Source: Xanthobacter autotrophicus (GTDB lineage: Bacteria > Pseudomonadota > Alphaproteobacteria > Rhizobiales > Xanthobacteraceae). Taken from it: a stretch of 50,746 nucleotides of DNA. This document shows, piece by piece, positions 1-50,746 of the stretch. The DNA is taken from contig NZ_JAIVFN010000016.1 of the NCBI RefSeq assembly GCF_030015065.1, positions 1-50,746 of the forward strand, given 5' to 3'. Position 1 is the first letter of the stretch, and each line of letters starts with the position of its first letter. Under the pieces are notes generated by a model, which was not told the DNA's origin, ran no database searches, and saw only the letters and a list, made by a program, of their open reading frames with translations. The position numbers were made by a program, and so were the translations under genes.

Positions 1-10
1 ACCTATTAAG

Positions 11-43
11 TCGTCGGCAGCGTCAGATGTGTATGAGAGACAG
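11..43 (+). other. Nextera/Tn5 library adapter remnant (artefact)
   Basis: Bases 11-43 match the 33-nt Illumina Nextera read-1 transposase adapter at every position but one: base 35 is G where the adapter has A. The last 19 nt are the Tn5 mosaic end used in tagmentation. Bases 1-10 precede it and cannot be trusted either. This is library sequence left on the contig end, not genomic DNA. Confidence 0.95.
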
Positions 44-44
44 A

Positions 45-70
45 CCCTCCCCCGCAGGCGGGAGAGGGGG
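45..70. repeat. Dispersed GC-rich palindrome, copy A
   Basis: A pyrimidine arm, CCCTCCCCCGC, is followed by the near-complementary GCGGGAGAGGG, forming a short hairpin. The same element recurs at 7718-7742, 49807-49830 and, inverted, at 49883-49906. It lies 30 bases past the fadN stop and could fold in that transcript, but no T-run follows, so I call it a repeat and not a terminator. Its position directly beside the adapter suggests the assembly broke at a repeat. Confidence 0.75.
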
Positions 71-99
71 CGGGCCGGCGCTTTCCCCGCCCGTCGCGC

Positions 100-2469
100 T
101 CAGTTCCGCAGCGGCCTTCCCGTCTCCAGGATGTGCTCGATCCGGTCCAGCGTGGCGGTGGTGCGGATGAGCTTCATGAAGCCGTCGCGCTCCAGCTCCA
201 GCACCCTGGCGGCGGGCACCGGCTCGATATGGTCGGCACTGCCGCCGGTGAGCACTTCCGCCAGCACGCCGGAGACCACGGTATCGTGCTTGGTCGCCAT
301 GCCGCGCTTGGCGAAGCCTGCCACCGCCATGTCCATGGCCACCTTGCCGGTGGGACCCGGCAGGAAGAATTCCACGGGCTTGGGCGGCGCGTAGCCCTCC
401 ACCAGCGCCAGGGCCTTCGCCTTGGCGTCGGCGAGGAGCCGGTCGCGGTTCATGGTGATGCCGTCGCTCTCGCGCAGGAATTTCAGCTCCTTGGCCTCGG
501 CGGCGGACTTCGCCACGGTGGCGGTGGAGACCGTCTCGAACACCTTGGAGGGCGCCGGCATGGGCCCCTTGGGGAACTTGGGGTCGGTGGCCCAGCGCTC
601 CAGCATGGCGGTGCAGCCGCCCCAGGCGGGCAGCACGCCCACGCCGCATTCCACGAGGCCGATATAGCTCTCCGCATGGGCCTGCACGGCGCTGGCGTGG
701 AGCAGGATCTCGCACCCGCCGCCCAGCGCCAGCCCCGAGGGGGCCGCCACCACGGGGAAGGGGGCGTATTTCATGTCCTGGTAGGTCTTCTGGCCGGCGG
801 CCACCAGCTTCTCCACCTCGCCGAAGGCGCCGATGTTGCAGGCGAACAGCGCAAGGCCGAGATTGGCGCCCACCGAGAAGTTCGAGCCCTCGTTATAGAT
901 GACGAGCGCCTTGTGCTTGTCCTTCACCAGCTTCAGCGCCTTGCCGAGCAAGGTGATGATGCCTTCATCCAGCGAATTGCTCTTGGAGGTGAATTCCAGG
1001 CACACCACCCCGTCGCCGATATCCCACAAGGCCGCCGAGCCGTTCTTGAGCAGCGGCTGGGACTTCAGCTTGATATCCGCGAGCAGCAGCACGCCTTCCG
1101 GGCGCACCACGTCGCGATAGCTGCCGTCGAGGGCGAGATACTGCCGCGTGCCGTTCTCCACCCGGTAGAAGGGGGTGTCCGCCGCCAGCGCCAGCAGGGC
1201 CGGCACCTCCTCGTCATCGGCCACGAGCAGGCCGGCAAGACGGGCGGCGCCGATCTTGTCGATCAGCTCGAACGGGCCGAATTTCCAATTGTAGCCAAGG
1301 CGCATGGCATCATCTATGGCGACGATGTCGTCCGCCGCCTCGGGCACCAGCCGCGCCGCATAGGCGAGCGTCTTCGCCATGACGGAGCGGGCATAGCGCC
1401 CCGCCGTGCCGGGCGCGGACAGGAGGGCGAAGATGTCCCGGCCAGCCCCGTCCTCCAGCTCCGGCACGCTGGCCTTTTCCTGCGGGCGGTAGGCGCCGGT
1501 GGCGAGATCAATGGCCTCCTTCGCCTTGCCGCCATTGTCACGGTTGAGCCGGTAGAAGCCGCCCTTGCCCTTGCGGCCGGTATAGCCGGTCTCGATCATC
1601 TTCGAGATCAGCGGCTCGTCGCGCAGGGTGGCATGGAACGGGTCTGAGGCGGGAAGCGCCCGCTTCAGGGAGCCCTGCACATGGGGCATCAGGTCGAGGC
1701 CCACGAGGTCGATGAGGCCGAACACGCCGGTCTTGGGGAAGCCGAAGGGCCGGCCCATCACCGCGTCCGCCTCCTCCACCTTGAGGCCGAGGCGGAAGGC
1801 CTCGCCCACGGCGAGCTGCAGCCAGTAGGTGCCGAGCCGGTTGGCGATAAAGCCGGGGGTGTCCTTGCAGGTCACCACGGTCTTGCCCAGCTTCACGTCG
1901 GCAAAGCGCGCGACCGCGGCGACGGTGGCCGGAGCGGTATCGGCGCCGGCCACGATCTCCAGCAGCCGCATGTAGCGCGGCGGGTTGAAGAAGTGGGTGA
2001 TGAGGAAGTCGCGCCGGAAGCTGTCCGGCAGCCCGGCGGTGAGATCGGCGAGCGGAATGGTGGAGGTGTTGGACGACACCGCCGAGCCCGGCCGGCGGGC
2101 GCCCTCGATCTTCGCGTAGAGGGCCTGCTTGATGTCCAGCCGCTCGATCACCGCCTCCACGATCCAGTCGCAGGAGGCGAGGTCCGAGAGGTTGTCCTCG
2201 ATGTTGCCGGTCTTCACCAGCCTGGCGGCGGCTTTCGACATGAAGGGGGCGGGGTCGGCCTTCAGCAGCTTCTCCACCGCCGTTTCGGCGATCACGTTGC
2301 GGTTGGCGGCGCCCTCCGGGACGATGTCGAGGAGCAGCACCTCAATACCGGCGTTGGCCACATGGGCGGCGATGCCCGCGCCCATGACGCCGGCGCCGAT
2401 GACGGCCACTTTCCTGATGTCGAAGTCGCCGATGCCGGCGAAGGTCTTGATATCGGTTTCGCTGGTCAT
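100..2469 (-). CDS. fadN: 3-hydroxyacyl-CoA dehydrogenase / enoyl-CoA hydratase, FadN type
   Basis: A 789-residue bifunctional beta-oxidation enzyme that would hydrate trans-2-enoyl-CoA and oxidise the L-3-hydroxyacyl-CoA with NAD. The N-terminus carries a Rossmann signature (VIGAGVMGAGIAAHVANAG, about residues 15-33) and then the dehydrogenase motif HFFNPP. The C-terminal third is a crotonase domain (SVGANLGLA, and VECGVGVLPAWGG). This order, dehydrogenase first and hydratase last, is that of Bacillus FadN, the reverse of E. coli FadB/FadJ, and the length matches FadN. The ATG at 2469 is chosen because the Rossmann fold starts right after it and GAGGGGG precedes it. The reading frame stays open upstream, but that part is only thiolase DNA in another frame. 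It lies 11 bases after the thiolase, almost certainly in one operon. Confidence 0.93.
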   Translation of the reverse strand: MTSETDIKTFAGIGDFDIRKVAVIGAGVMGAGIAAHVANAGIEVLLLDIVPEGAANRNVIAETAVEKLLKADPAPFMSKAAARLVKTGNIEDNLSDLASCDWIVEAVIERLDIKQALYAKIEGARRPGSAVSSNTSTIPLADLTAGLPDSFRRDFLITHFFNPPRYMRLLEIVAGADTAPATVAAVARFADVKLGKTVVTCKDTPGFIANRLGTYWLQLAVGEAFRLGLKVEEADAVMGRPFGFPKTGVFGLIDLVGLDLMPHVQGSLKRALPASDPFHATLRDEPLISKMIETGYTGRKGKGGFYRLNRDNGGKAKEAIDLATGAYRPQEKASVPELEDGAGRDIFALLSAPGTAGRYARSVMAKTLAYAARLVPEAADDIVAIDDAMRLGYNWKFGPFELIDKIGAARLAGLLVADDEEVPALLALAADTPFYRVENGTRQYLALDGSYRDVVRPEGVLLLADIKLKSQPLLKNGSAALWDIGDGVVCLEFTSKSNSLDEGIITLLGKALKLVKDKHKALVIYNEGSNFSVGANLGLALFACNIGAFGEVEKLVAAGQKTYQDMKYAPFPVVAAPSGLALGGGCEILLHASAVQAHAESYIGLVECGVGVLPAWGGCTAMLERWATDPKFPKGPMPAPSKVFETVSTATVAKSAAEAKELKFLRESDGITMNRDRLLADAKAKALALVEGYAPPKPVEFFLPGPTGKVAMDMAVAGFAKRGMATKHDTVVSGVLAEVLTGGSADHIEPVPAARVLELERDGFMKLIRTTATLDRIEHILETGRPLRN

Positions 2470-2480
2470 GACGCGCCCCC

Positions 2481-3641
2481 TCAGACGCGTTCGAGCACGG
2501 TGGCGATGCCCTGTCCGCCACCGATGCACTGGGTGGCGAGGGCGTATTTCCCGCCCTCCCGCTTCAGCAATGACGCGGCCTTGCCGACGATGCGCGCGCC
2601 CGTGGCGCCGAGGGGATGGCCGAGGGCGATGGCGCCGCCGTCGATGTTGAGGGTCTCGTCGCGGACGCCGAGTTCGCGTTGGCAGGCAAGGGCTTGGGAG
2701 GCGAAGGCCTCGTTCAGCTCCACCACGTCGATCTGCGAGATGTCGATGCCCGAGCGGGTCAGCGCCTTGCGTGTCGCCGCCACCGGGCCGATGCCCATGA
2801 TCTCCGGCGCGCAGCCAGCAACCGCAACGCTTTTCAGGCGGGCGAGGGGTTCCAGGCCATGCTTTTGCGCATAGTCCTCCGAGCACACCAGCACGGCGGA
2901 CGCCCCATCGGTGAGGGGGGAGGAGGTGCCGGCGGTGACGGTGCCGTTCTCGTCGAAGGCGGGCTTGAGGGCGGCCAGGGATTCGGCCGTGGCGTCGCGG
3001 CGGATGCAGCCGTCCTGGGTCGCGGTCTTGCCCGTGTCCTTGCCGTTGATGCGGATGGGCACGATCTCGCCGGCGAACTTGCCGGCCGCCTCGGCGGCGG
3101 TCGCTTTCGCGTGGCTTTTCAAAGCGAAGGCGTCCTGGTCGGCGCGGGTGATCTGCCACTTGGCGGCGACGTTCTCCGCCGTCTCGCCCATGCCCATATA
3201 GGCCTGCGGGAGCTTGGCGTAGAGTGCCGGATTGGGCATGGGATTGAAGCCGGTCATGGGCACGCGGCTCATGCTCTCGATGCCGGCGCAGATGAACGCC
3301 TCGCCGGCGCCGAGCTGGATCTGCCCCGCCGCCATGTGCACCGACTGCATGGACGAGCCGCAGAAGCGGTTCACGGTCGCGCCCGCGACACTGTCCGGCA
3401 GGCCGGCGATCATGCCGATGAGCCGGGCGATGTTAAAGCCTTGCTCTGCCTCGGGAAAAGCGCAGCCGACGATGAGGTCCTCGATGTCCTCCACCTTGAC
3501 GCCGGTGCGGGCCACCAGCTCCGCCACCACCTGTGCGGCGAGGTCGTCCGGGCGCACGCGCGCCAGTTCCCCCTTTTTGGCAAGGGTAAAGGGCGAGCGG
3601 GCATAGCCCGCAATCACAACGTTTTGCGTGGGGGCGCTCAT
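2481..3641 (-). CDS. fadA: Acetyl-CoA acyltransferase (3-ketoacyl-CoA thiolase)
   Basis: A 386-residue thiolase that would cleave 3-ketoacyl-CoA with CoA to acetyl-CoA and a shortened acyl-CoA, the last step of beta-oxidation. The acyl-accepting cysteine is Cys94 in NRFCGSSMQS. The C-terminal active-site pair is His342 in GHPLGATGA and Cys372 in CIGGGQG, and the length is normal for the family. The start at ATG 3641 gives MSAPTQNVVIAGYARSPF, the usual thiolase N-terminus. The gene is first in the thiolase-dehydrogenase pair and lies 67 bases downstream of the merR gene on the same strand. Substrate chain length cannot be read from the sequence. Confidence 0.95.
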   Translation of the reverse strand: MSAPTQNVVIAGYARSPFTLAKKGELARVRPDDLAAQVVAELVARTGVKVEDIEDLIVGCAFPEAEQGFNIARLIGMIAGLPDSVAGATVNRFCGSSMQSVHMAAGQIQLGAGEAFICAGIESMSRVPMTGFNPMPNPALYAKLPQAYMGMGETAENVAAKWQITRADQDAFALKSHAKATAAEAAGKFAGEIVPIRINGKDTGKTATQDGCIRRDATAESLAALKPAFDENGTVTAGTSSPLTDGASAVLVCSEDYAQKHGLEPLARLKSVAVAGCAPEIMGIGPVAATRKALTRSGIDISQIDVVELNEAFASQALACQRELGVRDETLNIDGGAIALGHPLGATGARIVGKAASLLKREGGKYALATQCIGGGQGIATVLERV

Positions 3642-3653
3642 TGGGCTCTCCTG

Positions 3654-3668
3654 CCTGTATGTCGTGTT
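3654..3668 (-). promoter_or_regulatory. Degenerate third copy of the putative MerR-linked motif
   Basis: CCTGTATGTCGTGTT agrees at 10 of 15 positions with the motif at 4154-4168 and has the same orientation relative to its gene. It lies 13 bases upstream of the thiolase start. It could be a weak operator or chance similarity. Confidence 0.25.
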
Positions 3669-3708
3669 GGACCGCGCCGGTGGCGCGGGGGGCCGAACCG
3701 GGATCCGG

Positions 3709-4146
3709 TCAGCCGGCGGCCTTCTTCTGGGCCGCTTCCTGCTCAAGGGCGGACAGCGTCTGCTCCTCGATGTCCTTCAGCTCGACGATGGTTTCCTCGA
3801 GGGCGAGGCGCTGGTCTTCCAGCATCTCCAGGCGAACCTGCACCTTCTTCAGAAGCAGGCGCATCTGCTCGGTCTGGCTCGGGTCCATGTCGTAGAGATC
3901 GAGATATTCCTTGATCTCGCGCAGCGAGAAACCGAGCCGCTTGCCGCGCAGGATGAGGACCATCCGCGCCCGGTCGCGCTTGGTGTACACGCGCATGGTG
4001 CCGGCGCGACGCGGAACGATCAGTTCCTTGTCCTCGTAAAAGCGGATCGTCCGCGGAGTCACGGACAGGTCCCGCGCCAATTCGGTGACCGTGAAGAACG
4101 TGTCTGTAAGAGCGCCCCCGGCGCCGCGCTTGCCTGTGGATGCCAC
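3709..4146 (-). CDS. MerR-family transcriptional regulator
   Basis: A 145-residue regulator. The MerR winged helix-turn-helix begins near residue 18 (FTVTELARDLSVTPRTIRFY, then YEDKELIVPRR) and is followed by a long dimerising coiled coil (QMRLLLKKVQVRLEMLED...). No cysteine cluster of the metal-sensing MerR proteins is present, so an organic ligand such as an acyl-CoA is more likely. This is inference from the neighbouring fatty-acid genes. The start is a GTG at 4146; an AGG within the adjacent motif could serve as the ribosome site. The gene precedes the thiolase-fadN pair on the same strand and is divergent from the fadL gene, so it most plausibly controls this module. LiuR-type regulators of acyl-CoA catabolism belong to the same family. 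Confidence 0.88.
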   Translation of the reverse strand: MASTGKRGAGGALTDTFFTVTELARDLSVTPRTIRFYEDKELIVPRRAGTMRVYTKRDRARMVLILRGKRLGFSLREIKEYLDLYDMDPSQTEQMRLLLKKVQVRLEMLEDQRLALEETIVELKDIEEQTLSALEQEAAQKKAAG

Positions 4147-4153
4147 AGCTTCA

Positions 4154-4168
4154 CCTATACGTCATCTA
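4154..4168 (-). promoter_or_regulatory. Putative operator next to merR
   Basis: On the minus strand this reads TAGATGACGTATAGG and ends 7 bases before the merR GTG start. Its exact reverse complement relationship to 4456-4470 means that each divergent gene has the motif in the same orientation. Binding here would block translation initiation or transcription of merR, which suggests autoregulation. Confidence 0.5.
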
Positions 4169-4455
4169 TCCGCCCCGAAGATACATGCTTTGACCCTCGG
4201 CGCAAGCCCCGATTCGGCGAGATTTAATCGCGATCGCGTCATCAGCCGCGGGCATGCGCGGGCTTTGGCGAAGGCTTGTTGAAACGGGGGCTTTCGATCC
4301 TGGATTGCGGATGCCCCGATGTACCCTCGCTTTGTCCTGGTCAGGACGGCCCGGCCGGCCAACTGTTGCGCGCCTGCAACGCATCTGGCTTTCCCTTGCG
4401 ATCGCGTTCCGGGTTAAAACGATCACTGTTGACGCAGATATTCGTTTAGGCATGT

Positions 4456-4470
4456 TAGATGACGTATAGG
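4456..4470 (+). promoter_or_regulatory. Putative operator upstream of fadL
   Basis: TAGATGACGTATAGG lies 71 bases before the fadL start and just downstream of the candidate TTGACG box at 4429-4434. It would overlap the -10/+1 zone of that promoter. It is identical to the minus-strand copy beside merR. Confidence 0.5.
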
Positions 4471-4541
4471 GCATCGAAAAAACCAATACTGCACTGCAGC
4501 GTGCCGGGCCCAGAGGAAACAGGTTCAGGAGGGGGTACCCC

Positions 4542-5861
4542 ATGATGATGCGCGACTGGGCCGTGCGGGCGGCCGGAGTGCTTGTTCTTCCCGTGGTCGC
4601 AGGCGCCGCGGGCGAGGCGCAGGCCGGCGGCTTTGGCCTGCGCGAGCAGAGCGCCTACTACCAGGGCACGTCTTTCGCCGGAAACGCGGCGGGGGGCGAG
4701 GGGCTGGGCTCCATGTTCTGGAATCCGGCGGCCATCAGCTTCGCCCCGGGCCTGAGCGTCGAAGGCAACGTCACCTACATCGCGCCCCATGCCGCGGTGG
4801 ATGTCTATTCCGCCACGGCGCCCCTCACCGGCGCCTCGCTGGGCAATCTCGGCGTCAGCGACATCGTGGACAACGGCACCCTGCCGACCACCTACATCTC
4901 CTATGCGTGGGACAAGTGGGCGGTGGGCCTGGCAGTGACCTCGCCCTTCGGCCTCGTGACCGACGCGCCGTGCAACTGGTCGGGCCGCTATTACGGCTGC
5001 TACAACAAGATCTTCGACATGAACGTCCAGGCCTCGGCGGCCTACAGGGTCAATGAGTGGCTGACCCTCGGTGGCGGGCTGAACGTCAACTATATCGACG
5101 CCAAGCTCACCAACGCGCAGTTCGCGGGCCTGGCGACGCCCGCCAACAACCTCTACGCGCAGCTGGACGGAGACGATCTCGGCATCGGCTTCAATCTCGG
5201 CGTGCTGTTCACCCTGGCGCCGGGCACGACGCTCGGCGTGGGCTACCGCTCCTATATCGACCAGAGGCTTGCCGGGACTCTCAATCTCTCGGTGGCCGGC
5301 CTCACCACCGTCAACCAGATGAACGTCAATGCGGGCCTGACCCTCCCGGACCAGGTGACCGCGTCCTTCCGCTCGCAGATCGCGCCGCAATGGACGGTGC
5401 TCGGCACGGTGGAATGGACCAACTGGTCCACGGTGCAGGAACTCGTCGTGACCACGCGCGGCATCCCGGTGAGCACGCTGGACCTCAAGTGGAACGACGG
5501 CTGGTACTTCTCCGGCGGTGTCGAATACCAGTGGGATCCCAGGCTCGCGCTCAGGGCCGGCATCGCCTACGAACTCTCCCCGGTTCCGGACGAGACGCGC
5601 TCGCCGCGCCTGCCCGACACCAACCGCCTGTGGCTGTCGGGGGGCCTCACCTACAATTTCACCCCGCAATTCGCCATGGACTTCGCCTACAGCCACATTT
5701 TCGGCGAGACGAGCCCCATGGGCCTCTATCCCACGGATCCGGCCAACGCGCTGCGCGGCTCTCTCGTGGCCGAGGTGAACGACGGCTACGTGGACATCGT
5801 CTCGGTGGGCCTGCGCTACAAGTTCAATGCCCCGACGGCCGCCGCGCTGATCACCAAGTGA
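4542..5861 (+). CDS. fadL: FadL/OmpP1-family outer-membrane long-chain fatty acid channel
   Basis: A 439-residue outer-membrane beta-barrel predicted to take up long-chain fatty acids or other hydrophobic compounds. A signal peptide spans about residues 1-28 and ends at EAQA. The mature N-terminus GGFGLREQSAYYQGTSFAGN is characteristic of the FadL N-terminal hatch. MFWNPAAISF, another family hallmark, follows. The C-terminus has alternating strands ending in VSVGLRYKF. The start is the first of three consecutive ATG codons at 4542, six bases after AGGAGGGGG. It is divergent from merR and precedes the acyl-CoA ligase, so import and activation are neighbours. Toluene/XylN-type transporters share the fold, so the exact substrate is open. 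Confidence 0.92.
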   Translation: MMMRDWAVRAAGVLVLPVVAGAAGEAQAGGFGLREQSAYYQGTSFAGNAAGGEGLGSMFWNPAAISFAPGLSVEGNVTYIAPHAAVDVYSATAPLTGASLGNLGVSDIVDNGTLPTTYISYAWDKWAVGLAVTSPFGLVTDAPCNWSGRYYGCYNKIFDMNVQASAAYRVNEWLTLGGGLNVNYIDAKLTNAQFAGLATPANNLYAQLDGDDLGIGFNLGVLFTLAPGTTLGVGYRSYIDQRLAGTLNLSVAGLTTVNQMNVNAGLTLPDQVTASFRSQIAPQWTVLGTVEWTNWSTVQELVVTTRGIPVSTLDLKWNDGWYFSGGVEYQWDPRLALRAGIAYELSPVPDETRSPRLPDTNRLWLSGGLTYNFTPQFAMDFAYSHIFGETSPMGLYPTDPANALRGSLVAEVNDGYVDIVSVGLRYKFNAPTAAALITK

Positions 5862-5960
5862 CGGCATTCCGGCCATCCGCTCCAGGGCGGGTGGCCGGTC
5901 TCGGCAGCCGGGCGCGCGCGAATGATCGTGACCCCGGCGCAATCGCGGATCATATTGCCT

Positions 5961-5975
5961 GACCTAAGGTTAGTC
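5961..5975. promoter_or_regulatory. Near-perfect palindrome upstream of the acyl-CoA ligase
   Basis: GACCTAAGGTTAGTC reads as GAC.TAA and TTAGTC half-sites around GG, broken by one extra base. It lies 59 bases before the ligase start in the only AT-rich part of the fadL-fadD gap. It resembles an operator, but no protein can be assigned. It does not match the 15-base motif in the merR-fadL region. Confidence 0.35.
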
Positions 5976-6034
5976 GCTTGTGCCGCCGGGCGCGCGAAAA
6001 TCACAAGATGGCACCGGCGGAAGGAGGGACATCC

Positions 6035-7684
6035 ATGCTCCATCGCACCGAAGGCGGGGCCGTGGCCACCGCACCCGTGCCCGAGCTGCTCGACACCAGC
6101 GTCGCCGAGTTCGGCGGGCGCGACGCACTGAGCTTTTTCGGCCGCAAATGGACCTATGCCCAGCTTGGCCGGCTGGTGGATCAGGTCGCGGCGGGCCTTC
6201 AGGCCCAGGGTGTGCACAAGGGCTGCAAGGTGGGCCTGTGCCTGCCCAACACGCCTTATTCGGTCATCTTCTTCTTCGCCGTCATGAAGGCCGGCGGCAC
6301 TGTGGTGAACTTCAGCCCGCTCTATGTGGAGCGCGAGCTGAGGCACCAGATCCGCGATTCCGGTACGACCATCATGGTGGTTCCGGACCTCAGGCTCATC
6401 CATTCGCGGGTCGCGGCGGTGGCGCAGGAGGCGGGGCTTAAGACCATCATCGTCTGTCCCATGGCCGGCATCCTGCCCTTTCCCAAGGGGCTTCTGTTCA
6501 ATCTGTTCAAGCGGAAGGACAAGGCCGAGTACAGCCTCGGCGACGGCCTGCACCTTGCCTATGGCGCGCTGCTGCGCCATGGCGACCGGCCGCAGCCGGT
6601 GGAGGTGGATGTGGAGAACGACGTGGCGGTGCTGCAATATACCGGCGGCACCACCGGCGTGCCCAAGGGCGCCATGCTCACCCATGCCAATGTCTCCGCC
6701 AATGCGCAGCAGGTGATGACGCATGCCGATTGCCGCCGGATCGGCGTGAAGCGGGTGCTCGGCGTGCTGCCCCTGTTCCACGTCTTCGCCATGCAGACGG
6801 TGATGCTGATTCCCATCTGCCTCGGCGCCGAGATCATCCTGGTGCCGCGCTTCCAGCTTTCCGACCTGCTGGACCGCATCGAGCGGGAAAAGCCCACCAT
6901 GTTCCCCGGCGTGCCCACCATCTACGCCGCCATCAACGGCGTGGCGAACATCGACAAGCGTGACCTGAAGTCCCTCACCCTGTGCATCTCCGGCGGCGCA
7001 CCGCTCCCCGCCGAGGTGCGCGAGCGCTTCGAGGACCTCACCGGCTGCAAGCTGGTGGAGGGCTACGGCCTCAGCGAGACCGCCCCGGTCGTGACCGCCA
7101 ACCAGCCTCTTGGCCAGGTGAAGGACGGGTCGGTGGGCACGGCCCTGCCGCAGACGGTGATCGAGATCCGCGACCTCGAGGATGTGCGGCGCATCGTCCC
7201 CCAGGGCCAGAAGGGGGAGGTCTGCGTGCGCGGCCCGCAGGTGATGAAGGGCTACTACAATCGCCCGGAGGAGACCGCATCCGCCTTCATCGACGGCGCC
7301 CTGCGCACCGGCGACGTGGGCTATCTGGACGCGGACGGCTTCCTGTTCCTCGTGGACCGCATCAAGGACGTGATCCTGTGCGGTGGCTATAATGTTTACC
7401 CACGGGTTATCGAGGAAGCGCTCTACCTGCACCCCGCGGTGGCGGAGGCGGTGGCCATCGGCATTCCCGATGCGTATCGCGGCCAGGCGCCCAAGGCCTT
7501 CGTCACTTTGCGCGCGGGCGCCGAGGCGACCCCCGAGGAGCTGATGGACTTTCTCTCGGCGCAGATCTCCAAGATCGAGATGCCCAAGGCGGTGGAGATT
7601 CGCGACAGCCTGCCCAAGAGCGTGGTGGGCAAGCTCTCCAAGAAGGAGCTGGTGGAGGAAGAGCGCCAGCGCGCGGACGGGTAG
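6035..7684 (+). CDS. fadD: Long-chain acyl-CoA ligase (AMP-forming)
   Basis: A 549-residue adenylate-forming enzyme that would activate fatty acids to acyl-CoA using ATP. It has the AMP phosphate-binding loop [16 protein letters not shown], the motif [10 protein letters not shown], the hinge region [20 protein letters not shown] with [14 protein letters not shown], and a C-terminal [13 protein letters not shown] whose lysine is the expected catalytic residue. The ATG at 6035 is preceded by GGAAGGAGGGA at a good distance, whereas the frame upstream lacks a ribosome site. It lies 173 bases after the FadL-type gene. With the thiolase and FadN-type enzyme it completes uptake, activation and degradation, except for an acyl-CoA dehydrogenase, which is not in this window. 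Confidence 0.93.
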
Positions 7685-7717
7685 GGCCTCCGGCGCAGCC
7701 GGTCCGGCGAAATTGCT

Positions 7718-7742
7718 CCCTCTTCCGCTTGCGGGGGAGGGG
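7718..7742. repeat. Dispersed GC-rich palindrome, copy B
   Basis: CCCTCTTCCGCTTGCGGGGG and the following AGGGG are the inverted form of the element at 45-70 and 49807-49830, with one T for C change. It lies between the acyl-CoA ligase stop and rpsB and may fold in the 3' end of the ligase transcript. The rest of 7743-7932 is rpsB leader with no recognised motif. Confidence 0.65.
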
Positions 7743-7932
7743 CCCGCGGAGCGCCCGGTCGGGGCAACAGGCCTTCGCACCGAGACACGCCCTGCTCGCA
7801 CTTGCTTCGGCACGCCGGCTCGCGTATATGCCCGGCCATCCCGCACGCGGACATCAGGCCCTCATGGCCATCCGGTGCCCTTCTGCTTTGGCGAAGGGTA
7901 CGTCCGCGGAGGCTCAACCGGAGAATACCAAA

Positions 7933-8937
7933 ATGGCGCTTCCCGATTATTCGATGCGCCAGCTGCTTGAAGCTGGCGTGCACTTCGGACATCAGTCCCA
8001 TCGCTGGAACCCGAAGATGGCTCCGTACATCTTCGGCGTCCGCAACAACATCCACATCATCGACCTGTCGCAGACCGTGCCCGCGCTGCATCGCGCGCTG
8101 CAGGCCGTCTCCGACACCGTGGCCCAGGGCGGCCGCGTGCTGTTCGTCGGTACCAAGCGCCAGGCCCAGGAGCAGGTGGCCGATGCCGCCCGCCGCTCGG
8201 CCCAGTACTATGTGAACTCCCGCTGGCTCGGCGGCATGCTCACCAACTGGAAGACCATCTCCAACTCCATCGCCCGGCTGAAGAAGCTGGAGGAGATGCT
8301 GTCCGGTCCCGAGCAGGGCTCCGGCTACACCAAGAAGGAGCGCCTGACGCTCTCCCGTGAAAAGGACAAGCTGGACAAGGCGCTCGGCGGCATCCGCGAC
8401 ATGGGCGGCCTGCCGGACCTGCTGTTCGTCATCGACACGAACAAGGAAGACATCGCCGTGAAGGAGGCCCAGCGCCTCGGTATCCCGGTGGCGGCCATCC
8501 TCGACACCAATTGTGATCCGGACGGCATCGCCTTCCCGGTGCCGGGCAATGACGACGCCGGCCGCGCCATCCAGCTCTACTGCGACCTGATCGCTCGCGC
8601 CGCCATCGACGGCATCGGCCGCGGCCATTCCGATCTCGGCTACGACACCGGCGCCGAGGAGGCCCCGCTGGTCGAGGACCTGCCGGTGGAAGCCAGCGTG
8701 TGGTCGACCTTCGAGCCCCTGTCGGGTCCGCGCGGCGTCGCCGACGACCTGAAGAAGCTCACCGGCGTGAGCCCCGAGATCGAGCAGAAGCTCAACGATC
8801 TCGGCGTGTTCCACTTCGGCCAGATTGCCGGGCTCGACGCGGTCGACGCCCACCGCATCGGCGAGGAGGTGGGACTGCCCGGCCGCGTGGACGGCTGGGT
8901 GGCCCAGGCCAAGGAGATGTCTGCCGAGGTCGAGTGA
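7933..8937 (+). CDS. rpsB: 30S ribosomal protein S2 with C-terminal extension
   Basis: A 334-residue S2 protein of the small ribosomal subunit. The core (about residues 1-235) has [44 protein letters not shown] and [17 protein letters not shown]. coli S2 ends near residue 241, but here an acidic linker and about 72 further residues (263-334) follow. These contain [20 protein letters not shown] and FGQIAGLD, a helix-hairpin-helix-like pattern. Extensions of this kind are known in S2 of Rhizobiales, and similar pieces occur on other proteins there. The start is the ATG at 7933, 7 bases after CGGAGAA; the frame upstream has no such site. It is followed by tsf, the usual partner. Confidence 0.97.
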
Positions 8938-8972
8938 CCTTGTCGCAGATCTGATAGCGAATCGAGAGTAAT

Positions 8973-9027
8973 GGGGCGCCTGGGGCGCCCCCACGGCCGG
9001 CTCGGGCGCCTCCCTGGCCGGCCGTGG
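8973..9027 (+). terminator. Twin hairpins between rpsB and tsf (attenuator candidate)
   Basis: GGGGCGCC at 8973-8980 pairs with GGCGCCCC at 8984-8991 across a 3-base loop. CCACGGCCGG at 8991-9000 pairs with CCGGCCGTGG at 9018-9027 across a 17-base loop. No T-run follows. The arrangement could lower read-through into tsf or stabilise the 3' end of rpsB mRNA. Confidence 0.45.
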
Positions 9028-9050
9028 TGCGAGAAGAAGGGATTTTTGAC

Positions 9051-9974
9051 ATGGCTGCGATCACCGCCGGGCTCGTGAAGGAACTGCGCGACAAGACCGG
9101 CGCAGGCATGATGGACTGCAAGTCCGCGCTCACCGAGACGAACGGCGACGTCGAGGCCGCCATCGACTGGCTGCGCAAGAAGGGCCTTGCCAAGGCCGCC
9201 AAGAAGGCCGGCCGCGTCGCCGCCGAGGGCCTGGTGGCGGTGGAATCCTCCGGACACTACGCCGCCGCTGTGGAGGTGAACGCGGAGACCGACTTCGTCG
9301 CCCGCAACCCCGATTTCCAGGCGTTCGTGCGCGAGGTGGCGAAGGTCGCCCTCAACACCGACGGCACCATGGAAGCGGTGGCCGCCGCCAAGTTCCCCGG
9401 CGAGGAGGTGACCGTCGCCGAGCGCCTGACCACGCTCATCGCCACCATCGGCGAGAACATGACGCTGCGCCGCGCCGCCAAGCTCACCGTGCCGGCCGGC
9501 GTCATCGCCAGCTACGTGCATGGCGCGGTGGTGGAGGGCCAGGGCCGCATCGGCGTGCTGGTGGCGCTGGAGTCCACCGGCGACGTGGAGAAGCTCTCCA
9601 CCCTCGGCCGCCAGATCGCCATGCACATCGCGGCGCTGAACCCGCTGGCGCTCGACGCCTCCGGCATCTCCGAGGAGACCATCGCCCGTGAAAAGGCGAT
9701 CCTGCTCGAGAAGCACCAGGGCAAGCCCGCCAACGTGCAGGACAAGATCGCCGAGAGCGGCATGAAGAGCTTCTTCAAGGAGAACACCCTCCTGGATCAG
9801 GCCTTCGTGCATGACGGCTCCAAGTCCGTTTCGCAGGTGCTGAAGGAGGCCGAGGGCCAGGTCGGCGCCCCGGTCAAGCTCACGGGCTTCGTCCGCTTCG
9901 CCCTGGGCGAGGGCATTGAGAAGGAAGAGACGGATTTCGCGGCCGAGGTGGCCGCCGCCGCCGGCCAGTCCTGA
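9051..9974 (+). CDS. tsf: Translation elongation factor Ts
   Basis: A 307-residue guanine nucleotide exchange factor that recharges EF-Tu. The N-terminal UBA-like domain reads [19 protein letters not shown], including the family motif TGAGMMDCK. It is followed by the core domain with [13 protein letters not shown] and a C-terminal [20 protein letters not shown]. The length fits alphaproteobacterial EF-Ts. The start is the ATG at 9051 ([12 protein letters not shown]), after GAAGAAGGGA. It is 113 bases downstream of rpsB, and the spacer holds two hairpins. The product acts in the cytoplasm. Confidence 0.97.
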
Positions 9975-10011
9975 TCGGGCCGATTCTGACCAACGGGCAA
10001 GGGGGGCTCTC

Positions 10012-10785
10012 ATGACCGCTTCCACGGCGGACGATTCGGACTTCCCGGAGCCTCCGGTGCCGTTCGCGGCGCGGGGCCTCCCTTATCCCCGCATCCTGGT
10101 GAAGGTCTCCGGCGAAGCCCTGATGGGCTCGGAGCCCTTCGGCCTCCATCCGCCCACCGTGGCCCGCATCGCCCGCGACCTGGTCGCGGCCCGTGCGCTG
10201 GGCTGCGAGGTGGCGGTGGTGGTGGGCGGCGGCAACATCCTGCGCGGCGCCCGCGTGGCGGGCGAGGACCTCGACCGCGCCACCGCCGACCACATGGGGA
10301 TGCTCGCCACCGTCATGAACGGGCTCGCTCTCGAGGCGGCGATCGAGGCGGCCGGCGCACCGGCCCGCACCCTGTCGGCCATCCCCATGCCCACCGTCTG
10401 CGAGCCCTATGCCCGCCAGCCGGCCACCCGGCACCTGCGGCGCGGGCGCATCGTCGTGCTCACCGGCGGCACCGGCAACCCGTATTTCACCACGGATACC
10501 GGCGCGGTCCTGCGCGCGGCAGAGCTCGACTGCGACGCGGTGCTCAAGGCCACCAACGTGGACGGCGTCTACACCGCCGACCCGAAGAAGGACCCGACGG
10601 CCACCCGTTACGACCGCATCTCCCACGACGAGGCGCTTGCCCGCGACCTCAAGGTGATGGATGCCGCCGCCTTCGCCCTTGCCCGCGAGGCGGCGTTGCC
10701 GATAATCGTGTTCGATATCCGCGAGCCGGGCGCCATTGCCACGGCCGCGGAGGGTGAAGGCCGCGTGACGGTCGTCGCCCCCTGA
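10012..10785 (+). CDS. pyrH: UMP kinase
   Basis: A 257-residue uridylate kinase making UDP from UMP and ATP for pyrimidine nucleotide synthesis. It has the amino-acid-kinase fold signatures [57 protein letters not shown] and [12 protein letters not shown]. The ATG at 10012 lies just after a GGGGGG run. It leaves an N-terminal extension of about 25 residues ([18 protein letters not shown]...) before the conserved kinase start, somewhat longer than in E. coli. It lies 37 bases after tsf in the usual order and is followed by a hairpin that may end this transcript. Confidence 0.96.
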
Positions 10786-10790
10786 GCGCA

Positions 10791-10817
10791 CAGCGCGCGG
10801 GATGTGCCCGCGCGCTG
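10791..10817 (+). terminator. Hairpin after pyrH
   Basis: CAGCGCGCGGG (10791-10801) pairs perfectly with CCCGCGCGCTG (10807-10817) over a 5-base loop, 6 bases after the pyrH stop. Only TTCGGTTC follows, so termination without Rho would be weak. Confidence 0.55.
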
Positions 10818-10843
10818 TTCGGTTCAAGGGGTGGTCGGCCGTT

Positions 10844-10888
10844 GGCTGGGATCTTGGGCTGGGTTTTAGGCTGGGATCGTGGGCCGGG
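10844..10888. repeat. Imperfect tandem repeat, 2 x 20 bases
   Basis: GGCTGGGATCTTGGGCTGGG at 10844-10863 and GGCTGGGATCGTGGGCCGGG at 10869-10888 differ at two positions and are spaced by 25 bases. They may be a replication-slippage product or a binding array. Confidence 0.6.
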
Positions 10889-11024
10889 ACGTGCCGGGAG
10901 GGCCGGTCGGTATTGCGCGGCGGCCTTCGCCTCGCCTCCGACTGGCGCTTCGCGTCGCACCCGCGCACCGCCATCAAGAAGCCGTACCATCCTGTCATCC
11001 GCGCCGGCGCCAGTCTTTTACCCG

Positions 11025-11050
11025 GAGCCCCGCATCCTGACGCGGGGCTC
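11025..11050. repeat. Inverted repeat upstream of frr, first hairpin
   Basis: GAGCCCCGC (11025-11033) pairs with GCGGGGCTC (11042-11050) over an 8-base loop. It ends one base before the next, larger hairpin. Confidence 0.55.
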
Positions 11051-11051
11051 G

Positions 11052-11091
11052 TCCCTTCGCATGGAAACAGAAACCTTTCCATGCGAAGGGA
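11052..11091. promoter_or_regulatory. Perfect 16-bp inverted repeat upstream of frr
   Basis: TCCCTTCGCATGGAAA (11052-11067) is followed by an 8-base loop and its exact complement (11076-11091). It sits 33 bases before the frr start codon. Uninterrupted stems of this length are rare here. It could be a protein-binding palindrome, an mRNA hairpin next to the frr ribosome site, or a remnant of a mobile palindromic element. Confidence 0.55.
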
Positions 11092-11124
11092 GCGGGCCCT
11101 GATAACAGACGACAGAGGTTAGCC

Positions 11125-11688
11125 ATGACCACCGGGACCTTCGACATGTCCGATCTCAAGCGCCGCATGCAGGGCGCGGTCGGCGTGCTCAGGGATGAAC
11201 TGGGCGGGCTGCGCACCGGGCGCGCCTCCGCCAGCCTGCTCGATCCCATCACCATCGAGGCCTACGGCGCGCGCATGCCGCTGAACCAGGTCGCCACCGT
11301 CTCGGTGCCGGAAGCGCGCCTGCTGTCGGTGCAGGTGTGGGACCGCGGCATGGTGAGCGCGGTGGAGAAGGCCATCCGCGACAGCAATCTCGGCCTCAAC
11401 CCCGCCACCGAGGGCCAGGTGCTGCGCCTGCGCATCCCCGAGCTCAACCAGGAGCGCCGCCAGGAGCTGGTTAAGGTCGCCCACAAATATGCGGAAGCGG
11501 CCAAGGTCGCGGTGCGGCATGTGCGTCGCGACGGCATGGACCACCTCAAGAAGGTGGAAAAGGACGGCGAGATGAGTTCCGATGATCTCGACCGCCTGTC
11601 CAAGGACGTGCAGAAGGCCACCGACGAGGCCATCGCCGAGATCGACCAGACGCTCGCCCAGAAGGAAAAGGAAATCCTTTCGGTCTGA
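11125..11688 (+). CDS. frr: Ribosome recycling factor
   Basis: A 187-residue factor that with EF-G splits post-termination ribosomes. Family motifs are [53 protein letters not shown] and [20 protein letters not shown], then the three-helix bundle end ([19 protein letters not shown]). The length is the family norm. The ATG at 11125 follows GACAGAGG. A start at 11146 (MSDLKRRM) would match shorter homologues but has no better ribosome site. It stands apart from pyrH behind a structured spacer and is followed closely by uppS. Confidence 0.97.
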
Positions 11689-11716
11689 GGAGCCGCGCGT
11701 GAGCCCGGAGCAAGCC

Positions 11717-12484
11717 ATGTCCCTACGCGCCGCCGCGGGCGAGGCCGCCGTTGCCGAACGGTCGCCGGCCGTCGTCCCGGTGCATGTGGGCGTGATCATG
11801 GACGGCAACGGGCGCTGGGCCACCTCGCGCAAGCTGCCGCGGGTGGAAGGGCACCGGCGTGGCGTCGAGGCGCTGCGCCGCTGCGTGCGCGCCGCCCGCG
11901 AGGTGGGCATCCGCTTCCTCACCATCTACAGCTTCTCGTCGGAGAACTGGTCGCGCCCGCTGACCGAGGTCACCGAGCTGATGCGGCTGCTGAAGCTGTT
12001 CCTGCGGCACGACCTCGCCGACCTGCATTCCGACAATGTGCGGGTCAAGGTGATCGGCGAGCGGGCCAATCTCGCTCCCGACATCCGCCAGCTGCTGGTG
12101 GATGCCGAGGCGCTGACCCGCAACAATACCGGCCTTACTCTGGTGGTCGCGTTCAATTACGGCTCGCGGCAGGAGATTGCGGCGGCGGTGTCCCGCATCG
12201 CCGCCGATGTCGCCGCCGGCCGGGTCAGGCCCGAGGACGTGGACGTGGAGATGATCTCCCAGCGGCTCGAGACCGCAGGCATCCCCGACCCCGATTTGAT
12301 CGTGCGCACCTCCGGCGAGCAGCGGCTTTCCAATTTCCTGCTGTGGCAGGCGGCCTATTCCGAATTCGTCTTCCTCCCCATCTACTGGCCCGATTTCGAC
12401 AAGGCGGCCCTGCTTTCGGCCATCGACGAATATGCCCGGCGGGATCGGCGGTTCGGCGGCGCAACCAAGTGCCCCGGACCCTGA
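11717..12484 (+). CDS. uppS: Undecaprenyl diphosphate synthase (isoprenyl transferase)
   Basis: A 255-residue cis-prenyltransferase making the C55 lipid carrier for peptidoglycan and polysaccharide synthesis. Signatures are [13 protein letters not shown] (the diphosphate-binding Asp and Asn-Gly-Arg-Trp), [29 protein letters not shown] and the C-terminal [20 protein letters not shown] with YSEFVF. The start is taken as ATG 11717, six bases after GGAG. A GTG at 11699 with GAGGAG in front would add six residues and is a serious alternative. Its TGA overlaps the ATG of cdsA by one base, which indicates coupled translation. Confidence 0.96.
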
Positions 12485-13305
12485 TGGCCGTGAATTTCGG
12501 TGCGGATCTCAAGCATCGGACGCTCTCGGCGCTCGTCCTCGTGCCGGTCGTGCTGCTGGCCGCCTGGCTCGGCGGCATCCCCTTCGCCATTCTGTGGGTG
12601 TTGGCCGGCGGCGCGATTCTCTATGAGTGGGCGACGCTCGCGCGGCTCGACAACCAGCCGCTCTTTCTTGGCATCGGCGCGATCACGCTGATCGGCGGAG
12701 GGGGCCTCGCGCTTTCCGATGCGCCGGTCTACGCCTTCAGCGCGGCGGCGCTCGGCGCGGCGGCGGCGGCGCTGGCGGTTCCGCGCCAGAGCGGCTGGGC
12801 CATGAGCGGGCTTCTGGTGGCGGCCAGCGCGTGCCTGCCGGTGGTGGTGCTGCGCGGCACGACGCCCCTCGGCCTCATCGCCGTGCTGTTCCTGTGCGCC
12901 GTGGTGTGGGCCACCGACATCTTCGCCTATTTCACCGGCCGTGCGCTGGGCGGGCCCAAGCTGTGGCCGCGTGTGTCCCCCAACAAGACGTGGTCGGGCG
13001 CCATCGGCGGCACGCTCGCGGGCATGGCGGCGGGGCTGCTGGTCGCGGCGATCCCGGGCGGGGCCTCGTCGCTGCTGCCGGTGGCCGGGCTCGCTTTGGT
13101 GCTCAGCATCGTCAGCCAGGCGGGGGACCTTGCCGAATCTGCCATCAAGCGGCTGTTCGGGGTCAAGGATGCCAGCCGGCTTATTCCCGGCCATGGCGGG
13201 CTGCTGGACCGGCTCGACGGATTTGCGGCGGCTTCGCTCGCCGCCGTGGTGGTGGCGCTGGCGCGCAGCGCCTCTGATCCGGCGGCCGGGCTGCTCTTGT
13301 GGTAG
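12484..13305 (+). CDS. cdsA: Phosphatidate cytidylyltransferase
   Basis: A 273-residue polytopic inner-membrane enzyme making CDP-diacylglycerol from phosphatidate and CTP, the precursor of bacterial phospholipids. It is strongly hydrophobic, with about seven to eight membrane segments. The CTP-transferase signature is at the C-terminus: SQAGDLAESAIKRLFGVKDA followed by IPGHGGLLDRLDG. WATDIFAYFTGRALGGPKLW and SPNKTWSGAIGG are further conserved pieces. The start ATG at 12484 shares its A with the uppS stop. It is followed by dxr after 10 bases, so uppS-cdsA-dxr form one transcription unit. Confidence 0.96.
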   Translation: MAVNFGADLKHRTLSALVLVPVVLLAAWLGGIPFAILWVLAGGAILYEWATLARLDNQPLFLGIGAITLIGGGGLALSDAPVYAFSAAALGAAAAALAVPRQSGWAMSGLLVAASACLPVVVLRGTTPLGLIAVLFLCAVVWATDIFAYFTGRALGGPKLWPRVSPNKTWSGAIGGTLAGMAAGLLVAAIPGGASSLLPVAGLALVLSIVSQAGDLAESAIKRLFGVKDASRLIPGHGGLLDRLDGFAAASLAAVVVALARSASDPAAGLLLW

Positions 13306-13315
13306 GACCTTTTTC

Positions 13316-14485
13316 ATGAAGCGCCTTTCCATCCTCGGGGCCACCGGCTCCATCGGCCATAGCGTCCGGACCCTCCTGGCGGATGCGCCGGGCCTCTACG
13401 AGGTGGAAGCGGTGGCCGGCGGCCGGGATGTTGCGGCGCTGGCCGAGACCGCCCGCGCGCTCGACGCGCGGTTCGCCGCCATCGCCGATCCGGCAGCGGG
13501 CAGGGCGCTCCAGGAGTCCCTGGCCGGTACCGGCATCGCCAGCGGCGCCGGACCCGCGGCGCTGATCGAGGCGGCCCGGCGCGAGGCGGACGTGGTGGTG
13601 AGCGCCATCGTCGGGGTGGCGGGGCTGGCGCCCACGGTGGCGGCCTTCGCCCCCGGCCGGCGCATTGCGCTGGCCAACAAGGAGTGCCTGGTGGCCGCCG
13701 GCGCCTTCTTCATGGCCGAGGCCGCGCGGCAGGGCACCGAGATCCTGCCCGTGGACAGCGAGCACAACGCCATCTTCCAGGCGCTGGAGGCCGGCCCCCG
13801 CACGGCGGTGGAAAAGATCACGCTCACCGCGTCCGGGGGGCCCTTCCGCCTCAGGAGCCGCGAGGAGATCGCGCGGGCGGTGCCGAAGGACGCCCTGAAG
13901 CATCCCAACTGGTCCATGGGCGCGAAGATCACCATCGATTCGGCCACCCTGATGAACAAGGGCCTCGAACTGATCGAGGCGCTGCACTTGTTCGGCCTGC
14001 CTCCCGAGCGGCTCGACGCTGTGGTGCATCCCGAGTCGGTGATCCACGGGCTGGTCTCCTTCGTGGACGGATCGGTCACCGCCGGGCTCGCGCTGCCGGA
14101 CATGTGCGTGCCCATCGCCCATTGCCTGGCGTTCCCGGAGCGAATCTCCACCTCCTGCCGCCGGCTGGACCTCGTCGCCCTCGGCCGCCTCACCTTCGAG
14201 GCGCCGGACGAGGACCGCTTCCCGGCATTGGCGCTGGCCCGCGCCGCCATGGCCGCCGACGGGGTCGCAGCCACGATTCTCAATGCGGCCAACGAGGTGG
14301 CGGTTGCTGCCTACCTTGAGGGCCGGATCGGCTTCTATGGCATCACCGATACGGTCGCCGCGACCCTGGACCGCATCAATGGCGGCCCCGCCCCGGCCAG
14401 CGTCGCCGATGCGCTGGAGGCAGATGCACAGGCACGTCGTGCCGCCGCCGCGCTCTTGCCTAAGTTTTCCGCAAAGGCATCTTAG
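13316..14485 (+). CDS. dxr: 1-deoxy-D-xylulose-5-phosphate reductoisomerase
   Basis: A 389-residue NADPH enzyme of the MEP isoprenoid pathway converting DXP to MEP, which feeds the substrate chain used by UppS. It has the N-terminal nucleotide fold LSILGATGSIGHSV, the metal and substrate site LPVDSEHNAIFQ, TASGGPFR, HPNWSMGAKITIDSATLMNK and GLELIEALHLF. The length is typical. The start is the ATG at 13316, because MKRLSILGATGSIG is the canonical N-terminus, although only a T-run precedes it. The frame open upstream is only cdsA read out of frame. Confidence 0.97.
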   Translation: MKRLSILGATGSIGHSVRTLLADAPGLYEVEAVAGGRDVAALAETARALDARFAAIADPAAGRALQESLAGTGIASGAGPAALIEAARREADVVVSAIVGVAGLAPTVAAFAPGRRIALANKECLVAAGAFFMAEAARQGTEILPVDSEHNAIFQALEAGPRTAVEKITLTASGGPFRLRSREEIARAVPKDALKHPNWSMGAKITIDSATLMNKGLELIEALHLFGLPPERLDAVVHPESVIHGLVSFVDGSVTAGLALPDMCVPIAHCLAFPERISTSCRRLDLVALGRLTFEAPDEDRFPALALARAAMAADGVAATILNAANEVAVAAYLEGRIGFYGITDTVAATLDRINGGPAPASVADALEADAQARRAAAALLPKFSAKAS

Positions 14486-14639
14486 GAATGTTTTGTCGCC
14501 ATGCGAGGCGACGTGATTTTGCATCGTCCGTCCGGGCGGTCATGGTCGAGATGCCGGGCGGGCCGGCAGCATCTGGCCGGCGTAGGGCGCGGGACTTCCC
14601 CCGCGCCGGGCGCCGTCCGCGGGAAAAGAGGTTCGGGTG

Positions 14640-15797
14640 ATGGATGTGCTTTCCGGTCTCGGCGCGAACCTGGGCAGTCTTTCGTCCTCCCTTCTCGGAT
14701 ATGTCGTTCCTTTCCTGTTCGTTTTGACCCTCGTGGTGTTCTTCCACGAACTCGGCCACTTCTGGGTGGCGCGGCGCGCCGGGGTGCGGGTGCTGACCTT
14801 CTCCCTCGGCTTCGGGCCGGAGATTGCCGGCTTCAACGACCGCCACGGCACGCGCTGGCGGCTCGCGGCCATCCCGCTGGGCGGCTATGTGCGCTTCTTC
14901 GGCGACGATGACGCCGCCTCGACCCCCGACCAGGCGAAGCTCGCGCAGATGAGTCCGGCGGAGCGCCGCCAAAGCTTCTTTTTCCAGCCCGTGGGCTGGC
15001 GCGCCGCCATCGTGGCCGCGGGGCCGATCGCGAACTTCCTTCTCGCCATCGTCATTTTCGCCTTCGTCTTCATGGTGTTCGGCAAGCAGGTGACGGCGCC
15101 GCGCGTGGACCAGATCAATCCCGGCAGCGCCGCCGAGACCGCCGGCTTCAAGCCCGGCGACCTGGTGCTGGAGATCGACGGCGCCAAGGTGGAGAGCTTC
15201 TCCGACATGCAGCGCATCGTCGGCAGCCACGCCGGGGAGCCGCTTACCTTCACCGTCGCGCGCGGCGAACGGCAGCTCGACCTTACCGCCGTGCCGGAGC
15301 TGAAGGAGATCAAGGACCCCTTCGGCAACGTGCACCGCACCGGCCTGCTCGGCATTTCGCGTTCCCTTGCGGCAGGCGACGTGACCACCCATCGCTATGG
15401 TCCGGTAGAGGCGCTGGGTCTCGGCGTGCAGGAAACCTGGTTCGTGGTGACCCGCACCTTCGGCTATCTGGGCGGGCTGATTGCGGGCCGCGAGTCGGCC
15501 GACCAGCTGGGCGGACCCATCCGCATCGCCCAGGTTTCGGGGCAGGTGGCCACCTTCGGTATCGGCGCACTCCTGTCTCTGGCAGCAGTGCTGTCCGTTT
15601 CTATCGGACTGCTTAACCTCTTTCCCATCCCGCTGTTGGATGGCGGCCACCTTCTGTTCTACGCTTTCGAGGCGGTGCGTGGGCGCCCCCTGAGCGCGCG
15701 CACGCAGGACATCGGCTTCCGCATCGGCCTTGCGCTGGTGCTGATGCTGATGATCTTCGCCACCTGGAACGACGTGCTGCATATTGCTGCAATGTAA
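14640..15797 (+). CDS. rseP: Site-2 zinc metalloprotease RseP
   Basis: A 385-residue inner-membrane protease that cuts substrates within the membrane, classically anti-sigma factors in the envelope stress response. The zinc motif HELGH lies in the first membrane segment (VVFFHELGHFWVARRAG). A PDZ domain follows (PGSAAETAGFKPGDLVLEID). The C-terminal LFPIPLLDGGHLLFY supplies the third zinc ligand, Asp. One PDZ domain is visible, where E. coli RseP has two; this is common in alphaproteobacteria. The ATG at 14640 is 8 bases after AAGAGG; a GTG at 14637 is possible. It precedes bamA, as usual in this group. Confidence 0.95.
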   Translation: MDVLSGLGANLGSLSSSLLGYVVPFLFVLTLVVFFHELGHFWVARRAGVRVLTFSLGFGPEIAGFNDRHGTRWRLAAIPLGGYVRFFGDDDAASTPDQAKLAQMSPAERRQSFFFQPVGWRAAIVAAGPIANFLLAIVIFAFVFMVFGKQVTAPRVDQINPGSAAETAGFKPGDLVLEIDGAKVESFSDMQRIVGSHAGEPLTFTVARGERQLDLTAVPELKEIKDPFGNVHRTGLLGISRSLAAGDVTTHRYGPVEALGLGVQETWFVVTRTFGYLGGLIAGRESADQLGGPIRIAQVSGQVATFGIGALLSLAAVLSVSIGLLNLFPIPLLDGGHLLFYAFEAVRGRPLSARTQDIGFRIGLALVLMLMIFATWNDVLHIAAM

Positions 15798-15992
15798 AGG
15801 TTTTTGATTTGCCGCACCGGGGTCGTGGCGTGAGCGCAACGGTCTTCCGGAAAAGGCAGGCTTGAGGGGCGGTTCGGTTTGCACTGCAGGTAAAAGCCTG
15901 TACAAGCGGCATCGCAGGGTGAGAATCCATCATTGCCCTTCAAGGGCCTTGGGCGGCTTCGAGAACAACGAAATTTCAAGGTTGCGCACCAT

Positions 15993-18485
15993 ATGACTGC
16001 TCCACTCCGGGTTCTGAGAAATCTGGCCGCCGCCTTTGGGCTCGCCGTGTGTGTCGCGGGCGCTTCGGTGGCCGGTTCCCTCGTCGTGGCAAGTCCTGCC
16101 GCCGCGCAGTCGAGTTCCATCGTCGTCGAGGGCAACCGCCGCGTCGACGCCGAGACGATCCGTTCCTATTTCGGTCCCGGCCCCTACACGGCGGGCAAGA
16201 TCGACGAGGCCTGGAAGGCGCTCTACGCCACCGGCCTGTTCTCCGACGTTCAGGTGTCCCAGTCCGGCGGGCGCATCATCGTGCGCGTGTCCGAGAACGA
16301 GGTGATCAACCGCGTCGTCTTCGAGGGCAACCGCAAGCTCAAGGACGAGGTGCTCGAGGGCGAGGTCCAGTCCAAGCCGCGCGCCGCCCTCAACAAGTCC
16401 ACGGTCCAGGCCGACACCCAGCGCATCATCGAGGTCTACCGTCGTTCCGGCCGGAGCGGCGTGCGCGTCAATCCGGTGACCATCGATCGCGGCAACGGCC
16501 GCGTGGACCTCGTGTTCGAGATCACCGAGGGCGACAAGACCGGCATCAAGGACATCAAGTTCGTCGGCAACAAGGCCTTTTCGGACTGGAAGCTGAAGGA
16601 CGTGATCTCCACGACCACGACCAACTGGCTGTCCTTCCTGAAGTCCACGGACGTGTATGATCCGGACCGGGTGAACTCGGATCAGGAACTGCTGCGCCGC
16701 TTCTACCTGAAGAACGGCTATGCCGACTTCCGCATCGTCGCGGCTTCCGCCGAGATGTCGCCGGACAATGGCGGCTACATCATCACCTTCACCCTCGACG
16801 AGGGCGAGCAGTACCGCTTCGGCAAGGTGGATGTGGTCTCCAACATCCGTGACGTGACCGGTGAATCCCTGCGTCGCTCCGTGCGCGCTCAGGAGGGCCA
16901 GATCTACAACGCGGAGCTGGTCGAGAAGTCGGTGGAGAACCTGACCATCGAGGTGTCGAAGAGCGGCTACGCCTTCGCCCAGGTGCGTCCGCGCGGCGAC
17001 CGGGACTTCGAGGCCAAGCGCATCAACGTGGTGTTCGTGGTCGAGGAAGGCCCGCGCGTCTACATCGAGCGCCTGGAGATCCGCGGCAACACCCGCACCC
17101 GGGACTTCGTGATCCGTCGCGAGTTCGATCTCGGCGAGGGCGATGCCTATAACCGCGTGCTTGTGGATCGTGCCGAGCGTCGGCTGCGCAATCTCGGCTA
17201 CTTCAAGACCGTCAAGATCACCACCGAGCCCGGCTCCGCGCCTGACCGCGTGATCCTGGTGGTGGATGTGGAAGACCAGCCCACGGGCGAGTTCGCCATC
17301 TCCGGCGGCTACTCGACGGCTGACGGTGTCATCGCCGAGGTGTCCCTGGGCGAGAAGAACTTCCTCGGCCGTGGCCAGTACGTGAAGGTGTCCGGCTCCC
17401 TCGGCCAGAACGCCCAGGGTGCGGAATTCTCCTTCACCGAGCCTTACTTCCTCGGCTATCGCCTCGCGGCCGGCTTCGACCTGTACTGGAAGGAGACGAG
17501 CACCACGAGCTATACGCCCTATGGCACCAGCACCATCGGTGGCGGCCTGCGTTTCGGCCTGCCCATCACCGACGAGATCACGCTGGCCCTGCGCTACAAC
17601 CTCTACCAGCGCGAGATCACGCTCTGCGAAGACTACCAAGCCACCTACGACTATTACACCTATTGCCTGGACAACGTGTCGTGGGCCATTCGCGATGCGG
17701 CCTTCCAGGGTCAGACCATCACCTCGGCGCTGGGCTACACCCTGTCCTTCAACGGGCTCGACAGCAATCTCAACCCGACCCAGGGCCTGTATGCCGAGCT
17801 CAAGCAGGATTTCGCGGGTCTTGGCGGTGACGTGAACTTCATCCGCACCACCGGCGATATCCGGCACTACACGCCCCTCTATGGCGACTCGGTGCTCATC
17901 CTGCGCGGCCAGGCTGGCTATGTGGCCTCATGGGGCGGGGAAGAGCTCGATGTGCTCGACAATTTCTACATGGGTCCGAACCTGGTGCGTGGCTTCGCCC
18001 CGTCCGGCATCGGCCCGCGCGACATCGCGCCCTGCGCGGCGTCCAACCTCAATTCGCCGATTGGCTACAACTGCCTGAACGAGCAGACCAACGCGCTCGG
18101 CGGCACCACCTATTGGGGCGTGTCTGCGGAAATCCAGTTCCCCTTCGCCTTCCTGCCCAAGGATATCGGCATGAAGGGTGCGATCTTCGCGGATGCCGGC
18201 TCGCTGTTCGACTATGGCGGACCGACCTACTTTCCGGCGGTGCCGAACTGGAGTGGCACCAATTTCTACGGCAACCCGAATATCGTGACCTGCCCTGCCG
18301 GGTCGAAGAACCAGGCTGGCAATGTCTGCGTGTATGACGACGACACGGTCCGCTCGTCCATCGGCGCCAGCCTGATCTGGCAGTCGCCCTTCGGTCCGCT
18401 GCGCTTCGACTATGCGTGGGTGCTCTCGCAGGCGCAGTACGACCGGACCCAGGCGTTCCGCTTCTCCGGCGGCACCCGCTTCTGA
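15993..18485 (+). CDS. bamA: Outer membrane protein assembly factor BamA
   Basis: An 830-residue Omp85 protein that inserts beta-barrel proteins into the outer membrane. A signal peptide of about 39 residues ends at SPAAAQ. Five POTRA repeats follow to roughly residue 420, marked by [64 protein letters not shown] and [20 protein letters not shown]. The C-terminal 16-strand barrel has the conserved loop NLVRGF and ends in FRFSGGTRF, with a terminal aromatic residue. I chose ATG 15993 because the signal peptide begins there; a TTG 60 bases upstream would put 20 extra residues before it. The 195-base gap after rseP may hold its own promoter. Confidence 0.97.
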
Positions 18486-18576
18486 TCCCGATCCTGCAAG
18501 GCGGGCGCCGGGAGGCGGTGGCTTCGGCCTCCGTCCTCCGGCGCCCGCCGCGTTCTTAGCGCCGGGCGTGTTTTCC

Positions 18577-19674
18577 ATGAGCCATGACGTCTTCTTCCCG
18601 CTCCCGGCGCCCCTGACCCTTGCGGAGGTGGCGTCCCTCAGCGGAGCGCGGCTGGCCGCGGCCGATGATACGCAACTCGCCGAATACGGTTCCCGCCGCA
18701 TCACGGGAGTCGGGACCCTGGAAACCGCCGGGCCTGACGAGCTCGTCTTTTGCGACACGATCCAGTTCGCCGAGAAGCTGGGCACTGTCCGCGCGGGCGC
18801 GGTCATCACGTCCGATCGGTTCTCTGCCAAGGCGCCGCCTGGCCTGCCGCTGCTGATCGCCGCCCGGCCTGCCGCCGCCTTCCTCGCCGTGACGCGGACC
18901 ATGTTCCCGGCAGCGCTCAAGCCCCTGTCCATCTTCGGGCAGGACGGGGTCGCGCCCGGTGCGCAGGTGCATCCCAAGGCGAGGCTGGAGGACGGCGTGA
19001 CCGTGGACCCGGGCGCTGTGATCGGGCCGGGTGCCGAGATCGGCGCGGGGACGGTGGTGTGCGCGGGGGCCGTCATCGGTCCGAATGTCCGCATTGGCCG
19101 CAACTGCGCCATCGGTCCCGGCGCCAGCCTCATCCACGCTTTCGTGGGCAACGGCGTCATCATCCATGGCGGCGCGCGCATCGGCTCGGACGGCTTCGGC
19201 TACCAGCCGAGCACCAGGGGCCACGCGAAGGTGCCGCAACTCGGCCGGGTGGTGCTTCAGGACGAGGTGGAGATCGGGGCCAATACCACCATCGACCGGG
19301 GCGCGCTCACCGATACGGTGATCGGCGAAGGCACCAAGATCGACAATCTCGTGCAGATCGCCCACAACGTGGTGACCGGCCGGCACTGCATCATCGTGTC
19401 CCAGACCGGTATTTCGGGATCCACCACCCTCGGGGATTTCGTAATGCTCGGCGGTCAGGTGGGCGTGGTGGGGCACTGCACCATCGGCACCGGTGCGCAG
19501 ATCGCCGCCTCCAGCAATGTGAAGGGCGACGTGCCGCCCGGCGTGCGCTGGGGCGGATCGCCCGCCAAGCCGGTGCGCGAGTGGTTCCGTGAAGTGACGA
19601 CCCTCAAGCGCCTCGCCGCCGCCAGTGCGAAGCGGGGCGGCAACGACGGGGAAGGGGAAGGATCGGGGGAATGA
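18577..19674 (+). CDS. lpxD: UDP-3-O-(3-hydroxyacyl)glucosamine N-acyltransferase
   Basis: A 365-residue enzyme adding the second 3-hydroxyacyl chain in lipid A synthesis. After an N-terminal uridine-binding domain ([19 protein letters not shown]) comes a left-handed beta-helix of hexapeptide repeats ([20 protein letters not shown]...). The catalytic-histidine segment is [21 protein letters not shown] short C-terminal helix ends in a Gly/Glu-rich tail. The start ATG at 18577 gives [20 protein letters not shown]. Its stop overlaps the fabZ start by four bases (ATGA), so the two are translationally coupled. Confidence 0.96.
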
Positions 19675-20156
19675 ACGATACGACGCAAACCGCGGATGTC
19701 GCGACGCCCAAGGTGCTGGCCAGCGCCGACATTCTCAAGGTGCTGACCTGCCTGCCCCATCGCTATCCGTTCCTGATGGTGGATCGGGTGGAGCAGATCG
19801 ACGGCGACCTCTCCTGCATCGGCATCAAGAATGTCACCGCCAACGAGCCCCATTTCCAGGGCCATTTTCCCGGCAACCCGGTTATGCCGGGCGTGCTCAT
19901 CATCGAGGGCATGGCGCAGACGGCGGGCGTGGTCTGCGTGCTCGGCAAGGACAGCGAGAAGCCCTCTCTGGTCTATTTCATGACCATTGACGAGGCGAAG
20001 TTCCGCCGACCCGTGGTGCCGGGGGACGTGCTCGAATATCACATGACGCGCATCTCGCGCCGCCGCAATATGTGGTGGTATCGCGGTGAGGCCAAGGTGC
20101 GTGGCGAGCTCGTCGCGGAGGCCAAGGTCGGCGCCATGATCATGGAGAACAGCTAG
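19671..20156 (+). CDS. fabZ: 3-hydroxyacyl-ACP dehydratase FabZ
   Basis: A 161-residue hot-dog-fold dehydratase of fatty-acid elongation, removing water from 3-hydroxyacyl-ACP. The key motifs are [13 protein letters not shown] and [20 protein letters not shown], which contain the catalytic histidine and glutamate, then AQTAGV. It competes with LpxA and LpxD for 3-hydroxyacyl-ACP, so its place inside the lipid A operon fits flux control between phospholipid and lipid A. It overlaps lpxD at its start and lpxA at its end (TAGTG). Confidence 0.97.
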
Positions 20157-20962
20157 TGGCGAAGATCGACCCCACCGCCCGGGTGGAGAACCCGGCGGGC
20201 CTCGCGGATGATGTGGAGATCGGCCCCTACTCAGTTCTCGGTCCGGACGTGGTGCTTGAGGCAGGCGTCAAGCTGCTCGCCCATGTGAATATCCAGGGCG
20301 CCACCACCATCGGCGCGCGCACCACGGTCTATCCTTTCGCCGCCCTCGGCACGGCACCCCAGTCGGTCCACTACAAGGGCGAGCGCAGCGAACTGTTCAT
20401 CGGTTCGGACTGCGTCATCCGCGAGCATGCCACCGCCAGCATCGGCACGGCGGGCGGCGGCGGCGTCACCCGCATCGGCAACGGCGTCATGATGATGACG
20501 GGCTCCCATGTGGGCCACGACTGCACGGTGGGCAACAGCGTCATCTTCGCCAACAATGCGGTTCTCGGCGGCCATGTGAGCGTGGGCGAGTTCACCTTCC
20601 TGGGCGGGCAGTGCGCGGTGCACCAGTTCACCCGCATCGGCGCCCAGTGCATGATTTCAGGCCTCACCGGCGTGCGGGAGGATGTGATCCCCTTCGGCAA
20701 CGTGCTCGGCCAGGCGGGCAAGCTCGTGGGGCTCAACGTCATCGGCATGAAGCGCCGCGGATTCTCGAAGTCCGACCTGCACGCGGCGCGGGTGGTCTAT
20801 CGTGACCTGTTCTTCGGCGAGGGCACGTTCGAGGCCCGGCTCGAGGCGGTACGCGAAAAGGCCGCGACCTCGGCCTTCGCCGCGGCCGTGGTGAGCTTCA
20901 TCGACGCCGACCGCAAGCGGCCGATCTGCCAGCCGTCCCGGGGCGTCATCAAGGAGGAGTGA
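20156..20962 (+). CDS. lpxA: UDP-N-acetylglucosamine acyltransferase
   Basis: A 268-residue cytoplasmic enzyme that starts lipid A synthesis by O-acylating UDP-GlcNAc. It is a hexapeptide beta-helix (ARVENPAGLADDVEIGPYSV...). The catalytic histidine lies in GSHVGHDCTVGNSVIFANN, and HQFTRIGAQCMISGLTGV follows, then a helical C-terminus (NVIGMKRRGFSKSDLHAAR). The start is a GTG at 20156 whose G is the last base of the fabZ TAG, giving MAKIDPTARV. Length and order are typical. Confidence 0.97.
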   Translation: MAKIDPTARVENPAGLADDVEIGPYSVLGPDVVLEAGVKLLAHVNIQGATTIGARTTVYPFAALGTAPQSVHYKGERSELFIGSDCVIREHATASIGTAGGGGVTRIGNGVMMMTGSHVGHDCTVGNSVIFANNAVLGGHVSVGEFTFLGGQCAVHQFTRIGAQCMISGLTGVREDVIPFGNVLGQAGKLVGLNVIGMKRRGFSKSDLHAARVVYRDLFFGEGTFEARLEAVREKAATSAFAAAVVSFIDADRKRPICQPSRGVIKEE

Positions 20963-20965
20963 GGC

Positions 20966-21907
20966 GTGGGCCTTGCGGGGCAGAACGGGCAGGGCCCGAC
21001 GCCCGGCCCGTGCGCTCCCGATGCGGGTGCGCCTGAGGTCGGAGCGGGGCAAAAACCTCCCGGCGGCGGCCCCGTGGGCATCGTCGCGGGGGGAGGCGCG
21101 TTTCCCGCCGCCGTGGCGGAGGCGGTCATCGCCCAGGGGCGCGAGGTGCTGCTGCTGCTGATCCGCGGCTTCGCCGATCCGGCGCTGGAGCGCTATCCTC
21201 ACCAGTGGTTTCGCCTTGGCTCGCTCGGCAGCGTCACCGCCCTGGCCAAGGCGCGGGGCGTGCGCGATGTGGTGATGGTGGGCGCGCTGACCCGTCCGCG
21301 CGTGTCCGATCTCGGTTTCGACTGGACCATGCTGCGCCTGTTGCCGCGTATCGCGCGGCTGTTCCGCGGCGGCGACAATCATCTCCTTTCGGGCGTGCTC
21401 GGGCTAGTGGCGGAGCAGGGCTTCAACCTTGTCGGCGCGCACGAGGTGGCCCCGGGGCTGCTCCTGCCGCAGGGTGTCCTCGGCGCGCGCGCCCCATCGG
21501 CGCAGGACCGGCAGGACATGGCCCGCGGGCTCGATGTCATCCGCACCCTCGGGCCGTTCGACGTCGGGCAGGGAGTGATCGTGGTGGATGGCTTCGTCGC
21601 GGCGGTGGAGGCGGCGGAGGGAACCGACCAGATGCTCGCGCGCTATGGCGATATGCGCCGCACCGGACGCCTGCGCTTTCACGCGGGGCGCGGCGTGCTG
21701 GTGAAGGCACCGAAACCCGGGCAGGACCGGCGCGTGGACCTGCCGTCCCTCGGTCCCGCCACCGTGGCGCGCGCCGCCGAGGCAGGGCTCGCCGGCATCG
21801 CCTTCGAGGCCGGCGGCGCCATCGTGCCCGACGTTCAGGCGCTGATCGCCGCCGCCGATGCCGCCGGGCTGTTCATTTTCGGCATGGACCGGAGTGGCCA
21901 GAAGTGA
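20966..21907 (+). CDS. lpxI: UDP-2,3-diacylglucosamine pyrophosphatase LpxI
   Basis: A 313-residue member of the DUF1009/LpxI family, which replaces LpxH in most alphaproteobacteria and hydrolyses UDP-2,3-diacylglucosamine to lipid X. Recognisable pieces are VGIVAGGGAFPAAVAEA, RLGSLGSVTALAKARGVRDV, GDNHLLSGVLGLVAEQGFNL, VVVDGFVAAVEAAEGTDQML and the C-terminal AGGAIVPDVQALIAAAD. The GTG start at 20966 has a strong GGAGGAG site. It leaves a 36-residue Gly/Pro-rich leader before the usual N-terminus. An internal GTG at 21074 would remove it but has no ribosome site. No lpxH is needed with this gene. Confidence 0.93.
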   Translation: MGLAGQNGQGPTPGPCAPDAGAPEVGAGQKPPGGGPVGIVAGGGAFPAAVAEAVIAQGREVLLLLIRGFADPALERYPHQWFRLGSLGSVTALAKARGVRDVVMVGALTRPRVSDLGFDWTMLRLLPRIARLFRGGDNHLLSGVLGLVAEQGFNLVGAHEVAPGLLLPQGVLGARAPSAQDRQDMARGLDVIRTLGPFDVGQGVIVVDGFVAAVEAAEGTDQMLARYGDMRRTGRLRFHAGRGVLVKAPKPGQDRRVDLPSLGPATVARAAEAGLAGIAFEAGGAIVPDVQALIAAADAAGLFIFGMDRSGQK

Positions 21908-21917
21908 GCAGGCCATT

Positions 21918-23108
21918 ATGAGCGGGCAGGCGGGGAAGGTGCTCCGCATCTTCATGGTCGCTGGCGAGGAGTCCGGTGACCAGCTCGGCGGCGCGCTCAT
22001 GGAGACGCTGAATACCGCTGCGCCGGGCATCGCCTTCACGGGTGTGGGTGGCCGGCGCATGGAAGCGGCCGGGCTCGCGAGCCTTTTTCCCATGGAGGAC
22101 CTCACCGCCATCGGCATCGCCGCGGTCCTCGGCAAACTGCCCACCATCCTGAGGCGCCTCAGGCAGACCGTGGATGCGGTGCTTGCCGATCCGCCCGACG
22201 TGCTGGTGCTGGTGGATGCGCCGGATTTCACCCACCGCGTCGCGGCGCGGGTGCGGGCGCGGAACCCGAACATCCCCATCGTGAAATATGTCTCGCCCAC
22301 CGTTTGGGTCTGGCGGCCGGGGCGGGCGGCGGCCATGCGTCCGCACGTGGATGCGCTGCTTGCGCTTCTGCCCTTCGAGCCGGAGGTGCACCGTCGGCTC
22401 GGCGGGCCGCCCACCTATTATGTGGGCCATCCCCTGCTGGAGCGGCTCTCCGAACTGCGCCCCTCGGAGGCGGAGGCCCGGCGCCGCAGCGAGGAGCCGC
22501 CGCTGGTCCTGGTGCTTCCCGGCAGCCGCCGGCGAGAGATCGTCCGGCTCGGGGCGGATTTCGGTGCCGCGCTGGCGCGCGTGGGGCAGGGCCGGCCCAT
22601 GGATCTGGTGCTGCCCACCCTGCCGCGTCTCGAGCCGCTGGTGCGCGAGACCATCGCGTCCTGGCCGCTCAAGCCGCGCATCGTCACCACGGAAGCGGAG
22701 AAATACGCAGCCTTCCGCAGCGCCCGCGCCGCGCTTGCGGCATCGGGAACCGTGACGCTGGAACTGGCGCTGGCCGGAATTCCTCACGTGGCGGCCTATC
22801 GCGTGGGATGGGTCGAGGCCCAGATCGCGCGGCGCGTGCTCCAGGGCACCACGGTCATCCTCGCCAATCTGGTGGCGGGCGAAAACGTGGTGCCGGAATT
22901 CCTGCAGGAATATCTCACGGTGCCGGTGCTGGCCGATGCCCTCGACCGGGTCATCGGCGCGACGCCCGAGCGGGCACGCCAGGAAGCGACATTTGCCCGG
23001 TTCGACGCCATTTTCGGCATTACCGGGCCGAGCCCCAGCGCCCGGGCGGCCGAAGTGGTCCTGCGCCTCGCCCGCCATGGGCGCCCCGGCGCGTTGCCGC
23101 CGGCCTGA
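21918..23108 (+). CDS. lpxB: Lipid A disaccharide synthase
   Basis: A 396-residue GT19 glycosyltransferase joining UDP-2,3-diacylglucosamine and lipid X to the lipid A disaccharide. Motifs are FMVAGEESGDQLGG at the N-terminus, LVDAPDFTHRVA, KYVSPTVWVWRPGRA, YVGHPLLERL, LVLPGSRRREI and ASGTVTLELALAGIPHVAAY. The ATG at 21918 is chosen because it starts right before the conserved N-terminus; it lies 10 bases after lpxI. It is the last gene of the plus-strand envelope cluster and runs head-on towards gltA. Confidence 0.97.
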   Translation: MSGQAGKVLRIFMVAGEESGDQLGGALMETLNTAAPGIAFTGVGGRRMEAAGLASLFPMEDLTAIGIAAVLGKLPTILRRLRQTVDAVLADPPDVLVLVDAPDFTHRVAARVRARNPNIPIVKYVSPTVWVWRPGRAAAMRPHVDALLALLPFEPEVHRRLGGPPTYYVGHPLLERLSELRPSEAEARRRSEEPPLVLVLPGSRRREIVRLGADFGAALARVGQGRPMDLVLPTLPRLEPLVRETIASWPLKPRIVTTEAEKYAAFRSARAALAASGTVTLELALAGIPHVAAYRVGWVEAQIARRVLQGTTVILANLVAGENVVPEFLQEYLTVPVLADALDRVIGATPERARQEATFARFDAIFGITGPSPSARAAEVVLRLARHGRPGALPPA

Positions 23109-23192
23109 GCCTGTCGCGAACCGCCTCGCGTCCTGATCAATGCCGGGCTCGCCCTACCGCCTCGCCATGGGCACGGGAGCGGCGCCCGAACG

Positions 23193-23219
23193 AAAAACGC
23201 GGCCCGGAGGCCGCGCTTT
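23193..23219 (-). terminator. Terminator between convergent lpxB and gltA
   Basis: CGCGGCC (23198-23204) pairs with GGCCGCG (23209-23215) over a CGGA tetraloop. On the minus strand the stem is followed by TTTTT, a good Rho-independent signal for gltA. On the plus strand only CTTTCC follows, so it is weaker for lpxB. Confidence 0.75.
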
Positions 23220-23261
23220 CCTTGCTTCATCCAATTCCGATCGTCCGCACGGTGATGACAC

Positions 23262-23315
23262 GCGCGTCGATCACTTGCGCGTCGATCACTTGCGCGTCGA
23301 TCATTTGCGCTTCGA

Positions 23316-23330
<15 letters not shown>
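23262..23330. repeat. 15-base tandem repeat reiterating the gltA stop
   Basis: Four 15-base units of GCGCGTCGATCACTT or one-base variants run from 23262 to 23321, and a fifth partial unit continues into gltA. On the minus strand each unit carries AAG/AAA followed by TGA in the gltA frame, so the natural stop is backed by three more in-frame stops at 15-base intervals. Confidence 0.85.
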
Positions 23331-24626
<1,296 letters not shown>

Positions 24627-24797
24627 GGATCCCTCATCCTTTGGGCGGACAAGAACCGGATCTCCACGCGGAGCCGGACGTGGCCATCCGGATCCCCGAG
24701 CGGCAAGTCCGTCCCCGCTCTGGCGTCTTCGCGAATGCGAAGCTGCCGTGAAGCAGTCCTAAACCCTCCCCAATCCTGCCGCAAGCGTGACCATGCT

Positions 24798-25427
24798 TCA
24801 TTGCCGGGCAGTCCGGCGAATCTCTGCAATGGCAAGGTCTTCCGGTGTGTTCACATTGAAGAAGGGATCTTCCGGTTCACTGTCCCACGCTTCTGTTACG
24901 GCTTTAAGGCCATCGAGGAGAAGCCCGACTTTCAGCCGTCCCGCCTCCAGGCTTTGCCGCAGCGCGGTGCGAGAGGACGCGGGCCAGAGCGCGATCACCG
25001 GGTGGCGTTGCCCCAGGGAGCCCGCGCAGACCACGCCGCCGGTCAGCGCCTGCCGGCTCTGGAGGCGGGCGGCGAGGTCGTGGGGCAGAAAGGGCGTGTC
25101 GGCCGGGACGCTGAGGAGGCTGGCGCCAGGATCCTCGCGCGCCAGGCGCTCAAGGCCCGCAAGCACGCCCGCCAGGGGGCCCGGATGGCCGGGGATGGTA
25201 TCCGGCACCAGTTCGCAGCCAAATCCGGCATAGTTCTGCGCGCCGGCATTGGCGTTGATCCAGAGTGCGCCCACCTGGGGCCGCAGGCGCGCGATCACGT
25301 GGGCGATGAGGGGCTCGCCGCCGAGCCGGACCAGCGGCTTTGCCGGCGCGCCCCGGGCCGGCGCATCCATGCGCTGGCCAAGGCCGCCGGCGAGGATGAT
25401 GGCGTGGGGCGGGGATGGGCGCGTCAT
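24798..25427 (-). CDS. mobA: Molybdenum cofactor guanylyltransferase
   Basis: A 209-residue enzyme transferring GMP from GTP to molybdopterin to give the guanine dinucleotide cofactor used by DMSO-reductase-family enzymes. Its nucleotidyltransferase fold starts with IILAGGLGQRMD, then AKPLVRLGGEPLIAHV, a GPLAGVLAGL motif, the metal-binding LSVPADTPFLP and the C-terminal FFNVNTPEDLAIAE. The usual partner mobB is not in the window. It lies 171 bases upstream of gltA on the same strand with a gap long enough for a gltA promoter, so co-transcription is uncertain. Confidence 0.92.
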   Translation of the reverse strand: MTRPSPPHAIILAGGLGQRMDAPARGAPAKPLVRLGGEPLIAHVIARLRPQVGALWINANAGAQNYAGFGCELVPDTIPGHPGPLAGVLAGLERLAREDPGASLLSVPADTPFLPHDLAARLQSRQALTGGVVCAGSLGQRHPVIALWPASSRTALRQSLEAGRLKVGLLLDGLKAVTEAWDSEPEDPFFNVNTPEDLAIAEIRRTARQ

Positions 25428-25436
25428 GCGCTTTCA

Positions 25437-25504
25437 TAGAGCGTTTTTGAGCGAAGTGGAAACCGGTTCGCGCGAAGAAAACACGTCAACACAAAGACAT
25501 AGAG
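25437..25504. repeat. Intergenic repeat-like element upstream of mobA
   Basis: A lower-GC segment begins TAGAGCGTTTTTGAGCGAAG, has AACCGGTT at its centre and ends near CATAGAGC. From memory, very similar stretches occur many times between genes in Rhizobiales genomes. Only one copy is in this window, so copy number cannot be shown here. It lies 10 bases before the mobA start on the minus strand. Confidence 0.45.
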
Positions 25505-25603
25505 CACCAGCGGCCAAACGGAAATGGCGCGACCGCCTTGGCAGGAGGTATTTAGATACTCCTGAGTGAATCGGATCTGCCTTCCACCAGCGGGCCTGAA
25601 ACG

Positions 25604-25630
25604 AAAACGCCCGGCACAAGGCCGGGCGTT
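25604..25630 (-). terminator. Rho-independent terminator of the ndvB-like gene
   Basis: AACGCCCGGC (25606-25615) pairs perfectly with GCCGGGCGTT (25621-25630) across a 5-base loop. On the minus strand the stem runs into TTTTCGTTT, 31 bases after the glucan synthase stop. Confidence 0.85.
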
Positions 25631-25660
25631 CGGTGTCGGTTTCAGCCGGGGCCGGGCGCC

Positions 25661-28366
25661 TCAGTCGGCGACGGCGGGCGGAGGGGTGAGGCCGAGGCGG
25701 CGCGGCACCACGGCGAGCTTGGCGCCCACGGCACGCCAGAAGGCGAACTGGTTGAAGCGCGAGGGCTCGAAGGCGCCGATCAGGGCGGCGGCGACGAAGG
25801 GCAGGCTCTGCACCATCAGCGCGATGCCATAGAGGTTGATCTCGCGGATATGGCGCCAGTCATTCTTGGTCAGCGCCACGCCCGGCCAGTTGTTCAGCAC
25901 CAGCAGCGCGATGCCTGCCAGCAGCAGCAGGCCGCCCAGCGTGGCCTCGGGCAAGGCCGGGAAGGAGCGGGCCGCGCCGGCGAGCCAGTTGTTGCCCTTG
26001 GCCGTGCGGGCGAAGGCGAGGTCCTTGTAGCGGAAGCCGTCCAGCACCGCCTTTGCCACCGTGAACTGCACCGCGCTCGCCGCCACCGCCGCGCCCACCA
26101 TGCGCAGGGGGGTAGTGTCCACCCGCAGCCGGTAGAGGCTGACGAAGTGCATCAGGTAGACGAGGAAGGTCACCAGGATCGGCAGCGTCAGCACATGGGC
26201 CGGCACCGACACGCCGAGCAGCAGCACGAAGGGCACGAAGGCGAGGGAGGCGATGGCCATGAAGGCGCCCACCGATTCCGAGCCGAGCCAGGAGACCCAG
26301 CCGAGGATGAAGTGGCGACGCTGGGCCGTGGTCAGGCGCGAGCGGTTCGGCAGGAACTTCCGCCAGTGCTTCTTGATGATCTGGAAGCCGCCATAGGCCC
26401 AGCGGTGACGCTGCTTCTTGAAGGCCTCGAACGAGTCGGGCAGCAGACCGTAGCCGTAGCGCTTGCGGGTATAGTGGGTCTTCCAGCCGTTCTCGGCGAT
26501 GGTCAGGCCGAGATCGGTGTCCTCGCAGATGGTGTCGGACGACCAGTTTCCGGCCTCCATCATCGCCGCGCGGCGGATGAGACACATGGTGCCGTGCACC
26601 ACGATGGCGTCGTCCTCGTTGCGCTGGACCATGCCGATGTCGAAGAAGCCGGCATATTCGGCGTTCATGGCCTCGTGCAGCAGGCTGCGGTCGGCGTCGC
26701 GATGGTCCTGCGGCGCCTGGACCAGCCCCACGGTGGGGTCGTCGAACACCGGCACGAGGTCCTTCAGCCAGTCGGGCGTCACCACATAGTCCGCATCAAT
26801 CACGCCGATGATCTCGGCATCCGGCGCGGTCTGCTCCAGGGCGATGCGCAGGGCGCCGGCCTTGAAGCCCGCCACCTTCTCCGCATTGATGAACTTGAAG
26901 CGGTCGCCCAGCGCCGCGCAATGGGCGCGCACCGGCTCGACCATCGCCGGGTCGGGCGTGTTGTTGACGATGATGATGGCCTCGAAATTCGGATATTCGA
27001 GCGCCGCCAGGGCATCGATGGTCTGCTTCAGCATCTCCGGCGGCTCGCGATAGGCGGGCACGTGGATGGAGACCTTGGGGAAGCGCGTAGGTACGCCGGA
27101 CTTGTGCGCGTCGATGAGCCGGCGCGGGCCGCTGCCGAAGGCGATCGCCGCCATCTCCTCGATCCGGTAAAGCAACACGAAGACGAGGGGCACCAGCATC
27201 ACCACGCTCAGGGCGAGGGTGATGTAGTCGCCGCCGGTCACATAATGGTTGAGCCAATAGTCCACCACCATGGCGAGCCAGGCCGCGACGCCGTTGGCGG
27301 CGCCGGCGAGCACGAGGCCCTGTGACATGGTCAGTTCGCGCATGCGCAGCAGCGGCAGCGTGAACAGCACGCCGAGCAGCAGAGCGAGGATGGCGGTCTG
27401 GCTGAAGGTATTGTCGTAGATCGGGCCGGTGAGGGGGAATTTCAGGTCGCGGTCCGCGTCGAACACGCCCCAGTACTGGCCGACCGAGCCCTCGTTCTGC
27501 TTCTTCGGCAGGTCGAAGGCCTCGATGATGTTGTACTCGATGCCGAGCGCATCCGCCCGCGCTGCGAAATCGCGGATGATCATGGCCTGGGCCAGCGGAT
27601 CGGGCACCGAGGCGCCACGATTGTAGCCGTGGGAGGGCCAGCCGAACTCGCCGATCACGATGCGCTTGCCGGGATAGGCGGCGCGCAGGCGGTTGTAGGC
27701 GTTGATGGTGTAATCGACGACCTTGTCCGCCGGCACGTCTTCCCAGTAGGGCAGGATGTGGGCGAGGATGAAGTCCACCGACGAGGCGACCTCCGGGTGG
27801 TCGAGCCAGGTGTTCCAGATTTCGCCGGTGGTCACCGGCACGTTCACCTGCCGCTTCACGCTGCGGATCAGCTCGGCCAGCTGGCGGTCGTCCATGTCGG
27901 CGCGCAGCAGGGTCTCGTTGCCGACCACCACGGCCTGCACGTTGCGGTTCTGGCGCGCCACCTCGATCACGCCCGCGATCTCGCGGTCGTTCGCGGCCTT
28001 CGCCTTGGGAATGACCTCGCCGGTGTCCTTGTCGTGGTCGCGGTTGAGCCACGCGCCCGCCGTCACCCGGATGCCCTGCTCGCCGGCGATGGGGGCGATC
28101 AGTTCCTTGCCGTTGGTGGAGGAATAGGTTCTCACGCCGCGCGTGTAGGGCGCCACCACCTGCATGTCGGAGCGGATCTGCGCGGCATTGGTGGGAGCCT
28201 CGCCCTCGGGGCTCATGTCCCGGCTGAAGGGGGCGAAGGACAGGCTCTGGAAGCGGTCCGTGATGTTCGGAGCGCTTACCTCGGGACGCGTGGAAAGCCA
28301 CATCGCGGCGTGGATCGAGGTCACAACCGCAATGACCGCTGCCGCAGCAGCAAGACCGGGACGCAT
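25661..28366 (-). CDS. ndvB: GH17-GT2 fusion beta-1,3-glucan synthase, NdvB-like
   Basis: A 901-residue inner-membrane protein with two catalytic modules. After a signal-anchor (about 5-24) comes a GH17 domain to about residue 315, with acid Glu151 in VVVGNETLL and nucleophile Glu240 in GEFGWPS. Three membrane segments (about 325-400) lead to a GT2 processive synthase: KVSIHVPAYREPPEMLKQTI, Asp524-Ala-Asp526 in VIDADYVV, Glu615-Asp616 in TICEDTDLG, and QRHRW at 652-656. More membrane segments follow. Domain content and size match Bradyrhizobium NdvB (about 102 kDa), which makes periplasmic cyclic beta-(1,3),(1,6)-glucan. The ATG at 28366 is chosen because the anchor starts there; the frame stays open 117 bases further. 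A terminator follows. Confidence 0.85.
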   Translation of the reverse strand: MRPGLAAAAAVIAVVTSIHAAMWLSTRPEVSAPNITDRFQSLSFAPFSRDMSPEGEAPTNAAQIRSDMQVVAPYTRGVRTYSSTNGKELIAPIAGEQGIRVTAGAWLNRDHDKDTGEVIPKAKAANDREIAGVIEVARQNRNVQAVVVGNETLLRADMDDRQLAELIRSVKRQVNVPVTTGEIWNTWLDHPEVASSVDFILAHILPYWEDVPADKVVDYTINAYNRLRAAYPGKRIVIGEFGWPSHGYNRGASVPDPLAQAMIIRDFAARADALGIEYNIIEAFDLPKKQNEGSVGQYWGVFDADRDLKFPLTGPIYDNTFSQTAILALLLGVLFTLPLLRMRELTMSQGLVLAGAANGVAAWLAMVVDYWLNHYVTGGDYITLALSVVMLVPLVFVLLYRIEEMAAIAFGSGPRRLIDAHKSGVPTRFPKVSIHVPAYREPPEMLKQTIDALAALEYPNFEAIIIVNNTPDPAMVEPVRAHCAALGDRFKFINAEKVAGFKAGALRIALEQTAPDAEIIGVIDADYVVTPDWLKDLVPVFDDPTVGLVQAPQDHRDADRSLLHEAMNAEYAGFFDIGMVQRNEDDAIVVHGTMCLIRRAAMMEAGNWSSDTICEDTDLGLTIAENGWKTHYTRKRYGYGLLPDSFEAFKKQRHRWAYGGFQIIKKHWRKFLPNRSRLTTAQRRHFILGWVSWLGSESVGAFMAIASLAFVPFVLLLGVSVPAHVLTLPILVTFLVYLMHFVSLYRLRVDTTPLRMVGAAVAASAVQFTVAKAVLDGFRYKDLAFARTAKGNNWLAGAARSFPALPEATLGGLLLLAGIALLVLNNWPGVALTKNDWRHIREINLYGIALMVQSLPFVAAALIGAFEPSRFNQFAFWRAVGAKLAVVPRRLGLTPPPAVAD

Positions 28367-28471
28367 GGCAAAGCCCACCCTGGAGGGGAGATCGAACCCT
28401 GAACGCTGGCTTAGGGCGGAGGGTTCCGGGAAACGGCTTCGGGGCACCCTTTCGACCTGCCCCCGCGGTCG

Positions 28472-28508
28472 GCAATGCAGCATTAACGATCAATTTACGC
28501 TGCATTGC
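28472..28508. promoter_or_regulatory. Inverted repeat in the ndvB upstream region
   Basis: GCAATGCAGC (28472-28481) and GCTGCATTGC (28499-28508) are exact complements separated by the 17-base AT-rich core ATTAACGATCAATTTAC. The repeat lies 106-142 bases upstream of the ndvB start, in the least GC-rich part of the locus. It may be an operator or promoter element. Confidence 0.45.
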
Positions 28509-28601
28509 GTCGAGACACTAACATGCTCACCGTTGGAGATAAATCCCGATCATGGCGCTGCTGGGACGCCGTTGCGTCAGCCCCATGATCGGCCGGTGAT
28601 C

Positions 28602-29075
28602 TTATTGTTGCGCCGGAGCAGGGGCCGGCTGCGGGGCCGCCGCCACATAGTCCGGATTGACCCAGCACTGCTGCACCCGGCCGCCGAGGCGCTCCTGGGC
28701 CTTGGGGTCGATGTTGCCCTGCCGCACCAGGCAGCGGAAGGCGAGCTTCAGGTGCTCGGTCGGGCAGCCGAACTGCTGGTACATTTCGAGGTGCCGGCGG
28801 GCGGTGTCGATATCGTCACGCCACAGCAGTGCGGCGATCCGCCGCCCGGTCCAGACGCATTCCGGCAAGCCGGCCGTTCCGGGCAGCTTCGCCGCCTCAT
28901 TGAACTCCTCCACAGAGCGCCGCTGGGCTTCGGCGGCGGCCTTCTGCTCCGGTGTCAGCTGCTCCGTGGCGGGCTTCTGCTCGCTCGGCTGATTCTGTGC
29001 GGCGGCCGGCGAAACGCAGGCGAAGGCGATGGCGGCCGCGAGGAGCGGAAGTCGAAAGCGTTGCATGAGTGCCAT
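28602..29075 (-). CDS. Small secreted protein, probable glucan-synthesis accessory
   Basis: A protein of 157 residues (153 if it starts at the ATG at 29063). A signal peptide ends at VSPAAAQ, so the product is periplasmic. After a Glu/Gln-rich linker comes a compact helical domain with four cysteines (LPECVWTGRRIAALLWRDD, FGCPTEHLKLAFRCLV, QQCWVNPDYV) that could form two disulfides. The tail is Pro/Ala/Gln-rich. I recall similar small proteins in bradyrhizobia being named beta-1,3/beta-1,6-glucan biosynthesis proteins, but I cannot confirm that here. It lies between the NdvB-like and NdvC-like genes, on the NdvB strand and divergent from the NdvC-like gene, which supports a shared role. Confidence 0.7.
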   Translation of the reverse strand: MALMQRFRLPLLAAAIAFACVSPAAAQNQPSEQKPATEQLTPEQKAAAEAQRRSVEEFNEAAKLPGTAGLPECVWTGRRIAALLWRDDIDTARRHLEMYQQFGCPTEHLKLAFRCLVRQGNIDPKAQERLGGRVQQCWVNPDYVAAAPQPAPAPAQQ

Positions 29076-29259
29076 TTTCTCAGAAGGAACGCGGAGAGAG
29101 CCGCGGCGACACGTTAGGAGAAGGGATTGAATTTGTCAGCATGACGGCGCCCTCCCCATGGGCGTGACCTTGCGACGCCCGCACCTGCGGGAAGGCTTCA
29201 CACCGCCTTTGTGAGGCTCTATGTGGCGGCGGGGTCCCCTCGTCTCGTCTGGAGTTTCG

Positions 29260-30885
29260 ATGCCTTCCTCCGTGCGGCTGCCCGTGGTGCTCGCGCTCGT
29301 GGTGGCCGGCCTCATCGCCGGCCTCTGGACCCTGCTCGGGCGGCCCGTGGCCATGCCACCGTCGCCGCTGGCGCAGGGCGAGAAGCTACCCTGCGTGTCC
29401 TACGCCCCGTTCCGCGACGGCCAGTCGCCGTTCCACAAGGGCCTGGTGATCCCGGAAGCGCAGATCGACGAGGATTTCGCCCGCCTCGCCAGGATCTCGG
29501 CCTGTGTGCGCACCTATTCCATCGAGATGGGGCTCGACAAGGCGCCCGCCATCGCCCGCAGGCACGGCCTCACCATGCTGCTCGGCATCTGGCTGGGGCC
29601 GGAGGTCGACCGCAACCGCATCGAGCTCGATACCGGCATCCGCCTCGCCCAGGAAAATCCCGACGTGGTCAAGGGCGTGGTGGTGGGCAACGAGGTGCTG
29701 CTGCGCGGCGAAATGTCCGCCACCGAGCTGGCGGGCGTGCTCGCCGGCGTGAGGCGCCAGGTCGCGCCCGTCCCGGTCACCTACGCCGACGTGTGGGAGT
29801 TCTGGGAGCGCAACAAGGGCCTGACGGAGAACGTGGATTTCGTCACCATCCACATCCTGCCCTATTGGGAGGACCTGCCGGTTTCCGCCGCCGAGGCGGG
29901 CCCCCATGTGGACGAGATCCGCCAGCGCATGGCCGAGGCATTTCCCGGCAAGGAGATCCTTATCGGCGAGACCGGATGGCCCAGCGCCGGCCGCATGCGC
30001 GAGGAGGCGCTGCCGTCCCCCTCCAACCAGGCGCGGGTGATGCACGACGTGGTGGCGCTGGCCAAGCGTCAGGGCTATCGCGTCAACGTCATCGAAGCCT
30101 TCGACCAGCCCTGGAAGCGGCGCAGCGAGGGCACAGTCGGCGGCCACTGGGGGCTCATCGACGCCGATACACGCATGCCGAAATTCGCCTGGGGGCAGCC
30201 GGTGGAGGATCATCCCGGCTGGCGCATGCACATCGCCGTGGGCCTCGTGGTGGTGGCGGGGGTGTTCGCCAGTGCCTTTGCCGGCGGGCGGGCGCGCGAG
30301 GGCGGTCCGGACACGCGGGACTGGCTGGCGGTCGCCGGCATCGCCCTGTTCGGCGGCGCCACCCTGGGGGCGGCGATTTCCGCATTGCCGCTGGAAAGCC
30401 TCGGCTTTGTCGGCTGGCTGCGCAACGGCTTCCTGTTCGCCGTCGCGGCCGCGAGCCTTGTGGTGATGCCGGCGGTGATCGGGCAAGGCCAGGGTCTCGC
30501 GCCGTTCTCCGTGGCCCTCGACGCGCGCCGCTGGGCGGTCTCGTCCGGCGCCGCCATCGCCGCCGCGCTGATGCTGGCGCTGGCCGTGGTCGCGGCGGGC
30601 TCGGTGGCCTTCGAGCTGGTGTTCGACCCGCGCTACAAGGATTTCCCGGTGTTTCCGCTCACCGCCATCGTGGCGGCGGTGACGGCGCCCATGCTGGTGC
30701 GCCGCGCCGACCGGGACGGGGCGGGCCTCGGCGAGGTCGTCGCCATGTGGGGCCTTCTGGTGGCAGGCATTTATGTGCCGCTCAACGAGACCCTGTCCAA
30801 CTGGCAGGCGGCCTGGTTCGGCGCGCTGTGCCTCGTCCTCGCCTTCACGCTGTGGCGGGTCCAGGCCGTGCAAAGGAAAGGATGA
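29260..30885 (+). CDS. ndvC: GH17-family membrane protein, NdvC-like
   Basis: A 541-residue protein with a signal-anchor (about 5-26), a periplasmic GH17 domain to about residue 325, and then seven or eight membrane segments to the end. The GH17 acid and nucleophile are Glu145 in VVVGNEVLL and Glu237 in GETGWPS. The domain resembles that of the NdvB-like protein in this locus (shared HILPYWED, IEAFD and VGNE.LLR). Bradyrhizobium NdvC is a membrane protein of about 62 kDa with similarity to yeast glucanosyltransferase Bgl2 and is needed for the beta-1,6 linkages. This gene fits in size and domain. The ATG at 29260 has GGAG five bases before it; the ATG at 29221 has none. Its 3' end overlaps the opposite gene by 41 bases. 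Confidence 0.82.
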   Translation: MPSSVRLPVVLALVVAGLIAGLWTLLGRPVAMPPSPLAQGEKLPCVSYAPFRDGQSPFHKGLVIPEAQIDEDFARLARISACVRTYSIEMGLDKAPAIARRHGLTMLLGIWLGPEVDRNRIELDTGIRLAQENPDVVKGVVVGNEVLLRGEMSATELAGVLAGVRRQVAPVPVTYADVWEFWERNKGLTENVDFVTIHILPYWEDLPVSAAEAGPHVDEIRQRMAEAFPGKEILIGETGWPSAGRMREEALPSPSNQARVMHDVVALAKRQGYRVNVIEAFDQPWKRRSEGTVGGHWGLIDADTRMPKFAWGQPVEDHPGWRMHIAVGLVVVAGVFASAFAGGRAREGGPDTRDWLAVAGIALFGGATLGAAISALPLESLGFVGWLRNGFLFAVAAASLVVMPAVIGQGQGLAPFSVALDARRWAVSSGAAIAAALMLALAVVAAGSVAFELVFDPRYKDFPVFPLTAIVAAVTAPMLVRRADRDGAGLGEVVAMWGLLVAGIYVPLNETLSNWQAAWFGALCLVLAFTLWRVQAVQRKG

Positions 30886-31243
30886 GCATCATCGCCGCCA
30901 GCGCGCCGGCGATCTCGTTGTGGAACACCAGCGCGAAGGCGGAGAACACCATGCCCACCGCGAAGGTGGCGAGGCCCGGCGCCACAAGCTGGATCAGTGC
31001 CACAACCAGCGCCACGGCGCCGAACACGTTCCACAGGGACAGGGCCAGCACGGCGGCCCGGCCATAGCACGCGGCGCTTTCGAGCCCGGCCTCGCAGGCG
31101 AGCCCGACCAGGGCGGGCTCCACCACCAGGTAGCGCATGTACAGCGCCCATCCCACCGCGCCCATGCCCAGCGGGATCAGCCAGTTGAGGGTGCGCGGGC
31201 CGGGCAGGAAGAGCGGGCGCTCGGAATAGGGAATGTTCGGCAT
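30845..31243 (-). CDS. Small inner-membrane protein of unknown function
   Basis: A 132-residue hydrophobic protein with three or four membrane segments (LIPLGMGAVGWALYMRYLVV; LSLWNVFGAVALVVALIQLV; FAVGMVFSAFALVFHNEIAG; LAAMMLILSF). Short loops hold two cysteines. I do not recognise the family. Its last 41 bases overlap the end of the NdvC-like gene on the other strand, so the pair is convergent. Its start faces glmU with a 133-base divergent gap. It may belong to the glucan locus by position only. The consistent membrane pattern and charged N-terminus (MPNIPYSERPLFLPGPRTLN) favour a real gene over an antisense frame. Confidence 0.7.
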   Translation of the reverse strand: MPNIPYSERPLFLPGPRTLNWLIPLGMGAVGWALYMRYLVVEPALVGLACEAGLESAACYGRAAVLALSLWNVFGAVALVVALIQLVAPGLATFAVGMVFSAFALVFHNEIAGALAAMMLILSFARPGPATA

Positions 31244-31376
31244 TCAAGGTCTCTTCGGCCGGCGGAACGGAGCATGCTCCTTATGAAATGACGCCGGACG
31301 GGTCCAGTGGCAAGGCGGGATGGCGCACGGGGCGGCGGCAGGGTAAGGGACAGCGCTTCGCCGAGGAGGGGTGAGA

Positions 31377-32723
31377 ATGAGTGACCGGAGCCTGCTCGTT
31401 GTGGTTCTCGCGGCCGGGGAGGGCACCCGCATGGCCTCGCGGCTGCCGAAGGTGCTGCACAAGGTTGCCGGCAGAACCATGCTGCACCACGTGCTGGCCG
31501 CCACCCGCGCCGCCGGCGCCACCCGCACCGCCGTGGTGGTCGGTCCCGGCCGCGAGGATGTCGCTGCCGAGGTCCGCAGGATCGTGCCCGATGCGGAGGT
31601 GTTCGAGCAGACCGAGCGCCTCGGCACCGCCCATGCCGTCCTCGCCGCCCGCGCCGCGCTCGAGAAGGGCGCCGACGACGTGCTGGTGCTCTATGCCGAC
31701 ACGCCCTTGGTGCGGCCGGAAACCCTCGGCCTGCTGCGGGCGCCGCTGGCGGCCGGCGCGGCGGTGGCGGCCCTCGGCTTCGAGCCGGCCGACCCCACCG
31801 GCTACGGCCGCCTCGTGACGGCTGGCGACGACCTCGTCGCCATCCGCGAGGAGAAGGATGCGAGCGCGGCGGAAAAGGCCATTGGCTTCTGCAATGCCGG
31901 CCTCATGGCTCTGGCCGGCACCCACGCGCTCGGCATTCTGGAGCGCATCGGCAACGCCAATGCCAAGGGTGAATATTATCTCACCGACGCGGTGGAGATC
32001 GCCCGCGCCGACGGGCTTCCTGCCGTGGCCGCCCGCGCCGATGCGGACGAAGTGGCCGGCGTCAACAGCCGGGTGCAGCTGGCCGAGGCGGAGGCCATCC
32101 TGCAACGCCGCCTGCGCCTTGCCGCCATGGCCGGCGGCGCCACGCTGGTGGCCCCCGAAACCGTGTTCCTGTGTGCCGACACCGTGCTGGGCCGCGACGT
32201 GATCGTGGAGCCTCACGTGGTGTTCGGCCCCGGGGTGAGCGTCGGCGACGACGTGGTCATCCACGCCTTCTGCCACCTGGAGGGCGCGCGGCTGGAATCG
32301 GGGGTCAGCATCGGTCCCTATGCGCGGCTGCGGCCGGGCACCCAGCTCGATTCGGGGGTGCGCATCGGCAATTTCGTGGAGACCAAGGCCGCCCATATCG
32401 AAAGCGGGGCCAAGGTGAACCACCTGTCCTATGTGGGCGACGCCCATGTGGGCGCGGACGCCAATCTCGGTGCCGGCACCATTACCTGCAACTATGACGG
32501 CTTCGGCAAGTACCGCACGGAGATCGGGGCAGGGGCCTTCATCGGCGTGAATTCCGCCCTGGTCGCTCCCGTGACCGTCGGCAAGGGCGCCTTCGTCGGC
32601 ACCGGTGCCGTCATCACCTCGGACGTGCCGGACGATGCCCTCGCCATCGCCCGCAGCCGGCAGGTGGTGAAGGAGGGCTGGGCGCGGGAGTTCCGCGCCG
32701 CCCGCGCCAAACCGAAGGGCTGA
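31377..32723 (+). CDS. glmU: Bifunctional GlmU (N-acetylglucosamine-1-phosphate uridyltransferase / glucosamine-1-phosphate acetyltransferase)
   Basis: A 448-residue enzyme making UDP-GlcNAc, the precursor of peptidoglycan and of lipid A through LpxA. The N-terminal pyrophosphorylase begins [20 protein letters not shown] and has [19 protein letters not shown] and [12 protein letters not shown]. The C-terminal hexapeptide helix carries [34 protein letters not shown] and the acetyltransferase site [20 protein letters not shown]. The ATG at 31377 is 6 bases after AGGAGGGG; a GTG two codons earlier is less likely. It is followed by glmS in the same direction, so both enzymes of amino-sugar synthesis can be co-expressed. 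Confidence 0.97.
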
Positions 32724-32873
32724 GGCGTTCCCCGCTGTCAGAAAGCGAAAGCGGAAGTGATGCCGTCCGGGCTTGAGCGAACGGGCGGGAACGGTCCATT
32801 CAGCTTTGGAGTGGACCTTGGGCTTTAAGCGGGCGCCGACCTCTGGCGACCGGAACCAGCGGAGCTTTTGTGC

Positions 32874-34697
<1,824 letters not shown>

Positions 34698-34831
34698 TCT
34701 GGGTAATCATTCCACCCGTCTTGGCCTTCCGCGCCATGGCGCGCACGACCGGTTTGGCGGTCATTGCGGAGCCATGGTCGCCCCGTTAGAACGGCGCCGG
34801 CTCAGCTGTCGCAACCCTGAGGAGGACAGGA

Positions 34832-36262
34832 ATGACCATTTCCCGCCGGAACATGATGCTCGCTGGCGCTGCCGCGTCCGCAGCGATGATGGCCAGGGGC
34901 GCCCTCGCCTGGGATGGTCCCCTCGCCGATCTGGTCGAGGGTGCCGAGGACTTCAAGACCGCCTCCGACGCCTACGTCTTCGGCTATCCCCTCGTCACCA
35001 TGGAGATGACGCGGCGGGTATTGACCAACGTCGCCAAGGCCGAGGGCACCCGCGGGCCGATGGGCACCATCATCAAGTTGCGTTCCTATCCCGACGCCAC
35101 GTTCCGCGACGTGACGGCGCCGAACGCGGATACCCTCTACACCACGGCCTTCTTCGACGTGGGCGACGAGCCGTGGGTCGTCGGCGTGCCGGACATGAAG
35201 GGCCGCTATTTCCTCCTGCCCTTCCTCTCCGGCTGGACCGACGTGTTCGAGGTGCCCGGCTCGCGCACCACCGGCACCGGCGCCCAGACTTATCTCATCA
35301 CCGGGCCCGGCTGGACCGGCACGGTGCCCGCGGGCATGACGCAGCTGAAGTCGCCCACCAGCATGGTCTGGATGCTGGGCCGCATCTATTGCACCGGCAC
35401 ACCGGAGGACTATGCGGCGGTCCATGCCCTGCAGGACCAGTTCAAGCTGCAGCCGCTCTCCACCTGGGGCAAGGACTACACCCCGCCGGCCGGCAAGGTC
35501 GATCCCTCCATCGACATGAAGACCCCGGTGCGCGACCAGGTGAACGACCTCAGCGCGGTCGAGTTCTTCACCCTGCTCGCCGAGCTCATGAAGAAGAATC
35601 CGCCCGCCGCGCAGGATGCCCCGGCTCTGGAGCGCTTCAAGGCCATCGGCCTCGTGCCGGGGCAGAGCTTCGACGCGAAGGCGATCGACGCCCGCTGGTC
35701 GAAGCGCCTGCCCACCTTGTCCTATGACCGCATCATGCTGCACTTCAAGTTCAGCGATGGCGACGTCAAGGAGGCCGGTGGCTGGGGCTACACCACCAAG
35801 ACCGGCCTTTATGGCACCGACTATCTCCAGCGGGCCCTGGTTACCGCCATCGGCCTCGGCGCCAACCGGCCGCAGGACGCGGTCTATCCCACCTCGCTCA
35901 AGGCCGCGAACGGCGAGGCCTATAGCGGCGCGAACAAATACACCCTGAAGTTCCCCGCCGGCCAGCTGCCGCCGGTGAAGGGCTTCTGGTCGCTCACCAT
36001 GTACGACGACCAGATGTTCTTCGTGGCCAACCCGATCAACCGCTATTCCATGAGCATGCGGACGAATCCGAAGATCGAGGCGGACGGTTCGCTGGTCATC
36101 TATATCCAGAACGAGAATCCCGGTCCCGGCAAGGAGGCCAACTGGCTGCCGGCGCCCAAGGACAAGTTCAAGCTGATGATGCGCCTCTATTGGCCGAACG
36201 AGACCGCGCCTTCCATCCTCGACGGCTCGTGGGCCATCCCGCCGGTCACCAAGGCGGGTTGA
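34832..36262 (+). CDS. DUF1254/DUF1214 protein with Tat signal peptide
   Basis: A 476-residue exported protein. The N-terminus MTISRRNMMLAGAAASAAMM ends in ARGALA and is a twin-arginine signal (SRRNMML), so the Tat system encoded at 46477-48098 is the likely exporter. The N-terminal DUF1254 domain begins at about residue 45 (YVFGYPLVTMEMTRRVLTN, APNADTLYTTAFFDVGDEPW). The C-terminal DUF1214 domain includes LPPVKGFWSLTMYDDQMFF and RYSMSMRTNP, ending in LRLYWPNE-like sequence typical of the family. The biochemical role of this family is not established. The start follows GGAGGACAGG. It lies 134 bases after glmS and may be read from its own promoter. Confidence 0.88.
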   Translation: MTISRRNMMLAGAAASAAMMARGALAWDGPLADLVEGAEDFKTASDAYVFGYPLVTMEMTRRVLTNVAKAEGTRGPMGTIIKLRSYPDATFRDVTAPNADTLYTTAFFDVGDEPWVVGVPDMKGRYFLLPFLSGWTDVFEVPGSRTTGTGAQTYLITGPGWTGTVPAGMTQLKSPTSMVWMLGRIYCTGTPEDYAAVHALQDQFKLQPLSTWGKDYTPPAGKVDPSIDMKTPVRDQVNDLSAVEFFTLLAELMKKNPPAAQDAPALERFKAIGLVPGQSFDAKAIDARWSKRLPTLSYDRIMLHFKFSDGDVKEAGGWGYTTKTGLYGTDYLQRALVTAIGLGANRPQDAVYPTSLKAANGEAYSGANKYTLKFPAGQLPPVKGFWSLTMYDDQMFFVANPINRYSMSMRTNPKIEADGSLVIYIQNENPGPGKEANWLPAPKDKFKLMMRLYWPNETAPSILDGSWAIPPVTKAG

Positions 36263-36330
36263 AGCAGCCTCCAGCCGGATGCAGGACAGCGACGGGGCTC
36301 CCGGCGGGAGCCCCGTTCGCACGCCGCCCG

Positions 36331-36807
36331 TCAGTGATTGGGGCGGCTCGCCACGAACACCGTCAGGGCGATGAACACCACGCCCAGCACCGCCAGAAGA
36401 ATCGTCGGCGCGCCGAAATACCAGCTCCCCGTCCAGGTGCCGACGAAGCTCGACAGGGCGAACAGCTTCACCAGCGGTGGAATGGCTCCGGTCTCGCGCC
36501 AGCGCACCACGCCGGGGCCGAGCCAGCGGTGGTTCAAGAGCCACGCCTCGAAGCGCGGCGAGGAGCGGGTGAAGCACCATGCGGCCAGGATCAGGAACAC
36601 CGTTCCCGGCAGCATGGGCACCACCATGCCGATGGCGCCGATGACGAGAAAGACGATGCCGGCCGCGAACAGGAGCTTCCGGTAGATGGCCGCGCGGGAC
36701 CAGCGGCCGGCCAGCTGCTCGCCTTCCGACCGATGCGGGCGGCCGGTGGGTGGCAGGGCGCCGGAGGTGTCTGAATCGGCCGTCATGGCCGGAACATGGC
36801 CCCTCAT
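36331..36807 (-). CDS. DUF454 (YbaN-family) inner-membrane protein
   Basis: A 158-residue small membrane protein with about three or four membrane segments. The family core reads GAIGMVVPMLPGTVFLILAA followed by WCFTRSSPRFEAWLLNH, the hallmark of YbaN/DUF454, and then FALSSFVGTWTGSWYFG. The function is unknown. The ATG at 36807 overlaps the recG TGA by four bases (ATGA), which points to translational coupling. An ATG at 36786 (MTADSDTSG) would give 151 residues and is also possible. Confidence 0.85.
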   Translation of the reverse strand: MRGHVPAMTADSDTSGALPPTGRPHRSEGEQLAGRWSRAAIYRKLLFAAGIVFLVIGAIGMVVPMLPGTVFLILAAWCFTRSSPRFEAWLLNHRWLGPGVVRWRETGAIPPLVKLFALSSFVGTWTGSWYFGAPTILLAVLGVVFIALTVFVASRPNH

Positions 36808-38897
36808 CCGGCCGAGAGCAAGCGCATGGCGGCGTCGCGCTCGGCCAGGTGCAGCAGGGTGTGGAGCGGGCCGGCCTCAGGTTCCGCAAGGTCCGGATCG
36901 GACCTGACGCGCTCAGCCGCGGCGGCCCGGGCGGCCTCCACCTCGCCGGAATGGAATTCGAGGCGCGCCGTACGGAAGCCCGGCATGCCACTTTGCCGTG
37001 TGCCGAGCACGTCGCCCTCGCCGCGCAGGCGCAGATCCTCCTCGGCGAGGCGGAAGCCGTCCTGGCTCTCGCGCAGGATGGCGAGGCGGGCCTTCGCCGT
37101 CTCGCCCAAAGGCGCGCGGTAGAGCAGGAGGCAGACGGAGGGCTTGTCGCCGCGCCCCACCCGCCCGCGCAGCTGGTGGAGCTGGGCGAGGCCGAAGCGC
37201 TCCGCATGCTCGATGACCATTACCGTGGCCTCCGGCACGTTCACCCCCACCTCGATGACGGTGGTGGCCACCAGTAGCCGGGTCTCGCCCGCGGCGAAGC
37301 GGGCCATGGCCTCGTCCTTGGCCGCCCCGGACATGCGGCCGTGCACCAGCCCCACCTTGTCGCCGAAGATGGATTTCAGCACCTCGAACCGCTCGGTGGC
37401 GGCGGCAAGGTCCGAGGTGTCGGTCTCCTCCACCAGCGGGCAGATCCAGTAGGCCCGGGCGCCGGAGGACAGGGCGCGGCCGACCGCCGCCACCACCTCG
37501 TCAAGCCGGTCGAGGGGGATGGCGCGGGTGTCGATGGCCTGCCGGCCCGGCGGCTTCTCGCGCAGCTCGCTGGACTCCATGTCGCCGAACAGGGTGAGGA
37601 CGAGGGTGCGCGGGATGGGGGTGGCGGTCATCACCAGCATGTCCACCGCCTCCCCCTTGCGGGCGAGGGTCAGGCGCTGCTCCACGCCGAAGCGGTGCTG
37701 CTCATCCACCACCACGAGGGCGAGGTCGCGGAAGGCCACGTCGTCCTGGATCAGCGCATGGGTGCCCACCACAATGTCGGTGCGGCCGTGCTGCAATTCC
37801 GTGAGCACCGCGGTGCGCGCTCGGCCCTTCTCCCGCCCGGTGAGGAGGCCGACGGAGAGGCCGGCGGCCGCGGCGAGGGGGGCGATGGTCTCGTGATGCT
37901 GGCGGGCGAGGATTTCCGTGGGCGCCATGATGGCGGTCTGGCGGCCGGCCTCGGCCACGGTGGCGGCCGCCATCAGCGCCACCACCGTCTTGCCGGAGCC
38001 CACGTCGCCCTGGAGCAGGCGCAGCATGCGGGTTTCGGCGGCGAGGTCCGCGCGGATCGCCTCCACCGCCTGCTCCTGCCCGCCGGTGAGGCGGAAGGGC
38101 AGGGCGGCGCGGAGCTGTGCGGAAATGTGCCCGTCGCCCACGGTCGGGCGACCGCCGGCCTTCTCCTCCTGCGCGCGCAGCAAGGCGAGGGTGATCTGGT
38201 GGGCGAACAATTCGTCGAACGCGAGCCGCCGCCATGGCCCGCCGGCCGGGGTCGCCTCGTGGGGCGTGGCGGGCCGGTGCACGCGGGCAAGGGCCTCCCT
38301 GAAGGAGGGCCAGCCGCGTTCGGCGAGGAGTTCGGCCGGAATCCATTCGGCAAGCTCGGGCACGCGCTGGAGCGCGGCCTCCATGGCCCGGCGCACATGG
38401 CCGGCGGCCAGCCCCTCCACCAGCGGATAGACCTGTTCCACCGCCGGCAATCTGGCGAGGCCCGCGGCATCGAGGACGCGGTCGGGATGGGTCATCTGCC
38501 GCATGCCGTCATAGAGCGAGATGCGCCCGCACAGCCACCGCGTCTGCCCCACGGGCAGCATGTGTTCCAGCCGCGCCGGGTCCATCTTGAAATGCACCAC
38601 CACCATGTCGCCGGACGCGTCCGACACATAGGTGCGGTGGGGCGCGCGGCTGCCGGAGGGTGGGGACTGGTGGGAGTCCACCCGCACCTCCAGCGTCACG
38701 TCGGTTTCCGGGATGGCCTCGGCGATGGCGGGGCGGGCGCGCCGGTCCACGAAGCCGGAGGGCATGTGGAACAAGAGGTCGATGACGCGCGGCATCTCCC
38801 GTCCCAGCAGCCGGCCATAGGGCCGCGCCAGCTTGGGGCCGATGCCCGGCAGGCTGGTGAGCGGCGCGAACAGGGGGAGGAGGGCATCCGGGCGCAT
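36804..38897 (-). CDS. recG: ATP-dependent DNA helicase RecG
   Basis: A 697-residue monomeric helicase that regresses stalled replication forks and processes Holliday junctions. The N-terminal wedge domain contains LTSLPGIGPKLARPYGRLLG and an OB fold. Helicase motifs follow: LLQGDVGSGKTVVALMAA (Walker A), MAPTEILARQH, VVVDEQHRFGVEQR (motif II), MTATPIPRTL, and in the second RecA lobe VATTVIEVGVNVPEATVMVI and HQLRGRVGRGDKPSVCLL. The length is typical. The start at 38897 gives MRPDALLPLFAPL. It runs into the DUF454 gene with a four-base overlap and is divergent from pcm. Confidence 0.97.
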   Translation of the reverse strand: MRPDALLPLFAPLTSLPGIGPKLARPYGRLLGREMPRVIDLLFHMPSGFVDRRARPAIAEAIPETDVTLEVRVDSHQSPPSGSRAPHRTYVSDASGDMVVVHFKMDPARLEHMLPVGQTRWLCGRISLYDGMRQMTHPDRVLDAAGLARLPAVEQVYPLVEGLAAGHVRRAMEAALQRVPELAEWIPAELLAERGWPSFREALARVHRPATPHEATPAGGPWRRLAFDELFAHQITLALLRAQEEKAGGRPTVGDGHISAQLRAALPFRLTGGQEQAVEAIRADLAAETRMLRLLQGDVGSGKTVVALMAAATVAEAGRQTAIMAPTEILARQHHETIAPLAAAAGLSVGLLTGREKGRARTAVLTELQHGRTDIVVGTHALIQDDVAFRDLALVVVDEQHRFGVEQRLTLARKGEAVDMLVMTATPIPRTLVLTLFGDMESSELREKPPGRQAIDTRAIPLDRLDEVVAAVGRALSSGARAYWICPLVEETDTSDLAAATERFEVLKSIFGDKVGLVHGRMSGAAKDEAMARFAAGETRLLVATTVIEVGVNVPEATVMVIEHAERFGLAQLHQLRGRVGRGDKPSVCLLLYRAPLGETAKARLAILRESQDGFRLAEEDLRLRGEGDVLGTRQSGMPGFRTARLEFHSGEVEAARAAAAERVRSDPDLAEPEAGPLHTLLHLAERDAAMRLLSAG

Positions 38898-39018
38898 GGC
38901 GGCGGAAGGTGTCCTCTTCGCCTGCGCCGCGCAAGCGGCCCATCCTCGTCTTCAACTGGAGGTCACATGCGATCTACTATATCAATCAATGGCTAACCCG
39001 CACCAATGGGGGTCCCGC
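38898..39018. promoter_or_regulatory. Divergent recG / pcm promoter region
   Basis: A 121-base gap whose AT-rich centre (GATCTACTATATCAATCAAT, 38971-38990) stands out from its GC-rich flanks and is the probable promoter core for one or both genes. The sequence GGAGG at 38959-38963 precedes an ATG that opens a nine-codon frame ending at 38996, a possible but unproven leader peptide. Confidence 0.4.
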
Positions 39019-39678
39019 ATGAGCACCGGCGAGAGCGAAGGCGAACAGGCCGAACGCATGGCCTTCATCCTCGGCCTGCGCCAGAAGGGGATTCGCGACG
39101 TGGGCGTGCTGCGCGCCATGGAGTTGGTGCCGCGCCCGCTGTTCGTGGACCCCGCATTGCGCCGGCATGCCTATGACGACGTGGCCCTGCCCATCGCCTG
39201 CGGCCAGACCATGTCACAGCCCAGCCTCGTCGCGGCCATGACGGAGGCCCTGTCGCTCACAGCAGAGCATACGGTGCTGGAGGTGGGGACCGGCTCGGGC
39301 TACCAGGCCGCCGTGCTCTCCCACCTTGCCGCGCGGGTGGTGACGATAGACCGTTACCGGTCCCTGGTGGAGGAGGCGCAGGCGCGCTTCGAGGTGCTGG
39401 GCCTGCGCAATATCACCGCCTATGTGGGCGACGGCACCCAGGGCATGCCCGCCCGCGCCCCCTTCGATCGCATCATGGTGACTGCGGCGGCCCCCGACAT
39501 TCCCCTCCCGCTGATCGACCAGCTCAAGTTCGGCGGTGTCATCGTGATGCCGCTGGGGGCTCCGGAGGAGATCCAGACCCTCGTGCGCTACGTGAAGGAG
39601 CAGTCCGGGCGCACGCGCACCGAGCTGATGAAGGTGCGTTTCGTGCCGCTCGTGCCGGGCGCTGCGGCCACACTTTGA
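39019..39678 (+). CDS. pcm: Protein-L-isoaspartate O-methyltransferase
   Basis: A 219-residue repair enzyme that methylates isoaspartyl residues of aged proteins using S-adenosylmethionine. Motifs are PRPLFVDPALRRHAYDDVAL, PIACGQTMSQPSLVAAMTEA, the SAM loop VLEVGTGSGYQAAVLS, YVGDGTQGMPARAPFDRIMV and TAAAPDIPLPLIDQLKFGGV. The ATG at 39019 has GGGGG seven bases before it; the ATG at 38989 adds ten residues without a good site. In many Rhizobiales pcm follows surE directly. Here surE is 10 kb away at the other end of the block. Confidence 0.94.
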   Translation: MSTGESEGEQAERMAFILGLRQKGIRDVGVLRAMELVPRPLFVDPALRRHAYDDVALPIACGQTMSQPSLVAAMTEALSLTAEHTVLEVGTGSGYQAAVLSHLAARVVTIDRYRSLVEEAQARFEVLGLRNITAYVGDGTQGMPARAPFDRIMVTAAAPDIPLPLIDQLKFGGVIVMPLGAPEEIQTLVRYVKEQSGRTRTELMKVRFVPLVPGAAATL

Positions 39679-39791
39679 TTTAAAGCGCCATGGCGCGGCC
39701 CCATTGGCCTGCTCTTACGCTGCGCTGCGGTTGCCGCAGGCAGACGTGTCCGTTATCGAAGGTTTACGTACCGTTTCGGGGGATGAATAAC

Positions 39792-41063
39792 GTGGCGGTT
39801 GTCGTGTCGCGCCGCAGGTGGCGGGTTCTGGCGTGCGCAGTGCTCCTCGGCACCCTTGCGGGCTGCGGGGGGCGGCCGTCCGGCGTGCTCATCCCGGTCC
39901 CCGACGATGTTCCCGGAACCTCCCGGGTCAATATGGTGGTCGCCACCGTGCGAGCGCGCGACGACGGGCCGGACATCTTCAGCGGCGAGCGCGCGCGCAA
40001 GCCGAGCTATGCCGAAATCACCGTCTCCATCCCGCCGGACAGCGCCCGCAAGCCCGGCGATGTGCAGTGGCCGAAGTCCGTTCCCGGCAATCCGGCCACC
40101 GACTTCGTCACCACCAAGCTTGACGAACTGACCCAGGACCAGGCCATTGCGTGGTTCCGCGAGCGCATCCGCCGCACGCCGAACCGGCAGGCGCTGGTGT
40201 TCGTGCACGGCTACAACCAGCGCTTCGACGACGCGGTGTTCCGTTTTGCCCAGATCATCCACGATTCCAACGCCCCGGTGACGCCGGTGCTGTTCACCTG
40301 GCCGTCGCGCGGCAGCCTGCTCGCCTATGGCTACGACCGGGAAAGCACATCGGTCTCGCGGGACTCCCTCGAGCGGCTCCTGACCTTCATGGCGAAGGAC
40401 CCGAACGTGGGCGAAATTTCCATCCTCGCCCATTCCATGGGCAATGTGGTGACGCTTGAAGCGCTGCGGCAGATGGCCATCCGCAACGGTCGCATCCTGC
40501 CCAAGATCAAGTACGTGATGCTCGCCGCGCCCGACGTGGACGTGGACGTCTTCGCCACCTTCTTCAATGAGTTCGGGCCGGATCGCCCGGCTTTCACCAT
40601 GTTCGTTTCCCAGGACGACAAGGCGCTCGCCGTCTCCAAGCGGGTTTGGGGCGACGTGCCGCGCGTGGGTGCGGTCAATCCCGAGCTGGAGCCCTACCGC
40701 TCCGAGTTCGAGCGCAACAACATCAACGTCATCGACCTCACCAAACTGAAGACCAACGATGCCCTTGCCCACGGCAAGTTCGCCGAGAACCCGCAGGTGG
40801 TGCAGGCCATCGGCGCCCGCCTCGCCGAGGGCCAGACCATGACGGATTCCCGCGTGGGCATGGGCGAGCACATCATCAAGCTCACCTCGGACGCGGCTTC
40901 CACCGTGGGCACGGCCGCGGGCCTCGTCATCGCCGCGCCGGTGGCGGTGGTGGACGAGAACACCCGCGCCCAGTACGGCCATCACGTGAAGCATCTGGGC
41001 CATTCCGTGACGGACACCACCACGAGCGGCACCAACGTGGTGACCGCCCCGGTCGGGCGCTGA
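39792..41063 (+). CDS. Lipoprotein alpha/beta hydrolase (DUF900 family)
   Basis: A 423-residue envelope protein. The N-terminus is a lipoprotein signal (VVSRRRWRVLACAVLLGTLA then GCGG), with the lipobox LAGC, so the mature protein is probably lipid-anchored. The DUF900 alpha/beta hydrolase core has FVHGYNQRFDDAVFRFAQI, VLFTWPSRGSLLAYGYDRES, the nucleophile elbow ILAHSMGNVVTLEALRQ and MLAAPDVDVDVFATFF. The substrate is unknown. The start is uncertain: GTG 39792 has GGGGG nine bases in front, while ATG 39783 directly abuts that run. It lies between pcm and the M23 lipoprotein in the same direction, 113 bases after pcm. Confidence 0.85.
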   Translation: MAVVVSRRRWRVLACAVLLGTLAGCGGRPSGVLIPVPDDVPGTSRVNMVVATVRARDDGPDIFSGERARKPSYAEITVSIPPDSARKPGDVQWPKSVPGNPATDFVTTKLDELTQDQAIAWFRERIRRTPNRQALVFVHGYNQRFDDAVFRFAQIIHDSNAPVTPVLFTWPSRGSLLAYGYDRESTSVSRDSLERLLTFMAKDPNVGEISILAHSMGNVVTLEALRQMAIRNGRILPKIKYVMLAAPDVDVDVFATFFNEFGPDRPAFTMFVSQDDKALAVSKRVWGDVPRVGAVNPELEPYRSEFERNNINVIDLTKLKTNDALAHGKFAENPQVVQAIGARLAEGQTMTDSRVGMGEHIIKLTSDAASTVGTAAGLVIAAPVAVVDENTRAQYGHHVKHLGHSVTDTTTSGTNVVTAPVGR

Positions 41064-41221
41064 TCCGGCATCGCGCCGGCCGCGTGGGGCAGTGTTGCTC
41101 CTGCGCAACGGGTCAGGTGAAACTTGGGCGGCAGTCCGCCGGGACCCGGTCACTTAAGCCGCCGTTTACGCATGGACCCCTTAACTGCCGCATGTATTTC
41201 GTTGCGTGCGAGTTCGGTCAC

Positions 41222-42466
41222 ATGCGTATTTCCAGCGAGACTCACGGGCGTAATGTCTTCGCGCGACTGGCGTTGATCGGGCTTGTGTCCGGCACGGTCG
41301 CCGGATGCAGTTCGGACGCGACCCGGTTCCTGTCGGACGGCTTCGCGCCGCAGCCCCAGCAGCAGGCAAATGCCGGCTACGGCGGCGGCTACCAGGGCCA
41401 GCCCGGAGGCGGGCAAGGAGGCGGGGATGTCACCGGCTCGCTCGGCGCCGCGCCGTCCGGCCGGGTCGATTCCATGGCCCTTCCCCCGCCCGGTCCCCAG
41501 CCTTCATCCTATGCCGCCTCCGGCGGCGGGCAGCCGCTCTATGGTGCGCCGGGCTACGGAGCCACCGCTCCGGCCCCGGTGGCGGCCGCCGCGCGTCCTG
41601 CCGCTCCCGGCACCCATGTGGTGGTCGGCGGCGAGACCCTGGCATCGGTGGCCCGCATGTACGGGGTTTCCCCGGCGGCGCTGGGCGCGGCCAACAACAT
41701 CCCGGCGGGCCATACGGTGCGTACCGGCCAGACCCTCGTCATCCCCCCCGGCGGCAACGGCGCGTCCCAGGCGCATGCCGTCCAGGCGGCGGCCCAGCCG
41801 GTCGCCGCCGCGAAGCCGCCGCAGGTGGCTACCGCCTCCAATACCCTGACCGTTCCCGGCAAGCCGGCCAGCCAGCCGGCGACCGTCGCCGCCAAGCCCC
41901 TGGCTGCCGCCCCCGTGGTGTCGCAGACCCTGACCCCGCCTCCGGCCGCCAGCGCGTCCGCCAAGGGCACGGCCGCGCCGACCCAGGCGGTGGCCAGGTC
42001 GGCCGCGCCCGAGCCGAAGGTGGAGACCGCCGCCAAGGTGACCCCCGCAGACGATGCGGACGACGCCCCCCGCGCCTCCGGCTCCGGTCCCCAGTTCCGC
42101 GCCCCGGTGCGGGGCCGCGTCATCGCCTCCTTCGGCCCCAAGCCGGGCGGCGCCCACAATGACGGCGTGAACTTTGCCGTGCCGGAAGGCACCGGCGTGC
42201 GCGCCGCCGAAGACGGCACCGTGGCCTATGCCGGCAACGAACTGAAAGGCTACGGCAATCTCGTGCTGGTGAAGCATGCGGACGGCTATGTCACCGCCTA
42301 TGCCCACAACAGCGAGCTGAACGTGAAGCGCGGCGACACCGTGCGGCGCGGCCAGATCATCGCCAAGGCGGGCCAGAGCGGCAACGTCAACTCGCCGCAG
42401 CTGCACTTCGAGATCCGCAAGGGCTCCACCGCGGTGGACCCGAGCCGCTACGTGGCCGGCCTCTGA
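41222..42466 (+). CDS. LysM and degenerate M23 (LytM) lipoprotein, NlpD/DipM-like
   Basis: A 414-residue envelope lipoprotein. The signal ends at the lipobox VAGC with Cys29. A Gly/Gln/Pro-rich linker precedes one LysM peptidoglycan-binding domain at about 127-175 (ETLASVARMYGVSPAALGAA). A long Ala/Pro/Lys linker leads to a C-terminal LytM domain (312-414). The zinc ligands are partly lost: the usual HxGxD is N313-D-G-V-N317, and the usual HxH is Q-L-H in SPQLHFEIRKG. It is therefore likely an amidase activator or septal scaffold like NlpD, EnvC or Caulobacter DipM, and not an endopeptidase. The ATG at 41222 fits the signal peptide; an ATG at 41192 adds ten residues. A terminator follows. Confidence 0.88.
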   Translation: MRISSETHGRNVFARLALIGLVSGTVAGCSSDATRFLSDGFAPQPQQQANAGYGGGYQGQPGGGQGGGDVTGSLGAAPSGRVDSMALPPPGPQPSSYAASGGGQPLYGAPGYGATAPAPVAAAARPAAPGTHVVVGGETLASVARMYGVSPAALGAANNIPAGHTVRTGQTLVIPPGGNGASQAHAVQAAAQPVAAAKPPQVATASNTLTVPGKPASQPATVAAKPLAAAPVVSQTLTPPPAASASAKGTAAPTQAVARSAAPEPKVETAAKVTPADDADDAPRASGSGPQFRAPVRGRVIASFGPKPGGAHNDGVNFAVPEGTGVRAAEDGTVAYAGNELKGYGNLVLVKHADGYVTAYAHNSELNVKRGDTVRRGQIIAKAGQSGNVNSPQLHFEIRKGSTAVDPSRYVAGL

Positions 42467-42489
42467 GCCGACCCGAAATTCTCCTGACG

Positions 42490-42514
42490 ACGGCCGGGCT
42501 TGCCCGGCCGTTTT
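42490..42514 (+). terminator. Rho-independent terminator after the M23 lipoprotein gene
   Basis: ACGGCCGGGC (42490-42499) pairs perfectly with GCCCGGCCGT (42502-42511) over a 2-base loop and is followed by TTTT, 24 bases past the stop. It separates the pcm-hydrolase-M23 genes from nagZ. Confidence 0.85.
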
Positions 42515-42618
42515 CATGTCCGGGATCCTGTTTCCGGCATGGAGGGACGGGGAGGGGCGCGGTGCCGGCGCGTCTTCCCGAACTTGACGGCGCTTTCCCC
42601 CGCTTATAGGCCCAGCAC

Positions 42619-43632
42619 ATGACCTCCCGCGCCTTCATCGCCGGCTGCGCCGGTCCGCACCTGACCCCAGACGAGCGCGCCTTCTTCGCGGATGCCGCGC
42701 CGTGGGGCTTCATCCTGTTCGCGCGCAACGTGGAGACGCCGGACCAGGTCCGCGCCCTCGTTGCGGATTTGCGCGCGGCGGTGGGCTGGCAGGCGCCGGT
42801 GCTGATCGACCAGGAAGGCGGGCGCGTGCAGCGCCTCAGGCCACCCCACTGGCCGGAATACCCGCCGGCGGAGCCGTTCGGCGCGCTCTATCTCGACGAC
42901 CCCGTGGCGGCGCTGGAGGTGGTGCGGCTCAATTCCCGCGCCATCGCCGCCGACCTCTACGCCCTCGGCATCGACGTGGACTGCCTGCCCTGCGCCGACC
43001 TGCGCCACCCGGACGGCCACGGCATCATCGGCAACCGCGCCTACGGCACCGCGCCGGAGCCGGTGGCGGCGCTCGCCCGCGCGGCGGCGGTGGGGCTGCT
43101 CGAAGGCGGCGTGCTTCCAGTGCTCAAGCACATTCCCGGCCACGGCCGCGCCCCGGCCGACAGCCACGAGCGGCTGCCCGTGGTCACCGCCCCCCGCGCC
43201 GAGCTGGAGAGCGCGGACTTTGCCGCTTTCAGGGCGCTGGCCGACCTGCCCCTCGGCATGACCGCCCACGTGGTCTATGCGGACATCGACCCGGAGCGGC
43301 CCGCCACCACCTCGCCGAAGGTGATGGACGAGGTGATCCGGGGCAGCATCGGATTTACCGGCCTGCTCATGAGCGACGACCTCTCCATGGGGGCGCTGGC
43401 CGGCGACATGGCCACCCGCGGCCGCGATGCGCTCGGCGCCGGCTGCGACCTGCTGCTCCACTGCAATGGCCGTCTCGACGAGATGGCCGTCGTGGCCGAG
43501 GTGTCGCCCGTTCTCTCGGGCGTCGCGCAGGAGCGGGCGGAGCGCGCCCTGGCCCTGCGCCAGATTCCGACGGAGGTGGACGCGGCGGCACTGCGGGCGG
43601 CGGTGGCGGCCCACATCCGGCAGGTCGCCTGA
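42619..43632 (+). CDS. nagZ: Beta-N-acetylhexosaminidase NagZ
   Basis: A 337-residue cytoplasmic GH3 enzyme that removes GlcNAc from anhydromuropeptides during peptidoglycan recycling. It has FARNVETPDQVRALVADLRA, LIDQEGGRVQRL, the hallmark loop KHIPGHGRAPADSHERLP with the His/Asp acid-base pair, and the nucleophile region LLMSDDLSMGAL. The length is typical. The start ATG at 42619 gives MTSRAFIAGCAG. It is two bases upstream of scpA, a pairing widely kept in Rhizobiales, so the three genes nagZ-scpA-scpB are one transcription unit. Confidence 0.96.
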   Translation: MTSRAFIAGCAGPHLTPDERAFFADAAPWGFILFARNVETPDQVRALVADLRAAVGWQAPVLIDQEGGRVQRLRPPHWPEYPPAEPFGALYLDDPVAALEVVRLNSRAIAADLYALGIDVDCLPCADLRHPDGHGIIGNRAYGTAPEPVAALARAAAVGLLEGGVLPVLKHIPGHGRAPADSHERLPVVTAPRAELESADFAAFRALADLPLGMTAHVVYADIDPERPATTSPKVMDEVIRGSIGFTGLLMSDDLSMGALAGDMATRGRDALGAGCDLLLHCNGRLDEMAVVAEVSPVLSGVAQERAERALALRQIPTEVDAAALRAAVAAHIRQVA

Positions 43633-43634
43633 CC

Positions 43635-44483
43635 ATGACGGGCGAGGTCGCACCGGACCCCTTCGAGGCTGGCGCGGACCGCGTCGAGGCCGGGTCCGGC
43701 GAGGCCTTCATGGTGGATGTGGACGGCTTCGAGGGGCCCCTCGACCTGCTGCTCGCCCTGGCCCGCACCCAGAAGGTGGACCTCACCCGCATTTCCATCC
43801 TGGCGCTGGCGGACCAGTATCTCACCTTCATCGAGGAAGCCCGGCGCGGCCGGCTGGAGCTGGCCGCCGACTATCTGGTGATGGCGGCCTGGCTGGCTTA
43901 TCTCAAATCCCGCCTGCTCCTGCCGGCCCCGCCGCAGGAGGACGGGCCGAGCGCCGAGGAACTGGCCGCGGCCTTCACCCGGCGCCTGCGGCACCTGGAG
44001 CGCATCCGCAAGGCGGCGGAAGAGCTGATGGCGCGTCCCCAGCTCGGCCGCGACATGTTCGCCCGCGCCGTGCCGCCCGCTACCGGCGAGCCGCTCTATA
44101 CCGTGTGGACCGCCACCCTCTATGATCTCCTGTCGGCCTATGCCCGCCAGCGGCAGACCCAGGTGCTGTCCCACGTCACGCTCAAGACGCGGGCGGTCTG
44201 GTCGCTGGCCGAGGCGCGGGGGCGGCTGGAACGGCTGCTGGGGGCGGATGCCGTGGGCCAGTGGATGCGGCTCGACCAATTCCTGCTAGATTACATGGCT
44301 CAACCCGAGCAGCGGGCAACCGCGCTCGCATCGAGCTTTTCGGCCAGCCTCGAGATGGTGCGCGAAGGCATGCTGGACATCCGGCAGGATGCCCCCTTCG
44401 CCCCCCTGTGGCTGCGGCCCCGCCCGGCGGAGCCCATCCTGCCGCTTGAGACGCCGCGTCCGGCGTCCGGAGAGGAGACATGA
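43635..44483 (+). CDS. scpA: Segregation and condensation protein A
   Basis: A 282-residue kleisin subunit that with ScpB and Smc forms the chromosome condensin. The N-terminal Smc-head-binding helices read VDGFEGPLDLLLALARTQKV followed by ADQYLTFIEEA; LAADYLVMAAWLAYLKSRLL is the next conserved stretch. The middle is charged and flexible, and a winged-helix end region contains LEMVREG and PFAPLWLRPR. The start is ATG 43635, two bases after the nagZ stop. The frame open upstream is nagZ read out of frame. Its TGA overlaps the scpB ATG. Confidence 0.94.
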   Translation: MTGEVAPDPFEAGADRVEAGSGEAFMVDVDGFEGPLDLLLALARTQKVDLTRISILALADQYLTFIEEARRGRLELAADYLVMAAWLAYLKSRLLLPAPPQEDGPSAEELAAAFTRRLRHLERIRKAAEELMARPQLGRDMFARAVPPATGEPLYTVWTATLYDLLSAYARQRQTQVLSHVTLKTRAVWSLAEARGRLERLLGADAVGQWMRLDQFLLDYMAQPEQRATALASSFSASLEMVREGMLDIRQDAPFAPLWLRPRPAEPILPLETPRPASGEET

Positions 44484-45229
44484 ACCGGCCCGCACCGCGC
44501 ATCGACCTGTTCGACGTGCGTCCGGAGGACGAGCGCGCCTATGCCTTCGCACGCGACCTGCGCGTGATCGAGGCGCTGCTCTTCACCTCATCGGGGCCGG
44601 TGGACGCGCGGGCGCTCAAGCCGCATCTGTCCAAGGAAGCGGACCTGGACGTGCTGATGGATGCGCTGACGGCGGACTATGCCCGGCGTGGCGTCAACAT
44701 CATGAAGGCTGCCGGCGGCTGGATGCTGCGCACCGCGCCGGACCTCGCGCGCGTGGTGGCGGGTCCCGTGCCCGAGGCCCGCAAGCTGTCGCGTGCCGCC
44801 ATCGAGGTCCTGGCCATCGTCGCCTACCACCAGCCGGTGACGCGGGCGGAGATCGAGGAGATCCGCGGCGTCTCCACCTCCAAGGGCACGCTGGACGTGC
44901 TGCTGGAAACCGGTTGGGTGCGCCTGCGGGGCCGCCGCAAGGCGCCCGGCCGCCCCGTGACCTATGGCACCACTCCTGCCTTCCTGGTCCAGTTCGGGCT
45001 TGATGCGGTGCAGGACCTGCCGGGCCTCGACGAGATGAAGGGCGCCGGCCTCATCGACGGGCGACTGGCGGCGGGCTTCGCCATGCCGCTGCCCTCCGAC
45101 GACCCCACCCTGAGGGAGGACGAGGAGGCGCTGGAGCTCGAAGCCCTCGATTTCACCCTTTCGCCGCCCCCCTCGGAGGACGACACCGACGCGGAGGCGG
45201 TCGAGGATGGGGCGGACAAACCGGCCTAG
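44480..45229 (+). CDS. scpB: Segregation and condensation protein B
   Basis: A 249-residue partner of ScpA in the Smc condensin complex, with two tandem winged-helix domains. Family pieces are RVIEALLFTSSGPVDARALK, GVNIMKAAGGWMLRTAPDLA, LSRAAIEVLAIVAYHQPVTR and AEIEEIRGVSTSKGTLDVLL, then GRPVTYGTTPAFLVQFGL. The C-terminal 60 residues are acidic and low in complexity, longer than in B. subtilis ScpB. It begins inside the scpA stop codon (ATGA). A palindromic element starts at its own stop codon. Confidence 0.95.
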   Translation: MNRPAPRIDLFDVRPEDERAYAFARDLRVIEALLFTSSGPVDARALKPHLSKEADLDVLMDALTADYARRGVNIMKAAGGWMLRTAPDLARVVAGPVPEARKLSRAAIEVLAIVAYHQPVTRAEIEEIRGVSTSKGTLDVLLETGWVRLRGRRKAPGRPVTYGTTPAFLVQFGLDAVQDLPGLDEMKGAGLIDGRLAAGFAMPLPSDDPTLREDEEALELEALDFTLSPPPSEDDTDAEAVEDGADKPA

Positions 45230-45271
45230 AGTGTGACCCGATCAGGTCTGATCGGATCACGCGTGCTCTAG
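45226..45271. repeat. Palindromic intergenic element after scpB
   Basis: The core CCGATCAG-GT-CTGATCGG at 45239-45256 is perfect, and the outer CTAGAG / CTCTAG ends (45226 and 45271) pair as well. The element overlaps the scpB stop codon. I recall similar GATCAG palindromes scattered in Rhizobiales genomes. It could act as a bidirectional transcript end. Confidence 0.6.
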
Positions 45272-45292
45272 CGCCTCAAAGGAAGAGTTGCG

Positions 45293-46396
45293 GTGCTGAT
45301 CGACGACATCGTGGAGACCAATCCAGTGCGCAGCCGCACGCCCGCCGCCATCGCCAAGGGCCTCGCCTTCGATGCTGTTGAACTTTCCTATGGCGGCGTG
45401 CCGGCGGTGAAGGGCGTGAGCCTCGCCGTGAAGCCGGGGGAGGTGCTGTGCCTGCTCGGCCAGTCGGGGTGCGGCAAGACCTCGCTGCTGCGCCTTGCCG
45501 CCGGCATCGAGCGGCCGGACCGGGGCCGCATCCTCATCGACGGCGAGCCCGTGGCCGGGCAGGGGCCTTTCGTGCCGCCGGAGCGGCGGGGCGTGGGACT
45601 GGTGTTCCAGGACTATGCTCTGTTTCCCCACCTGACCAATCTGGAGAACGTGCTGTTCGGCCTCGGCGCCCTGAAGCGGGCGGATGCGGAGCACGAAGCG
45701 CGCCTCGCGCTCGCCCGCGTGGACCTCGCCGACCTCGCCGACGCCTATCCCCACGAATTGTCCGGCGGCCAGCAGCAGCGCATCGCGCTGGCCCGCGCCA
45801 TGGCGCCGCGTCCGGGCATCCTGTTGCTCGACGAGCCGTTCTCCGGCCTCGACAAGCGCCTGCGCGACCAGGTCCGCGCCGACACGCTGGCGGTGCTGCG
45901 CGACGCGAAGGCCACCGCCATCATCGTCACCCACGATCCGGAAGAGGCCATGCGGCTCGCCGACCGCATCGCGCTGCTGCGCAAGGGCGAGATGGTGCAG
46001 CTCGGCGCGCCGGCGGAGCTTTACCGCCGGCCGGCGGATCTCGGCGTCGCGCGCTTCTTCTGCGAGCTGAACGAGATCGAGGCAATGGCGCAGGACGGGC
46101 AGGTGGAGACGCCGCTGGGCCGTTTCCCGGCGCCGCCGGACATGAAGGACGGCACCGTCGTGGTCGCCATACGCCCGCAGGGCATCGCGCTCGCGCCCGC
46201 GGGCCGCGGCATTCCGGGCCGGATGGTGGAGCGGCGCTTCCTGGGCGAGCTCGATCTCGTGGAAGTGATCGTGGACGGCCTGGAGCGTCCGCTCGTGATC
46301 CGCCTGAGGGATGCTGGCCCGGCGCAGAAGGGCGACGAGGTGGGGCTTGTGGTCGATCCCGGCGACGTCCTTGTTTTCGCCGCGGGCGGGGCCTAG
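45293..46396 (+). CDS. ABC transporter ATP-binding protein (FbpC/PotA-like)
   Basis: A 367-residue ATPase of an importer of the iron/thiamine/putrescine type. Walker A is GQSGCGKTS, the Q-loop LVFQDYALFPHLTNLENVLF, the signature LSGGQQQRIALARAM, Walker B ILLLDEPFSGLDKRLRD, the H-loop IVTHDPEEAMRLADRI. A C-terminal TOBE-like domain follows (FPAPPDMKDGTVVVAIRPQG). The start is a GTG at 45293 after AAAGGAAGAG. No permease or binding protein lies beside it, so its transporter is encoded elsewhere or it serves a shared permease. Its position between scpB and tatA interrupts an arrangement that is normally direct. Substrate assignment is not possible. Confidence 0.9.
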   Translation: MLIDDIVETNPVRSRTPAAIAKGLAFDAVELSYGGVPAVKGVSLAVKPGEVLCLLGQSGCGKTSLLRLAAGIERPDRGRILIDGEPVAGQGPFVPPERRGVGLVFQDYALFPHLTNLENVLFGLGALKRADAEHEARLALARVDLADLADAYPHELSGGQQQRIALARAMAPRPGILLLDEPFSGLDKRLRDQVRADTLAVLRDAKATAIIVTHDPEEAMRLADRIALLRKGEMVQLGAPAELYRRPADLGVARFFCELNEIEAMAQDGQVETPLGRFPAPPDMKDGTVVVAIRPQGIALAPAGRGIPGRMVERRFLGELDLVEVIVDGLERPLVIRLRDAGPAQKGDEVGLVVDPGDVLVFAAGGA

Positions 46397-46476
46397 TGTC
46401 GCCGTCCGAGAAAATCCGTGCGTGGTCTTCGTCGTAAGGGCGCCGGGGCGAGAAGAGCTTCCTTGGAGGACGTTAA

Positions 46477-46713
46477 ATGGGTTCGTTGAGCATCTGGCAC
46501 TGGATCGTGGTGCTGGCCGTGGTGCTCCTCCTGTTCGGTCGCGGCAAGATCTCCGACCTCATGGGCGACGTCGCGAAGGGCATCAAGTCCTTCAAGAAGG
46601 GCCTGGCAGAGGACGAAGAGCCCGCGAAGGCTCCTGCCGCTCCGCCGGAGGCGCCGCGCCCCCTTCCGAGCCAGACCACCAGCGCCGCCGAGGCCGAGAA
46701 GAAGCCCGTCTGA
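46477..46713 (+). CDS. tatA: Sec-independent translocase subunit TatA
   Basis: A 78-residue single-span membrane protein forming the pore of the twin-arginine translocase for folded proteins. The N-terminal segment [20 protein letters not shown] leads to the hinge FGRGKI and the amphipathic helix [20 protein letters not shown] with the family FKKG motif. A Pro/Ala/Glu tail follows. The start follows TTGGAGGACG. First of tatA-tatB-tatC. The DUF1254 protein in this window is a candidate substrate. Confidence 0.96.
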
Positions 46714-46776
46714 CGGCGGGCTTCCCCTTAAACCCTGGAGGAGGGCGGTGGCTCCGGCCGCCGGGTGCAGGCGCTC

Positions 46777-47292
46777 ATGTTCGAGATCGGCTGGTCCGAG
46801 CTGATGCTGATCGGCATAGTTGCGCTGATCGTCATCGGCCCAAAAGAGTTGCCTTCGGTGCTGCGCACCGTTGGCCGCACGGTCACGAAGCTGCGCCGCA
46901 TGGCCGGCGAGTTCCAGGGCCAGTTCCAGGAGGCCCTGCGCGAGGCCGACCTTGCCGACATGCGCAAGGAAATCTCGGATGTGACCGAGAGCGCGCGCTC
47001 CACCCTCGCCACCTCCGAGATGTTCGACCCGCTGCGCTCCATCCGCGAGGAGATCCGCAACACGGTGGAAGGCGGCAATCCGCCGCCGGCCGCGCCTCAG
47101 GCCCCCGCGCCCGAGGCTGCGCCCCTGCCGGAGGTTGCCGCCCCGCCCGAGGCCCTGCCGGAACCCGACCCCATGGCGGCGATCCGGGAGGAGATCCGCC
47201 GGTCGCTTGAAAAGACCACACCCGTGCCGGTCACGCTGCCGGCCGATTCCGTTTCCGCCCCCGCCGCCGGTGAGACCAAGAGCGCGTCATGA
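46777..47292 (+). CDS. tatB: Sec-independent translocase subunit TatB
   Basis: A 171-residue membrane protein that with TatC forms the twin-arginine signal receptor. It begins [20 protein letters not shown], then the hinge [15 protein letters not shown] and a long amphipathic helix ([20 protein letters not shown]). The C-terminal half is Pro/Ala-rich with a repeated [13 protein letters not shown]-like helix. The start at ATG 46777 matches the family N-terminus; a GTG at 46765 would add four residues. Neither has a close ribosome site; GGAGGAGGG lies about 20-30 bases upstream. Its stop overlaps the tatC start (ATGA). Confidence 0.94.
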
Positions 47293-48098
47293 GCGACGAG
47301 GACGACATCGACGCCTCCAAGGCCCCGCTGATAGAGCACCTGATCGAACTGCGGTCGCGGCTGATCAAGTCGCTGATCGCCTTTCTCGTGGCCTTCTTCA
47401 TCTGCTTCATGTTCGCCAAGCAGATCTACAACATCCTGCTTTGGCCCTATGAGTTTGCATCCGGCTTCGCGCCGGGCGTGAAGCTCATCTACACGGCGCC
47501 GCAGGAATTCCTGTTCACCCAGATCAAGCTCGGCATGTTCGGGGCGGCGTTCATCTCGTTCCCGGTGGTGGCGACGCAGGTCTACATGTTCGTGGCGCCG
47601 GGGCTCTACAAGCACGAGAAGAACGCCTTCCGGCCCTATCTCATCGCCACGCCCATCTGCTTCCTCATCGGCGCGGCCTTCGTCTATTTCGTCGCCATGC
47701 CGCTGGCCATGACCTACTTCCTGGGCATGCAGCAGGCCGGCGGGGACGGCAAGGCGGAGATCTCGCTGCTGCCGCGCGTGTCGGAATATCTGTCCCTCAT
47801 CACCACGCTCATCCTGGCCTTCGGCATCTGCTTCCAGCTTCCGGTGATCCTGACCCTGCTCGGGCAGATCGGGGTGGTGACGCAGGACATGCTGAAGAAG
47901 ACCCGCCGCTACGCCATCGTGGGCGTGTTCATCGCGGCGGCGGTGCTCACCCCGCCGGACGTGATCAGCCAGCTCTCCCTTGCCCTGCCGACGCTGCTTC
48001 TCTACGAGGTGTCGGTCTATCTGGTGGGCATCGTCGAGAAGCGGCGGCTGGCGGCAGAGGCGGCGCGGAACGCGGCCGACGCCGCGACAGCCGACTGA
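47289..48098 (+). CDS. tatC: Sec-independent translocase subunit TatC
   Basis: A 269-residue inner-membrane protein with six membrane segments, the primary receptor for twin-arginine signals. It has the conserved N-terminal [40 protein letters not shown] with [20 protein letters not shown], the periplasmic SEYLSLI and the C-terminal [20 protein letters not shown] with [15 protein letters not shown]. Length and topology are standard. The four-base overlap with tatB shows coupled translation. It is followed by a palindromic repeat zone before serS. Confidence 0.97.
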
Positions 48099-48154
48099 CG
48101 GCGGGGCTTCCGGATCGTTGGAATTTTCTGGGCGCGCGGTGGTTCTCCCCCATG

Positions 48155-49768
<1,614 letters not shown>

Positions 49769-49796
49769 GGGTGACAGGGGCCGCCGCAGCGCGGCC

Positions 49797-49917
49797 CCCT
49801 CCCCAGCCCTCCCCCGCAAGCGGGAGAGGGAGCAACACGGCTGCCATGGAAAGCGCGGCCCCCAATGCCGGAGCGATGTAAGCCCTCTCCCGCTTGCGGG
49901 GGAGGGTTGGGAGGGGG
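49797..49917. repeat. Inverted pair of the dispersed GC-rich palindrome, copies C and D
   Basis: Copy C (core 49807-49830) and copy D (core 49883-49906) are exact reverse complements over 24 bases, and their CCCTCCCCAG / TTGGGAGGGG flanks pair too. A 52-base spacer separates them. The pair lies between serS and surE and is related to 45-70 and 7718-7742. Confidence 0.8.
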
Positions 49918-49965
49918 CGGGAGCGCACGGAAAACGGCCTGCTGGGCCGCGAAGAGGAATGGAAG

Positions 49966-50733
49966 ATGCGCATTCTGGTCACCAATGACGACGGCATCCA
50001 CGCGGCGGGCCTCGAAGCCTGCGTCCGCATCGCCCAGAGCTTCACCGACGACGTGTGGGTGGTGGCGCCGGAGTTCGACCAGTCCGGCGTCGCCCACTCA
50101 CTCTCCTTATCCGATCCGCTGCGCCTCAGGCAGATCGAGGAGCGCCGCTTTGCGGTGAAGGGCACGCCCACGGACTGCGTCATCATGGCGGTGCGCCACA
50201 TCCTGGCCGATACCCCGCCCGACCTCGTGCTCTCCGGCGTCAACCGGGGCCAGAACATCGCCGAGGACGTGAGCTATTCCGGCACGGTGGCGGGGGCCAT
50301 CGAGGGCACCATCCTCGGCATTTCCTCCATCGCTTTGTCGCAGGCCTTCGGCATCAAGACCCGCGAAAACCCCAACTACATCACCGCCGAGACCCACGCG
50401 CCGAAGATCATCCGCACCCTGCTGGGCGAGGGCATCCCGCCCGGCATCGTGATGAATGTGAACTTCCCGGACCGCGCGCCGGACGAGATCGCCGGCATCG
50501 CCGCCACTTTCCAGGGCAAGCGCGACCAGCGCCTCATGCGCATCGACGAGCGGCGCGACGGACGGGGCAATCCTTATTACTGGATCGCCTTCGAGCGCCG
50601 CATCTTCGAGACCTCCCCCGGCTCCGACCTGCGCGCGCTGGACGAAGGCCGCATCTCCGTCACCCCCCTGCGCCTCGACATGACCGACGAGCCGCAGATG
50701 ACGCGCCTCGCCCTGCTGTTCGACAGCAAGTAG
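49966..50733 (+). CDS. surE: 5'-nucleotidase SurE
   Basis: A 255-residue metal-dependent phosphatase acting on nucleoside 5'- or 3'-monophosphates, linked to stationary-phase survival. The metal site starts at MRILVTNDDGIHAAGLEACV (Asp8, Asp9). Further motifs are VVAPEFDQSGVAHSLSL, KGTPTDCVIMA, LVLSGVNRGQNIAEDVSYSG with the metal-binding Asn, and TVAGAIEGTILGISSIALSQ. The length is typical. The ATG at 49966 follows GAAGAGGAATGGAAG and matches the family N-terminus. The sequence ends 13 bases after the stop, so whether another pcm follows, as in many relatives, cannot be seen. Confidence 0.97.
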   Translation: MRILVTNDDGIHAAGLEACVRIAQSFTDDVWVVAPEFDQSGVAHSLSLSDPLRLRQIEERRFAVKGTPTDCVIMAVRHILADTPPDLVLSGVNRGQNIAEDVSYSGTVAGAIEGTILGISSIALSQAFGIKTRENPNYITAETHAPKIIRTLLGEGIPPGIVMNVNFPDRAPDEIAGIAATFQGKRDQRLMRIDERRDGRGNPYYWIAFERRIFETSPGSDLRALDEGRISVTPLRLDMTDEPQMTRLALLFDSK

Positions 50734-50746
50734 GGGCGGGCAGGGC

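Follow-up and report, generated by a model that had tools for sequence, protein, structure and literature searches.

A conserved inverted site pair between merR and fadL in Xanthobacter autotrophicus, probably the operators of a fad-linked MerR-family repressor

The gap between a merR-family gene and the divergent fadL gene of Xanthobacter autotrophicus holds two inverted copies of one sequence unit, which recur at the same place in syntenic relatives and accompany this regulator from genome to genome. We analysed a 50,746-nt stretch of contig NZ_JAIVFN010000016.1 (assembly GCF_030015065.1), hereafter called the window. Judging by sequence comparison, we consider it quite probable that the copies are paired operators of the adjacent MerR-family protein, which would act as a repressor of both fadL and merR-fadA-fadB, its repression probably being relieved by an acyl-CoA.

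Extent and rarity of the inverted pair

The first-pass annotation had reported an exact 15-bp inverted pair in this gap, and its coordinates and sequence both proved correct: CCTATACGTCATCTA lies at positions 4154-4168 and its exact inverse at 4456-4470. No further exact copy occurs anywhere in the assembly (5.04 Mb, 594 contigs), and a scan of the window allowing up to three mismatches returned the same two copies and nothing else. Dinucleotide-shuffled windows contained a mean of 0.17 matches at that threshold, a count of two being seen in 1 shuffle of 100. Within the 395-nt gap, the longest inverted pair was 15 bp, with none of 16 bp. When the gap was dinucleotide-shuffled 3000 times, an inverted pair of at least 11 bp arose in 2.2% of the runs. 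A chance origin of the 15-bp pair is thus very improbable, as had been argued, its own rarity being an extrapolation from a test that covered pairs of at least 11 bp.

Comparison with 18 relatives redrew the boundaries of the motif. The conserved unit is TGACGTATAGGnnA, which begins with TGACG and extends three bases past the 15-mer; the first four bases of the 15-mer, TAGA, were not conserved. The terminal A of the unit (position 14) was present in 38 of 38 sites, 19 on the merR side and 19 on the fadL side. The fadL-side site ends 68 nt before the fadL start codon. The coordinates of both sites, of the predicted promoter elements and of the genes are given in Table 1.

Table 1. Candidate operators, predicted promoter elements and genes of the merR-fadL locus (window positions)
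Feature	Position	Strand	Remarks
Candidate merR-side operator, TGACGTATAGGTGA	4151..4164	-	Core exact in 18/19 loci including the window, one substitution in L043; pattern match
Candidate fadL-side operator, TGACGTATAGGGCA	4460..4473	+	Core exact in 18/19 loci, one substitution in L031; pattern match
Predicted merR -10, TATCTT	4178..4183	-	Operator starts 13 nt downstream
Predicted merR -35, TTGCGC	4200..4205	-	16-nt spacer
Predicted fadL -35, TTGACG	4429..4434	+	TTGAC[GC] in 19/19 loci
Predicted fadL -10, CATGTT	4451..4456	+	16-nt spacer; ends 3 nt before operator
fadB-type 3-hydroxyacyl-CoA dehydrogenase/enoyl-CoA hydratase, start approximate	100..2469	-	3HCDH_N, 3HCDH, ECH_1
fadA-type thiolase, 386 aa from MSAPTQ	2481..3641	-	Thiolase_N, Thiolase_C
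merR-family regulator, 145 aa	3709..4146	-	Pfam MerR_1, MerR-DNA-bind, MerR
fadL-type outer-membrane fatty-acid transporter	4542..5861	+	Toluene_X OMPP1/FadL/TodX
fadD-type long-chain acyl-CoA ligase, start approximate, after fadL	6035..7684	+	AMP-binding, AMP-binding_C

Conservation in syntenic relatives

A protein search with the window MerR returned 29 loci. Of these, 18 were syntenic (L031-L047 and L058, from Xanthobacter, Aquabacter, Azorhizobium and Rhizobiales MAGs): in each, merR was divergent from fadL and followed by fadA, and fadB and fadD were each found in 17 of the 18, the misses (L039 and L043) falling at contig ends. The alignment of relatives that had been proposed as a check on the motif bore it out: within 700 nt upstream of merR, the 11-base core TGACGTATAGG was kept on both sides of the gap, with at most one mismatch and in the same inverted layout, in all 19 loci including the window, a count that is not independent since most of the loci belong to one clade with near-duplicates (such as L034/L035 and L038/L039). 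Among the 386 11-mer positions tried in the window gap, TGACGTATAGG was the sole 11-mer present in 19/19 loci; the best block that did not overlap it reached 14/19 and lies in the merR promoter. Beyond the operator, the fadL leader at 4482-4489 (9-16 bases past the site) has an AC shared by all 19 loci and an ATA that is largely conserved; the same stretch reads CGTATAG in L034 and L035, which resembles a second -10 or an additional half-site.

The two inverted sites lie roughly 280-360 bp apart in every one of the 19 loci, a layout that would suit a DNA loop in which one complex bridges both operators and shuts both promoters cooperatively. We consider such a loop unlikely: the spacing varies (277-362 bp), and helical phasing was undetected (Rayleigh R 0.25, p ~0.36, 16 unique distances), so looping by constant phasing was rejected.

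Genes and predicted promoters

On the merR side, the locus continues into fadA, on the same strand and 67 nt downstream of merR, and fadB, neither of which was mentioned in the first-pass annotation. A search for an additional operator in the fadL-fadD gaps (18) and merR-fadA gaps (19) found none, the best match fitting 9 of 12 positions; the best match in the window's own fadL-fadD gap fitted 7 of 12 and was not common to the relatives. At the contig start, positions 11-43 read TCGTCGGCAGCGTCAGATGTGTATGAGAGACAG, which we take to be the Nextera read-1 adapter with one mismatch and which is likely an assembly artefact.

Conserved hexamers mark a predicted promoter on each side. The merR side has TATC[TGC]T ending 12-13 nt ahead of the operator in 19/19 loci and, at 16-nt spacing, a TTG-type -35 hexamer in 18/19, with no match in L045. 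The fadL side has CATnnT at 16-nt spacing in 19/19 loci, a spacing selected from three, and this element ends between 3 nt before and 1 nt inside the operator; in the window it is a weak match to TATAAT. All of these hexamers, and the 16-nt spacing, were picked after viewing the window or the alignment, and the promoters are predictions from conservation.

Relative to these predicted elements, the operators follow or overlap the -10 and lie outside the -35/-10 spacer. A classical MerR activator promoter holds its operator inside a 19-20-nt spacer, whereas both predicted spacers here are 16 nt; with these predicted promoters, the operator positions fit a repressor, not a classical activator. 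The opposite reading, in which MerR untwists an over-long spacer from sites between -35 and -10, draws on the membership of the protein in the MerR superfamily and on the activator folds among its closest solved structures, but it is improbable given the spacer length and operators that begin downstream of the predicted -10 on both sides (by 3 nt at fadL and 13 nt at merR).

For the repressor, we propose that a MerR dimer would bind each 14-bp site. The fadL-side site, which abuts or overlaps the predicted -10, would cover the expected transcription start; the site of the putative merR-fadA-fadB unit lies just past the expected start and would cover the ribosome-binding site. Bound MerR would block RNA polymerase, so that from its positions at both promoters it would repress fadL, fadA, fadB and its own gene. 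A fatty-acid-derived signal, probably acyl-CoA, would relieve this repression.

Genome-wide search for further sites

Matches elsewhere in the X. autotrophicus genome did not exceed chance. The 15-mer with up to three mismatches had 42 matches, including the two in the window, versus 52 for the reversed control; the 11-mer with up to one mismatch had 16, two of them in the window, versus 24. At strict matching, we found no sites beyond chance elsewhere in this genome. We scanned 30 selected ORFs around the 14 other 11-mer matches with Pfam: 14 fitted a Pfam family, and the families found included none of beta-oxidation or of fatty-acid uptake. The match at L016 sits in the coding sequence of an ORF with a carboxyl-transferase domain, which is accD-like and hence possibly of fatty-acid synthesis. 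ORFs at L062 and L072 had no Pfam match; L062 is the sole near-match with promoter-like spacing ahead of an ORF, and a by-eye call of that ORF as a glycosyltransferase was unsupported by Pfam at 1e-8. We treated the near-matches, which fell below the reversed control, as chance and rejected a genome-wide regulon.

The first-pass annotation had held that a lack of motif enrichment near fatty-acid genes would count against an operator, and we found no such enrichment. Its absence is not fatal, because regulation confined to a single fad locus calls for no additional sites. Read most simply, the regulator is a local one, and its two sites cover the divergent fad locus.

Co-occurrence of the site pair and the regulator

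We surveyed 41 genomes of the family, each from a different genus. TGACGTATAGGnnA had 15 matches in 8 genomes (reversed control, 3), and 10 of the 15 formed five inverted pairs, in G000, G001, G006, G013 and G018. A MerR ortholog (E <=7.1e-64, 76-100% identity) was present in exactly those five genomes, the next-best match in any other family genome having E 1.9e-31. All 5 genomes with the ortholog thus carry the site pair and 0 of the 36 without it do, a count that is not independent, as the five genomes are related. The five unpaired matches (L078, L080, L084, L090 and L092) were deemed chance, the reversed control having given 3; their loci, each of about 3 kb, matched none of the five window proteins. 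All five genomes with the fad-linked MerR also hold a second copy at 37-39% identity. In G000, this is a short MerR-like gene (C46:26523-26912, L076; 38% identity to the window MerR, one cysteine) beside an ORF that is presumably YebC-like; the idea that it encodes LiuR gained no support from its neighbouring ORFs, judged by eye.

Of 199 genomes from the wider order, 131 had a MerR homolog at E <=1e-25, and we compared 29 of these matches, the window's own aside. Only three loci, all of one other family (L093, L095 and L097), carried the exact core TGACGTATAGGgcA before merR, within TGACGTATAGGGCA, in the gene order fadD-merR-fadA-fadB.

That some regulator other than the adjacent MerR binds the sites seems distinctly improbable. 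With only two sites in the genome, co-location is the main link to MerR, but the pair and the MerR ortholog co-occur in every case across the family survey, and in another family, whose gene order differs, the core is again found with merR.

Dyad structure and more distant loci

The window operator can be read as a 14-bp dyad, TGACGTA/TAGGnnA, in which five of seven pairs fit at each site and two are broken. Pairs 1-14, 4-11, 6-9 and 7-8 fit in both sites and pair 5-10 is broken in both, while pairs 2-13 and 3-12 fit in one site each. The left arm is nearly invariant and the right arm is degenerate. An earlier description of the motif as an ACGT core without a full dyad needs amending: a degenerate dyad exists once the right arm is added. 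It had looked incomplete partly because the 15-mer omitted the right arm and partly because that arm is degenerate. Because two of seven pairs are broken per window site, occupancy by a symmetric dimer is an assumption of the proposed mechanism. The right arm of the merR-side site includes AGGTGA, 4 nt from the merR GTG start, which likely doubles as the merR Shine-Dalgarno sequence or ribosome-binding site; this second role would account for the drift of the arm.

In some of the more distant fad loci, the dyad is a perfect TGACGTwwACGTCA; it stands before fadD in L129 and L051. Eleven loci from the protein search (L048-L057 and L059) lie outside the 19-locus count. In L048 and L049, merR is preceded by the core, either intact or altered at one base, and a fadL-like gene by TGACGTTAACGGAA. 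The core of L050 lies upstream of merR in the opposite orientation, and L051 has nothing at merR. Sites of the TTGACGTTTACG or TTGACGTAAACG type lie upstream of merR in L052, L053, L054 and L059, and TGACGTTAACGTCA and TGACGTATAGGTCA lie about 470-540 nt upstream of merR in L055 and L057; L056 had no motif match. In L053 (893-2944) and L054 (5463-7517), merR and fadA are separated by a FadH/OYE-like oxidoreductase gene, called from NCBIfam matches that score below the curated cut-offs; this suggests that the merR-fadA unit there includes unsaturated-fatty-acid degradation.

Among the 29 order-level loci, five (L106, L115, L116, L117 and L121) have ACGTwwACGT dyads near merR, located in L115 and L117 downstream of merR and ahead of the next gene; L120 fits a looser pattern only, and the remaining 20 matched no pattern tried. 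An acyl-CoA-dehydrogenase-like gene (NCBIfam matches below curated cut-offs) adjoins merR in L106, L115 and L116. Eight larger stretches from eight of these genomes included four with the core or the perfect dyad, namely L129, which is new, and L132-L134, which are from the same three genomes as L093, L095 and L097; L131 had a one-mismatch site, and L130, L135 and L136 had no site. Scanning 13 genomes with the perfect-dyad pattern TGACGTWWACGTMA returned a single place, ahead of fadD-merR-fadAB in G057; one match, in G000, came from the reversed control.

If the motif acted in the two leaders at the level of RNA or translation, this would fit the orientation of each copy along its gene and the plausible Shine-Dalgarno sequence at merR, but such a role is very improbable given the distance of the fadL-side site from its start codon, its contact with the predicted -10 and the perfect dyad before fadD in distant relatives.

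The proposal that the adjacent MerR controls itself and fadL through these sites, made in the first-pass annotation, is supported by the core in 19/19 loci and by the pair in 5/5 versus 0/36 genomes. It needed amending in that the unit is not the 15-mer, the dyad is degenerate and the sites, given the predicted promoters, lie outside the classical activator position.

The MerR protein and its comparison with known systems

The window protein belongs to the MerR superfamily, with PF13411, PF09278 and PF00376 above cut-off. Its structure model (mean pLDDT 88; residues 1-12 below 50) predicts a winged helix and a single long helix at the C-terminus, with no ligand domain, and Foldseek placed it nearest to the solved folds of MtaN, CueR and NmlR (E 2e-5 to 3e-4, query TM-score 0.4-0.6). 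The protein shares the winged helix and long dimerisation helix with MerR, CueR, CadR, SoxR and BmrR, but differs from them in having neither cysteines nor a C-terminal ligand domain, and from classical MerR activators in the location of its operators outside the predicted promoter spacer. It thus has none of the sensing cysteines of classical MerR metal and redox sensors; cysteine is likewise missing from 20 of 26 rows of alignment A1, with one each in L053, L055, L056, L057, L059 and L076.

The ACGT-rich dyads of some distant homologs (for example TTGACGTTTACGTAAACGT) are presumably LiuR/ILV-box-like, and the window MerR is perhaps LiuR-like itself, a likeness drawn from family, context and this motif. 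The neighbouring branched-chain amino acid degradation genes of the LiuR group are missing at the window locus; unlike LiuR, the window MerR sits with fadL, fadA, fadB and an acyl-CoA ligase, and its operator is TGACGTATAGGnnA at one locus. The literature describes LiuR as a repressor of the MerR family (PMC3223726) that regulates branched-chain amino acid degradation (PMC5343134), and, like the window MerR, it is found beside acyl-CoA catabolic genes. An ILV box has been tied to a LiuR-like MerR in Rhodospirillum rubrum (PMC7238569).

Among the literature matches listed, we found no paper on the window MerR or its motif. What we describe is a real and conserved site pair, most likely the operators of a fad-linked MerR that is itself most likely a repressor, of an ordinary kind and with new detail. 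For Xanthobacter and its relatives, it names an operator and a regulator of fatty-acid uptake and beta-oxidation precisely enough for testing. If the reading holds, the series from perfect to lopsided sites would be a small example of how an operator drifts when a second constraint, the ribosome-binding site, bears on it, and a MerR-type protein would fill a role held by GntR and TetR proteins in other Proteobacteria.

Those proteins are the proteobacterial regulators FadR (GntR family) and PsrA and FadP (TetR family), which regulate fatty-acid degradation (PMC5343134), the function proposed here for the window MerR. The window protein differs from all three in fitting MerR-type Pfam families only. 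The FadR and PsrA operators probably also differ from the window operator. We suggest, tentatively and as a possibility rather than an expectation, that this MerR repressor is the alphaproteobacterial counterpart of FadR, PsrA and FadP in long-chain beta-oxidation; it would travel with fadA-fadB across several families, its operator would have drifted from a perfect TGACGTwwACGTCA to the lopsided TGACGTATAGGnnA, and it would sense acyl-CoAs through a protein that has no separate ligand domain.
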